Part shown: piece by piece, positions 1 to 64,000 of the stretch
Layout: each line of letters starts with the position of its first letter
Position numbering within the stretch: the stretch's first letter is position 1
Assembly: GCF_040183065.1 (NCBI RefSeq)
Contig: NC_091121.1
Span: forward strand, 66,377,787-66,441,786
Length of the DNA stretch: 64,000 bases
Direction: 5' to 3'
Origin: Periplaneta americana
Taxonomy: Eukaryota > Arthropoda > Insecta > Blattodea > Blattidae
Notes under the pieces: generated by a model
What the model saw: the letters and a program-made list of their open reading frames with translations, nothing else
What the model was told of the DNA's origin: nothing
Database searches by the model: none
Program-made: the position numbers and the translations under genes

Positions 1-57
1 TTTCTTCTCCTAAGAAGTGTTACTGTAATGTCGCGAACCATGTATACCATATTTCAG

Positions 58-250
58 TGAGAAATATAACAATAATCCAGGGGGCTGGTCTGTGAGAGGA
101 TTACTGTTTGGTAGCCGAGTAGGTATAACTAAGTATACCTGGAATATTTTAAAGGAACTCGGCATTCCTTACAGAATATTAGAACAAAAGATTGTCACTG
201 TTAGTAAGGACTCATTGTATATTTTACATGGACATCTTTACTACACCTAA
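58..250 (+). CDS. Last coding exon of an unidentified gene (partial)
   Basis: An acceptor (ATTTCAG, 51-57) is followed by an open frame starting in phase at 59 that gives 63 residues and a TAA at 248-250. A poly(A) signal AATAAA lies only 9 bases later (259-264). The peptide reads like a conserved globular protein end (GGWSVRGLLFGSRVG, then SLYILHGHLYYT at the C-terminus). It does not resemble the LINE or transposase debris elsewhere in the window. I do not recognise the family. The rest of the gene lies left of the window. It is oddly placed, because the next + strand coding exon (7824) is an internal exon of ANO8, so this exon may sit inside a large ANO8 intron, be a retrocopy, or mark an assembly join. 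Confidence 0.55.
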
Positions 251-451
251 ATTAATATAATAAATTGTGACATTTTCATACTAATTTATTTATATTATTG
301 TTAAATTCCATGTTTTAATTTTTACGTGTTCTTAAATGATTCTGTTACATCAACTATGTTCAAATTTCCATTATACACTCTCTTCTAGAATTCAGGATCT
401 TTTTGACCCCTGCATTTTTAGGCTGATGTTTGTTCTTTTGAATAAATATTT

Positions 452-493
<42 letters not shown>

Positions 494-840
494 TCTTTTT
501 TATAAAGGAATTTTCTGTGATAACACAGGTTTCCTCAACCAAAATATATTTTCTTTCTAAAGTTCTCTCGGTCTAGCCAGTCTTCATCTGTCAGGTTTCT
601 TTTCTGCACAATCTTCATTTCCTCTGCCCATGTGGGTTATGGTCTATCTCTCTTCCTTCTTCCTTCTGGTTTACAAATTAGGGCTTCTCTATTTAATCTA
701 TTTTTTCTTCTCATAACATGCCCGTACCATCTTAACTGCATTTCTTCTATTACTTTAACAATATCTTCTGTAACACCTGTTTTCTCTCGTACTATTTTTT
801 ATTTTTTCCCTCTTTTAAATTTTTGCCGAACACCTTAGAT
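251..840. other. Intergenic; poly(A) signal and TTA microsatellite
   Basis: No gene is seen. It holds the AATAAA at 259-264 for the preceding exon, a TTA-repeat tract at about 450-492, and pyrimidine-rich sequence up to the hAT-like element. The short ORFs at 336-560 and 632-838 are low-complexity readings. Confidence 0.5.
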
Positions 841-1136
841 CAGCTATTTTCAACTGGTGTTCGCAAATGATAGGCTGGTGTGCCGCGAGAAAATGAAAAT
901 AGTAAAGATTGTTGTAGTAAATTGGAAAAATAAAAGTGGAAAGAGTACCGGTAATGAAAAAGTGAGTCCACAAAAGTCAACTTTCAGTGAATGCGACACA
1001 AGTAAACATTAGTAAAGTCATTTCCTCTAAAACCCTCAAAATTCGTCCATGGTTAGGATCCACTGGTTTAGATTATATGAGTGTGCCGCGGGATTTTAAA
1101 TTACACATTTAGTGTGCCACATGTTGAAAAAGATTG
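841..1136. mobile_element. hAT-type MITE with 8-bp target duplication
   Basis: A 296-bp non-autonomous element. Its left end CAGCTATTTTCAACTGGTG and the reverse complement of its right end (CAATCTTTTTCAACATGTG) match at 13 of 19 positions. It is flanked by a perfect 8-bp direct repeat CCTTAGAT (833-840 and 1137-1144), the target-site size of hAT elements. Internal GTGTGCCGCG motifs recur in a second, inverted copy at 24034. There is no coding capacity. Confidence 0.8.
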
Positions 1137-1166
1137 CCTTAGATAATCCATCTCTGTAACCTTCAA

Positions 1167-1167
<1 letters not shown>

Positions 1168-1238
<71 letters not shown>
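1168..1238. repeat. (TTA)n microsatellite
   Basis: About 70 bp of almost uninterrupted TTA/ATT trinucleotide, one of many such tracts in the window (for example 450-492, 12783-12811, 29445-29484, 39672-39709). Confidence 0.9.
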
Positions 1239-1889
1239 TATGAACATGAATAACATTTATGTTTCACTTCGTTTCAAAATTATTTTCATACATAATAATT
1301 TTGTGTTGTGAATTATTTCAAGTATTAGTAGGCTTACTTGTTATTTTCTTTATTTTACAATATGTAAATTCTTAACTGTTTTCTTAAGCTGCTGCCTGCA
1401 TTTCATTTGAATTTTATAGCAATGGAAAATATTTTGCTTCTTAAAATATATTCTGATTGTATTTATGATGTATAAACATACGTGCTTCTGCTCTTTTGGG
1501 CTGCAATGTCTAATGTAGTAACGATCTAATGAATTAAATAAATAAATTTGAATTGAACATAGGCCTAGTATGTTGACAAATATTAGGTGAGAAAATATTT
1601 ACATGCTGTATAAAAAACATTGAAAAATGAAACATTAGCTCCGAAATGCCAAAATATGTTACAAAACCAGTGTAAATCCGAAGGCGACATCATATAGGTA
1701 ATGTAACTGTAAAGGAAGACATATTGAAGAAAGCAATAAATGTATCTGAAATTTTAAAACATGTTATCATACACAAGGTGTAATCGATATGTACTAAAAG
1801 GAGGAAAGATAAAAGAAAGGATTAAACTTTCGAGTATATTATGTTTTCTTTATGTGTGTCGGTTGTGAAATGTAACATATATAAATTAT

Positions 1890-2634
1890 TTGAATTGAAT
1901 TGAATTTAAAAAGGGAAGGGCTATGACAGCCCTAGTACTGCGACCTGAGAGATCTATTGCGCATCCCGTCATAATATCCTAACAGTCCAATAATTTCATG
2001 TTCTTAATGGATTGAATCAAACTATGGACTGGAACAGTTGATAGCTCTTCAAGCTTTGGAAAATGTTTTCCAAAGATGAGAGCTCTTTGATGGGCGAGTG
2101 CATTGCAGTCACACAACAGATGAGCTACAGACTCATCTCCCTGTGTACAACGAGCACAGGCTGGCTTGATATTATGTCTCATTCTGTACAGATTCTTCTT
2201 GAGGGCACAGTGTCCTGTAAGGAATCTGACTGCCCAGCAGAGCTGTTTCTTGCTCAATTTTAACAAATCACTTGACCTGCTTTTATTACAATCTCTTATG
2301 AGAGCCTTAGAGCGTCTGCAGCCCTCACTTTCAGTAGTTTTTGTGTTTCTTGAGAGCCCAGTCCCTGATAATCTGCTTTATTGGTCTTTGAGATATCTGA
2401 AAGTATAAGAATATGTCTACGATTGTAGCTCTTCCTAATACTTTCCCTGACACTGGCTAAGATAGCAAAAATCTCAGCTTGAAAGACTGTGGCATATTGA
2501 CCCAAGCTAAAAGAAAGCTTGGTGCCATTTCCAAATAATCCAGCACTAATTTCTGGCTTGGTTTTGGAACCATCAGTGTACAAGACTAGTCCCTTATATA
2601 AATCATTTAGTTTCACTTGTACAGTTCCTGACAA
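1890..2634 (-). mobile_element. LINE 3' end with RNase H domain (I/R1-like), degraded
   Basis: The minus strand encodes a retroelement RNase H: YTDGSK with the first catalytic Asp, FQAEIFAIL with the Glu, and ILSD with the last Asp. In another frame follows the usual LINE C-terminal tail, with LTGHCALKKNLYR and a CARC...H...C knuckle (1979-2266). After the stop comes a short 3' UTR ending in TTCAA/TTGAA repeats near 1890, typical of I-clade LINE tails. The 5' part is missing and the frame is broken between the RNase H and the knuckle. The element is a dead, 5'-truncated copy. Confidence 0.8.
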
Positions 2635-2640
2635 TTAAAA

Positions 2641-4472
2641 TATTCTGATTCTGAATCAGTAAAATTCAAAATTGTCTGTTTGGTTTAATATACAGTATGT
2701 AGATATAAAATTCATTAATTACTTCTTAACATTGTTCTCACGTAATTTCCAAATATTTAAAACTCCATAAATAGTACTAATCAGTAATTAAACATCGATC
2801 GTACTAAGTGAATTTGTTTTGAGTTATGACGCGAATGCTGTGTTCTTAGTAAAAGTTTTTAAGAGAAGCTATGAGTTAATACGTAACACTGTTGGCATGA
2901 CTTCGTATATGTATGTGTTGCACCTCTGTGTTAGGTTATGCCTGCGAATGTATCATTATTTTTTGAAACTCTTAACTCTGTTCAGTAATGCAGGTGAGAA
3001 AAATGGCACAAACACTCTGATAATGGAAAAAGCAATAATATATTGCTGTCCTTTATGAAACATTACAGGTTTTGTGTATAGAATATGAATGGTACTTTCA
3101 AGTGTACTTATTTTAAATATTTACTGTATGTTAAAATGTTATTCACCATAACTTAATCCTTTCCCATTGAAATAAAAATAACAAAAGTTTTATACATCGT
3201 GTTTTAAATGATCAACACTGATAATTAAAGTGATTCATATAGCTTTCGTAACCTTTCGGAAATTATTTTTGCATGTATTAAATTAACATTTAATATTTAT
3301 TAATACTGTTGTTGTTTTCTGTGGGAAAGGATGCTGTATTACATTATTAATTTGTTCACATTCAGACGTTTGTAATATAAGCGTTACATCTTGAGTTACA
3401 TAAATTGCATGTTAAGCAGCAATTCAACAGAAAAAGATTCAGAAGAGGTTGGGTCAAGGAGTGGCATTATCACTTGCACAGCATTTAAGAAGCTGTTTAA
3501 GTTGGCGCTGAAAATGGAAAAGAAAATTACTCGTTTCACGACCATTTCTAATAGAGGAGAAGACACTTACTTGCGAGGTAGAGGCCCTACACATACATTG
3601 CTAAATAAACATTCCATTCAAATTTTAAGTTTGCTTTCGCTTTATTTTCTAGAGAGATTTGAAATGCTCAGTTGAGTCTCTTGTAGGTTCCCATACCAGT
3701 AAGTGTGGTTTCCATACCAGTAAGTGTGTGTCTTCATTCCTAATTTATAACATTCACATTTGTTTATGAATGTGCATGTACTGAATGTTTTGCGGTTATT
3801 CAACTTGGGTTCATCATGCAGCAGCACATCATACACACTTTATTTTGTTATAAGTGAATATCCTACAAACTCGATGTTTTGAAGCCATTTCCTTTAAAGT
3901 CAGAGGTAGATAGCTGTAATTTCTTCCCTTAGGAGAGAATGGAAATGTACATGATATGACTTACCGGTTATTAATTGCTCATGGAAGTTGAGTTTGTGTG
4001 CGTGAAAAGTAAATGTGAATATTTTATGTTAGGCAGTCAGACGTAAATACGGCTTTGTTTGATTTGTTGAAATGCTGTGAACACGTGTGAGGTGGTGTGA
4101 TTTTTCACACTCTTTGTTGTTTTTCGTATTTTCTTTTAAAGCGGACTGAAGGAGAATAAGAAAGTTTTAGACTACTTTGTGAAGAACAAAATTCTGAAAA
4201 TACTGAACAGAAAACAGAGATGCGTAATATTTAAAATCTGTATTTTGATACTGTATACTCCAGCTTAGAACAAGTTATACAGATAATAAAATATAATGAA
4301 TTAATTCAGAGTCCTTTAGAGTGATTTGAGATACATGAGTCAATAGAGTGGTTGAAAATGTTCGGAGATAATAAGTTCCCCCCCACCATCTCAAAATTCA
4401 AAATTATATTGGGATTACTTAGAGCGCTATCGAATTTGTATTTGGGATTCCTTCCTTGGATATAAATCAGTC
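2641..4472. other. Intergenic, no gene recognised
   Basis: AT-rich sequence with only short, low-complexity ORFs. The ORFs at 2819-3058 and 3391-3675 resemble no family I know. A 20-bp unit with CCATACCAGTAAGTGTG is duplicated in tandem at about 3689-3729. Confidence 0.4.
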
Positions 4473-4604
4473 AGAGCATGTTACTGACGTTACGTCTTCT
4501 AGAGGTGGAGTCATAAACACCAGAGTTTCATTGTTTTTAGAGCATGTTACTGATGACACGTCTTCTAGAGGTGAAGTCACAAACACCAGAGTTCCATTGT
4601 CTTT
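4473..4604. repeat. Tandem duplication, two 66-bp units
   Basis: AGAGCATGTTACTGA opens both units (4473 and 4539). Each unit continues through CGTCTTCTAGAGGTG and AACACCAGAGTT. The period of 66 bp is a multiple of three, so the + strand ORF through it (4456-4653) repeats a 22-residue unit. That is the only reason to wonder about coding; there are no splice sites or homologues to support it. Confidence 0.75.
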
Positions 4605-4914
4605 GAATGTTCATGTCCTGTATGCAGGATATTTTATGTGGTTATTTGTATGAAAGTGTACTCTACTCTTAAAATAAATAGCTTAATTTCATTAAAATAA
4701 TGTAATGATAAGTTTTATTTTTTCATAAGGACAGTGAAAAAATATATTTCTCATTCTTTATCCATACTTCTAATAAGACTTTCCTGAGAAGTTAAATAAT
4801 TATCTAATTATGGATTAAAATTATTTATTCAAAATAGTTCACATTAGTAATTATAAATTGTAGGTTAAGTTCAATCACAGTTTTATAACCACATAAATAC
4901 CTAAAAAAAAAATT

Positions 4915-5125
4915 TAGACTTCTCGCAGATGACGACTGCCTGGCTAAACATCTACATAGGATTGGACTTTATCCATCACCTCTGTCCACTACGCAAACTT
5001 CAGGAAGAAATGGATCACATCATCTCCTATGGTGTTCAGCACATTTTTATAAGCCATATTGTAGAAAAATATTGGAGCAACGAGAGCTAATGACTTCATT
5101 GTCAACAGCTCAACATTAGTAAATA
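4915..5125 (+). mobile_element. LINE C-terminal fragment
   Basis: The + strand reads DDCLAKHLHRIGLY, PSPLCPL and YWSNES, the LINE tail that follows RNase H in arthropod non-LTR elements. Most zinc-knuckle residues are lost. It is a short, broken 3' fragment. Confidence 0.6.
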
Positions 5126-5889
5126 ACACCAATATCCAAACATAAATAAAGTTTTCTCAGACACACCATCTAAAGTACTTTTCGATATTGGTTGGACAAG
5201 AAGAGCAATGAAGCTTGCTAAGCTGCTACCAGTTAACAAGTTCTATTGGCTTAGCATTACGAACTATCATGTCAAAACAAAGAATTAATTGAAATGACAG
5301 TCATATATTATGTTTATGTGAAAGTCAATTATAATTTATATACGTAAAATGTATAAACTTTATCGAACACCCTCACACTTACTTGTATACAATAAAACAA
5401 AATAAAACCAAAGTACAAATGAGCCATTTTGATTAACAATTTATTGTCGGTTGTAATAGATTTCTTACAAAATTACAAAATCTGCTTTTGATGTGTTCAT
5501 CTCCCAAACTAATATTAAACATAACAGTGTGTCAATTGTTACTATTAATAACAAAAACTCAAAGTCCACTGAGCAAATTATTGTTATTAAAATAAGATTA
5601 AAATATCTTAGAGATTAGTTCTTGGGCATGAGTTAGAGTCATCTGTCTTCTGGAAATAATTTATTTTGTCACATGAATGGTTTAGTTAGCAAACATCTGC
5701 CTAAAGTCCATGTTACTTAAATTGGAATGATAGATTTTACACTACGATGTGTACAGTTGTTGCATGGGGATCACAACTCATAGTAGCTTGAAATGGTGCA
5801 CAATGTTAACTGGCTTTTTTCAGTACTTACAATCTCTAAACCTTTTTTGATCTCTTGAATTCTCATTTGGCAGTGTAACAAATAGGACA

Positions 5890-6330
5890 GAAATGCGAAT
5901 GATAAGATTACTGTTGCTGCTACAACTCGTTTCCATAGCTCCATTATCTTAACCTGGACCATGTAAGCACTCGGTCAGTTTTTGCCATTTCTTCTCTCAG
6001 GCTTCATTACAATGTTCCTCTCGGCCTCCCCCTTCTTTCTGCTTCTTATGGATTTCACTCTAGGACCTCTCTTCATTTCTTTCCAGCACCCTTTTATAAT
6101 GCACGTCAAAATCATCTCTATTTCGTCTCCTGACTCTCCAGTCCATAGGCTTTTGGTGGCATCTCTGATGAAGTTGCGTGCTAGATATACAATTGTTAGA
6201 CTACCAAATATGCAGAATATTCCGCTGCTGACAAAAGGCTAGTGTGTCCAACAGTACAAACCATGTTTCACGTCCATAAAGCAGAACCCACCATGACATT
6301 AGAGTTGAAAATGAGCAGTTTTGTCTTAAA
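5890..6330 (-). mobile_element. RTE-type LINE C-terminal fragment
   Basis: Reading the minus strand across frames gives VLLYGRETW, KRVLERNEER, a GRPR-like basic stretch, EEMAKT and finally KIMELWKRVVAA. This matches in order the C-terminal tail of RTE/BovB-like reverse transcriptases (LYGCETW ... GRPRNTW ... LWR.VV). Several stops and frameshifts interrupt it. The ORF at 5771-5962 is the end of this tail. Confidence 0.6.
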
Positions 6331-7823
6331 GATCATTTGATTGGAGTGCTATGTCAAGCAGGAACGTCCGAAGGCTCCTTTTATTTGTTCATTCTTGTGA
6401 CCACACCTGTCTGGGCCTTACTGTCAGGTGTGACCTGAGTGCTTAGGTAGAGATAAGTTAGGGTTACCATATTTCTGTTCACCAAAATGACGGCACTTCG
6501 TTCACCAAAATAAGGACTCTCAATACTGAATTTTACACATAGGTATACTAAATAATCATTAATCTGGATTGTTCGCAAGAAAATAAGCACAAGAATGTTC
6601 GTGTAACTAACATTAAATTGAATGTCTTCTATTATTTTATTTTTTATTGGGTTAATGAATAAAATATTTCTTCCAAACTGATTAATTTATGTCACAGTAA
6701 TTCGAAAGCTTTCTAAAGCTGTTCATACATACGTCATTTTAATACAATCTCTGTTATAACATCACATTTATATTATTATGTGATACTGTACTATTCCGTT
6801 GAACTGATTTTTTGTACCCTTATTTTGGATGAGTTATTGTAAATGTTTTTTAAATTTAATTTAATAAGTGCAGTCTTTCATTGACCATACTTAGCCAATG
6901 TCTTTCCTCAAAGTACTGCATTCAGATAAAAGAAAAAAGTGAACATTAGAATTGTGTGCGAAAATTTGAAAAGAAAAATTATGCAAGTTTTACGAGTGCA
7001 GGAAGTGAAAAATTAAACAATAATATTTCTCTTATTAGCATTATTTTGTATGTGTGGGAGAGGGGAAGTCAATCAATACTGCTTATTTTACCGCACAAAC
7101 TAGTGAATTTTGAAAATTACTGGATGATAACCCTATAGGATGATTAGGATGACATAAGAATTTTGACTTCACTACACAAACTAAAGTAGTGTAAACAGTA
7201 TCCTATTAAATAAAGAGAAAATGTTTTCATCAGGATCAATTCCCAGTCTTTGTGATAAGAGTGTTAGGATTTGATAAGTTATGACTGCACAAATGACATA
7301 CGGTTTTTCATAAGTGCGCGAACTCTAAACAGTGTAATACTAACTGGTAGTTGCTTCTTCTCCAGACTCGGTAAGTAGAAAATTTCGAAGAAATGCTCTC
7401 GGACTAAATTTCAGACGTTTGTTCTGGTCTTTCGAATAGCATTACTGGTAATTAAATTTGACGTTTAATTTAAACATTTAATAACAACTGAAAAGTAGAT
7501 TCATTTAGTTAATTAGTTACTGAAAAAAAACAGACATATTTATTACATTGTTTCCATTGACATGAGTTGTGATACCGAATAGTACACACAGGTCATTCTT
7601 AAGAAGTATAGATTTAGTATTGCTTGTAGTATAGCTCCCAATGCAGTTTGCTTGCAAGGGACCTAAATCCTAAATAATAGCATTAATTACATATTATATA
7701 GTATGTAAACAGAATGTCATGAATGTAGTGTGTGTTTGCATGATTGTGTAGATGCTGTTGTAAGTTACTTTATGCACCCTCATTCAGAGCATACTCAAAT
7801 TGTCTGTCTGCTCTCTGTTTTAG
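6331..7823. other. No gene recognised upstream of the first ANO8 exon
   Basis: AT-rich, unremarkable sequence. I looked here for the ANO8 exon that should precede 7824 (family motif DMENYRL and neighbours) and did not find it. Confidence 0.4.
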
Positions 7824-10800
7824 TTCCAGTTCGTGAATTCCTTTCTGTCGCTCTTCTATATTGCTTTTTATCTACAAGACATGGAAAAATTGAGAGAGGT
7901 AAGTTCAAAAAGAAAATGTGCAGTTTATTCGTATTCTGTTTGTTTCACTGAATCTGGAGGAAGAAGAATAAATTCATATAGATTTATTGATATAAATTTG
8001 CTGTTACTTATAGTGTTCATTGCTCAATATTTCACTGATGTCTTGATGATCGTGCAACTTGTGTATACAATACATTAATGAAACAATTCCAGATTTATTT
8101 AAACATGTGTAACATAGTAATACTAGGACATTCGAGAAGTAATGGCAACACTTTTATTATTATAAACTAAATTTACATAGGATATTTTTAGAATTATATA
8201 CTGGTACAGTATTTAAAAAACAGCCCTTTGCCATGCCTGCAACACGTTGACATTCCTAAGAAGACAGTGCTCTTTATCTGCCCCATCTTTTTTGGACACC
8301 TCTCTCACCAAGCGTTCTAAAGCCATTACAATGTCAACTCTTGCCTGAAAGCGAATGTTTCACAGAAGTTCTTTTATTTTGGAGAATAAGTCATAATCAC
8401 AAGGATTCATATCTGGTGAATTTACTGGGTATGCGAGTACTTTTCAGTTCCATCTTCTTAACAAATTGGTCATCGTATATGCTACATGACAGAGAGTATT
8501 ATCATGTAACACAATAGAACTCTCTTCAATGACCTGTTTTAGTTTACGATGCAATGCAGATGCAAATGATCGAAGTAATTAGAGTAATAAGTTGTATTTA
8601 ATTTACTCTTATATGAGGACGTACTGCATGCACAAATTTATCCTTCATAGTCGTACCACACAATGATCATTACTTTCAAAGGATCCTACATTGCACGACA
8701 TATTTGTAAGCACTGCTGTTCTGGGTGTCACCATTCACGTGATTGTCTCAGCTCAGGCAGATATGAACGCAAACATGTCGCATCCGTTGTGAAATGCGAC
8801 AAAGAAAAACTATATCTTTACGTTCATATCACTACAGAAGCACTCTTGCTGTCGAAATGTGCTTCCATATCTGTGTAGCAGTTAGACTGTGCAAAATTCA
8901 GCGAGGACAGACTTAGAGCATATTCAGCTGCTTCACTAAAATTGTGTTAACAGATAGTGCTATGATATCAACTTCGTTTGAGAGTTTCACACATGTTCAA
9001 CTTCTGTTGTCTTCGAATAAAGCACCTACAGACTTAACGTGAACATTGCGACTTCAGTGATGAGACTACCAGTACAAGGTTTGTTTTCATATTTCTGTCT
9101 TCCATTATGAAAGGCTTATACCCGCCCAGCAATAGTTTGATATGGTAGGATGCTCTCCCGTGAGCTTCTTGTAATACCCTAAAGCAACCCTGGGCACAGT
9201 GGGGAAGTAAAATGGAACTTAGAAACCCCCACCCATTTTCTTTTTGCTTACACTGACTTATAAAAAAAAGCACAATAGGCACTGTGCATCAGTGATGGAT
9301 TTCAGGTGATCAGCGAGAGCCGAAAGTTCGTAAAAGCCTTATACAATCCGTTACTGAGCAATACTTACTTCCTGTGTACTCGTCTCAGCCAGGGAAAGTG
9401 GAGTGGGGAGGTAAGGGGAAATTTGCAGTGCCTCAATTGAATTAATAGTGCCCAGACCTGCCCTAAAGCATTGAGTTATGCTCTTTCCCAAGCAACTTGG
9501 ATTTTGATGAAGCACCTTTGTTCATACTGTAACTTTTTATACAAAACAAGAATGTAACTTTTATTCAAAGCAACAATAATCACTTTCTATAATCGAATGT
9601 AAACACTCCCATCAACAATGGGATTTCCACTCCACACAGCAACACAGTATTCGTTATTGCACTCCACAGACGACAATGACAATTTACTTGGATTATTGAG
9701 AACAACAATATACTGCTAATCTTAACTAATGTTCACAAAGCACTATTTACAAGTCAGAACTGTCAGTTCTCAGTTCACAGTTCGTTTGTCTTGGCTAGTT
9801 CTTCTAGCTCAGTCACTCGAGTTCGCAGTATCTCGAATCCCAGACCTTCAAAGACAGTCCACTGAACTTCGAACTCAGGTCCCCCAATTGCGGTCCACTG
9901 CACTCAAACTCAGGACTTCGGACGCTCACACAGCTGCGGACACACTCAAGTCGAACTCCGGTCTCGAAGCTGGCTTCACTGCTACACAAGACTGGCTGGC
10001 TTGCTGTCCACCGACTATAACAACAACAACTACTCGTTCACTTGCCCCTCTCCTTTTATAACCAAACCATAGTTTCCAGAGAGTACAATACTGGAAATTT
10101 CTACGGATGTCCAGAAGATGGCACCCCTCGAATTCTTTGGATTTCTCCCCTCACTGCCGCGGTTGCTATCTCTCCTCTCCTCTCTACGCCACAGCACATG
10201 TCCCAGGAAGCAGATGCGCGCGCAACTTCTGCGCCGAACCACGGCCGACCTTGCCCTTCTTCTGCCGGTCGTGAGATCGAATCTCACGTGGCTGTCACAA
10301 TACTTAATGATCATGCTTTTAGAGCAGTATTAATAATACACATACACACACACACACACACAAAAGTGTAGACCACTTAGTTCGTTAGACTATCAGAGTG
10401 CACTACTGACAGTGAATCCACATTACACTCGTATTGAATAATGATGGAGAATTTTTGGGATGTCACAGGAGAATCGGAGTACCCAGAGAAAATCCCTGTG
10501 CTGCCTGAACCACAGGTTTGCCCAACACAAGTTATAAATTCAGGATGGAGCAGGATATGAAGCAGGGTCCCCTGGCTTATAAGCCCAGCATTCTAGCACT
10601 GAGCCACTATAGTGGTTGCTTACTACACACAAGAAAACAGTTGATGTACTCACAAAATATTATTTGGAGAATTTCAATACGATTGATTTATACAACAATG
10701 GTTGGTCTGTAACACTATAAGCTTTTAATGATCACCACTAGGAGCGCTCATTTGCATTGTTGTTGCTATTACTTTTTAATGCTGTTGTATATTTAGCTTT

Positions 10801-13800
10801 ATTATCATAAGTTCGTATAAAGATAAGAATATAAACAAGTTCACTATAGGGTTTGTTATTCAGTGATTATTTAAAATGATAGTGAAGGTTCATCATTTGT
10901 TCTAGTGGCTGTCTTCATCCCCTCTACCCAGCAGATTACGATCCCGTCTTATGGAACAAGAAGCAGCACTGCAGTTTACTTCCAGAAATTGTACTATATC
11001 GTGTTACTCTTTACATTCAGATGTGTTGTATTGTGCACTTTTTTGTTGATTAATGCTAACAAACTAGAAATATCCTATTCAGAATAATTTTTTTAATACG
11101 ATTCGTATAATTAAAATAGAATCTGTAAGATAGATAAAGGACTATTCTTTGTACCGGTGTTCCTGCTTCACATAATTATAGTGAAATAAAACAAAAATTA
11201 AACTGGGTCTATATTTGACTACAGGCCAAACAGAAAAAGTATGTATCCACCAAGGACAAATTTAAAGGATCGGTACTAACATATAAAATTTATCTAAAAT
11301 GTCTCGTATAATCTCGCACAGCATAAGAACTCAAACGAAATACGAGGGCAAAATATTCAAAATTTCTAAACAAGAACTTAGGAGGGCAGTGACAACGTCC
11401 TAAGACAATTCCAAGATATCTACAAGTGGGCAGGGCAGCATTTCAAACACTTGCTGTGATGAAGACTAGTTTCTGTATGATGATTATTTAGATTCCCCAC
11501 TTCTATTAGCTTTAAAATTAGTTTTCATTTCGATATTAGCAATTGCACCCTGCAAATTCACTGCAGCATATACCGACAAGTGGGAAAAGAACAATTGCTG
11601 AATCTTCGCTATTATTTTAAATAACCTCACTGTGAACTGATTTTAAAATATTACATATATCTGTAATCTTCTTTATGCACATTGCATAACTGCAAGATAA
11701 AAAGAGAGCTTTGGTCACTCAGGTGAAACATAATCATAATACACTCTTTAATGTTTAAAAAATAATGCTTCTGGACTAATTATGTGCATTTATGGCTGTT
11801 GTTTCTTAGCAATTAGCTGCTCTGCTTATTGCGAGACAAGTGATTGGCAACTTGAAGGAATCAGCTGTACCATACATACTAGAGCAATTGCGACTTGCTA
11901 AAATGAGTTTTGACTTGTTTGGTGCTTTAAGCCCATCAGAAGCAAAAAAGGAACTTGCAAGTAGTCAGGCAGATGATTCTAAGGATACAACTTCTACCAA
12001 TAAAACAACGGGAACTAACAGAAGTATCAGTCAAGCAGAACTGGAAAGCTCACTTTTCAAGGTAATTTCAACTTGCAAAAGGTTTCACAATAATTGGTGG
12101 AAAAGGATACATAAAAATTGTAATATTGTTACACTCCTCAGTTGCTAGAATAACTGGCTAGAGACTAGAAGGTCCTGGGTTCAATTCCTGGTTGTAGTGG
12201 GATTTTTCTCGCTGCCAAAGCATCCAGAATGCCCTTGGGCTCCACTCAGTCTCCAGTAAAATTGAATTCCGAGTCTTTTTCTGAAGACAGAAGGGTGGTT
12301 GAAGCGTAGTTCTGACCATATCATTTCATTCTAATGCAGAGGTTATGAAAGCCTGTAACTCTATCACCATGTCACCCTTGTGCCTTTATACGGCACCTAA
12401 AGGAGATACCTTTGCTTATTATAATGTGACTATGCGTAATAAAATTACCGATAAATTAAGAGTTATTAAGATGTTCCTCTCTGCGGGCATATGTCTGAGC
12501 TATGCGGAAGTGTATTTAATTCATAAAACAAGATAAGTAGACCATTTTTCAGTTTACCAAAGGGATAAAAATCACATGATAATAAATTAAATGATTTTGT
12601 TGGTCACGCTACAGACATACATAACTTGTTTTATTATTTACAAATACTTAATAGACACACAAAACTTTAAAATATATCTGTTATTTCGAGTGTATTATTT
12701 GTAAGTCTATTATGTAAGCTGATGCATTACACTTAAAACTGCTTCTTGTGGAACTCAGTGAAACGAAAAGACATATTTTTTTAATATTATTATTATTATT
12801 ATTATTATTATTGTACAAAACAGATTTTCAGTATATAAAATAAAATAAATAAAAAAAAATGGCTAATTTACTTCTGTTTTTATATTTTACTTCTAATTTT
12901 AATGTTCTGTTCTAGTGTAAATGTTCATTTAAAAAAAAATGTTCTGTTCCTTTTCCTTGACGTGCAGAAATTATTTAAGTTTCATAATCTCAGTATGAGA
13001 ATAATCAAATTAAGAAGTAAAGTAAACACTTAATGATTATACTTTCAAACATGAATACTAACACCAAGAATTGCTTTTCTGTATTGCAGTATGATGGAAC
13101 ATTTGCAGACCATTTGGAAATGTTCATCCAACTGGGCTATGTAGTTCTGTTTTCATCAGCGTTCCCTATGGCAGCAGTTTGTGCTCTGATCAACAACCTC
13201 ATTGAAATTCGCAGTGATGCATTTAAGTTGTGCTTCACCTTTCAGCGGCCTTTTGGCCAGAGAGTTTCCAATATCGGCACTTGGCAGGTACATACAACAA
13301 TTACATTTTGAAAGCTTCTTCTTTCAATGCACTCAAATATATACGTACCGGTACACAATTTGTGACAGTAATTTTAATTGAGCTGGAGGTTTCTTAGGAC
13401 AGCTGGAAACAGCTTATTAGACCACAAAAAAAAAAAAAAATAGAAAATTGTACAGGTGCTTCATATTACACCCATTCAAAATTAAATTAATAAATACAAG
13501 GAAAACTGGATATACTGTATTTTGATAGTGATGGCAGTATTGGTGTTGTTGGTGGCAACAGGATTGGATGGCGTTAGTTGATGATAATGTATTGGTGGTG
13601 GTGGTGGTAACAACACAAAAAAATGTATTTATTGCTGTCATACTACTCTGGCACAGACAGAATTAAACTTGCCTTCTTATCTAGTTTATATTAATTGCAG
13701 TGGTTTGTTGCAGAACGCGATGGAGGTGATGTGCCTGATAGCCGTTTTGGTAAATTGTGCACTGATTGGTCTGTCTGGCCAGGTGCACCGCATGTTTCCT

Positions 13801-16800
13801 GAAATGTCTACAACACAAAACATTCTACTCATTGTTGCACTGGAGGTGAGTTGTGTGGACTGAGTGGTTACTATGAGACAGTTTAAGCCTATTGTGTCTA
13901 TAATCAGAAGCATTATTGCATTCTTAATTTGATATCACTTATAATTTTCTCTCTCGATTCCAATTTAAGTACTGATATTAATATTACATAGAACAAGTTT
14001 GTTCTATTTATGCATTGCTGCATAGATTTGCACATTAGTCTGTAGTCCATTGTTCATGAATAAAATTGAATAAAAGTAAAATTCTATATTCAGGTCCATT
14101 ATTTCATCGTTTTCAACTTCTGATAAGAAGTCACTATAATAAATATTATTGATCTGTCTGATAGGATTGAGAATATACCTATAGTCCCGTCTCTCTAATT
14201 TCCGACAGCCAATTGCGTTGCAGGTCGGCTACATTTAAACATGTGCGTCTTGTGATACGCTGATTCATTTCTTAAGGCTCGATAAGTACGTAATATAATC
14301 GCCCGCCATTTTAGCTCTTTCGTTGGCGTTCGCAGAAAGCACACGAAGACGTTATTTGCCGCTCAATTATTTACTGAATTACATTGCGTTTGATTTATTA
14401 TCATAGGAGCTACGACATGATAATGTTTAACGGTGTGGCAAATAGATTCCTCGTATGGTAGCTCGGCAACGTAAGAACAAAATGGCGAACGATACTACTT
14501 ACCTAGACTTTATAGACCCTTCACTTTCTAAGACGTAAGCAAAGAGGCGGAGTCACGCCGGAAATAACAGTGTCGGGACTATAGTATGTCGATTCAAAAT
14601 CTCACTAGTCCACAGCCATATGTGTGTAATGAAACCTGCCAATTTACATCCAGTCGGAAGAAGTAGGTTTGGCAATGGAATCCAACCAGACAAATTCTGA
14701 AATTGATGTAATATGGAACATAATATAGAGGTTTAGACACTATTATAGAGCATTAAATGAACCTATATATGAAGTGAAATGAAGACATTTTAAAAACAAA
14801 TCAAGGAAGTTGTTATTACGCTATACTTTCTTTTCTCCTGTTTGCTTGCATATCATATGAAATTCACCACTTAATATGCTTGTCATCCCATTTAAGACGC
14901 TCTCTTTCATCATCTGAAAATTCTTAAAATATCATTCAATGCGCGATATTACAACTTACTGACATTATAACTGGTTGTAACCCAGGAAGTGTTTAGTGGG
15001 GAGATCTGACTGGTCTCTCGCACAGGAGGAAGACGAATCGGCAGTGAATGGCAGTGATTTAGGCCTATAGTCGTACAAATAATGCGTCATTTAGAGGTAA
15101 TAGAAAACATTATGTTGATCTTACCTGAAATTGTTTTAGAAATTTACGAGCCAACTACTGTATAATTAGTGTACATGCATAAAATAAAAACAATTTTTGT
15201 GGAATGGAATATTTGAACTGATCCATATCTTTTATGGTTACACAGTAACACAACACATAATATGGAAAACATGCGACAGCACTCTGGTTCTGCGATCTTG
15301 ATACTAAAATATTTGCCTCTTCTAAGCCACTTGTAGACATGATAAACGTCATATGCTTCCCCTTATAGTATGAGCATGTGCTCAGAGAAAGAGAATTGTT
15401 AAACCACACCTTTTCTCAATATATTCTATTATAGCAACTATCCTTTTTGAATTTTGTCTCATCTACTGCGATTGTAATTGTTATTTATTAATGCTCAGTA
15501 CAACTTTGTTTTTATTTCTCTTCCAGCATATAATGTTAACATTACGGTTTATAATAACATGTGCAATACCAGACCTTCCTGAATGGGTTGCTACAGAAAT
15601 GGCTAAAGTAGAGTTTGCTAGACGAGAAGCATGTCGTCGCCTTTCATCCACAACCACCTCACCTGCACCAGATGTCACAGTTCCTCCACCAGGATTGGTT
15701 ATAGGACGGTCAGTAATTTATCAACAAATAATAAATAAGTCTTGGGAAATACTTCATTGATATATAGTGGAATCAATAAAGTAGATGTGATTTAATGTTC
15801 TATGATATAACTTGCTGTGTTTTAATAATACCTGTAAAATTGTGTTATATTTAAGATAAAATTTCAGATATTTACTATCTATAAAGAAATCTGCATCTTT
15901 CACTGTGTAATGAATTTAGATTAGTTTCTTTCATATAAAGTAAGTTTTTCTCATAAATAATACGAAAAAAAAAGTTATTAACTCAATACAAATTGTGCTA
16001 ATTGAAATGAGGCATCTTGAACAACAAACAAATTCTGGCCTTAGACCAGATGCACATAAACTCTAGCCCTCAGTTAGATGTGAAAAAATGTCAGCTTTGG
16101 ATTTGCGAAGCAGCATTAATCACTGATATTTGCACCTTCCATGACGGTTGAATTATGTTGTAGTTCTTAGGTGTTTCAACCATGTGGTAAAAATTAAATA
16201 TTTCGAATGTTTCAGAACTGCATATTGGTTTCCTTAGCTGTCCTTGATGGTCTAGTATAACAATGCATTTCATTGATCTGTGATTCGCTTGTTCCAACAC
16301 AGCTAACGTCAATTGATTTTTAAAGATGGAGGCTGAGAATTTATAATTTCTTGATCATTAACACTTACTTTACTTCTCCCACAGACAAAAACTGCAGTAG
16401 CTATTAACAGCTGAGTAGTTTTCAGAGCCATACTAGAGGAGAAGTAGCCAAAAAAAAAAAAAGTCCATAAATCTTTCCTGTAAATGATAAACTAAATATT
16501 AAAGTCTTATGAAAAAGAAGGAACCTGCCATTTCTACGTCATTCTGGGATAAGAGTAACAACACTGCTCGAAATGCATGATCAGTATATTTATTGTTAGC
16601 GTCATACTTTATTTGTAATAGGAGTAATGTTTATCTAATAATGCTTTCAACTGAAGAGTTTATTCAGCGTCAAAATGCAACATGGACAAGAAATTTCTAA
16701 TAAATTTTACCTGAATAGGGTTCTCCTAAGTTTCGTAAATTTACGACACGGGCTTCCCAGCCTTACTTCCCTCTCGGAAGAAGCCATGCTAAATATTTTA

Positions 16801-18520
16801 TTGCTCACAACCCAGTTTTAATCCTTGAATCTTCAATTCATTGGCTAGCATCACATCTACTAGTCCACTGAGGATAATTTGTTTATAGGTTCTTTAAAGA
16901 CATTAAAGGCCTCATTTGTTACATTCTTTTCATCTAATTTCAAAATGTGTAAATAAGTACTGGCGAGGATTCATAGACTATATACGTAAAATAGAAATGA
17001 AAACTTGTGTTCATTACCGTACTTTAGAAATTAAGTCCCAAATACCTCTGAAATTACCTGATTTTCATGGCATAGCATGGTTTTGGGGGCTTCTCACTTA
17101 CTCATTAGTACTTAATAAATATTGGTGTCATATCAAAACGAAAGTTGTGTTTATTTTTTAAATTAAATTTGGAATTATCTATCATGCAATGAGATTTATT
17201 GTTCCCAGTTCTTCGATTAATTACTCATTATTACTTACAAAAGTTGTAAGGTACTTTATTTTTTTAAAGAATAATTTGAAATTATCAAACATGCATAAGA
17301 TTTATTGTTTCGATGTTTGAGAACTACTTATTTGAAAGGGATCGCCTATTTCATTGGCTCTGTTGTGCGAGGATAATACAAATAACTGGACAGTACAGAT
17401 GTAACGGAACCAATAGAGTAAGCGACCCTTCAACTCTTGGGCAATACACGCATTTTTGCTGGAACCAGTAAGTTCCAAAGCATCAGAGATTATAAATCTC
17501 AAGACATGTTATCCCAAATTATTCTCCACAAAGTATTAAAATGTCACTATTTTTAAGAAACTAATTAATGCATTTATTTATTTTAGATTTGTTGTTTCTC
17601 CTGCTAATGAGGTAAGTACCGACACTGGTGGACAGGATACAAATCGCACACCGGGAAATACTACACCTATAGCAGAGGAAAACCTCCCAACACCTATAGT
17701 GGAAAATGCAGCACCACCTATGGAAGAACCAACACCCCGAACAGTAAGATCCTCGCCTGTGGAGAGTAAGCAACTCTCACCAAGCATAACAAAATCTCTT
17801 CCTAAGAAATCTCGAGATTGGTTGGGACCAGAGGGAGAGACATTGGGCTATCATCTGACAATTGGACCTCATGGAGTGGACTGGGCACGACGGCTTGGAT
17901 TGGATCCTGCCCGTAAAGGAAGTGAACCAGAAATGGGAAGTGCGTCTGGGGGTGATCTGCGGCGCAGCACCGACTGCATTGCACACAAAGACCTTGCAGC
18001 GTCATCAGACTCCGACCTCTTGCGCTCTGCGCCTCCCTGGGCAATGACACATACTCGGTCCAAGTTTCGTTTTTCACCTGAAAAAGAGGGATCATCCGAC
18101 AGCAGCCGTACTGTATCAAGTCAGGAAGGCGAGGATTCCAGCCATACAGGAGCTGCAGCAGCAGCAGGGGCAGCTGCAGTTTCAACCACAGCTGCCGCTG
18201 TGCCAGCTACCACCCCCACTACAAATACCAAAGCAGACGAATTGGCAGCTGCGGCTGCAGCTGCAGCAGCCAAAAAGACGAGGGTGAAACAGTCTCTCAT
18301 GAAGCGAGCTCGCAGCGTTGCCATATTCTCTCTCAAACTGAAGGAGCGTAGAGCTCGAGAAGCATCTGCAAAGGAAGCGGAGACCAAGGCCAAAGAGAAA
18401 TGGTTACCACCTCCTAATGTTGGAGGAGAGTTGTCATGTATACCAATAGAGAAGCTCATATCTGTGGATGACGTAGCTATGGACCTCCAGCGTAGGATGA
18501 ACACTTCTGGTAATTTGTAG
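7824..18520 (+). CDS. ANO8: Anoctamin-8 (TMEM16H) orthologue, C-terminal exons
   Basis: Six exons, all phase-consistent: 7824-7898, 11810-12061, 13090-13287, 13714-13845, 15527-15708 and 17587-18520 (stop TAG), 590 aa in the window. The N-terminal part lies outside or was not found. Exon 1 reads FQFVNSFLSLFYIAFYLQDM, a signature transmembrane stretch of ANO8. Exon 3 carries GYVVLFSSAFPMAAVCALIN and the conserved NNLIEIRSDAFK. Exon 4 holds a membrane helix (MEVMCLIAVLVNCALIG). Exon 5 has AIPDLPEWVATEMAKVEFAR, as in human ANO8. The last exon is a long disordered cytosolic tail rich in Pro, Ser and Thr, with two poly-Ala runs and a basic, Glu-rich helix. TMEM16 proteins are ion channels or lipid scramblases; ANO8 is linked to ER-plasma membrane contacts. 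A poly(A) signal lies at 19295-19300. Confidence 0.9.
8190..8900 (-). mobile_element. Degraded mariner transposase remnant
   Basis: The minus strand encodes pieces of a mariner transposase: KVMIIVWYDYEG, then SPDMNPCDYDLFSKIKELL with the final catalytic Asp region, then the C-terminal ARVDIVMALERLVREV. Frames shift repeatedly and stops are frequent. It lies in the ANO8 intron after the first exon. No convincing terminal repeats were found. Confidence 0.75.
9528..10299 (-). mobile_element. Solo LTR of a Ty3/gypsy-like retroelement
   Basis: A 772-bp unit that on the minus strand begins TGTGACAGCC and ends AAAGTTACA, so it has TG...CA ends with short inverted termini. A 4-bp target duplication (ATAC on the + strand) sits at 9524-9527 and 10300-10303. 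On the minus strand it carries a TATA-like TTATAAAAGG and, later, a GAATAAAAG poly(A) signal, in the order expected of an LTR. No internal coding part is present, so it is a solo LTR left by recombination. The clean ends suggest a fairly recent fossil. The family is inferred from ends and duplication size. Confidence 0.8.
10445..10625 (-). mobile_element. tRNA-derived SINE
   Basis: On the minus strand an A-box-like TGGCTCAGTGCTAGAATGC is followed by a B-box-like GGGACCCTGCTTCATATCC and a body containing TTTTCTCTGGGTACTCCG. It lies in an ANO8 intron. Confidence 0.65.
12135..12465 (+). mobile_element. tRNA-derived SINE with 3' tail
   Basis: The B box is GGTCCTGGGTTCAATTCC. The body has GGGATTTTTCTCGCTGCCAA and the 3' part ends near AGGAGATACCTTTGC. 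The same 3' part occurs without the head at 26215, 30666 and 30812, which defines a family. It lies in the ANO8 intron just after the second exon in the window. Confidence 0.7.
14182..14581. mobile_element. MITE with TAGTCCCG terminal inverted repeats
   Basis: A 400-bp element. Both ends begin TAGTCCCG, and similarity extends about 24 bp inward to ATTTCCG. A TA duplication flanks it (14180-14181 and 14582-14583). Subterminal CGCCATTTT and AAAATGGCG motifs are also inverted. There is no ORF. Tc1/mariner-type insertion is inferred from the TA target. Confidence 0.7.
16735..16880 (-). mobile_element. SINE remnant
   Basis: GAAGCCATGCTAA followed by AATCCTTGAATCTTCAATTC and CTAGTCCACTGAGGA is the reverse of a tRNA-like head and body. 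The GAAGCCATGCTAA segment recurs at 61995, so both belong to one SINE family. Confidence 0.5.
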
Positions 18521-19300
18521 CCTTTGCCAACTTAGCTACCTGATTCATCCCCATTGTTTTACTCTAGTCTATAGGGATCAATATCATTTAATTTAGCAAT
18601 ACCTCAAATATCCTATGTCATAGTATATGTCTTAGAATGTGCTAGACTCTCATACATTGTTAGTGTCCATCTAAATACGACATACAGGTTAAACAGTTGC
18701 TATTGTTTATTTATCTTAAGTGTTTTAGGCTGTTTTTATTTCCATTCTTTGCCAGAAATACTCGGATGAAAGTGGAAGTCGAGGACTTCCAAATACTTAA
18801 CGTTTAGTTTACATGTGAAGACCACAGATAGGTATGCAGGACATTGCATGCTTCTCAGAAGAGCTGGTAGGTTAGAACATCAACCAGATTCTAAATGCAT
18901 TTCTCAGCTACTTTATTTTGGTAAGATCGTCAGTGAGAACAAAGCATGCTGTTGTTATTGTTATAGGAAACTTCACAGTTACTGCCACAGACTAGAAAAA
19001 CAGAGGCCATATTGTTGTTAAGATAGTACCTGTCTCCTTAAAACTTAATCAGAACTTAGAGTCCCGAGTAGTATGTGTACTGGCTAGAAAAGGGCGTGGC
19101 AGTATTGTAAACACACATTCCATACGACTGGTCCAATGCTGTCATGTTGTCAGCACTGAATTAGTATTTTTACGCTGATGTCTTATTCCTTTTTCAGCTG
19201 TTGCCTAAGAGTTTGTAAGAAAGTTTGTTTTTGTTATCTGCAAACGATGTTTTATGTCAAGTGCCTATTGCAAATTCAGATTTAAGTTCTGTTAAATAAA
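18521..19300 (+). other. ANO8 3' UTR
   Basis: Non-coding sequence from the ANO8 stop to the AATAAA at 19295-19300, the first strong poly(A) signal on this strand. The true cleavage site is not proven. Confidence 0.55.
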
Positions 19301-20916
19301 ATATAAATTAATGTTGTATACAAAAATGCATTGTTAATACTTATCAGTGTATTATTTTCGAAAATGTTTCATAAAAGTAATGTTGAGACAGTAGCTTTGT
19401 GAACTTTTCTACCGACACAGATCCTCTATTTATAATAATCTGGAGTTACCTTGTTATCAATTTGTGTGCAACTACTGATGATTTGTATGACACTCTTATT
19501 TTAAGCAATATTCAGGTCCATAGCACAGGACAAACCCAAGATTTTTAATACGTATCTGATTCCGTTAACTGGCTATGGGCCTGGTTTGAATAAATGCTGC
19601 TTCTAATTCTAAGTTTCTACATAAGGCTAGAATATTGTATTAATGCAGATTTATAGGGAACGACATTGTCCCAATTATTTGTTATTCACCATATGTAGGA
19701 ATGTAATATAGTTAGAATTTCACAATGTGTGTTGCAAGTTTGTACATACAAAAACCTTGTCCTTTTATTATTCCTTAAAAAATACATATCAAAGGTAATT
19801 CCAAAACATAAACTGTACAATATAATTACATGTATTTTTAACCTCACCATCCAAGAAAGGTTACAATTTGAACATTTCTACACTACATTTATAAAAAGTA
19901 GGGCAGGAATGGGCAAACTTGTAAGTTAATGTTATATAATTTCAGAACTGGATTTGTTTATAAATCGTGTAAAATACCAACTTCAGTCACTTTAATTACA
20001 ATCAAGAATATCCAATGCGCAGAATTCTCGTACAAGCATTTATATAAAATTTAATAATGATAATATTTAAAAATTCTTTAAATTGGTATCTGCTAAGTGT
20101 TACAGAACTTTAATAGAGTACATAAAACGTAAGTATATGAATGGATATATCATTTAAACATGTAGTTAAACTGCCCACTGTCATGTATACATCTTACTTC
20201 CACTCTCTGTATGTTCTGATATATTCACAAGTCGTTATATGCAAAATTATTCTAATCCTAAATCTAATTATCTTTCAACAACTCTGGACTTTTAAAGTCT
20301 TTTGTTGTTCTATTACTCATATTTATGATGACTGTAAATTAAAAAAAAAAAAAAAAAGTAGACTATACGTAGTAAAAATTGAGATGATTTATGGTTCTTT
20401 CCAGTTCTATAAAATGTTACACATTGTTCTGTAACATTTACAACAATAGTTCATAACATTCCTGTTCGTATTCAACATTTAACTAAAATACACAAACATA
20501 ATTCTTTATTACAAACAAAACTTACAAATTAATTACAATCTTTATTAAAACTTCGATCTCGCTATGCATCACACACTGAAGTAACGACTGATTAGTGTTT
20601 CATTATTTCATTAGAAAGAAAGAAAGTTAGCTTCCCTTATGAAAAGGTTGCCAGATTTGACAAAGCGTATTACATATAATTTGGAAACAGACCTAAAAGG
20701 TAAAATGATATGCATTTGAAACGATGAGTGAATCGAATATACAAAATGTCAGAAAAATTTACACCTAAGTAGCGTTTGTGCTCATTTACAGTTAAGAAAG
20801 GGGGAAGAAAAAATATCAGATAGGTTAGAATGATACGAATGCCATATACCGCGAGAAAAATAATAGTACGGATTTACGTATTGGCATTGATATCTAAACC
20901 AACCAACAGCCATTGG
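19301..20916. other. Intergenic, no gene recognised
   Basis: AT-rich spacer between the ANO8 3' end and LINE debris. The ORFs at 19729-19929 and 20141-20434 are Lys, Ile and Leu-rich readings without recognisable domains. Confidence 0.4.
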
Positions 20917-20924
20917 TTAAGATA

Positions 20925-21290
20925 ATTTGAAATTTCCATTATCACTCCCATACAAATGATTTCTCAATATCTGAACCGATCCTTTGAGGGCACTAATGGC
21001 TATTTCCTTCACAATGCTGTGTGTTAGCCCCAGGTTTTTACATTTGTTGGCAAAGAAGGAGGGTATGGTACCTTGTGCTCCCACCATCAGACCTATTACA
21101 TCAATGTGGGACAGGCTATATTTATCTTTATAGAACGGGATTGTTGGTTCATAGATCCGTTTCTTTTCACTGTCCACGTCATGCGGTTGATCTGCATGTG
21201 TCTCAAATCTGATGGTGGGATCGAGAATGTATGCCGAGTTGTTCTTAATGGCAATGAAACAAGAGACAGTGTAACTACAAATGTACATGT
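20925..21290 (-). mobile_element. LINE C-terminal endonuclease-like fragment
   Basis: The minus strand encodes about 120 residues with ILDPTIRFE, KKRIYEPTIPFYKDKY and IDVIGLMVGAQGTIPSFF, then a Leu-rich tail. In arthropods this order marks the C-terminus of non-LTR elements with a restriction-like endonuclease (R2-like), where a D...E/D core lies in the DPTIRFE region. It is 5'-truncated. A mixed TA/CA microsatellite follows at 21361-21412. Confidence 0.65.
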
Positions 21291-22215
21291 ATCTAAAAAA
21301 AAAAATAAAATAAGATCGGTGATCAGTGACAAATTGTTTGGTTTTTCAGGCTTTTAGTATACTTTGTGTGTGTATATATATATATATATATACACACACA
21401 CATATATACATTTTTTTTTTGATAGACAAATAGAGAGTTTTCGTAAGGTTAAGAATCCGACAGGTTAGGCTTGGTTCAGGCTTCTGATATGCTTAGCATT
21501 ATACACTTTTTGGTAGACCGGTACAAAAAATAGATTTACCCGGGACCAAAGGAAGGAATACTTTCCTCCGTAGTGCACATCATGGTGGTACCACTGGATT
21601 AGGTGGTGATTTCTTGTGGAAATGTCGGAGAAAGTCATCGGTTGGATACCGGTATATAAGAATGGAAGGTACCTATTTGGGATGGGTTTAGCTTTTGCAG
21701 TGATCACATCATTACTCTTAAAAGAGTCGTGCTACAATGCACAGATTATTTTCAATAATTTAAGTAGGTTTTTTTCGCCCGTGGTGCATAGCAAGATCGA
21801 AGTTTCACTCAATCTTTGGTGTGAGACGATCTAAAATGTCATTGTATCTACAATATTAATATAACTCTTGAAAATTCTACTGTTCATAATATCAATGTGA
21901 TATACTAAACTTTTATTTGCTTTTACATCTAAAAACCAAATGTTTTCGATGGTAATTATCGTTATTTTTTAGGATCTGTATCAGTTTGCCCAACCCTGAC
22001 CAAACAATTCAATTCCAGTACTTAATTCCCAAAATCATCTTTTATGTGAAAAGGAGCTATTTCTACATTACAGCGAAATTTCCTTATGAATGCACAACAT
22101 TAATGACGGGTAATATAATGGATCTAAATCATATATAACTGGTTTAACTGTTAATTCGATGTAGCACAAACTTTGAAATGAAAGAAATTAACATTACAAA
22201 TCTTCATTTTTAAAG

Positions 22216-22807
22216 CTAACAGCATGATCCTGAAGGCCCTTCCGAAGTTGAATCCTTGACCCTGACTTCCTGAAATGATGGAATACACTGTTTAATACAT
22301 TAATTTTAAAATAAAATTCCTACAGTTACCAATATCCTAAAGACGTAATATTGGTAATACCTTTGAAACATTACATTGCTCATCAGATGAACTTCCAATT
22401 TCTCCTCTAGTTTCACAAGCCGGTTTAAAAAATGTAGTTATTTCTTTCTGCCATACTGGAGTTTCGCGTGGAAAATAAGAGTTTCCTCCTGTAAACATGA
22501 GAAGTCATTTACCATAATTAAACTAAACCATACTCTGTATCGGTAGGCCTACTTTTATCTGTATATGTGTAGCAGCTCACCTTTCATAGGGTCAGAACTC
22601 CCAGTAGCACAATTAGGCCTACATGATGAAATATGAGCAACTTTTCTGGGAGCTTTTCCACCAGCCACTGAAAAGAATTTTAAAAACAATGTAATGAATT
22701 GTGAAATATAGTACAGGTAGGCCTATACTAATGAAAATATCTGTAGGTATGCAACAAGATAGCTAAGTACCTCTAATAGAACTCGATTCTGCCTTGGTTC
22801 TAACCAT
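22216..22807 (-). CDS. PCLAF: PCNA clamp-associated factor (PAF15), complete
   Basis: Four small exons on the minus strand: 22807-22771, 22667-22581, 22488-22361 and 22269-22216, all with GT-AG junctions and matching phases. They give 101 aa; human PCLAF has 111. The start reads MVRTKAESSSIR, nearly the human start. AGGKAPRKVAHISS (14-27) matches the human APRKV region. A canonical PIP box QKEITTFF (Q55, I58, F61, F62) would dock in the PCNA pocket; Trp54 precedes it as in the human protein. The family is a small disordered nuclear protein bound to PCNA at replication forks and ubiquitinated on N-terminal lysines. No KEN degron is visible. AATAAA on the minus strand (plus 21912-21917) is a plausible poly(A) signal. 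It is divergent from TRIP4. Confidence 0.92.
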
Positions 22808-23144
22808 TTCGTATGTATTTAGAATTTATGATTTATAGTAGTCCTTCAGCTTCACTCACAACTGCTATAAGAACATTAAGAACAAATAATTCCCAATGCA
22901 GTTTACGCTGTGTTATGAGATGTGCCAAAATTCTATAGCGCGCCACTTTCTATGCCGTATGTCAGAGAGGATCGTCATACGGAATTTAATAATTGTCTAT
23001 TTTGAGAGAAACCATTTTCATGTATTCCTGCAACAACCTGGCTGAGAGTATAAAAAAAATTGTGACATTTAACGGGTTGCTCTCTGGGTACCGGTGTAAG
23101 GAATTTGACTTAACACAAATTTCAAGATATTGTTATTTTCAATT
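22808..23144. promoter_or_regulatory. Presumed bidirectional promoter of PCLAF and TRIP4
   Basis: Only 337 bp separate the two divergent start codons, so both 5' UTRs and the core promoters must lie here unless there are upstream non-coding exons. No clear TATA box faces either gene. GCGCGCCACTTTC (22938-22950), read on the minus strand, contains TGGCGCGC, close to an E2F site, which would suit a replication gene. A 7-bp inverted repeat CCGTATG / CATACGG lies at about 22954-22981. Confidence 0.6.
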
Positions 23145-26100
23145 ATGGCTGGTAACAGTGATAAAGAAGGATTATTTAATTGGGTGAATACTAAACTTTC
23201 TGCGATATTAGACTTTCCGGTGCCGCAAGACTTGACTCAGTAAGTGCGTTTAAAATAGTAATAATATCTATGAAATCTAATTGAGCGAACCTAACCTTAT
23301 TTTGTGTTGGACTAATGTCATTCTCCAAGTGTTTGGGAAACGAAGCTGTGTGTTTCATCACCAAAGAAGGCAGCAAGTTTTTTTTTGCTTCATTGACTAC
23401 TGTGAGATGTATGAAGTGATAAACACGTGTTTTAGTTTGCAGCTACAAATACTTTCAACCTAAAAACCGTTCCATACTTTCAATACAGTACATCACATGG
23501 ATGATGATCCGACGTGTAGCACATGAAAAATGCGGGGCGTCGGGCACTGAAAAGTGTCTTTTCGAGAACATGATGATGCGCATTTGACAAATGCTGACTC
23601 TGCTCTGCAGGTGCAGTCCGTGTTCTAAATTTTTCCCTTCATTCTGGCCCTCTTGTATGTTGGTAATTAGGTCTAATAACAAGTAGTGTGAGGGGGATGG
23701 GTCTATAACAGTGCATTGAAATGGAGCTTACAGGTAAATATCAAACGATTTTATGATGAAAGTATATGTGACTGCAAACTAAAACGATTAGTGGCCCTAA
23801 CAAAAACTTGGTATCATCATCATCATCATCATCATGAATCAGAACATCAGTAATTTAAGACACATATGAGATAAACATCTACAATCTGGCTATCCTCTGT
23901 TAGTTTCATGTGTTATAAATAACAATTTACTATTCGTGTCTTCAGCGCACTGTTTAATTATTATCTTAAAGCTTTGAAGGAGCAAGAGAGAAGATTTAGA
24001 ATGTAATTAACAAAATTTACCAGAAATTTAGGACAGCGTTTTTCAACATGTGGCACACTAAAGTTGTAATTTAAAATTCCGCGGCACACTCATATAATTA
24101 ATCTAAACCGTCAGTTGGTCCCAACTAGGGGGATTTTTTTTTTTTTCACAAAAACATGTAAAATATGATATTTCTTTAAGGTTGGTTCATAGAATGGAAT
24201 AGAATGTTTTATTTTCGCTGACAGAATTAAGGCCATAAAGCCTTCTCTTCCAGCCTTAATCAATACAATAGTGCCATAGTGACACTTGTGGCGGAAAAGG
24301 TCGAAGTTGTAATTTTTTTCGAGGTTCTCACATTTCCCCATATTAGATATCTACATCATTTCGTCAACATTCATTATGTCATCATTCCATAGCATTCCCT
24401 GAACACCGGTTTGTGATACACGGAGGGAGCTGACCTAGGAACGAGTGGGGTTGCCTGCTTGAAACCTGAGTACACAGTGAATCTTAGTCTAGTCAGCTGG
24501 TTTGTCATTCCTTCATACCATTTGCAAGGCTTGTTATGCATAACATTCAAACAGCTCCATTTCCACATCCATTTAAAATTGGACATATGTTTATAAGAAC
24601 TTTTTTTTTACTCAGAATAGCCCTCTACACCTGAAAGCAACAGTGCTGATGTAAGATCCATGCAGTCCACCTCTTTGGAGTAACAGTTAACATGTCTGTC
24701 AATGAAATGAGCAGGCCTGGGTAAAGATTCTGGTTGGGACAAATTACCTGGTTAGGATTTTTTCTAGATTTTCCTCTTTAACCCTTGAAGCAGAATTGCT
24801 GGATAACTTTCGACATAGGACCTCGGACTCATTTCGTCTTCATTAATTTCAACTTAATCTACATCTTCAATAGTTTCAGGTCGAATAACAAACACAGTAC
24901 CGTGATTCACCTACAGATGTCTTCTGTCTGGGGAGCTGCACAGATCCAGGGAAGCGTAGGGGCTTTCATGGCAGACTACTGAACACCAGGGAGTTCTTGG
25001 ACAGATGGCACCTTGGTGAGTCACGGTATCTGTGGCGCCATAATCTTCAGATCAATATTGGATGCAGCAGGATGTAGTACATGAATTACAAATAGATACC
25101 ATCGATCTGAGGAGGCCACAGAACATGAAAAGGGAGACAAAAGGGCGTTCCTGCCTATGTGAATTCCGTCAGAACTGGATGTTCTAGCTGAATTTATAAG
25201 ATGATACCAAGCAGTGAATCACATATTCATAGAAATGCTATCCTAAGGACTCCAACAATCATCCCAAAATATAAGGAGTTTGCACAGTAAGCCTCAGGGT
25301 GAGGTGCTAGCCTTTGGGCTCTCCTCAAAATAAATAAATGAAGTAATAATAAAAAAGATCCGTACAGTACAATAAATTACCGCAGGCCTAAGTGAAATAA
25401 ACTAATTTATAAAATAACTTACGTGTAGTGATAAACAAAATAGTGTTACGTACTCGTTAAAGTTCTATATGAACTGAATAAGTGTCAAAAAGTTTTTAAT
25501 GCATAGTTCATTGTAAAATACTCTTATAAAGGATTGAAAAATGTGTAACTTGGAAGTTTAAATTCTAAATCAGTTTGTCTTTGTTGCTAGATTAGCAGTC
25601 TTTCAAATAGGAAATACCCAAATTACTGTTTTATTCTGCTCTTCATGCATAAATTTTCCTTCTCTCTGTATCTTGAATTTTGTAAGAAGTTTTCAAATTT
25701 ACTTTGATACTAGAGAAATACAGTCATAATATGTTCTAGGTTGCCAAACCTCCTCATTAGTGGCTACTTAAGTCTGAACCATTCACTTTTCTCTCATACG
25801 TGGAGCTATATTTTCAGTTTTAAAACTAACTGAGAAACCTAAAATTATGATTTTGTTCTAACTAATGAATAAATAGTATTAACAAAACTTCTATTGCTAG
25901 CCAATTTTTCAGGTAAGTACGGTTTATATACTGTAATTAAATTAAAATATATGCATTATTTCTATTCTTTCCTTTGAACTATATTATCTATTACAGATAT
26001 ATATTGTCGATTGAAAATGCTAGAGATCTTGAAGATTACCTTAAAACTCTCCTCAACTTCAGCAATGCTCAGCATCGTCAGTTCTACATGGAACTATTAC

Positions 26101-29100
26101 AGAAACGCCAAGTTGGTAAGTTAAAAAAAATTAGTTTAGAGACATTCAGCAAACTCTTCAGACTTTCTAATTGCGAAATCAAAGTCAATATGGACGTAGA
26201 TTTAAGTGATCACACCACGTCATTCTAGTGCCGAAGTCAAGAGAACATGGAGCTGTACCTCTCTGCCCTCCAAACATTTTCATGGCATGTATAGGGGATA
26301 CCTTTACAAACACACACACACCAGTTAGCATGGTTGTCAGTCCAGCTGAAACAGGTATGTGTAGTGCTAGTCTCTGCGAGACCTGTGGAAAATATCTTCT
26401 TGTTTCCGCACCGTTTTTTGCTAGCTGCCACTGATTTTCCCACTTCGCAAATCAACGCGTACTACCACAGATTCCGCATCATACAAGACCCAACATGCAG
26501 CTGCAATAACGGTGAAGAAACAGTTGATCATATTTTACTCGAGTGCACGAAATACAACAAGCCCCGAAACAAACTGAAAATGATCATAAATTTCAAAGGA
26601 GGAAGGTGGCCACCGAACAAGACCGATCTCATGGAAAAATACTTGAAGGAATATTGTAAATTCATAAGAGAAGTAGATCTAGAAAGTAGACGAAACGTAT
26701 AGCATTAAGATAACGAAATGTTGAACACGTTAAGGTAAAAAAAAAAAACTATAAAATTGGAATTTAAACTTATACAGAAAAAGAGTTCACAAAATAGATT
26801 AAGAATAAGTAATAAATACCAATAAGACATTAGTTGAGGGATTATATTCAGACATATAAAATTTGTCAAAATAGAGTAAAATAAAATATGATTATATTAA
26901 GTTAATATAAATAATAATGTAGGATACAAGTCTCATAATAGAATATCAGAATACTTAATAACAATGTAACATATAATATACACTATTCAAAATTATTTCT
27001 AAGTTTATAATATGATATATTCATTCTAGTCACAATAGCATTAATTACATTGCCCTATAAGTAATAAATTCTGTCGCATATATGATTGTAAGAACATTGT
27101 AATCCTGCAAGCACAAACCAGACATGTAGGATTGCTTATGTAATGGAGCATGTTGTCCAAATAAAGATTGAAAAAAAAAAACACACACACACACGCACAC
27201 ACACACACACACAGATATATATTCTACATAAAATAATGTAAGAATACACAGCAATAACTTTGAAACCAAGGAACATGTTTTTATTCTGTTTGCTTTGTGA
27301 GATTAACAGATGTTGGGAGTTTTGTTACACAGTTTCTACATGTGCGCCTCTTGTTGCCCATGCAATGTCTAATCGAAAGTCAATTTTGTTCCAATTTTTT
27401 TAAGCATAACTGGTGTGATCGTAGAAATGATATCTCTTATTCTTACACGTAAGACTTGGAGATTAGCTATGGGTGTTCTATAGACATTGTCCTTTACATA
27501 ACCCCACATAAAGAAATCTAGTGGTGTTAAATCTGACGACCTCGGAGACCAAGGGATTAGACTATCTCTGCTGATCCATTGTCCAGGAAAAGAGTCATCA
27601 AGGAAGTGTCTTACTTGGAGAGACCAGTGCGGAAGCACCCCATCTTGTTGAATCAAGATATTTGGTAGTTGCGCAATTTGAGGTAGTAAAAATTCTTGTA
27701 ACATATCTAGGTACACGCCAGATGTCACCGTTTTTTCTGCGAAAAAGAATGGTCCGATTATTTGATCACACATAAGTCCGCACCACACATTGACTTTAGG
27801 ATTATCTCATGTTCCCTCACTATACGAAGCAGCTCAGATCCTCATATCCGAACATTGTGACGATTTATGCATCCCGACAAATGGAATGTCGTATCATCAA
27901 AAAACAGCACTCTTTGCAAGAAATTGTTATCTTCATCTATTCTGTGCAACATATCCACGGCAAAATTCATTCTTCTGTAATAGCCTGCACAATTTTAAGT
28001 TTGTAAGGAAGGAGCTTAAGATCCTTTCGAAGGACTTTGTGGATAGTTGATTGTGGAATTTGTAATTCTAGTGATGCACTAATAGACTTTGTTGGAAAGC
28101 TTCGTTTATTGCTGCAACTTGAGCTTCAGGTACACTCGGTCTTCCTGTAGGTTTTGCCTTTCCTACACTACCAGTTTGCATAAGTTTCTCATACCTTAGC
28201 CGAATATCACGTCTAGAAGGTGCATGATGAGTATTGTAGACTGTCCTATAATTTCTTTGAACTTATGTTGTTGAATTAGTCTGAATTAGCCATTCTACAC
28301 AGCGAGCTTTCTGTTCTAAATTCGCCATTTTCAGAAAAAATGTGACATACGGCTCAAACAACAATGACTATTGCCATGAATAAAATCTCCCAACTTTTGT
28401 TAACATCTTACAGTAACCATAATTCAATTCTGATCATGTTATTAGATATTTTGTTATTATTTTATTACATTATTTTATGTACACTGTGTACCGGGTATAT
28501 ATATTTTGCATAGTTAAAATAAATATGTAGGTTTACTCATTTTGTTAATTGTTATGTATTTTTAAGGTGTCTCCGGACTTGCCCAAGATGTTCAGGGGTA
28601 TAAAAAATCTGAAATGGAAGAAATATATATTCCTCCTACGCAGACAGAGAAGAAGAAGAAATCTAAAGGACAGCCAGAAGATGTTGCACCAAAGGAGAAT
28701 GTGAAGGTAGACAATGTTAAATTTACATATTATGTATATACAATATCATTTATGATGATTGTAAAATGATAGAAAATTATTTCTGTTCTTAATTAATGCT
28801 TTTTGTTAATAGGAATTTCAAGGAAAAAAGAAATCCAAGTTTGTTAATATTTATTCATCAGATGGCCAGGCTAGAGATGTAATTCTGCTGAAAGGTTAGT
28901 TACAATCTAGATAAATGAGTAAAACTTTACTTAGTCTTTTTAAGAACAAATTGACAATCGAAGTCCATATAAAATGAAGTGTTTTTTTTTTTTTTTTTTT
29001 ACTTATGCTAACAGCAGTAAACTGAGATGCTGCAGCATATTTCTAGTTTTCAGTCTCCCTAGGGAAACTGGTGTCTGTTTCAGCTGTACGCTGGCCATGA

Positions 29101-30600
29101 CTGTTCTCACCTCCCACATCCATAAAATTACTATTTTTTCAAATCCAGACTGACTTCTTTGCATTAAACACGATAATAATGAATGTCAGCCATGCATACA
29201 ACTACCCAGTTTCCAGGATTACTTACCTGCAAGAATATGGCTCTCCAGGATCCTTCCCTTCTCATCACCTAAACAGGGTTGCCTAACTTCCTAACTTATG
29301 AAGCTACCAAATACCAAAAATATGTGTTGGATAATAAAATTGACACATAAAAAGTAGACACATATTGACAAGTAAGATATACTGCCTGATAATAGCTGTA
29401 CAGATCAGCCAGAACCTCAATCAGAGGTAGGCCTATGTTGTTATTGTTATTATTATTATTATTTGTTATTATTATTATTATTATCATAGTCAACTTTGGA
29501 TATAGTGAACTCGATTATAATGAACATTCGGCTATAGTGAGCCTAAATCGTTGGTCCCGACCCGCATACATTATAAAGTACATTAATATTTCCATTTATA
29601 GTGAACCCTCACTTCGGTTGTAGTAAACCTAAAACTAGAATTTCCCCAAGAAAATGTAATTTTAAAATGGCCAAAATGGTAATTTAGGAAACCCTTCCTC
29701 TTATAAACTTCCAAGAATATGTTGAGAACAAAATCTCAAATCATCTACTCCTTAAGAGCATTGAAAGACAAAGGATTTGTTCAGCTTCCTGGATACCTTG
29801 AAACGTGTTAAAGAGAATAGTGTAACTTACGCAGTGAGGGAGAAAGGAAAGATTAGTTCTGACTTCTTTAAAAGAGGTTATTCGAAGAATAGGAAGAGAA
29901 AGTGTTTTCTTTTGTAAAAGCGAGTAGAGTGATGACCAAAGGGTAAATACAAGAAGGATTACAGAATAATGGTCATCAACCCTCCCTCCCACATCTTTGT
30001 AAAAGTGAACCTGGGGAAATTCCAAGGCAGAGTACACAGTAGGCATACCTCTAGTGGGAAAAGGTGCGAAATTGGTCAGTGCCTACTGCCTACATGGCCA
30101 GATTAAATTCAAGTTTCGAACTGTGAACATCTGAATTTCGAAGCATAAAGTGTTTAAGTTGGAAGATAAAGTGAACATTATTACTGATATTGAACGTGGT
30201 CTGTCCCAAGTGGACATTAATATTGTATATATAGCAACGTCAGTAGTATAAAAACACACACTTCGGTTTTAGTGAACCTTGGATATGGTGAATGAAATAT
30301 GCTGGTCCGCAGAGGTTCACTATAACCGAAGTTGACTTTATTATTATTCATTCATTCACTCACTCACTCACTCATAGTGTTCTGTCCAAGGGCAGGTCTT
30401 TCACTGCAAACCCAGCATTCTCCATTCTTCCTATTTTCCTCCTTCCTCTTAGTCTTTGCATATGATCCATGTATCTTAATGTTATCTGTCATGTGATATC
30501 TTCTTCTGCCCCAAACTTTTCTTCCGTTCACAATTTTTTCCAGTGCATTCTTCAGTAGGCTGTTTCTTGTTAGCCAGTGACCCAGCCAAATTCATTATTA

Positions 30601-30667
<67 letters not shown>

Positions 30668-30772
30668 ACCACCTCATTCTAATGCCGAGATCATGGAAAG
30701 CATGGGGCTCTACCTCCATGCTCCCCAAGTGCTTTCATGGCATGTTACGGGGATATCTTTACCTTTTTTATC

Positions 30773-30813
<41 letters not shown>

Positions 30814-30918
30814 ACCACCTCATTCTAATGCCGAGGTCATGGAAAGCATGGGGCTCTACCTCCATGCTCCCCAAGTGCTTTTATGGCATGTTACGGGGAT
30901 ACCTTTACCTTTTTTACC

Positions 30919-30957
<39 letters not shown>

Positions 30958-33900
30958 CTTGTTGTTATAAAATAATGGCAAACCTGTTCCAAACATGACC
31001 TTGCTTACTACAAATTACAGTTATACTGGGATTTAGACAGTGGTCTTCGGGATGGAAAATTGTCACTACACTTATTCAGCTGTGTTATAGTGTACGATTT
31101 ATTAATTTTAGGTCGTCATCGATGTGATTGCCAAGCAAGTAAACACAAGCTAGTGAATAACTGCCTCAAATGTGGTCGTATCGTGTGTGAGCAAGAGGGT
31201 TCTGGTCCCTGCCTCTTCTGTGACAATCTGGTAAGACAGAAGAACATTCAGAATAGTATAATAGTAGATGCTGTCAAAAGGTATAAATAATTAAGGCAGC
31301 TATCCACTTAAAAAATATTAGCATGGCAAATGATGAAATGGATAAATTCGCTTACCTACTGTAATTATTGTATAGTAATACTTAACTAAAGTGTCTTGTT
31401 ATAAATTAAACATATTGATTGCATAGGTTTGTTCCCGAGAAGAACAGCAGTTGTTAGTGTCTGGATCTAAGCAAGCTGAACAATTATACCAGAAACTTGT
31501 GGATCAAAAGAAACCTGAAGGTTTGGAGTCTGCCATACAGCAAAGAAATCGTTTGCTTGAATATGACAGGACAAGGCAAGTTTTGTAGTTTCTTTCGAAT
31601 CTGAATGTTGTCTTCATAAGCAGTCAGCGTACATAACTAGAATGAGCACAGGCTGCTTTACAGGCCACACCACCACCTCCTCCTCCTCCCCACACCCATC
31701 CCCTCCCCTCCCCCCTCCTCCTCCTCCTGTTGTTGCTACTGCCATTTCCATCACTTTTCTTCTCTCTGTCATCATCCTCTTTCTGCATCTATATCTTTAT
31801 TAAAACAGAAATGTTATTTCATTTATATTATTTAAACGTATGATGTTAACTAAATAAAATATGAAATAATTTTAAAACATTTTAGACATATAATAATAGT
31901 ACAGTGAAACCTCGATCCATCGTTTTTTAGGGGAACAGGGAATAAAAACTATAAATACGGGAAAACAATAATATTGGAAACCATAAAAATTACCATATTT
32001 AGGCATATAATAGACGCATTGCACTGTTCCATAGACAATTTAAGGTAGAAAGACCAACATAATTCATGCTTTTAATTTTTAACAATTATGTTCAATAATG
32101 TAAAATCATAATGGACATGTCTCGTAATATTTTTTTTTTTTTTTTTTTGTAAACTTGCGATTTAAAAATTCTATTGTTTGCTTAAATAGGATATAAAATA
32201 AACAACAGATTGGCTACCCTGATTGCACCTTTATTAGAAAACTATATACTGGTACATTATTTCTTGCAGAAAAAGTCTTGGTTAGCTTTTGTTTCGTGCA
32301 TGTTACAATTCTATAGTGAATTTCAGATAAGAATGATACTGAGGTAAACAGAAAGGTAGAGTTTTACCACCTCTCACACCAGTGTACCAAGTCATGTGTG
32401 TGTGTTGAGGATAACGTATGCATTAGAAATTAGTTTGCTATTCCTTATGTTGGTTATTATTGATAATTTAGACAGAAATGAAGTATATTCAAATCATAAA
32501 CCTAGATTCGTCTTACATTTACAATGCAGATATGTGTTACCACAAATCCATTCCCATAAAATTAATACTACTGTCTAAAGTAGATGGGCTTCCGTTAGCC
32601 CTTACTGTTGCATTATATGCAACTAGAACCTGCGTCACAAATTAGGCCTATACCATATCGCATGAAAATAATGCCAAGACTTGTTAAGCTCTTTAGTAAT
32701 CCTACAAAGATACTTTTCCTGTACGTGTCTAAGCATGTAAACATGTACTGAACATAAACAATCAACAGAAACACTTGTCACTGTGGAGATTGGCATCTGT
32801 GTTGTAGCACAGCCGACTAAACAAGTCTCAGCATTAAGACGACAATTCTCTTTAAGTAAAATGACTGCGTAATATATTCCATAATAATATCGAGTTAGGT
32901 TTGGAAGTAAATCCCGAAAAGGCAGTGTATGATTATGTCTCGTGTCCAAAATATTGTACGAAATGGAAATATAAAAATTGGAAATTTATCCTTTGAAGAG
33001 GTGGGAAAATTCAAATATCTTGGAGCAACAATATAAATGATACTCGGGAGGAAATTAAATGCAGAATTAATATCGGAAATGCGTGTTATTATTCAGTTGA
33101 GAAGCTTTTATCGTCCAGTCTGCTCTCAAAAAAGCTGAAGAATAAGGTGCTTAGGAAAATATTTGGGGCTAAGAGAGGTGAAGTTACAGGAAAATGGAGA
33201 AAGTTACATAACGCAGAACTGCATGCATTTTATTCTTCACCTGACATAATTAAGAACATTAAATCCAGACGTTTGAGATGGGCAGGGCGTTAGCATGTAT
33301 GGACGAATCCAGAAATGCATATGAAGTGTTAGTTGGGAGGCCGGAGGAAATAAGACCTTTGGGAATGCCGAGACGTAGATGGGAGGATAATATAAAAATG
33401 GATTTAAGGGAGGTGGGATATGATGGTAGAGACTGTATTAATCTTGCTCAGGATAGGGACCAATGGCAGGCTTATGTGAGAGCAGCAATGAACCTCCGGG
33501 TTCCTTAAAAGCTATAAGTAAGTAATAATGTCTAGTGTTTTGTACACCTCCACATCACTCTTGTGTGGAAAAATCGGATTAATCAATAAGTTACTATAAA
33601 ATTGCATTTCTTTTCAGAATCATAGCACAGATCACATACGTAATAACTAATTTCCATATTAACAGATTATACCAAACACAAGTGGAGATTTCACATGCTG
33701 TAATAAGATGATGAATCACGTTACATATCATGGCAGTGTAATACATTTTGCATTTCTCCACAAAGTGTGATACAGTCCCCGAATCACTATCTTCTGCATC
33801 TTCTTGCTTCGAAAATAATGAAGTAAAAGAAACTATCCATGCAGGAAAATATTGGTTTGGAACTGTGATTTCTCAATGATCGATGCGATAAAACGATAAT

Positions 33901-36900
33901 TTGGGTAACGATGAAACTGGGGGGGGGGGGGGGGGAAATAGCATTATTTATATGGGACTATTTCCAGGATCAAAAAGAAAAAGCGGACAAAAAAGAGCAG
34001 AAAAACGACGATAACGGGAATGATGCATCGAGGTTCCACCGTAGTAATAATAATAATAATAACACTATTCATTTGAAATCGTTTCACATGGTAGATACTG
34101 CATAAAATTTAATAGAAAGAGTAGGTGTAATTTATATTGCACTTTTTATTTATAGTGACAGTAAAACGAAGCAATATCTGTCTTTGATCATTCCTTCAAA
34201 TTGTCAGACTTATATCTGTAATATACTTCTTGAGAGTATGCAGTTCTTTCCTATAATGTGGTTTGTTTCTTTCTACAGTGAGAGACGTACAAAGGTCATT
34301 GATGATGAAAGTGATTACTTCAGATCCAATTCAGTATGGCTATCCAAAGCAGAACGAGAAAAATTGCAACAGAAAGAAGAGGAACTTCGAGCAAAGCGTC
34401 ATTCATCTCGTCTAGACAGGAAAATCACTCTGGATTTTGCAGGTTCACTATTCAGAAGTTCTAAATACGTGCATATACATTGGAACTTAGAGTTTTTAGA
34501 GATAAGCAGGGCTGTGGTTATGATAACATTCGGTCATTTTGTTGTTTATATGTCAGACAGTATACGTAATAGAATTTGTCCTTGAATCTATTAGTTTTTT
34601 TTTCCCCCCTCTGATTGACGATATTGACTTTTGATTATTCATCAAAGCATCCCCAGCTATGAACGACACACCGAAACTATAGAACTCCTTTTGCTATGTA
34701 GGCATGGCCCTCAATGCGCCATTGAAGGCGAACTGCATAGCACTGCATGATGATGATGGTTAGTGGAGCAATAGTGGAATGTCAGTAGAGGAAACAGAAA
34801 TAACTCCCATTGAAAATCTGCCATCAAGCACTGTTTGTCGAGGACGAATTCCATTTGAACCTGTTGGGTTCAAACCTGGGCTACCAAAGTGCAAAGGCAT
34901 TATTCTAGCCATTTGACTAATAGTGTACTCGGTTTCATTAGTATAGTAGTACTTACTTTATTTGCAACTTTTTATCCTGTTTTATTTGAATTTTTAAGGG
35001 TTGTTTCTACCTTTATCATAATTATGTATTGATTTTCACCCATTCTTATTTGATTTTAGTGTTTTTTATTTGTGCGTTTTATTATTAAGTTATTTTCAAA
35101 TGTTATTATCATTATCATGATTATGTCTCGTGACCAGAATATTGTACGAAATGGAAATATAAAAATTGGAGATTTATCCTTCGAAGAGGTGGAAAAATTC
35201 AAATATCTTGGAGCAACAGTAACAAATATAAATGACACTCGGGAGGAAATTAAACGCAGAATAAATATGGGAAATGCGTGTTATTATTCGGTTGAGAAGC
35301 TCTTATCATCCAGTCTGCTGTCCAAAAATCTGAAAGTTAGAATTTATAAAACAGTTATATTACCAGTTCTTCTGTATGGTTGTGAAACTTGGACTCTCAC
35401 TTTGAGAGAGGAGCATAGGTTAAGGGTGTTTGAGAATAAGGTGCTTAGGAAAATATTTGGGGCTAAGCGGGATGAAGTTACAGGAGAATGGAGAAAGTTA
35501 CACAACATAGAACTGCACGCATTGTATTCTTCACCTAACATAATTAGGAACTTAAAATCCAGACGTTTTAGATGGGCAGGGCATGTAGCACGTATGGGCG
35601 AATCCAGTAATGCATATAGAGTGTTAGTTGGGAGACCGGAGGGAAAAAGACCTTTAGGGAGGCCGAGACGTAGATGGGAGGATAATATTAAAATGGATTT
35701 GAGGGAGGTGGGGTGTGATGATAGAGACTGGATTAATCTTGCACAGGATAGGGACTGATGGCGGGCTTATGTGAGGGCGGCAATGAACCTTCGGGTTCCT
35801 TAAAAGCCATTTGTAAATAAGTAAGTATTATCATTGCTTACTAAAAACTTTTTCATTTACTCTGAAGAATGTGAAGTACTCCAGTGATAGAAACCACAAA
35901 ACATAAAATTGGAAGAGGGCTTTCTAGTTTTTACATATTATCTTTTTTACCACATCTGATTACCATTTCCATTTTCTTAGACCTGCTACTTTTTCTATAA
36001 TTAAAATCTTGTTTAAGGTTGCAAGAAGTAGTGAAGTCCTTTCCATAACCCCTCCTACTCAAATCCCATTCTCACCTTCCCTTGGTGCAACCTGTTTTTA
36101 ACAAGCAAGGCTCTGAGGACCAAGTCAAAAATGGAGGAAATGCCATTTCAGCATGCTGATTTTCCATGGCATGCATAAACATCCCCTAAGACAGATGGTC
36201 GGTGGAGTTGTCCTGGCTAGGTCATATGGACCTGCTAACCAATGGCAGGTGTGGTCCTCCAAGCAGTTTGAAAGTTGCGTGTAGATTATAACTATCATAA
36301 TGTAAAAAAATATGGTGTGTACGTTAAAACGGTTTTATTTTTTTGCTACATCACTCTCCAATATCTTTTTGCATAATGTCAGGAGAAATAAAATATTCCA
36401 GAGGTAAAATAGTTTCCAGGAAAACAATAATCCTGTTTATCATGCGCCTATTAGCAATGGTGATATCAGGAATACTTCGAAATTTTCATGTTGTTCTCAG
36501 TGATTTACATTTCGTAAATCATACATAAATAACTACTGTTCATACTGTCAGCATGATTACACTCAGCAACTGATTGTCAGCAACTTAAGAAATTACTTTT
36601 CTCATAGGGTGACCCAAGTCATTTATCTGAGTTTGAAGTGCATGTGATTTAACAGTATGCCGATTTTCCTTACAAATATATTACCGAAAAATGAGCAGCA
36701 TGTTTTCTAAACAGATGAACAGTCATTGCTAATATGCAGGCTGTTGCATTGCATGTCATTGTATGCTGATGCGTATATTAGCTTAAAAGTGAGAGTGGTA
36801 CAGTTTCAGGACAGTATGCCAGAATTGCAATATTTGTATATTTCAGGACGTCAAGTTTTGGAGGATGATGAGTCAGAGATATTTTATGATGCAGAGGACA

Positions 36901-39672
36901 GTGTATTGAAGGAAATCAGTGAAAGTATTAGAGAAGACAGAGGACAAATACGAAACAGCAGTAATGTGCATCCAGGAATCATGCATCCACAACCTGTAGT
37001 GAGTTTTCTGGAAACTTTAAATTTTTTTCTGGTTAGATCTTTTATATATTGTTTTATTGTGTATTAATTGAATCTCTAGCTCCTTTAACTTAAATTTTCT
37101 TTTCAATAAAGGCCAGTATCAGCAAGTGCAAATATTTGTGTCCTGTAGTTCACCAGTTCTCAACCTATGGTACACAAACCACTGCACTGTGGTACTTGAA
37201 GTGTGAAATAAAAATATAAATTATCATAAAATATAAACATATTTGTAATTCAGTTCCAGGATTCAATAGGAAAGTTTCAGCAGTCAGCATCAAACAGATC
37301 TATAGGTGAAGGAGAAAATAATATGATGCTTCACAGACGAGTGCAGGATAGAGAATTAATTGAGATGATAGATGAAGGTTGCTGTCTGAGTATGCATCAG
37401 CCATGGGCATCACTTCTCGTTTCTGGAATCAAAGTGTAAGTTGAATGAAAATTTCAGCTCCTAGTTGCAATACGTTTCACATGAATGGTATGTAGAAGTG
37501 ACAGACAAGAAGCTTTATAGCTAGGTGAATGAAATATGAAAGACTTGCACTGTATTCAATATAATGCAAAATGTATCGGTTTTTCACTGGTTAGACGCAG
37601 AAACATCCAGCAATTTGGAGCTAAGATTTTCGTCATCAAGGAAGCCAAAGAAAGGAAAAAACGAAAACTTATCGGATTCCTTTGCATTTGTTATTATGCA
37701 GGACTGGGTATAAAAATCATGGGTGTATACAGTGGCGAAAGGTAGCAGGACTGTAGGAGAAATAGTTACTATTTTTTTTATCATCCAGAATAATGGTCCT
37801 TTTATGGACCATAAGTATACGGAGAAACAAGGAAAGACAAAGAAAAAATAAAAAGAGTTCTTTTGGCCATTATCAGATGTTACAAGTTATGCAGAAACCT
37901 ATTGTTGTTCCTTTTGAGGACCACGAAAATATATACAAAGTTAATGCAGAAAAAGAGCACTCTGCCTGCCCTTTAAGGATCAGGAAAATATTTTGGACTA
38001 TGGAGTGAAAAGAGGTATCAATGTTTCATTGTTCATGTCCACTCCAGTCCAGTCCTTGAGAACAATTCCTGGTAGCATATCCAACACATAGGTTCTTCTT
38101 TCCTTGTTTTCCCCAATGATGTCGATGATGTGTAACCTGTAAATCAGGGATTGCCGAGTCAAGCTATAGAGTCAGTCTTTGTGTACATGAGTCCTGCTAT
38201 GACGCTCTGGGAAGGAGAATACAGAAAACAAGTGAAGATAGCAGTGACGTATTACTCAATATTTTTCCTGTACGCGTAACTGTCACTTACTATCTTTCTT
38301 TTCCCTCAAACGCTCACTGAAACACTCGTCATATTAATATAATGTTTAATCAGTATACATGCTAATTACAGCAATATAAACTCTCAAATGTACACTATCA
38401 TAGAAGTTCTTCTGTGACTTCAAGGTTTCTGTTAACTCCCCGAATAAAGATAGCTAATTGGGTAATATCACCGATATTGGTACTTTTAACAAGAATTTAA
38501 ATTAATATTTGAGGAGAAAAATTCGCTCCGGTGCCTGGGATCGAACCTGGGTCCTTGGTTCTACGTACCAAGCACTTTGACCACTGAGCTACGCCGAATT
38601 CAGGAGGAGGATTCGGTCTGGTGCTGTGGATTGAATTCGGCGTAGCTAAGTAGTCAGAGCGCTTGGTACGTAGAACCAAGGACCTGGGTTCGATCCCCGG
38701 CGCCGGAGCGAATTTTTCTCCTCAAATATTAATTGTGAATATCACAGATATTATTCTGTAGGACAAATTAATAAAATAAACCTATGATACTAAGAATTTA
38801 AATGTCATTTTGAGAGTTCAGATAAGTTTGTGAATAATAATATCAATTAGTTGGTTTTTATTTTCAATCAATCACTTATTAGGTTAAGGCAGCAGAAATA
38901 GATTCTGTTACATCAAATTACAATATATTCGTGATGCTTATTAATATATTGTAATTTGATATAACAGAATCTATTTCTGCTACCTTAACCTGATAAGTGA
39001 TTGACTGAAAATAAAAACCAACTAATTAATATTATTTAACAAGAATGATCGAATAACATGAACTCGTTAGCTTTTTCTTGTAGTTGACATTTGAGATCTT
39101 AGATCATAATATCTTCAACACTACGGGATATAATATAGTTGGATAAACTTATTGACTCAAACGAAGATAATTCTTTTAACACAGAATGCTTAATACTGCA
39201 GTCCATAGTTTTTGAAAAAATACACCTTCCTTAAATGGTTTGCTTGGCTTTGCAATCCTTAGTGCTAAGCAGCTTGCCATTTCGGATTTTCTTATGAAAA
39301 ACTGAAAATCACAATGACATGTGATGCCAGGACGTCATGAGCCAACAGCAAATAATAATAACGATAATAATACGGTTTTAAGAACTATGCACTGAGCGAG
39401 ATGGCTCAGATGGTATTTGGGAGGTCCCGGCTTCCAACCTCATGGCCAACCAAGCTTACTGGGGTTTTCATGGTTTTCTTCAGTCACAAAGACGAATTCC
39501 AGATTGGATTCTTCACCTCTCAATGACCAATATAAACATTAACCAAAAATCTAAAATCAAACAATACAACTGCCTACTGATATATTCAAATTTCCTACAT
39601 GCGATATGATCACAGGTGTTAAAGCGTGTATAAATAATCTTAAAAAGAAAAATAATAATTAAGCCTGTATTA

Positions 39673-39711
<39 letters not shown>

Positions 39712-42700
39712 CTTCTTAATATATCCAGCTGTTTGCTGACAACATAAATAATAATAATAATAATAATAATAAACTTTGTATTTTCACTTTTTCTGAAACA
39801 GTATACAGATATGCTAAGAATTTCATCGCCCTTTAAGATCCTTTGTCCCCAGCCAGGTTTAAACCCACTTACCTCAAATTCAGTGGTCAGCATGATAACC
39901 AAGACCACCAAGGAGACCATTCTGAAGTAAATAGTGTGTTACTTTAATATACATGCTCCCCTTTTTTGTATGTAGACATGAGGGCCGGACTTGGTACACA
40001 TCACATCGAGGTCGTCTCTGGATTGCTGCAGCATCAAAGGTTCCTACAGCCCAGGAGATTCGAGAAACAGAACATATATATGAAGTACTAAAAGGAGGTA
40101 ACTTAACTTAATCCAAATTCTCTGTAAAATTTCGTTTTTTCAGCATTGCTATTTACACAAAGAATAAGAAATTCATGGTGCTAGGATTATGGAGAAGATT
40201 TCGGATTTTTAAACTATGTCTTGAGGTTTAATTTCTCCCTTGTTACATTTCCTATAGAAGTAGTATTGCTCAGTCTCTGAAACAGTCCTGTACTCTCTTG
40301 CATCCATCACATTTAACTATAGACCAACTAAAATGTTATTACCAATGGAAGTAATGCAAGCATCTATTATTGCCCTCTCTCTTACTGCACATCCTGTGTT
40401 CCAATCAGTTGCAGTTCTGAAAAGAATATTTTAGGTAGACTTGGTTGACACTTAAAAATAGTCTTGCATTTTCATCTATAAAACAAATAGTATAATATTT
40501 ATATTTTCTAACTCTAATTAAAGTAAGATGTTAATAAACTTGTTTTGGATTAATTTAGATGGAAGTAGGTTCAGTGTTCATTTCCTTTAGATCTCCTCCG
40601 AACATTTGTCTTAATGTCCGAGGAAGACAATTGAAAACCAAGGACAAGATGAGTTGTGCTAGTAATGGTAACATACCTGGTATTGTATCACTTGTGATAG
40701 AATCTGTATATATGTATAGTTCAGAAATGTTGGAGATTCATTCATTGATAGTTTTCTGCCCACTGCAAACCCAGCATTCTCCAATCTTTCCTATTTTCTG
40801 CCTTCCTCTTAGTCTGCACATATGATCCATGTATCTTAATGTCGTCTATAATCTGATATCTTCTTCTGCCCCAAGCTCTTTTCCCGTTCACCATTCCTTC
40901 CAGTGCATCCTTCAGTAGGCAGTTTCTTCTCAGCCAGTGACCTAGCCAGTTCCTTTCTCTCTTCCTGATCAGTTTCAGCATCATTCTTTCTTCACCCACT
41001 CTTTCCAACATAGCTTCATTTCTTATTCTGTCTGTCCACTTCACACATTCCATTTTTCTCCATATCCACATTTCAAATGCTTCTAGTAGTTCCTCTTCAC
41101 TTCGTCGTAATGTCCATATTTCTGTCCCATACAATGCCACACTTCACACAAAGCACTTCACTAGTCTCTTCCTTAGTTCTTCTTCCAGAGGTCCGCTGAA
41201 GATGCTCATTTTCTATTAAAAGCTTCCTTTGCCATAGATATCGACCTTTTGACTTCCTGGCAGCAGCTCATGTTACTGCTTATAGTACGCCCCAAGTATT
41301 TGAAGCTGTCCACTTGCTCAATTGCCTCACTTCCCCAGCCCCAGCATGGAGGTGAGGAGAGTGGATTTGACTAATTAGACCCTTTGGGCTTCACTGAAAT
41401 TCACCACAAGGGTTAAATATCAGTTCTATCAGGGTGTTTGATCTGATCAGAGACTGGGAAATCCCAATTAGCCTTTGCCTCCTTGTTGGAGATTATTAAA
41501 TCCTAAAAATTTTCTTTTAAAATGAAAAAAAAAAAAAAAATGGTTAATTTGTGGTTGGTTACAAAACTCTACATCTTCTCTTAAACTTTCTTCATGTATC
41601 TCTTTGCATCGAAATCCAGATGAATTTCGTGTCATTAATAAAGCAGTTTGTCATTGCCTTGCATTATGTTGTCATTTTACAGGTGAGAGACTGCGATTTC
41701 CTTCACAGTACCCCACTAGTTGCTTGCTGGGTTGTGTGAATGTAATAGATTGCTTGCCACAAGAGGAGTACCGTATCAATTTCCCTGAAGGCGAGAGTGA
41801 CAGTCCATTTGTTTTCGTATGTGAAGATGCTCAAGAGCTACCCATCCGGTTTCCAATACAAGGAAAACACAAAATATGTAAGAAATGTCTTGCTTTGAAC
41901 TTCAAATATATTATTTTGGTTCATATAAAAATCTGTTACCAGTGCGTGTAATAAATACTTACGTCCATTTTACTTCTCAGTTTCAATATTTAAGTAGCTG
42001 TTTGATAACATAATACATAAATATTATTGAAGCAGAAATACCTTATTATGAACACAGAACAATTACGAACATGAGGTGGGACTAGATGCAGCCACTATTC
42101 TGCAATCAGGCACTGAGATTGCTGCAATGTTGTCTAGTTAACGAAATGTGCTATCTCTCTGTGTCAAAGCCTTTTTATTTCTTTTTTTACGCACACAAAA
42201 TTGCATATGAGTCATTCCAGGTCAAATTGGACAAGATTTTAACCTTATGTTTTCAAAATTGATTGAAGCTTTTTGTATGCATTCTAGCTGTAAGTAAAAG
42301 ATAACCGAACATTTTTGCTGTGACCAACTTTCTTTGTTTTGGAATTTATACTACATGAAAATTCTGGAAAATGTGGGCACACTGACATATATAAATGTTA
42401 GTTTCTTCCATTATGTTTATTGTATGAAATCGAGATTATTATTCTTTATAACTTAAGTAAACAAACTTTTTTTCTCCTCTTTTTACCTTCCTGTAATTAT
42501 TAGTAAACCAGTATTTTGCGAAGTTAAAATATTTATATTTCTATATTGTGTTAATGTGATATTACTTGATTGTGTGTAGCATCAAAACCTATGTAAATTT
42601 AAATTTCCTTCATTTTGTATTAATTTTAATTAGTCTCTTCAGAAACGTTAAATCCCGGTTTCACTGTATAATAATAATATTCGTCAGTTTGATTGCTAAT

Positions 42701-43552
42701 TGTATAGTAGTATTATGTTTGCAAGTAAGACGAATTGTAGATACTAACTTTGTATTTCTGAGATTCTGGATTTCATTCAATTTTAACAGTCTTACCTGTA
42801 TTAGAGTGTAGGCTTTCACGGCCGGCGTCAATAGGAGAAGAGTTTTCCGGGCTATGAGGCCGTGGTCTGTTGGTTGTGTGACCAAACATTTCATTCACTG
42901 CTGCGGTGAACATCTTCAGTGGTGTATATTGCTGATGCGACTGGTTCTACTGCGCATGCCGATTACAGTCTGCGCTGGCTGCATTGTTGTATATATAGTG
43001 CGGGAGGGGGGAGGCGGCTTGCTGTTGTCGCCTCGATCCGCGCTCGAATGTGCTTCGCGGGCGGGTTTGCTGTTGCCTACACGATCCGCGTCCGAGGTTG
43101 TGTGTTTAATTGTGCTATGCGGGCGAGTTTGATGTTAGTTTTCCTTAATGCCGGATACCAGGCGTTGTTAACCTTGAGGCCTTCCTCTTTTTTTTCTTTG
43201 ACAGTGACACACCACATTTCTACGCGAGGCTACACCGAGAGGCGATTGAAATTTATAAACATAAGAACAATTTCAATCGAAAAGAGGAACAGAGAACAAC
43301 AGAATTTGTAGTTTAATTCAACTCAGATTGGTTTAATTGTAACATCATGTTATGTATAATTACATATTAGTAATCATAACTCATCAGTCTGTCTAAAGGT
43401 AATACATCTTTCTTCCGTTTCATTATTATTCTAAGTGTATCAGTTGTTTTTGTTTTATTTTTTCAGATAAGTTGGATCCGAAAATTCACGCAGCAGCTCA
43501 GAAATCATTGCAAAGAATGGCTAAGTTGCAAGCAGAACGAGCTTTATTGTAA
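23145..43552 (+). CDS. TRIP4: Activating signal cointegrator 1 (TRIP4/ASC-1), complete
   Basis: Twelve exons, all in phase: 23145-23239, 25997-26115, 28567-28706, 28813-28894, 31112-31230, 31427-31575, 34279-34442, 36847-36998, 37254-37435, 39976-40097, 41683-41877 and 43467-43552 (TAA), 534 aa against 581 in human. Exon 2 gives YILSIENARDLEDYL, the N-terminal helical region. The C2HC5 zinc finger lies at about 146-185, with Cys150, 152, 163, 166, 171, 179, 182 and His157 and the motif CGRIVCEQEGSGPCLFC. KVIDDESDYF follows. The ASCH domain starts near 383 (CLSMHQPWASLLVSGIK) and continues through GRTWYTSHRGRLWIAA and CLLGCVNVIDCLPQ. TRIP4 is a subunit of the ASC-1 complex, which acts in transcription coactivation and in rescue of collided ribosomes. 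Intron 6 uses a GC donor. A poly(A) signal lies at 43869-43874. Confidence 0.95.
24034..24150. mobile_element. Second copy of the hAT MITE, truncated
   Basis: CAGCGTTTTTCAACATGTGG, then TTCCGCGGCACACTCATATAA, match the reverse complement of the right end of the element at 841-1136. Similarity fades after about 24150. It lies in TRIP4 intron 1. Confidence 0.7.
24670..25330 (+). mobile_element. tRNA-derived SINE, family with GTGGAGTAA head
   Basis: A diverged A-box region (TTTGGAGTAACAGTTAAC) and B-box region, then ATTACCTGGTTAGGATTTTTTC and GAATTGCTGGATAACTTTCG. The same order and spacing occur at 49135 and 62410. The long 3' body includes GATGGCACCTTGGTGAGTC and ends near GGGCTCTCCTC. It lies in TRIP4 intron 1. 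Confidence 0.75.
26215..26310 (+). mobile_element. Headless SINE 3' tail
   Basis: CGTCATTCTAGTGCCGAAGT through GGGGATACCTTTAC matches the 3' tail of the SINE at 12135 and the repeated units at 30666 and 30812. Confidence 0.55.
26400..27178 (+). mobile_element. 5'-truncated LINE with 3' UTR and A-rich tail
   Basis: The frame reads YYHRFRIIQDPTCSC, then the knuckle C-x2-C...EETVDHILLEC, the typical end of a non-LTR ORF2, with a stop at 26700-26702. About 440 bp of 3' UTR follow, with AATAAAGATTG and an A10 run at 27169-27180, then a CA microsatellite. It lies in TRIP4 intron 2. Confidence 0.75.
27306..28400 (-). mobile_element. Near full-length mariner-type element (DD41D spacing)
   Basis: The ends ACAGATGTTGGGAGTTTT and, on the other strand, ACAAAAGTTGGGAGATTTT are imperfect inverted repeats flanked by TA (27304-27305 and 28401-28402), giving about 1,095 bp. 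The minus strand encodes VWCGLMCDQIIGPFFF, then IQQDGVLPHW with the second catalytic Asp, then PRSSDLTPLDFFMWGYVKD with the third. I count 41 residues between these Asp, as in the rosa-type DD41D group. The N-terminal half has stops, so the copy is dead. It lies in TRIP4 intron 2. Confidence 0.8.
29487..30340 (+). mobile_element. Pogo/Tigger-like non-autonomous element
   Basis: The ends are GTCAACTTTGGATATAGTGA and, inverted, GTCAACTTCGGTTATAGTGA, beside TA dinucleotides. Near 30140-30220 the + strand reads KHKVFKLEDKVNIITDIERG, like the N-terminal helix-turn-helix of pogo/CENP-B-type transposases. No catalytic core remains. It lies in TRIP4 intron 4. Confidence 0.7.
30350..30595 (-). mobile_element. 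LINE C-terminal fragment, same family as 40735-41345
   Basis: AACCCAGCATTCTCCATTCT, ATATGATCCATGTATCTTAA and AGTGCATTCTTCAGTAGGC match the LINE at 40735-41345 at the DNA level, in the same minus orientation. Confidence 0.65.
30594..30958 (+). repeat. Composite tandem: TTA tracts alternating with SINE tails
   Basis: Three TTA tracts (about 30594-30665, 30774-30811, 30918-30955) separate two nearly identical units of about 107 bp starting ACACCACCTCATTCTAATGC at 30666 and 30812. The period is 146 bp. The unit is the 3' tail of the SINE at 12135. The Leu, Ile and Tyr-repeat ORFs here are artefacts. Confidence 0.8.
31260..33918. other. TRIP4 intronic stretch, largely unassigned apart from a LINE
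   Basis: Apart from exon 6 (31427-31575) and the LINE at 32940, this holds a CTCC-rich low-complexity tract (31666-31732), a possible pogo-like terminus CAGTGAAACCTCGATCC at about 31901, and otherwise AT-rich sequence I cannot assign. Confidence 0.35.
32940..33530 (+). mobile_element. LINE C-terminal copy A
   Basis: The sequence is close to 35125-35825: GAAATGGAAATATAAAAATT, ATTTGGGGCTAAG and AACCTCCGGGTTCCTTAAAA are shared. It lacks a segment that copy B has (the LLYGCETWTL part), so it is internally deleted as well as 5'-truncated. It lies in TRIP4 intron 6. Confidence 0.8.
33919..33935. repeat. Poly-G run
   Basis: Seventeen consecutive G, a likely site of length error in the assembly. 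Confidence 0.85.
34680..34930 (-). mobile_element. tRNA-derived SINE
   Basis: On the minus strand a tRNA-like head (ATGGCTAGAATAATGCC, then B box CAGGTTTGAACCC) is followed by a body with GCTTGATGGCAG and CTTCAATGG-like sequence. It lies in TRIP4 intron 7. Confidence 0.55.
35125..35825 (+). mobile_element. LINE C-terminal copy B, long open frame
   Basis: A frame open for 228 residues (35072-35758) encodes the reverse transcriptase end: EEVEKFKYLGATVT, then LLYGCETWTL, RWAGHVARMG and the tail GRPRRRWEDNIKMDL. This order is characteristic of RTE/Jockey-like LINE ORF2 C-termini. A stop precedes the family's usual AYVRAAMNLRVP end. It is the best preserved of three copies (others at 32940 and 59487). 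Confidence 0.85.
37150..37215 (+). mobile_element. hAT-like terminus
   Basis: CAGTTCTCAACCTATGGTAC followed by CCACTGCACTGTGGTACTTG resembles the left end of hAT superfamily elements. No partner end was found. It lies in TRIP4 intron 8, just before exon 9. Confidence 0.45.
38502..38732. repeat. Palindromic pair of tRNA-like SINE units
   Basis: Arms of 101 bp (38502-38602 and 38632-38732) are inverted copies of each other with a 29-bp spacer. The right arm in + sense reads GGCGTAGCTAAGTAGTCAGA, then GCGCTTGGTACGTAGAACCA and B box CTGGGTTCGATCCCCGG, ending in GAATTTTTCTCCTCAAATA. It is a tRNA-like head present in both orientations. I count only a handful of arm differences. It lies in TRIP4 intron 9. 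Confidence 0.85.
38836..39036. repeat. Long hairpin, 94-bp arms and 13-nt loop
   Basis: Arm 38836-38929 and arm 38943-39036 are reverse complements without gaps and with about five mismatches. The loop is 13 nt (38930-38942). No tRNA-like boxes are seen. It could be a foldback MITE or a hairpin-RNA source. It starts about 100 bp after the SINE palindrome. Confidence 0.85.
39388..39510 (+). mobile_element. tRNA-derived SINE
   Basis: GCGAGATGGCTCAGATGGTA resembles an A box, GAGGTCCCGGCTTCCAACC a B box, followed by CTGGGGTTTTCATGGTTTTC and a body of about 50 bp. Confidence 0.55.
39825..39930 (-). mobile_element. tRNA-derived SINE
   Basis: On the minus strand CCTTGGTGGTCTTGGTTATC and the B box GGGTTTAAACCTGG are followed by GGACAAAGGATCTTAAAGGG. 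It lies just upstream of TRIP4 exon 10. Confidence 0.55.
40735..41345 (-). mobile_element. LINE C-terminal fragment
   Basis: The minus strand encodes DSFKYLGRTIS, ALYGTEIWTL, WTDRIRNEAMLERVGEER and GHWLRRNCLLKDALEGMV, the classic C-terminal end of arthropod endonuclease-reverse transcriptase LINEs. Stops lie between the YLGRT and LYGTE parts. A short piece of the same family is at 30350-30595. Confidence 0.8.
42806..43250 (-). mobile_element. Penelope-like element terminal-repeat fragment
   Basis: GTAGGCTTTCACGGCCGGCG and CCGGGCTATGAGGCCGTGG, followed by CATCTTCAGTGGTG, are the terminal repeat words of Penelope-like retroelements common in arthropods. On the minus strand the CTGAAGA...GAAA core follows. 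The GC-rich part up to about 43250 is assigned to the same element only tentatively. No reverse transcriptase is seen; it is a fossil fragment in TRIP4 intron 11. Confidence 0.5.
42881..42923 (-). ncRNA. Hammerhead ribozyme-like core
   Basis: On the minus strand the order is ACCA, CTGAAGA, TGTTCAC...GTGAAT, GAAA, TGTT, TGGT. ACCA and TGGT can pair as stem I, TTCAC and GTGAA as stem II, and CTGAAGA and GAAA are the invariant core boxes (CUGANGA and GAAA). The cleavage triplet would be GUU. Stem III is minimal, as in Penelope-like elements, whose hammerheads are known. Activity is not shown. Confidence 0.5.
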
Positions 43553-44627
43553 ACCTTATTAGAATTATGAAAAGCTACATAAAATTGTGGATTACTTGCA
43601 AATGTGTAATGTAATATATATATTACAACTTTTTTTTCCATAAAATTATTTTAGTGTATTCTGTCTTTTGAAATATTCTATAAAAATTGGTTACCTTTTG
43701 CAGGACATGCTGAAAATTGTAATTTCCTCATGATATCAATTTTTTTCTTTCTCCCCACCACCATCACAATACTTTCTCTGTTTGCTGCATATATGAATAT
43801 CTGGATATGATTTATAATGTGTATAAGACATTAAAGGTTTCAGTTCTTTAAAGAATATCATGAGATACAATAAAACCCTTTCTGAACGAATCTCCAAGTA
43901 ACTAATTATTTTTTCATAAAGTGCGAGTTTTTCTTAAAACGGGTTTTTCACTTACTCTCAGTTCCAAAAGTAAAGAACTCTACTCCCACACCACTTGTGT
44001 ACAGATGACAGTGATTGACAGAAGATACGTTTTGAATATTCTCTCAGAGATGGAAAATTTTCAACACAGCATTCTCAGGAATCCTCTGTCTATAATGTTG
44101 TCCCTAGTTTCATTAATTGGGCGAGCAAGTCCTGAACCCAACCCTCTCCAAAAGGTTCTTTACTTCTGAAACCAAAATTACTATGAGCAAATAAGGTCTG
44201 AGATTAGAAATTAAAACACCCTTAGGTTATTTAACTATGGTACATTATATTTACATATTCATCATAAACCAATTAAAGCACTAGACCTAGTTGTCGCGTC
44301 TCAATGGTCTCATGCCATCTTTTTAATGGTCTTTCAACAGAACGTTGTCCAGAAGGACGGTAATGTAGCACTGCCTTTGGTCATCTTTCTGTTGACATTC
44401 TTTCGACATGCTGTTTTCAATTAATAATTAACTATTGTTCCACACTACAGATTAACGAGAGCAACTCTTTGATACTGAATCACTTGTTATCAGCTGTATT
44501 CTTCCATGAATGACTCATCTTCGTAAACATTCTTGGAACATCGCAGATAACACAGGCCAGAGTGTGGTTTGTTTTTAGTATACTGTCCATGCTGATCATT
44601 GTGTTTATACAAGACATGGCAGTAGTA

Positions 44628-45600
44628 CAGTGTGTCCACCATGAACCTGACACATTTCAATTGGCTGCCAAAAATCAATGAATGGAAATAAGTTGGTAAC
44701 ATGCATTGCAATATGTAGAGAAACTGTGGAAATTTTGTTGGCTATTTTTAAAAACCTGTGCGAGAGGTTGTACGTGGCGCTGCGGTAGCTTAATTCAAAA
44801 TGGCGACAGCACAAGAGCGAGCACAAGCGATCTGGTGGTATGCTGAAACGAATTCCAGAAGGACCCACCATCACGGACCACCATTAAGACATGGAAACAG
44901 CACTTTTTGGCAACGGGAAGTGTGGTGAAATTGCAGGTGGCAGTAATGTACGCATATCAGAGGAGCGTGTAGCAGCAGTGAGACAGGCGTATGAACGAAG
45001 TCCACGCAAGTCAGTTCGACGAGAACTGCAGATGCCGAAGTCCACGGTGCATAAGATACTGCATCGCTCTCTTGGGTTTCATGCACACAAATTGCAGTTG
45101 GTTCATGAACTGAAACCAGATGACGGTAATATGAGGCAGGCATGTTACAGCACATTGATGAAGACCCAGCATTTTTAACTCGCATTGCTTTTTCTGATGA
45201 GGCCATTTTTCATTTATCGGGCAAAGTCAACACACATAATGGACCGACAAGATGGCCACCTCGATCACCGGATATTACCCCTCTAGACTTTTTCTTGTGG
45301 GGATATGTCAAGAACAAAGTGTATACAGGCCACAAAATTCGTGATCTTCAACAGCTACGCGGCCCCATAAGAGATGCCGTCAATTCCGTTACGCCCGAGA
45401 TGCTTCAGAAGACCTGGCAGGAAATTGAATTCAGACTAGATGTTCTTCGTGCAACGAGAGGATCTCATGTTGAGGTGTACTGATATTTTAATAAAACTTA
45501 GTGAGTTACTCTTGATATTGCATGCATTCTTTTCTTTTTACCCCAAGCAGTATGAATTATACAGCAATTTCAAATGTGTCAGGTTCATGGTGGACACCTG
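44628..45600 (+). mobile_element. Mariner-type element with perfect TIRs, internally deleted
   Basis: The ends GTGTCCACCATGAACCTGAC (plus ACATTT) are perfect inverted repeats of at least 26 bp, flanked by TA (44626-44627 and 45601-45602), giving 973 bp. The N-terminal helix-turn-helix is present in broken form (VRRELQMPKSTVHKIL), then FSDEAIFHLSGKVN with the first catalytic Asp. The frame then jumps directly to GPTRWPPRSPDITPLDFFLWG, so the middle with the second Asp is deleted. The C-terminal part matches the element at 27306. The sharp TIRs suggest recent mobility. Confidence 0.85.
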
Positions 45601-45849
45601 TATATCAATTCAATTCGCAGAAGAGAATTGAACATAAACAACTGTGGGCTTGAGATGGGATACATTGAAATGTTTTGATTAAATATATTGCTAATTTATA
45701 TAGTCCATATTGCTAAAGACCATTAATATAAATTTCTATAAAATCTCAAATAATCTAATGTTATATAATATATGAAAGAAAAGACCGAACACATTACTGG
45801 TCACCAGTTAGAAGTTTGGGTCTCAAAACGGAGTACAGGCTGTACTATG

Positions 45850-46190
45850 CATTTTGATTGTAATGTTCGGATTAATTCCGGTTTTGTCCCGATATACTTT
45901 CCCCTTGCAAAGAACAGTTATATTCCTTGATTTTGTAAAATAGCCACGAATTGAAGACTTGAAGAATCCAGACAAGCTGGGACTTGCAGCAACAAGAAAC
46001 TTCTACATTACGACTGATGATATTACCATTGGAAAGTGGCATGTATTGCCTGCCATCATCTTTAATGATTGACTCTGTGAGTGCTAGAGTGTTACAACAT
46101 TCCCAGTCATCAAGAACCATCCGAACACAAAAATCACTATTTTTTCCGGAGCTGTGATGGTAAAACGCTGTCACACCCCACTTCTAGCAT
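45850..46190 (+). pseudogene. ABHD12-like (monoacylglycerol/lyso-PS lipase) pseudogene fragment
   Basis: The + strand reads RYTFPLQRTVIFLDFVK, a stop in place of the expected Trp, then PRIEDLKNPDKLGLAATRNF and YITTDDITIGKWHVLPA. This matches the start of the ABHD12 hydrolase domain (human: LNFVR.P ... GL..T.NFYL ... VGVWH..P). After a frame break, NHPNTKITIF resembles the following strand, and the Ser-containing nucleophile elbow is not reached. No splice sites bound it, so it is probably a truncated retrocopy, though a dead tandem exon is possible. The minus-strand ORF at 45872-46174 is its shadow. Confidence 0.6.
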
Positions 46191-46469
46191 AGACCAGCCT
46201 CCTATGGCGCACCTTGAGCAATGACTGTCAGTAAATTGGTCTACACAACTAGCTTCATAAGTTCATATGGGTGAATGATGAACAGTCAGGTAATACCCAC
46301 TATTGGTAAAAATAATTGTTGATGGTGATATTACTTATTGTTACATTGATGCGTAAAAATTTTATTGTAAGACCAATATTTTTACGATATGATAATGGCA
46401 GAAGCTACTTTAAACATGTTCTTGAATACTACCTGTTATAAAAAAATTTCGCAAACTGAAAGTAAGATA

Positions 46470-46668
46470 ATTTGCTTGGCACTGTTTATTAGATAGACTT
46501 TAAATACAGTATTGCTCATTTGTCTTGAGTTTCAAATTATCGTTATCTATTTGTGAGTTAAAATATAATAATTGAGAAGACTGGATGGAGGTAATATAAT
46601 TTGCATAGCATTGTTTATTAGATGTAATTTAAATAATTGCTCGATTGCCTTGCATCACAAATTGTTGT
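46470..46668. repeat. Diverged tandem duplication of about 80 bp
   Basis: TAATTTGCTTGGCACTGTTT (about 46470) and TAATTTGCATAGCATTGTTT (about 46590) each continue through TATTAGAT, TTTAAAT, TTGCTC and TTGTCTTG/TTGCCTTG. The offset is about 120 bp. Confidence 0.6.
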
Positions 46669-47404
46669 TTAACCCTTAAATTGGGAAAACTTCATTTCTC
46701 ACACTAGTTTATTAAATCGTGTCGGACTGTAAAGAAAACGCCTATCGCAATGTCAATATTTTATATTATGTCGTAATAGTATTGTGAAATTATAATTTTC
46801 CTACAATTTTTTTTTCTGTTGTACTATTAAAATTCTAGCATAGAGCCTATTAATCTGTTGTGTCCTTTAGGATACTTTGCGAATTTAATGTTTAAACAAG
46901 GAATATAGCATCTTAGTTACTTTTACCGCACAATTAGGAATTTTATTATCAATGTCACAATATAACGGTAACTGGTATCTGGTAGGTATGTGATGTGACG
47001 TAATTGATAGTTTGTACAACCCTGTTTTACGTATCATGAATGTGAATTGTGTTCATAACTTCATAATACGAAAGAATCAATACGCCGTTAGTAGAGATTT
47101 GTTCCATGCAGCAGGAGTATAAAGGAAGTGATTTAGTTTGGATTAACCGTAGATTGAATTATAAACGGTAAAATGGAATGAGTTGGGTGTGATATTAAAT
47201 TATTTTCAGTCGTTAATAACATGACAAACATACTTGTACCGTTTCATCCAGTACTACAGTCAGCAACTAGGAATAACTGCAAGATGTATTTGTACGAAAT
47301 GGAACCATAGCACATAGTAACGGAATAATAGCAAAGTGAAATTTTATTTTTTATCCGATTTTCAATTACAATAGCACAGTTTCTACAGTTTTATCAGGAT
47401 AAAT
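46669..47404 (+). other. Upstream flank and 5' region of the glucosylceramidase gene
   Basis: Unique AT-rich sequence with no repeat or gene recognised. It should contain the promoter and 5' UTR of the gene starting at 47405; I see no decisive core element. Confidence 0.35.
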
Positions 47405-49318
47405 ATGACGATGATTAAATTGTGTTATATTAGTGTCATTATATATTCTTCAACTTATTTAATAGGTGAGTGCAAGATATCAAATGAACTGACCAGGGAT
47501 TTTCGTGTCTTCTGGAACCGATTTTACCCACCCCTTTTTCAAAATGTCTGTTTTCAAGTTTTTTTTTTAAATATATTGTTCTGTTATGGGAACTCTTACT
47601 TGCAGTTAAGATGTTGGGAATATTACATTATTTCAGTTACAGTTTAATACTTTTCTTTTGCACGTTTTTTTAATTTTATTTATAAATCTAAGTTATACAT
47701 GGAAAAATTATTGTACTATTGCCTGTGCGTTTCTTAAAAACTAGAGGATTTATTCATGGCATATATCTTTATTCATTTTTAATATCACATGTTATGAATA
47801 ATGTTGAACTGTATTCAGTTCAGTTAATATCTTACGTCTTAGTGCTCCTTTTGTAGGCTAATTTAGGACTGAAATGAAAGTTCTTAATCTGTCTCCTGCT
47901 AATCGTTTCACGTCATTCCAGGATTTTCCTACTCCTCTGCCCTCTCCCTCTATATGGAGCTATATGATGATCCAGAAATGACTATCCAAATTATACAGAA
48001 TAAGATGTGTCTTTTCAAACAATAATTTATTGTTATCGGATGAAACTTGAATAGAGGTAAGCACCATGACGAGAAATATGAAATTATTGCTACTTCTTAT
48101 CATATCCTTTGTAACCTTGTTTCAAATCTCTGCATACTGTAATCAGAGATAAAGTGGTGCTTACCCGTATTCAAGTATGACCTAGATTAATTACTACGTG
48201 ATGTATGATTTAAAGTTATGACAATTTTAAATTTTATTTGCAGTCTTGTCTAAGTTTCATTTTAGTTTATTAATAGACGTAAATAGTCATTCCAAATATC
48301 ATTGTATTATTAATTTGTAGGCTACATATCAAGTGCTTTGATGAGATGGGAAATTAATTGGTTTATTAATGCGTTGATTATCACTAATTTTCTGCTTTGA
48401 TTGCAACTCAAGGAATTGATACATAGCCGAAACTGTTCTTTTTTCAGTAATTGCTGACAGTCCATGTGACCCTCGAGAATTTGGGGAAGGCAATGTGGTA
48501 TGTGTTTGCAATAGAACTTACTGTGATACTATAAGTAAGGTTATACCATTGCCTGCAAACCAGTTTTGGAAATATTCAACCACTAAATCAGGTTTACGTT
48601 TTAATAAAACAATTGGATCATTTTTTAATACACCATGCACTGAAGGTAAGTTATAATACTTTCACACACAACATTAATTATAAAAAAAATACTTTACGTT
48701 CCGGTATCAAATTAGAAATGGCCTTCTTTCTCTTCTTGAATTAGCAACACTTAGGCCTACCATTTGTTCATGAATTTTCTTTATTCAAACAGGAGCACAT
48801 TTCATGATAAATTCGTCAATAAAATACCAAGAGATTTCTGGTTTTGGAGGTGCTTTCACTGATGCTGCAGGAATCAATATAGACTCCTTAAGTTTAGAAA
48901 CGAAAGAACATCTTATGAGGTAAGTAATTAATGATGGAGTAGGCCTAATTAACATACCGGTATACCAGTATTACCAAAAATATTTACAGTAGAATTGTGG
49001 TTCCCAAGTTAACGTTGAATAACATGTACAGGATTTTGAAGAGGAGTGTTTGAAGTAGGGAAAAACTTTTTTTTTCATCAAATAGTTCATAATAAACTTT
49101 TTAATAAACTATTTTTAATTGCAATATAGGTCCACCACTGTGTGGAGTAACGGTTAGCGCGTCTGGCTGTGAAATGAGCGGCCTGGGTTCAAATCCCGGT
49201 TGGGACAAGTTACCTGATTGGGGTTTTTTCCGGAGCTTTCCCTCAACCAGTTAAGCAGAATTGCTGGGTAACTTCCGGCTTTGCACCTGAGACTCATTTT
49301 GCCATCATTAATTCACGT

Positions 49319-49353
<35 letters not shown>

Positions 49354-52300
49354 TACAATAGCCTAGGTTGAGTTCACGTTGTGGCATGCTGTACTTGTAC
49401 AAGAACATGGCCATTCGGCTACCCAATCATTCATAGAATAGGAGTGGTAAGCACAATAACCCTCAGACTGCAGTGCAAGCCTTCAATCCCTCCTCGATAC
49501 AAGGTTAAAAAAATTGCAATATATAGTAAAACAATACAAAGAAGCCTATACTTGGGATGGGGAAAAAAATAAATATTAGTTGTATAGGTACGTAACACAC
49601 TTTGTAACTCGTTGATTTGTTCCCAAATGGACGGAGTATCATTTACGTTTTGGTTTAGTTATGGCTGCATTGACACTTTCTGCCCACTTTTTTTTTTCCT
49701 TCGATATTTTCACATTGATAGTTTGCTGTAAGTATCCAGCTTATCACTTGCTTACATCACACATGACATCACATTCAATACCACTTCAGGGTTATTGTCA
49801 ATTCGCGGGTCAAAAAATTGACAGTGAAACCCTGCTTCAGAAGAGTTTGATGTAAATACATTGTTTATTAAAATTATTTTCCAGGTATTAGCGATCCTTT
49901 GATGTAATGTATAAATACATTATTTCAATATCGAGGGCATCATGCCAGAGGAGTGTGTCACCAAAACTGCAAATTTACAATAGAGCCTATAGCTAAATAT
50001 GAAATTATTTTTACTGTCCTTATCTAGTTAACAAGGTAATTAATTCTTTGTCATGTCCATTGTAATTCTCTAACGATTGTTTTCAAACATAAATAGGTTC
50101 CATTAAAAATATTTCAGTAACGCAAAATTTGTTGATATGCCTTCCTGGCATGATGCCCTCGATATAATATATAAATACAACGTATTTACATATTATATCG
50201 AAGAGTTACTATGCCTGGAAAGTACGTCAAAAAGTTCCAAAATATGTTTTCTGATGTTTATCTATGAAATTTTGAAATTTAACAGTCCTGAATAATTAGA
50301 TAAAGAATGGTGCGAGATGGACTGCGTGAAAAACCGTTTTTAATTAATCAGATAGAGGTGGAGCCAGACTGAATTGTAGTCAGGCAAAGTAATTATTTTA
50401 TGCCTTCATGTTTATTTTAGAAACAGTGCATTCAATAGAACCAAGTACCAGCTGCTGAAGCTGCTAGTCATGTGAATTGCAGTTTACCGGTATTTATTTC
50501 TCAAATGCTTAAATTTACGTTTTATTATTAAGAGAGGGAAGTTTTAACTGGGTTGACTAAATTAAGTTAAGCATGTGCGGAACAGTCTGCATTCTGAATG
50601 TATGAGGGTGTTTCAAGAAGCAACAGCAAATTCACACTATTATACGAAGTAAACACATCAAGTATTTGAAACTCCCACGAAGGGAAGATATATGATTTGA
50701 GAAGGTATTGGCACTTCTAACAGATGGTAAGTTCTGTTGAATGGGAAGGACAATTTAAACAAGGTGACGGTGCCATTAACTGTGTGCACCATAGAAGAAT
50801 AGCAAACAGTTATCAGATTTTTGTAGTTACAGGCTGTGAATCTTGGTGAAATTAATGTGGAAAGATACTGAAATAGCTACATTATCGAGAGGAGAGAGTA
50901 CAATTCGATAGATGTGGGCATACGTCAATCTTTGATGAGCAATACTCTAGTCGTTCCAGTATGACACAACTAAAAATACTTTTTTTTTTATGATGGAATA
51001 AATAGTCGGTGCAATGGTATGAGAGATGTATTGAAAGGAGTGTAGATTATGTCGAAAATGATATATTACATATTATTTTTACCTCTAATGGTGGTTTATA
51101 TTTAAAAAATTGAATTTGCTGTTACTTTCTGAAACACCCTCGTATAATGGTAGTTTATTATTATTAAGTGAATTGTTATCAATTATCACGAGGCACATTA
51201 TATATAGATTGAAGTGAGATGGACCACGTGGAAAACCATGACATCCCTGGCATGTTACCCATAAATCTGCCCTTTTCATCCTATTGACCCTTAAATAACA
51301 ACATTATTCAACATTAAAAACCTGCTGATCTTTCCTATTCGTTGTCAGTCTTTGTTACATTAATTTATGAATTCTCGCCAATGCGCTGATTGAATAATGT
51401 TGGACATTAAAATTAAAGTATGACAATATTTTGTAATAATAGTATATCGTATGTAAAGACTGAAGAAGAATTATACATAATAGGCCACTAAATACTAACT
51501 TGAACTGTATCCGAACTAACCTGATACAACATAATCTAGAAAAAATAATATACTTACTGAAAACCCATGCTTTACATCCAGTCAATATTTATATTTCGGG
51601 TATGACCACAAAAATTCTCATATTGTTCGATTTTGGGACACGAGATGGACTTACCTCGTGGACAGTGGAGGAATGGTAAGCTGTTGTCTCATTCAAGGAC
51701 TTCTGGAAGTATGTTTGAAGGAAGAGTAACAAATTAGTAATTATATTTAAATAAAACTAAGCAATCTGAAATGTAAATATAGTAAAACCCCGATAAGACA
51801 CTGTTCAAGGGACCAGGTGTAAAACACATATTAGGCTGGTATACTAATTGTGACTTATATACAGTATCTATTAGCATTTTTCTTTATTGAAATACATGAT
51901 TCATGAAAGGTAATACAGTATTACTCCATTATTTAATTACTGTACTGTACGTCAAAGACATTTACAATATGTACTGTACTTAATTCTTTCGAAAAAAATA
52001 AGCCATTTATAGTTGTTTGCTGTGTGCGTGTTCTCCAAGTCCTCATGTTTTCCAAACTTCAGTTTCTGCGATTACATCCTCCTGACATCGCAGCTGTAGT
52101 GATTGAGTCGCGATTTTTTATTATCATTCTTAATGTCGATGATGGGATTCCTAATGCATCAGAGAGTTGTTTCTGAGTAAGAGTACTGTTTTCATCGTAC
52201 TTTCGTAAGATTTCCAATTTTTCCGATACAGAAAGCGCTTTTCGTTTAACACTCATTGTAATCACATTCACGGACACTTCAATACACAAAAGGACAACAA

Positions 52301-55300
52301 ACTGTCCAGCAAAAATTTCCATAATTTTATTATGGCCGAATGAGGAATGTTGTTTGAGAGAGAGGGTTAGCAAGAGGGTGAGGTATTGTAACTGTATGTA
52401 GGCTTTAACCACGCAGCTGAATCGAATAAGAGAGCGTAACAAGAGAGTGGGGTATACTAAGGTATGAAATATGAAGGTTTAAATGCGCAGGTAAAGGGTC
52501 GAATACCAATACTTTTCAGGTTAATGGCACCAGTGAGTTCAATGACCAAGATGTTTCATTGCTGTTACAGTACATTGCTGAAAATTACATCGAAAATATT
52601 CCACAAAAACAGCATATTATGCGGGACTTGAGCGCAACAAACATTAACAAAGTATTTTATAAAGGTGTTCTATATGAACTGTGCAGGGACCGGACAAAAA
52701 AAGCGTATTACACGGGATAGCGTAATAAGCGGGCGTGTCTTATCGAGGTTTTACTGTATTCGAAGATGTCTAGGATTTAACATATTCAAATTTATTGAAC
52801 TGTTGTAAATATTATAATTATCTACTAGATACTAAACTTTCCCGTCCTTTATAGGTCTTATTTCTCAACAGATGGAATTGAATTCAATTTCGGTCGTGTC
52901 CCTATAGCTGGTTGTGACTTCTCAACACATACTTATACATATGATGATGTGCCAGGAGACACCAACTTCACACATTATAATTTAACACTAGAAGACTTCT
53001 TCTATAAAGTAAGTTTTAGCTATACCTGCTGCTAATCATCGTATTATATTGAAAAATAAGGCTTACATGAATTAAGCCCTTCCAGAGGAGATGAATGCAG
53101 CTCAGTATGCAGAATGCAGATGAATTGTTAAACAACACATATGCCTCTTATTTTTTAGTAATGCATACAAAGAAGTTATGTTTTTTTGTTTTTGTTACAA
53201 AGGTTAAGTGTTGTATTTCATTTACAAAAAGCAACTGGTTGATAAAAATAAATATTTTGTTCAACATGTGACATAATGTTGATGAGTTTGAAGAAATGTT
53301 TTTGCTTAATATTGGAAAATTGGATTTCATAAAGTATTTTATAAGAAAGCACACTAGTTTTCTGTTTCTCAAACAGATAAGAATTTTTCGTTATCTGAAA
53401 ATGCATTTATTTTGTATGGTCTTCATCATTGTATATGCATTCTGTGATATGAGACTATAATAATCTTTGCTTTGTAATTTAATTATTTATCACTTTGCAG
53501 TATTACAGCTCAAATTTTGTAGAGCTGAGTGGTTTTAGCCCCCCCCCCCCCCCCGCCATTGCTTTCTGTTGTGTCTCTGAGTTTCTCCTCTTTCATTGTC
53601 TGTGGTTTAGTAATGATTAACTTTTTAATGTTTTGGATGGACTGCAGTTTAAATTTAAAAGTCTTGCATCTTAATACATGCAGAATGTCCTGAAACGATT
53701 ACCCTGATTTCAGACGGTTATTGCTTTTCACTGATGTCACTAATTTCTGATTTTCCTTTGTAAGTGAGATGGTGCACTCTTAATGTTTTGATGGCTATGT
53801 GCTTCAATTTTCAATTTTGTCACTAGGAACATTGTAGCTACTGAATATATGAAATGGCTTCACTACAGGAAAAGGCACAGTGTGTACTGTACAAATTTCA
53901 CGAACGGATCCCTGCGAGCCGACAAAACTTTAAGAATGCACCATATCACTTACAAAGGAAAATCAGAAATCAGTGACATCTGTGGAAAAAAATAACAGTT
54001 TGAAATCAGGGTAATCATTCGGGACACTGTCGACGTGGTTGGCGAGTTGGTATAGCGCTGGCCTTCTATGCCCAAGGTTGCGGGTTCAATCCTGGGCCAG
54101 GTCGATGGCATTTAAGTGTGCTTAAATGCGGCAGGCTCATGTCAGTAGATTTACTGGCATGTAAAAGAACTCCTGCGGGACAAAATTCCGGCACATCCGG
54201 CGACGCTGATATAACCTCTGCAGTTGCGAGTGTCATTAAATAAAACATAACATTTTAACATTTTTCGGGACACTCTGTATTCTTTAGAATGATGATGATA
54301 ACGGTAATAGTAATAATAATAATAATAACAATAATTATTTATTTATTTACTAATATTTAATGTGCAGTACAACAGCCAGGGGCCAATAACGGTTCAGCAC
54401 AAGACAATTCATTACAAAAACATTAACAATGATATAAATTACAATAAAAGTACATTGGAATTATTTAAAATAATGACAAAAAAGTAATGATAATTGAAAA
54501 TTAAAGGATGGAATCATATAAATGAATATAATACAAATGATATAGAAGATGACGAGAATAATATTATAATACATATTTAAACAAAAGACATAAATTAATA
54601 GCTGACATAAAGCTCCAAAAAGTATACACTACACATTAAATGGATCCAAGTTCAATCCATGCAAACTTGCATATTTTATGCATCTGCAGACCAGAGAGAG
54701 AGATTTACAGTTTCTATTATAAAAAATTTTACGAAAGCTTAAACCCTTAGCAGGAATACAAAGACATATTGCTTAAGAAGAAGTCACAATCAATATTACC
54801 CTTAATGACTTTACAAAAAAATAAATGTATATATATATTTTGATGTATTAATGTATAAATGTTACATCGGCATAACTTTACTTTAATTTATCTTTTAACT
54901 TTAAATATTTATATTTTAACTTCAGCTAATGTACCTAATTGATACTCATTCTAAACCAATTCACATATTGATAAGCATAATATTGTGTGCACTTGAACAC
55001 AATTAACAGTAATATTACAGCCATACATTGAATAATTTATCATGATTGTGTCTACACTGTATAATTTACCTACTATTGTTCCATGTATTAAGCATATTCC
55101 AATGAGTGGAATGAATAATCTGATGATGGCATTTAATGCTGAAAACGTTAATCATAATAAACATGTTATATAGTAATTAACACTATATTACTATTTGATA
55201 AACAAAGAGGTGGCCCATATATACTCATACCTATAGTTATTCCTGCTTATCGGTCAAATACTATCATCATTGTGAAAAAAAAAAAAAACAATTGTGAGCT

Positions 55301-57616
55301 TTACTGTATTAGTGTGTGTGTCCTACGGTTCAGAGAGGAAAACCATGAACTTGCATTGAGCATTGTATATTTCTGAGCTAGGTCAGAAACCATCAAGTAT
55401 TAAAAAAATATATTTCATTTTCGAATTTTCCATTCAGGAATTTACATTGGTCCTCTTGTCTGTATTAGATCCCGCTCATCAAAGAAGCGCAGAAACTGAG
55501 TGAGCGGGGTATTCACCTGCTGGCTACTGCATGGACTGCTCCTCCATGGATGAAAACAAACGATGATTACTCTGGTTTCGGTTTCTTGAAAGAAGAGTAT
55601 CACCAGGCATGGGCGGAATACCTTGTGAAGTGAGTACAAAATAGTTGTAAATGTTAAAAACTAACAATAATAATTACAACATCCAACATCCTCTGCTAGA
55701 CATTAGACCTTAATCAACATTCTGGATTCACAAATCAGGGCACTGAAAAAAGTAGACAATTTAAAAGAGCTTGAAATGAAACATAAGCTATTCCTCATTG
55801 GGACAGAATCAGAAACAACTCTCTGATTCATTAGGAATTCTATCATTGACATTAAGGATGATAATAAAAAATCGCGACTCAATCACTGCAGCTGCGACAT
55901 TGGGAGGATGTAAGCGCAGGAAAGTGAAGTGTGGTAAATATGAGAACTTGAACATGCACACAGCAAACAACTATAAATGACTTTTTTCGAAAGAATTAAG
56001 TACAGTACACATTGTAAATGTCTTTGACGTACAGTACACTAATTACATAATGGTGTAATACTGTATTACGTTTCATGAATCATGTATTTCAATAAAGAAA
56101 AATGCTAATAGATACTGTATATAAGTCAAAATTAGTATACCCGCCTAATACGCGATCCTGGTTAATACGCGGTCTCTTGAACAGTGTCTTATTGGGGTTT
56201 TACTGTATTTATACTTCTTGTGGCATACTGATGCATTTTTTCATGTTTTGCAGGTTTCTGGACGAATACAAAAAACAAGATGTAGAATTTTGGGGGATTT
56301 CAACTGGTAATGAACCAACAAATGGCATTATTCCTGTCAACAGATTTAATTCAATGGGCTGGAATCCATATACACAGAGAGATTGGATCAAAGAATATTT
56401 TGGCCCAGCCCTGAAAAAGTCACACTGCAATGTAAAACTTGTTGCAATTGATGATCAGCGCTTCATGCTACCCTGGTGGTTCAACATAGTAAGACCATGA
56501 TGAATTTAAGTATTATCACACTGCTCTTTCCCTTCATATCCAGTTTTTCTATTTTGCTTACGCTTGCATAGTAATACAGTCGAACCAAAGAGGCCAGCAT
56601 TCAATCTCACATATCTTGTTGTTAGACAAAATTACTGTGGGAAAGTTTCTCTGTATTTTACAAATACGTCATGTTCCCTAGCTATTTTCATTGTACCATT
56701 ATTGATGTTATATTACCATCTTAGCCAATTTTTAAAGGAATCACTTGGTAAAGATTTGCTATTTGAATCTAATAGAAATATAGGCACGGGTAAACTTTGT
56801 GTGGGCCCTAACCCTGAAATTTGTTTCATCCCTGTTTACTTCTTTTATATTACCTTAATAAATAACATTAATTGCATACTGGTACTAAAGGATGTGAAAT
56901 GCAGAAGCTTGTAATAAAATGGGTTACTTTCATTTTCAAAATAAATCATTGTTTATTCACTCTCAAGAGAATTTTTCTTTCTGCTCATAACCTTGCTATA
57001 TTCTGTCTCTCTAGCTAATGGCAGATGAAAAAGTAGCAGAATATATAGATGGTATTGGAGTTCACTGGTATTGGGACTCATGGTTTCCCGCTAGTCTTTT
57101 GGACCGCACACATACCAACTTTCCCGACAAGTTTATTCTTGCAACTGAAGCTTCTGTTGGTAAGACATATTTTTATTTTCATGTACAGTTGTTGTTGTTT
57201 AGTCAGCTGTCCGAAGACAGGTCTGAACCTCACAAGTTATACCAAAAGGCACCACTTATGAGACAACTAGGCCAAGAGATAATGGAGTAGGATGGCCAGA
57301 TCCTTTCCCCCTTTCATCCTTTCATGTACAAAATATATTGAAATTTATTCTCCAAAATCTTGCTTTCCGTGTAATGAAGCAAGTTTCTCTGCTTATTTAC
57401 GAGAACTTTCAAGGTACATAAATTCTATATTTCTCCATAATCTTATTATTCTTCTACAACTAGTCATTCCACGCAACTCCTTGTTATACACGTAAGTTTA
57501 AGTATTGGGTAGTTGATGCACTATTGTGTAAATAAGTAAAATCATTTCAATCTGTAATAGTGTTGCATACATAGTCTCACTGGTTTTCTTCTTTGAACTC
57601 GTCACAATGAGACAGT

Positions 57617-57678
<62 letters not shown>

Positions 57679-60600
57679 CACACACATATATACATACACC
57701 AGATGTTTCATAATTCAAAGGAAGAAATTTAAGGGGTTGTAGAGGCATCCTAGGTAAATAGCTTGAGTTAGGGAACTAGGGATCTGCGGGTTGAAACTTG
57801 CAGTTTATTGCCTTTGAGTTACGTAAAGAATATATCTGAAAGGCGATGTATATATCTAGAATAGTCACATTATTGCAAATGAAATTGCAAAACCACTAGT
57901 TTCAACTTACTTGCTTCTCAGCATAAGGCAATTTTGGTTCATGCATCATCTTTACTTGAGATTTTAACCTTCTCTGTTCCACATTCTTAATGAAATTTTG
58001 AGTAAATGTCTTAGGCCTGCCACTTTGCGGCCTATCTCCTACCAGCCTCACAAAATTGATGTTTCATCTAGTACAGCTTTTCCTTGCTTGGTAATGGAAT
58101 ATCAGAATAATTACAATGTCATAGATATCTCTGCAAACCTCTGATAAGATTTGCATGCAAGTCTTTTCTAATAAATAATGATATCTCTGATCAGGTGGAA
58201 TATTAATTTTCAACTGACGACACAGTTCATTGACATTCCCAATTTCTTTCGAGTCAAGCAGCTTTTACGCAATTGGAATTGTGAATTAGTAATGAATCGT
58301 TAAACACTGAATGGGGGAGTTTATGAACATTGTGTCATAAAATAAACACATAAAAGATGTAGCATTACAGTCAAAAATGATTCAAACTACTGGTATCTTA
58401 TATTTTAATGAAATAGCTTCAAATTATGGATCTCTGGAAGAATAGTTTTATTTATAGTGACTGTTTTATACCTAAATAGTACGTATTTAAATTATTGTTT
58501 ACCTATTGTTACCTTTATTATTTTCTTTGTATATTTTCTGAGCCGTGCTCTAATGACATATAGTAACTTCATCGAAATATATGTTTCAGGAGACAAACCC
58601 TGGGATTTTGACAAAGTGAAACTCGGATCCTGGAAAAGAGGAGAATGGTACATGGAAGACATTTTGGAGGTAAATGGAATCGATAAGATCTTGAACTTCT
58701 TGTATGATTGGCTTATATTTCTTGCAATGCCCACTATTCTGTAAGTTTAAAAATACCATATGTAGTTTTAAAAAATACGTAGATATGTTACTGGAAAACA
58801 GTTCCCTTTCAATAGAGAATTTCCTTAAACAGAGAATTATAGTCTAGGAATTATGTAAATGCTTTTAGTGTGTTTATGTCCACAATTTTCAGGATTGTAG
58901 GGATTTCTTATTAAAAGAAAGGAAGTTAAAGTCTCTGTTCTGCTTCTTTTTGAGAAGAAAAAGAAGCATACATACATATTAATAAGTTATTATCATTCAA
59001 AAACTAGATAAAAAATTAATCAAACAGAAATTTTTGTTGCCTAATTGGCCAGTTTAACCGAAAATAATACAGAAAGCCACATAATTTGATAGTTAACACA
59101 TTTATAAAAATATGTACAGACCCAGAAACAAAATTTGAGCCACCTGAATTTTGCAAGTTCTAGTTATAACATACTGCGCATATTTCTGGGTCTGTACATA
59201 AGTAAATTGGAATTTAGTCCATATTTAATAAAAATTTCAAACATGATAATTTACTAATGTATAGTAGTTAAACCTACAATCCCACTCTATAGCTGACATC
59301 CAACAAATATCTGTTTATGGCGCTTCTCCGTCATTAGAGTTGTATTTCTGTTTTCATCTGCCAAGCAAGAGTAGCTACTCGTAAATGCTGTAGAAACTAG
59401 AGACATACACTGATAAACAAATGAAAGGGCTACATTTCTGAAATACTATCATGTTATATTTATATAAACTGTATTCTTACAGTGTATAATTAGGAACATT
59501 AAATCCAGATGTTTGAGATGGGCAGGGCATGTAGCATGTATGGGTGAATCCAGAAATGCATATAGAGTGTTGGTTGGGAGGCCGAAGGTAGAAAGACCTT
59601 TGCAGAGGCATAGATGGGAGAATAATATTAAATTGGATTTGAAGGAGGTGGGATATGGTGGTAGAGATTGGATTAATCTTGCTCAGGATAGGGACCAATA
59701 GTGGGTTTATGTGAGGGCAGCAATGAACCTCTGGGTTCCTTAAAGGCCATAAGTAAATATGTAAGTATTTTTACAATGTATGAAACAAATCTCTATGTTT
59801 GACATATATTTCTAAGCACATCTTGCATGCCGAGTTGTATGCTTGTGTACTTTGTTACTTCAGTTACACTTCAGGTTTGGTGCTGTCAGAATGCGGCAAT
59901 ATGGCAATTGAATGTTGGTTGTGGGTTAAATGTTATTACTTGGAGGTGCACTATTAGAGTGTTGGCTTTTCATGCTCGTAACTCGAGTTCAAATTCTGGT
60001 TAGCGGAGTTAGCCAAGTTGAATTTGTGGTGGACAAAGATTGTGGTAGGTTTTTGTGGGATACTCCCAATCAACATAATCATATGGTGCTATGTAGTTCG
60101 TTTCCCACGATCTACCGAGGGCAACGCGTAAGGCAGCAAAAAGAATTACAGCTTTAGTGCGTATCTCCTATACTAAAAGCCAGGTTATGGACCAACTAAA
60201 CAGGAAGTAGTTGGCAGGGCGAGAGGAAAGTGCGGGTTAGAGGGGTAGCCTGTGCAGTGATGACACGTTGAGTATGGAGGCGTGGAGGGGGGAAGGAGAA
60301 CGGAGCTTTTCATTGGACCTCACGTGAAAATGTCGTCTGCTAACGAAAATCTGGCAACAGAATCACGGAAACAGTGTAGCCAAACTTCCCAGTTCATTTG
60401 CAGTACCACGTGCATTACGAGTCGCATTTCGTACCAGCGTCATTAGCTCGTGCTTTCTTAAAAACAGCAATTTTAATTACTAATATTATTGATAGTGTTA
60501 TCGAGAACTATAGACAGTAATTATTTTAAACATATCGGTGACAAATGCTGAACATGCTTTGAATCTTGCGCCATTATGTGGCAATAGAGCTCAGAAAGAG

Positions 60601-63318
60601 AGCAACAGAACGTTGCTTCCGGTTTAGTCGGTTCATAACCTGGCTTTTAGTATAGATAGGGGACACTTGGGCGAATGACACAATGTCGATTTTCCACCAT
60701 TGAATGAAAATAAATATTACTACTTGGAAATGTCTATATATATACATTACTGACTTGTGTATGTGTCTTTCTTGTTTGCAGGATCTGAACCACTGGGTGA
60801 CGGGTTGGATTGATTGGAATTTGGCCCTCAATCCTCGAGGTGGTCCAAATTGGGCCAACAATTTTGTGGATGCTGCAGTTATTGTTAATAGCACAGCCAA
60901 TGAGTTTTATAAACAGCCGATGTTTTATGCATTGGGACACTTTTCTAAATTCGTCCCAGAAGGTTCAGTTCGTATTGGGCTATACCCTCAAGAAGCAAAC
61001 AGCGTTTCTGCCATTGCCTTCCACACCCCCGATAATGCTGTGGTTATTGTTTTATATAATAGGTGAGTATCTGTTATTTTAGTGAGCCAATAGTGAAGTA
61101 GAATTTTTTTTTTTTGCTCTTTCTTCACCTTTCGTGGAGACAATCTAAATTACTCTTATAGCATACTTCAGCTTACTGTTTTGCCTCAGCTTTCACCCCA
61201 TCCACAGGAATTGAATGGACAGCTTAGAGATAAATATAAACTTACATAAATTTACTAGTTTAATTCCCTCTAAATCTTCAGAAGTCAGTGAAGAATTCAA
61301 TTGAATTTGCACTTGGTCTCACCCAGTTCAGAACATTGGAACAGAATTTGCTTCCTTTTCATATAGTCTACACATGGAATCTTGTGTGATGTCCAGTGAC
61401 CTACACTGTATTTATACTTCATGTTTAGAAAAATGAGAGAATGAATTACAGGTGAAAGGTAGGTCCATTTAAAGTTGGAATTAAAACATCGACCAACTTG
61501 TGACATTTGAAGGCATGCAAGGGTTTTTCTGGGGATGTTGCCATGGAAACCCATGGATGTCTTCAAATGTCACAAGTTGGATAATGTTTTAATTTTACTG
61601 TATATATGCTCATTTAGCTACCTCCAAAATTGAATTTTGACATCGGCAATGAACGACGAGTAAATTTTCTCATAGAGGACCAAGATCAACAAGCTGACTG
61701 TTGGCTTCACATCCACATTCCTCAGCAGAGGTGAACGCTTATCCAACCAGTATGGAGGTAATGTATGGTCAACTTGTTTATTCCTCCAGCTGTTTGCTAC
61801 TCATTGTAACTTTCCAAATTCATTACAATGCTGGATGGGTAGTGGTCGAGATTTCATGAGAAAATTTCTTCTACCATGTATTCCACATCGCTAGTCCGAG
61901 GCATGATGCCTTAGACCACAGCAAGGGCAGGATTTTTTTACATATCATAAATGTACCCACATGAGTTTCTCAACTTTATTTTCCTTCTAAGTGAAGCCAT
62001 GCTAAGGATTTTTGTTGCCTTCAGCCGGATTTGAACTTGCTGAGGACGACTAATAAAAGTAGAAATCCTTTAGTTCAGTTTAATATAGTATGTTGCAGCC
62101 TTTTGCTGGTGATTCAGCTACATTACATGACCGTGAGTTTTCCAGTTTTATTGTGTAAGATCTGATCTTAGAAGTTAAGTCTACTATACAGTAGCACACT
62201 CATAATGTTTCTAAATTCAAGTTACTATTCAGATTATTGTTACGTGTCAGAAATAGTCACTGTTCTAGATTGGATTCTATTGAATAGTCATGTCTTTAAG
62301 TTAAGGTCATCATGATTTGAAGCTGAGGTTTTGGTTCACTCACTAAGATTTGTAATGCTGTCTGAGGTTTTTTGTGGTTCCTTCGTGATCATATTGTAAG
62401 CATCTAATGATGTCCACTGCTGTGGAGTAATGGTTAACCTTCTTGACCATGAAATGAGCGGGCCTGGGTTCAAAGCCTGATCGGAACAAATTACCAGGTT
62501 GGGTTTTTTCTGAGGTTTTCCCTCAACTACTCGAACCAGAATTGCTGGGTAACTTTCGGCGTTGGACCTCGGACTCATTTCACCTTCATTAGTATCATTT
62601 CATTAATCATCTTAATAGTTTACAGGTCGATCAGGAGAACAAGGCAGACGTGGTTCCAGGATCTGCCTATAGGCGACATCTGTCTGCGGGAGCTTCACAT
62701 GTTTAGCGAAGCTGCAGGAACTTTAATAAGTGGACTGTGGGTGATCAGGGGATTGTAGCTCCCTTGGATAGATGGCGCCTTAGTGAGTCGTGGAATCGAT
62801 GCCGACATGTTCTTCTGGTTGAGGATGCAGCAAGATTCAGGCACATGAATTGCGAACAGATGCCATTTATCTGAGGAGGACAGGTTGCACAATAAGCCTA
62901 AGGCTGCGGTGCTTGCCTGTGGGCCCTCCTCCGAAGGAAAAGAAAAAGCATCTAATGATACTCATTTCACTAAGACAAATAATCTTTGTAGGTGAATGCA
63001 GAGTTACTAAACACTAAATAATAAATGTCATTACCGCAATTAATGAAATAAAAGAAAGAGATGATGGTGGTGGTGAGGAGGAGGACGGGAGAAAGAGAGA
63101 GAGAGATTAAGAAAAGTTGAAATTAGAATACTGATATGTGCGCATTGTATTACAATTTTATTTGACTGTCAAATTACATTATTTCTTTTACTTGCAGGAG
63201 AAACTCTGAGAGGAAAGTTACTATAACGGACTCAGCTACAAGGCACATCAACTTAGTTATACCAAAGCGTTCATTCCATACAATAATATACTGGAAAGAA
63301 TCCAGTCCAGCGACGTAA
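47405..63318 (+). CDS. GBA1: Lysosomal acid glucosylceramidase (GH30), complete
   Basis: Ten phase-consistent exons: 47405-47465, 48448-48645, 48793-48919, 52855-53008, 55469-55629, 56254-56488, 57015-57159, 58590-58669, 60782-61062 and 63198-63318 (TAA), 520 aa against 536 in human. A hydrophobic N-terminus (MIKLCYISVIIYSSTYLI) is a signal peptide, followed by the Cys-rich start CDPREFGEGNVVCVCNRTYC. GFGGAFTDAA begins the TIM barrel. The acid/base Glu254 lies in STGNEPTNG, the nucleophile Glu357 in LATEASVG. WTDWNLALN appears as WIDWNLALNPRGGPNW. The enzyme hydrolyses glucosylceramide to glucose and ceramide in the lysosome. N-glycosylation sequons are visible (NRT, NFT, NLT). The start could also be the second ATG at 47411. 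A poly(A) signal lies at 63547-63552. Insects often have several GBA paralogues. Confidence 0.95.
48046..48175. repeat. Short inverted repeat, 21-bp arms
   Basis: CTTGAATAGAGGTAAGCACC and, inverted, CTTGAATACGGGTAAGCACC lie 88 bp apart. This is probably a small foldback MITE in GBA intron 1. Confidence 0.6.
49135..49560 (+). mobile_element. tRNA-derived SINE, family with GTGGAGTAA head
   Basis: The best preserved head of three copies: A box TGTGGAGTAACGGTTAGCGC, B box GGTTCAAATCCCGG, then ATTGCTGGGTAACTTCCGG. A CAT microsatellite (about 49321-49351) interrupts the body, which ends near CCCTCAGACTGCAGTG. It lies in GBA intron 3. Confidence 0.8.
49928..50165. mobile_element. Inverted-repeat element with ATCGAGGGCATCATGCC ends
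   Basis: A perfect 21-bp inverted repeat (49928-49948 and 50145-50165) flanks about 196 bp. Weaker inverted similarity continues outward through ATACATTAT/ATAAATAC-type sequence to about 49903 and 50205. It is a MITE-like unit in GBA intron 3. Confidence 0.65.
50603..51142. mobile_element. Mariner-derived MITE
   Basis: The ends TGAGGGTGTTTCAAGAAGCA and, inverted, CGAGGGTGTTTCAGAAAGTA extend together for about 31 bp to GCAAATTCA. TA lies on both sides (50601-50602 and 51143-51144). It is 540 bp with only shreds of coding sequence. Confidence 0.8.
51780..52756 (-). mobile_element. Pogo/Tigger-like element with N-terminal HTH only
   Basis: The ends are TAGTAAAACCCCGATAAGAC and, inverted, CAGTAAAACCTCGATAAGAC, flanked by TA (51778-51779 and 52757-52758). 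The minus strand encodes KRKALSVSEKLEILRKYDE and KQLSDALGIPSSTLRMIIKN, the pogo/CENP-B psq-type DNA-binding half. No catalytic half is present in the 977 bp, so it is non-autonomous. It lies in GBA intron 3. Confidence 0.85.
53539..53554. repeat. Poly-C run
   Basis: Sixteen consecutive C, a possible length error in the assembly. Confidence 0.85.
53681..54277. mobile_element. MITE with internal inverted arms, split by a SINE
   Basis: The left end CAGAATGTCCTGAAACGATT, then ACCCTGATTTCA, is inverted at the right as CAGAGTGTCCCGAATGATTA, then ACCCTGATTTCA, once the inserted SINE is set aside. The arms continue inward (TTTCTGATTTTCCTTTGTAA and its complement). TA flanks the right end (54278-54279). 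It lies in GBA intron 4. Confidence 0.75.
54029..54263 (+). mobile_element. tRNA-derived SINE nested in the MITE
   Basis: A perfect 11-bp target duplication TTCGGGACACT (54018-54028 and 54264-54274) bounds a 235-bp unit. A box TGGCGAGTTGGTATAGCGC and B box GCGGGTTCAATCCTGG are both clear, followed by a body with GGCAGGCTCATGTCAGTAG. It ends in an AAATAAAAC-type A-rich tail. Confidence 0.9.
54290..55440. other. Intronic stretch of GBA, nothing recognised
   Basis: A very AT-rich part of GBA intron 4 with TAA-type simple repeats near 54310-54360. No coding similarity or paired termini were found. Confidence 0.4.
55797..56205 (+). mobile_element. Second pogo/Tigger-like copy, 5'-truncated
   Basis: It matches the reverse complement of the 51780-52756 element from KQLSDSLGILSLTLRMIIKN to the terminal inverted repeat, which ends GGGGTTTTACTG at 56205. 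The left end is missing. It lies in GBA intron 5, in opposite orientation to the first copy. Confidence 0.85.
57185..57310 (+). mobile_element. Unclassified short interspersed repeat
   Basis: GTTGTTGTTGTTTAGTCAGC, GAAGACAGGTCTGAACCTCA and GACAACTAGGCCAAGAGATA have the look of a common SINE body of this lineage. This is recognised by style only. Confidence 0.35.
57619..57688. repeat. (TA)n(CA)n microsatellite
   Basis: About 48 bp of TA repeat followed by about 18 bp of CA repeat. Confidence 0.95.
57980..58270 (-). mobile_element. Possible mariner/Tc1 N-terminal remnant
   Basis: The minus strand reads VNELCRQLKINIP and, in another frame, GDRPQSGRPKTF, like the two helix-turn-helix units and GRP linker of a Tc1/mariner transposase. 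It is badly decayed and its limits are uncertain. Confidence 0.35.
59111..59200. mobile_element. 90-bp mini-MITE
   Basis: TATGTACAGACCCAGAAA (59111-59128) is perfectly inverted at 59183-59200, with only 54 bp between. TA is included at each end. It lies in GBA intron 8. Confidence 0.75.
59487..59760 (+). mobile_element. LINE C-terminal copy C
   Basis: It matches copies A and B at the DNA level (RWAGHVACMGESRNAYRVL, then VGRPKVERPL) and ends with AACCTCTGGGTTCCTTAAAG. It is strongly 5'-truncated. Confidence 0.8.
59930..60155 (+). mobile_element. tRNA-derived SINE
   Basis: A diverged A-box region (GGTGCACTATTAGAGTGTTG) and B box GAGTTCAAATTCTGG, then GTGGTAGGTTTTTGTGGGA and CGATCTACCGAGGGCAACG. 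It ends in an A-rich AAAAAGAATTACA. Confidence 0.6.
60171..60652. mobile_element. MITE with about 40-bp TIRs
   Basis: TACTAAAAGCCAGGTTATGG, then ACCAACTAAACAGGAAG, is inverted at the right with few changes. TA flanks both sides (60169-60170 and 60653-60654). It is 482 bp with no ORF and is GC-richer than its surroundings. It lies in GBA intron 8, just upstream of exon 9. Confidence 0.8.
61480..61593. repeat. Hairpin, 33-bp arms
   Basis: Arms 61480-61512 and 61561-61593 match at 30 of 33 positions (core CCAACTTGTGACATTTGAAG). The 48-nt loop contains ATGTTGCCATGGAAACCCAT. It lies in GBA intron 9. Confidence 0.75.
61640..62080 (-). mobile_element. tRNA-derived SINE
   Basis: On the minus strand GTGGTCTAAGGCATCATGCC and GGACTAGCGATGTGGAATAC form a tRNA-Leu-like head, followed by AATTTTCTCATGAAATCTCG. 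A second segment, GAAGCCATGCTAAGGATTTT (+), is shared with 16735-16880, so two related remnants may lie side by side. Confidence 0.55.
62410..62945 (+). mobile_element. tRNA-derived SINE, family with GTGGAGTAA head, long copy
   Basis: The head CTGTGGAGTAATGGTTAACC and B-box region GGGTTCAAAGCCTG are followed by GAATTGCTGGGTAACTTTCG. The body has GATGGCGCCTTAGTGAGTCG and the end CTGTGGGCCCTCCTCCGAAG then A-rich. It is about 535 bp and collinear with 24670-25330. It lies in GBA intron 9. Confidence 0.8.
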
Positions 63319-64000
63319 CTGTAACTCAGTACTGGGATCCCTTATCCTCTTCGTACAGGAAGTACACAGATACTTGACCATGTGATGTGAGCACAATCTC
63401 TTTGTGTCGGATCAGCATGGTGGCAGCCAGTCCATAAGCCAAGCAAGGAATGCCTATGAGCAGCAAATGTATTACAATCAAAGTATTTTCTGTTTTTAAC
63501 ACTGTTTTAGTAATGGGTGCTCTTATTTGATTAAGAACTTTATTTTAATAAAATGGACTATTTATATATAAAACTGAACTAGAAAGTAATGCAGTAGCGA
63601 ACAGAGTGACTGGTTATTGTGGATGATGTTTTAAAGGAAAGAGGAGAAACAAACATTGGTCTGTTTTAAGACCTGCAAATAACCAGGGAACAAATAGTGC
63701 CTAGTCATTTTTAGTTTGAAAACAATACTTCTAAGTACACTTTTTGTTATTAAGCTGGAAGTGAAAAGCAGCTTTATTAATTTATTTCTTAAAATGTTTT
63801 ATGGAATGTAAATTGATGCTTACGTTCTTAGAGCAGCCTTCATTCACAATAATTGCTTAAATCCTATTTGAGACGATAATTGATGATACAAATTATCAGT
63901 TACATTTGAAATTCCATAGACAGTGAATTTTACAATACTGTTTATTAAATTGAAGGAAATTACATATATCAAATAATTCTTTCATCTTTTACCTAAGAGA
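63319..64000 (+). other. GBA 3' UTR and downstream flank
   Basis: Non-coding sequence after the stop. AATAAA at 63547-63552 is the first good poly(A) signal. Nothing further is recognised to the window end. Confidence 0.55.

Follow-up and report, generated by a model that had tools for sequence, protein, structure and literature searches.

A cockroach PCLAF gene with the histone H3 motif GGKAPRK and a possible shift of its ubiquitylated lysine pair

A PCLAF/PAF15 protein of 101 amino acids, with the tail sequence MVRTKAESSSIRVAGGKAPRKVAH, is encoded by a gene of four exons bounded by GT/AG that occupies 22807-22216 on the minus strand of the window, that is, the whole 64,000-nucleotide stretch of Periplaneta americana DNA that was analysed (Table 1). 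Exons 1 and 2 (22807-22771 and 22667-22581) translate to MVRTKAESSSIR-VAGGKAPRKVAHISSCRPNCATGSSDPMK. The original prediction was placed on the interval 22581..22807, which comprises these two exons and the 103-base intron between them; the gene runs on through exons 3 and 4. The residues claimed there, R3-T4-K5 and G15-G16-K17-A18-P19-R20-K21, agree with the exon 1/2 translation. The naming of the gene as PCLAF was likewise borne out, both by the Pfam PAF profile (PF15715, described as 'PCNA-associated factor histone like domain'), which gave 72.2 bits (cut-off 23.4) over profile positions 1-94 of 121, and by alignment to human PCLAF (letters taken from a passage of PMC11222446), where 25 of the 70 aligned residues are identical. 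A search of solved structures (E up to 10) returned as its sole match the human PAF15 peptide of PDB 6gws, which paired weakly (E 0.18) with exon 3, and the VRTK that directly follows Met is a family feature.

A TRIP4 gene, the domains of which were found by Pfam, lies divergently to PCLAF on the plus strand from 23145, and a passage of PMC7185143 describes human KIAA0101/PCLAF and TRIP4 as divergent neighbours likewise. Owing to the Pfam score, the identity to the human protein, the 6gws match and the divergent TRIP4, the PCLAF/PAF15 assignment is secure. A protein search of the genome (3.23 Gb in 91 contigs; E up to 1) gave three matches, all of them exons of this same gene, and the Pfam PAF search of the genome matched its exon 3 alone. 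No second or intronless PCLAF copy was found in the protein search at that threshold, and a single PCLAF (PAF15) gene was thus detected in the genome.

The observed/expected CpG ratio was 0.89 in the gap between the two genes, 0.37 in the PCLAF gene and 0.58 in the whole window, values compatible with a genome that is methylated now or was so formerly. The 337-base gap is less CpG-depleted than its surroundings and contains GTGGCGCGC, which we take to be reminiscent of an E2F site. Just downstream of PCLAF exon 4, open stretches were noted on the minus strand at 20920-21731, of which the piece 20920-21345 had no Pfam match at E 0.01; they are perhaps a decayed mobile element.

Table 1. Coordinates of the features at the PCLAF-TRIP4 locus (positions in the window) and of the DNMT1 stretches and UHRF1 genes elsewhere in the genome (contig:position)
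Feature	Position	Strand	Remarks
PCLAF exon 1	22771..22807	-	MVRTKAESSSIR + first base of codon 13; donor GTACTT
PCLAF intron 1	22668..22770	-	103 bases, phase 1
PCLAF exon 2	22581..22667	-	VAGGKAPRKVAH...DPMK; acceptor TTTTCAG, donor GTGAGC
GGKAPRK, residues 15-21	22642..22662	-	exon 2
PCLAF exon 3	22361..22488	-	carries PIP box
PIP box QKEITTFF, residues 55-62 (predicted PCNA binding)	22427..22450	-	aligned with human QKGIGEFF
PCLAF exon 4 and stop codon	22216..22269	-	acceptor ATTTCAG
PCLAF-TRIP4, start codon to start codon	22808..23144	.	337 bases; presumed shared promoter region
TRIP4 exon 1	23145..23240	+	first part of TRI4_N, 17.1 bits, below cut-off 27.8
TRIP4 stretch, rest of TRI4_N	25998..26111	+	49.7 bits, above cut-off
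TRIP4 stretch, zf-C2HC5	31111..31287	+	48.2 bits
TRIP4 third domain (TRIP4_3rd)	34304..34444	+	82.9 bits
DNMT1 motif I	C12:68558607	RFTS strand	catalytic stretch
DNMT1 PCQ	C12:68571541	RFTS strand	catalytic stretch
DNMT1 ENV	C12:68572863	RFTS strand	catalytic stretch
DNMT1 further catalytic stretch	C12:68583569	RFTS strand	
DNMT1 motif X	C12:68589428	RFTS strand	catalytic stretch
UHRF1 copy	C2:136753.6-136755.9 kb		single-exon open frame
UHRF1 copy	C3:125098.8-125101.3 kb		single-exon open frame
UHRF1 copy	C10:123349.0-123351.4 kb		single-exon open frame
UHRF1 copy	C10:125459.3-125461.7 kb		single-exon open frame

A six-frame scan of the window for the pattern G[GA]KAP[RK]K gave a single match, the GGKAPRK of PCLAF exon 2. 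The original prediction held that VRTK and an APRK remnant are all that human PCLAF has of the H3 tail and that the cockroach protein is a much closer H3 mimic, and neither statement survived the comparison. The human protein has T-x-R-K and a Leu in common with H3 as well. Aligned without gaps to H3 6-20 (TARKSTGGKAPRKQL), human PCLAF 12-26 (TYRKVVAARAPRKVL) is identical at 8 of 15 places and cockroach PCLAF 9-23 (SSIRVAGGKAPRKVA) at 7 of 15, so that the closer likeness holds for the seven-residue block alone. With the APRK that both proteins have held fixed and the other 11 residues shuffled, the observed count was attained in 103 of 20,000 shuffles for human and in 1372 of 20,000 for cockroach PCLAF. 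Alignment to H3 1-27 gave a score of 37 with 11 identities for human and of 35 with 7 identities for cockroach PCLAF, scores that were reached in 5 and 2, respectively, of 2000 shuffles of the residues after VRTK; the gap cost of the aligner brought the cockroach GGKAPRK, but not its RTK, into register with H3. When a two-residue gap is allowed, RTK and GGKAPRK together yield 10 identities (by eye).

Human and cockroach PCLAF thus appear about equally H3-like, at different places. Both tails can be described as mosaics of one H3-like stretch, of which the human protein would have kept TxRK and the Leu, and the cockroach protein GGK. Human PCLAF has a Leu that matches H3 L20; cockroach PCLAF has none at this place, where a Leu raised the Pfam score by 1.4 bits. 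The added H3 resemblance would then be a local change in a tail whose human counterpart is itself H3-like, and not an overall stronger mimicry.

In the same ungapped register, human K15 and K24 line up with H3 K9 and K18, respectively, while cockroach Lys17 and Lys21 line up with H3 K14 and K18, as had been proposed for the latter two; this reading of the lysines rests on one sequence. What the original prediction had missed is that the equivalent of human K15, one of the two lysines known to be ubiquitylated, is absent: at the exon 1/2 junction, R12 and V13 are adjacent. K21 occupies the place of human K24, and the vertebrate pair of K15 and K24 is not found. A claim of vertebrate-type (K15/K24) ubiquitylation would therefore seem to fall for cockroach PCLAF. 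A residue inserted after R12 improved the Pfam score by 2.4 bits for Lys, 1.7 for Arg and 0.2 for Ser or Leu, and since the profile expects Lys at this place, its absence is unusual. No alternative splice that regains a lysine at the junction was seen on inspection of the borders of the 103-base intron by eye. Orthology is based on the Pfam score, VRTK, the PIP box and synteny, the K15/K24 pair being a feature of the vertebrate mechanism and not of the gene family.

The mechanism on which the original prediction drew, in which UHRF1 acts on both the H3 tail and PAF15, agrees with the passages of PMC7060239 consulted here. According to these, the UHRF1 PHD finger reads VRTK like ARTK, with D334 and D337 of UHRF1 holding R3 of PAF15, and both ubiquitins on PAF15 are required for DNMT1: in Xenopus, where K18 and K27 correspond to human K15 and K24, either K18R or K27R abolishes binding. 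The same passages propose a DNMT1 code of lysines 4-9 apart (K14~K18~K23 in H3, K15~K24 in PAF15).

A further suggestion had been to look for UHRF1 and DNMT1 in this genome, and DNMT1 exons and four open UHRF1 genes were found. DNMT1 is present as an exon for its RFTS domain (C12:68509046, 82.2 bits; against PDB chains of DNMT1 RFTS, E down to 3.9e-31). Downstream of it on the same strand, five catalytic-domain stretches follow in order, the first and last of them being motifs I and X. Where Pfam matches the ENV stretch, the alignment crosses one TAA, which was taken as an exon border, and 'present' is not to be equated with 'intact'. Apart from this gene, a cytosine-methylase open frame of 659 amino acids (223 bits) was observed at C85:208170-209009, which is possibly bacterial DNA in the assembly.

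The four UHRF1 genes are open over 756, 819, 816 and 813 residues from MYV, and all of them have the ubiquitin-like, TTD, PHD and SRA domains above the Pfam cut-offs. A RING-like cysteine pattern is also present in all four, and Pfam RING families matched three of them, each time below the cut-off, the copy on C3 having no match at E 0.001. When the genome was searched for TTD, 4 of 11 candidates matched, all at these four genes, and an intron-bearing UHRF1 was not detected in the TTD and SRA searches. Three further SRA matches, divergent and with split frames, were noted at C17:116030531-116033010 and C14:69272567. Three of the copies are 82-86% identical to each other, with dN/dS of 0.29-0.46, and identity of the C2 copy to these three is 59-62% (dS returned as -1, taken as saturation). 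The four genes look like old retrogenes and may have replaced their parent gene; a literature search found no paper on retrogene UHRF1 in insects.

The PHD finger of the copy at C10:123.35 Mb matched UHRF1 PHD chains in the PDB with E down to 1.2e-24. Its residues and those of the other copies were identified by visual inspection of the alignment, the search pattern for the PHD finger having matched none of the four. On this reading, the copies on C3 and at C10:123.35 Mb have Asp at the places of both D334 and D337, and those on C2 and at C10:125.46 Mb have Asn at the D337 place, so that not every UHRF1 copy can be relied on to read VRTK. With DNMT1 exons and four open intronless UHRF1 genes in the genome, a UHRF1-DNMT1 pathway in the cockroach is plausible.

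The explanation that we favour is that Met1 is removed and the VRTK end (residues 2-5) would be bound by the UHRF1 PHD finger as in vertebrates, that PCLAF would ride on PCNA via its PIP box, and that UHRF1 would mono-ubiquitylate two tail lysines for DNMT1. Because K15 is missing, the pair would be K17 and K21, in the arrangement of H3 K14/K18 (four apart) and not in that of vertebrate K15/K24 (nine apart), and being four apart it would lie inside the proposed 4-9 spacing. What counts against this pair is that the H3 lysines in the DNMT1 structures, as far as the source passages describe them, are K18/K23 and not K14/K18. Taken as a whole, the explanation seems to us to have somewhat the better of the argument.

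A serious contender, to which we would give a little under an even chance, is that GGKAPRK arose by drift in columns where the family is tolerant, with no H3-related function beyond that of other PCLAF proteins, and that K21 is ubiquitylated together with another lysine, or that none is. Cockroach PCLAF and 39 altered copies (40 entries) were scored with the Pfam PAF profile. Of 12 residues tried at position 17, Lys came out highest (72.2 bits), followed by Arg (71.6) and ten others at 70.3 or less; at residue 16, Ala reached 73.2, Gly 72.2 and seven others probed at most 70.5; and at residue 15, Ala reached 73.7, Thr 72.5, Ser 72.4, Gly 72.2 and five others probed at most 70.9. Lys17 is hence the profile's own preference, slightly over the human Arg, which leaves mainly the GG as unusual. 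The rough frequencies in the probed columns are about 0.30 for Lys17, 0.20 for Gly16 and 0.11 for Gly15, or in combination about 0.65% for GGK, 2.8% for AAR and 4.7% for AAK, estimates that derive from a profile with priors and not from counted sequences, with unprobed residues set to the lowest probed score and background frequencies assumed. A GGK at about 0.0065 is not extraordinary among many family members, and drift is also favoured by the 1372 of 20,000 APRK-retaining shuffles above, which attain the 7/15 match to H3 6-20, and by the lack of a K15 equivalent as well as of the Leu that follows APRK. It accounts less well for two adjacent residues that both agree with H3 in register next to a VRTK that has been retained, or for the rarity of any 7-mer of H3 1-37 in shuffles of the whole 101-residue protein (2 of 200,000), a statistic that ignores family kinship.

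It is also conceivable, if rather unlikely, that GGKAPRK preserves an ancestral, fuller H3 mimic that was lost in vertebrates. Such an ancestor would explain why the human T-RK....APRK-L and the cockroach GGKAPRK complement each other along a single collinear stretch of H3, and the profile favours Lys17, a Lys at the K15 place and a Leu after APRK-V. On the other hand, the profile prefers Ala over Gly by 1.5 bits at residue 15 and 1.0 bits at residue 16, and with only two lineages compared, gain in one and loss in the other are indistinguishable. Searches for other PCLAF genes gave three pattern stretches in viral contigs and 49 in prokaryote contigs, none of which was confirmed, and a search of paper text for MVRTKA, VRTKAD and VRTKAE returned the human sequence only. 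In its most extended form, which strikes us as doubtful, PCLAF started out with an almost complete H3 tail in collinear order (VRTK ... TxRK-xx-GGKAPRK-xL), of which the K9-like and K18-like lysines (human K15, K24) were retained in vertebrates and the K14-like and K18-like ones (K17, K21) in the cockroach lineage, the ubiquitin code shifting register within the 4-9 spacing alongside an expansion of UHRF1 to four intronless genes. If true, the UHRF1-DNMT1 ubiquitin code on PCLAF would have moved register yet stayed within the proposed spacing.

The consensus for GCN5-type acetylation is G-K-x-P. GGKAPRK might have been kept as such a site, or as the site of another H3-tail reader or writer, and not for ubiquitylation, which we consider improbable. 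GGKAPR is the context of H3 K14, and a passage of PMC6316679 reports that acetylation and ubiquitylation are mutually exclusive on H3 K14, K18 and K23, which would suit this reading; against it, the role described for the PCLAF tail in the passages of PMC7060239 is in UHRF1/DNMT1. Copying of GGKAPRK into PCLAF from a histone H3 gene, for which the seven identical residues would speak, was rejected as most improbable, given that six of the seven codons differ from the three H3 copies compared (of at least 150) and that the flanking residues are unlike H3. Histone H3 itself is present in at least 150 copies with 99% identity to the query, which form arrays on C9, C10 and C24 (150 of 303 candidates scored). 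The copies are mostly about 12-25 kb apart (by eye), which suggests a very long histone repeat unit.

To return to the favoured explanation, ubiquitylation of K17 and K21 for DNMT1, what would be new is that the lysine pair has moved to the H3-like K14/K18 places, away from the vertebrate K15/K24, the general H3 mimicry of PCLAF being known already. Such variants may already be contained in Figure 2b of PMC7060239, the legend of which announces PAF15 versus H3 'across different species'. Insect PAF15 is not mentioned in the examined passages of PMC7060239, PMC11343034, PMC10538959, PMC9681727, PMC9943068, PMC6316679, PMC11662662 and PMC12704277, and a search mainly of paper listings found no report of PCLAF-mediated DNMT1 recruitment outside vertebrates. 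Cockroach PCLAF, which is without one known lysine and has an H3 K14/K18 pair instead, offers a natural test of the 4-9 spacing rule, and could show if PCLAF-based DNMT1 recruitment works outside vertebrates.

Compared with the PAF15 (PCLAF, KIAA0101) of human, Xenopus and mouse, the cockroach protein has in common the VRTK start, APRK, GGN...TP.WQK.I..FF including the PIP box, and the Pfam PAF match, and with human also the divergent TRIP4 neighbour. It differs from human PCLAF in having GGK where AAR precedes APRK, in a spacer of 9 residues from RTK to GGK as opposed to 12 from RTK to AAR, and in being without a K15 equivalent, without the Leu after APRK-V and, in its C-terminal part, without KEN. 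With the histone H3 tail it shares RTK near the N-terminus and GGKAPRK, and its two lysines at the places of K14 and K18 are likewise four apart. Unlike H3, however, it is not a histone and carries a PIP box, has two extra residues between RTK and GGKAPRK, and is without TARK, K9, QL and K23.
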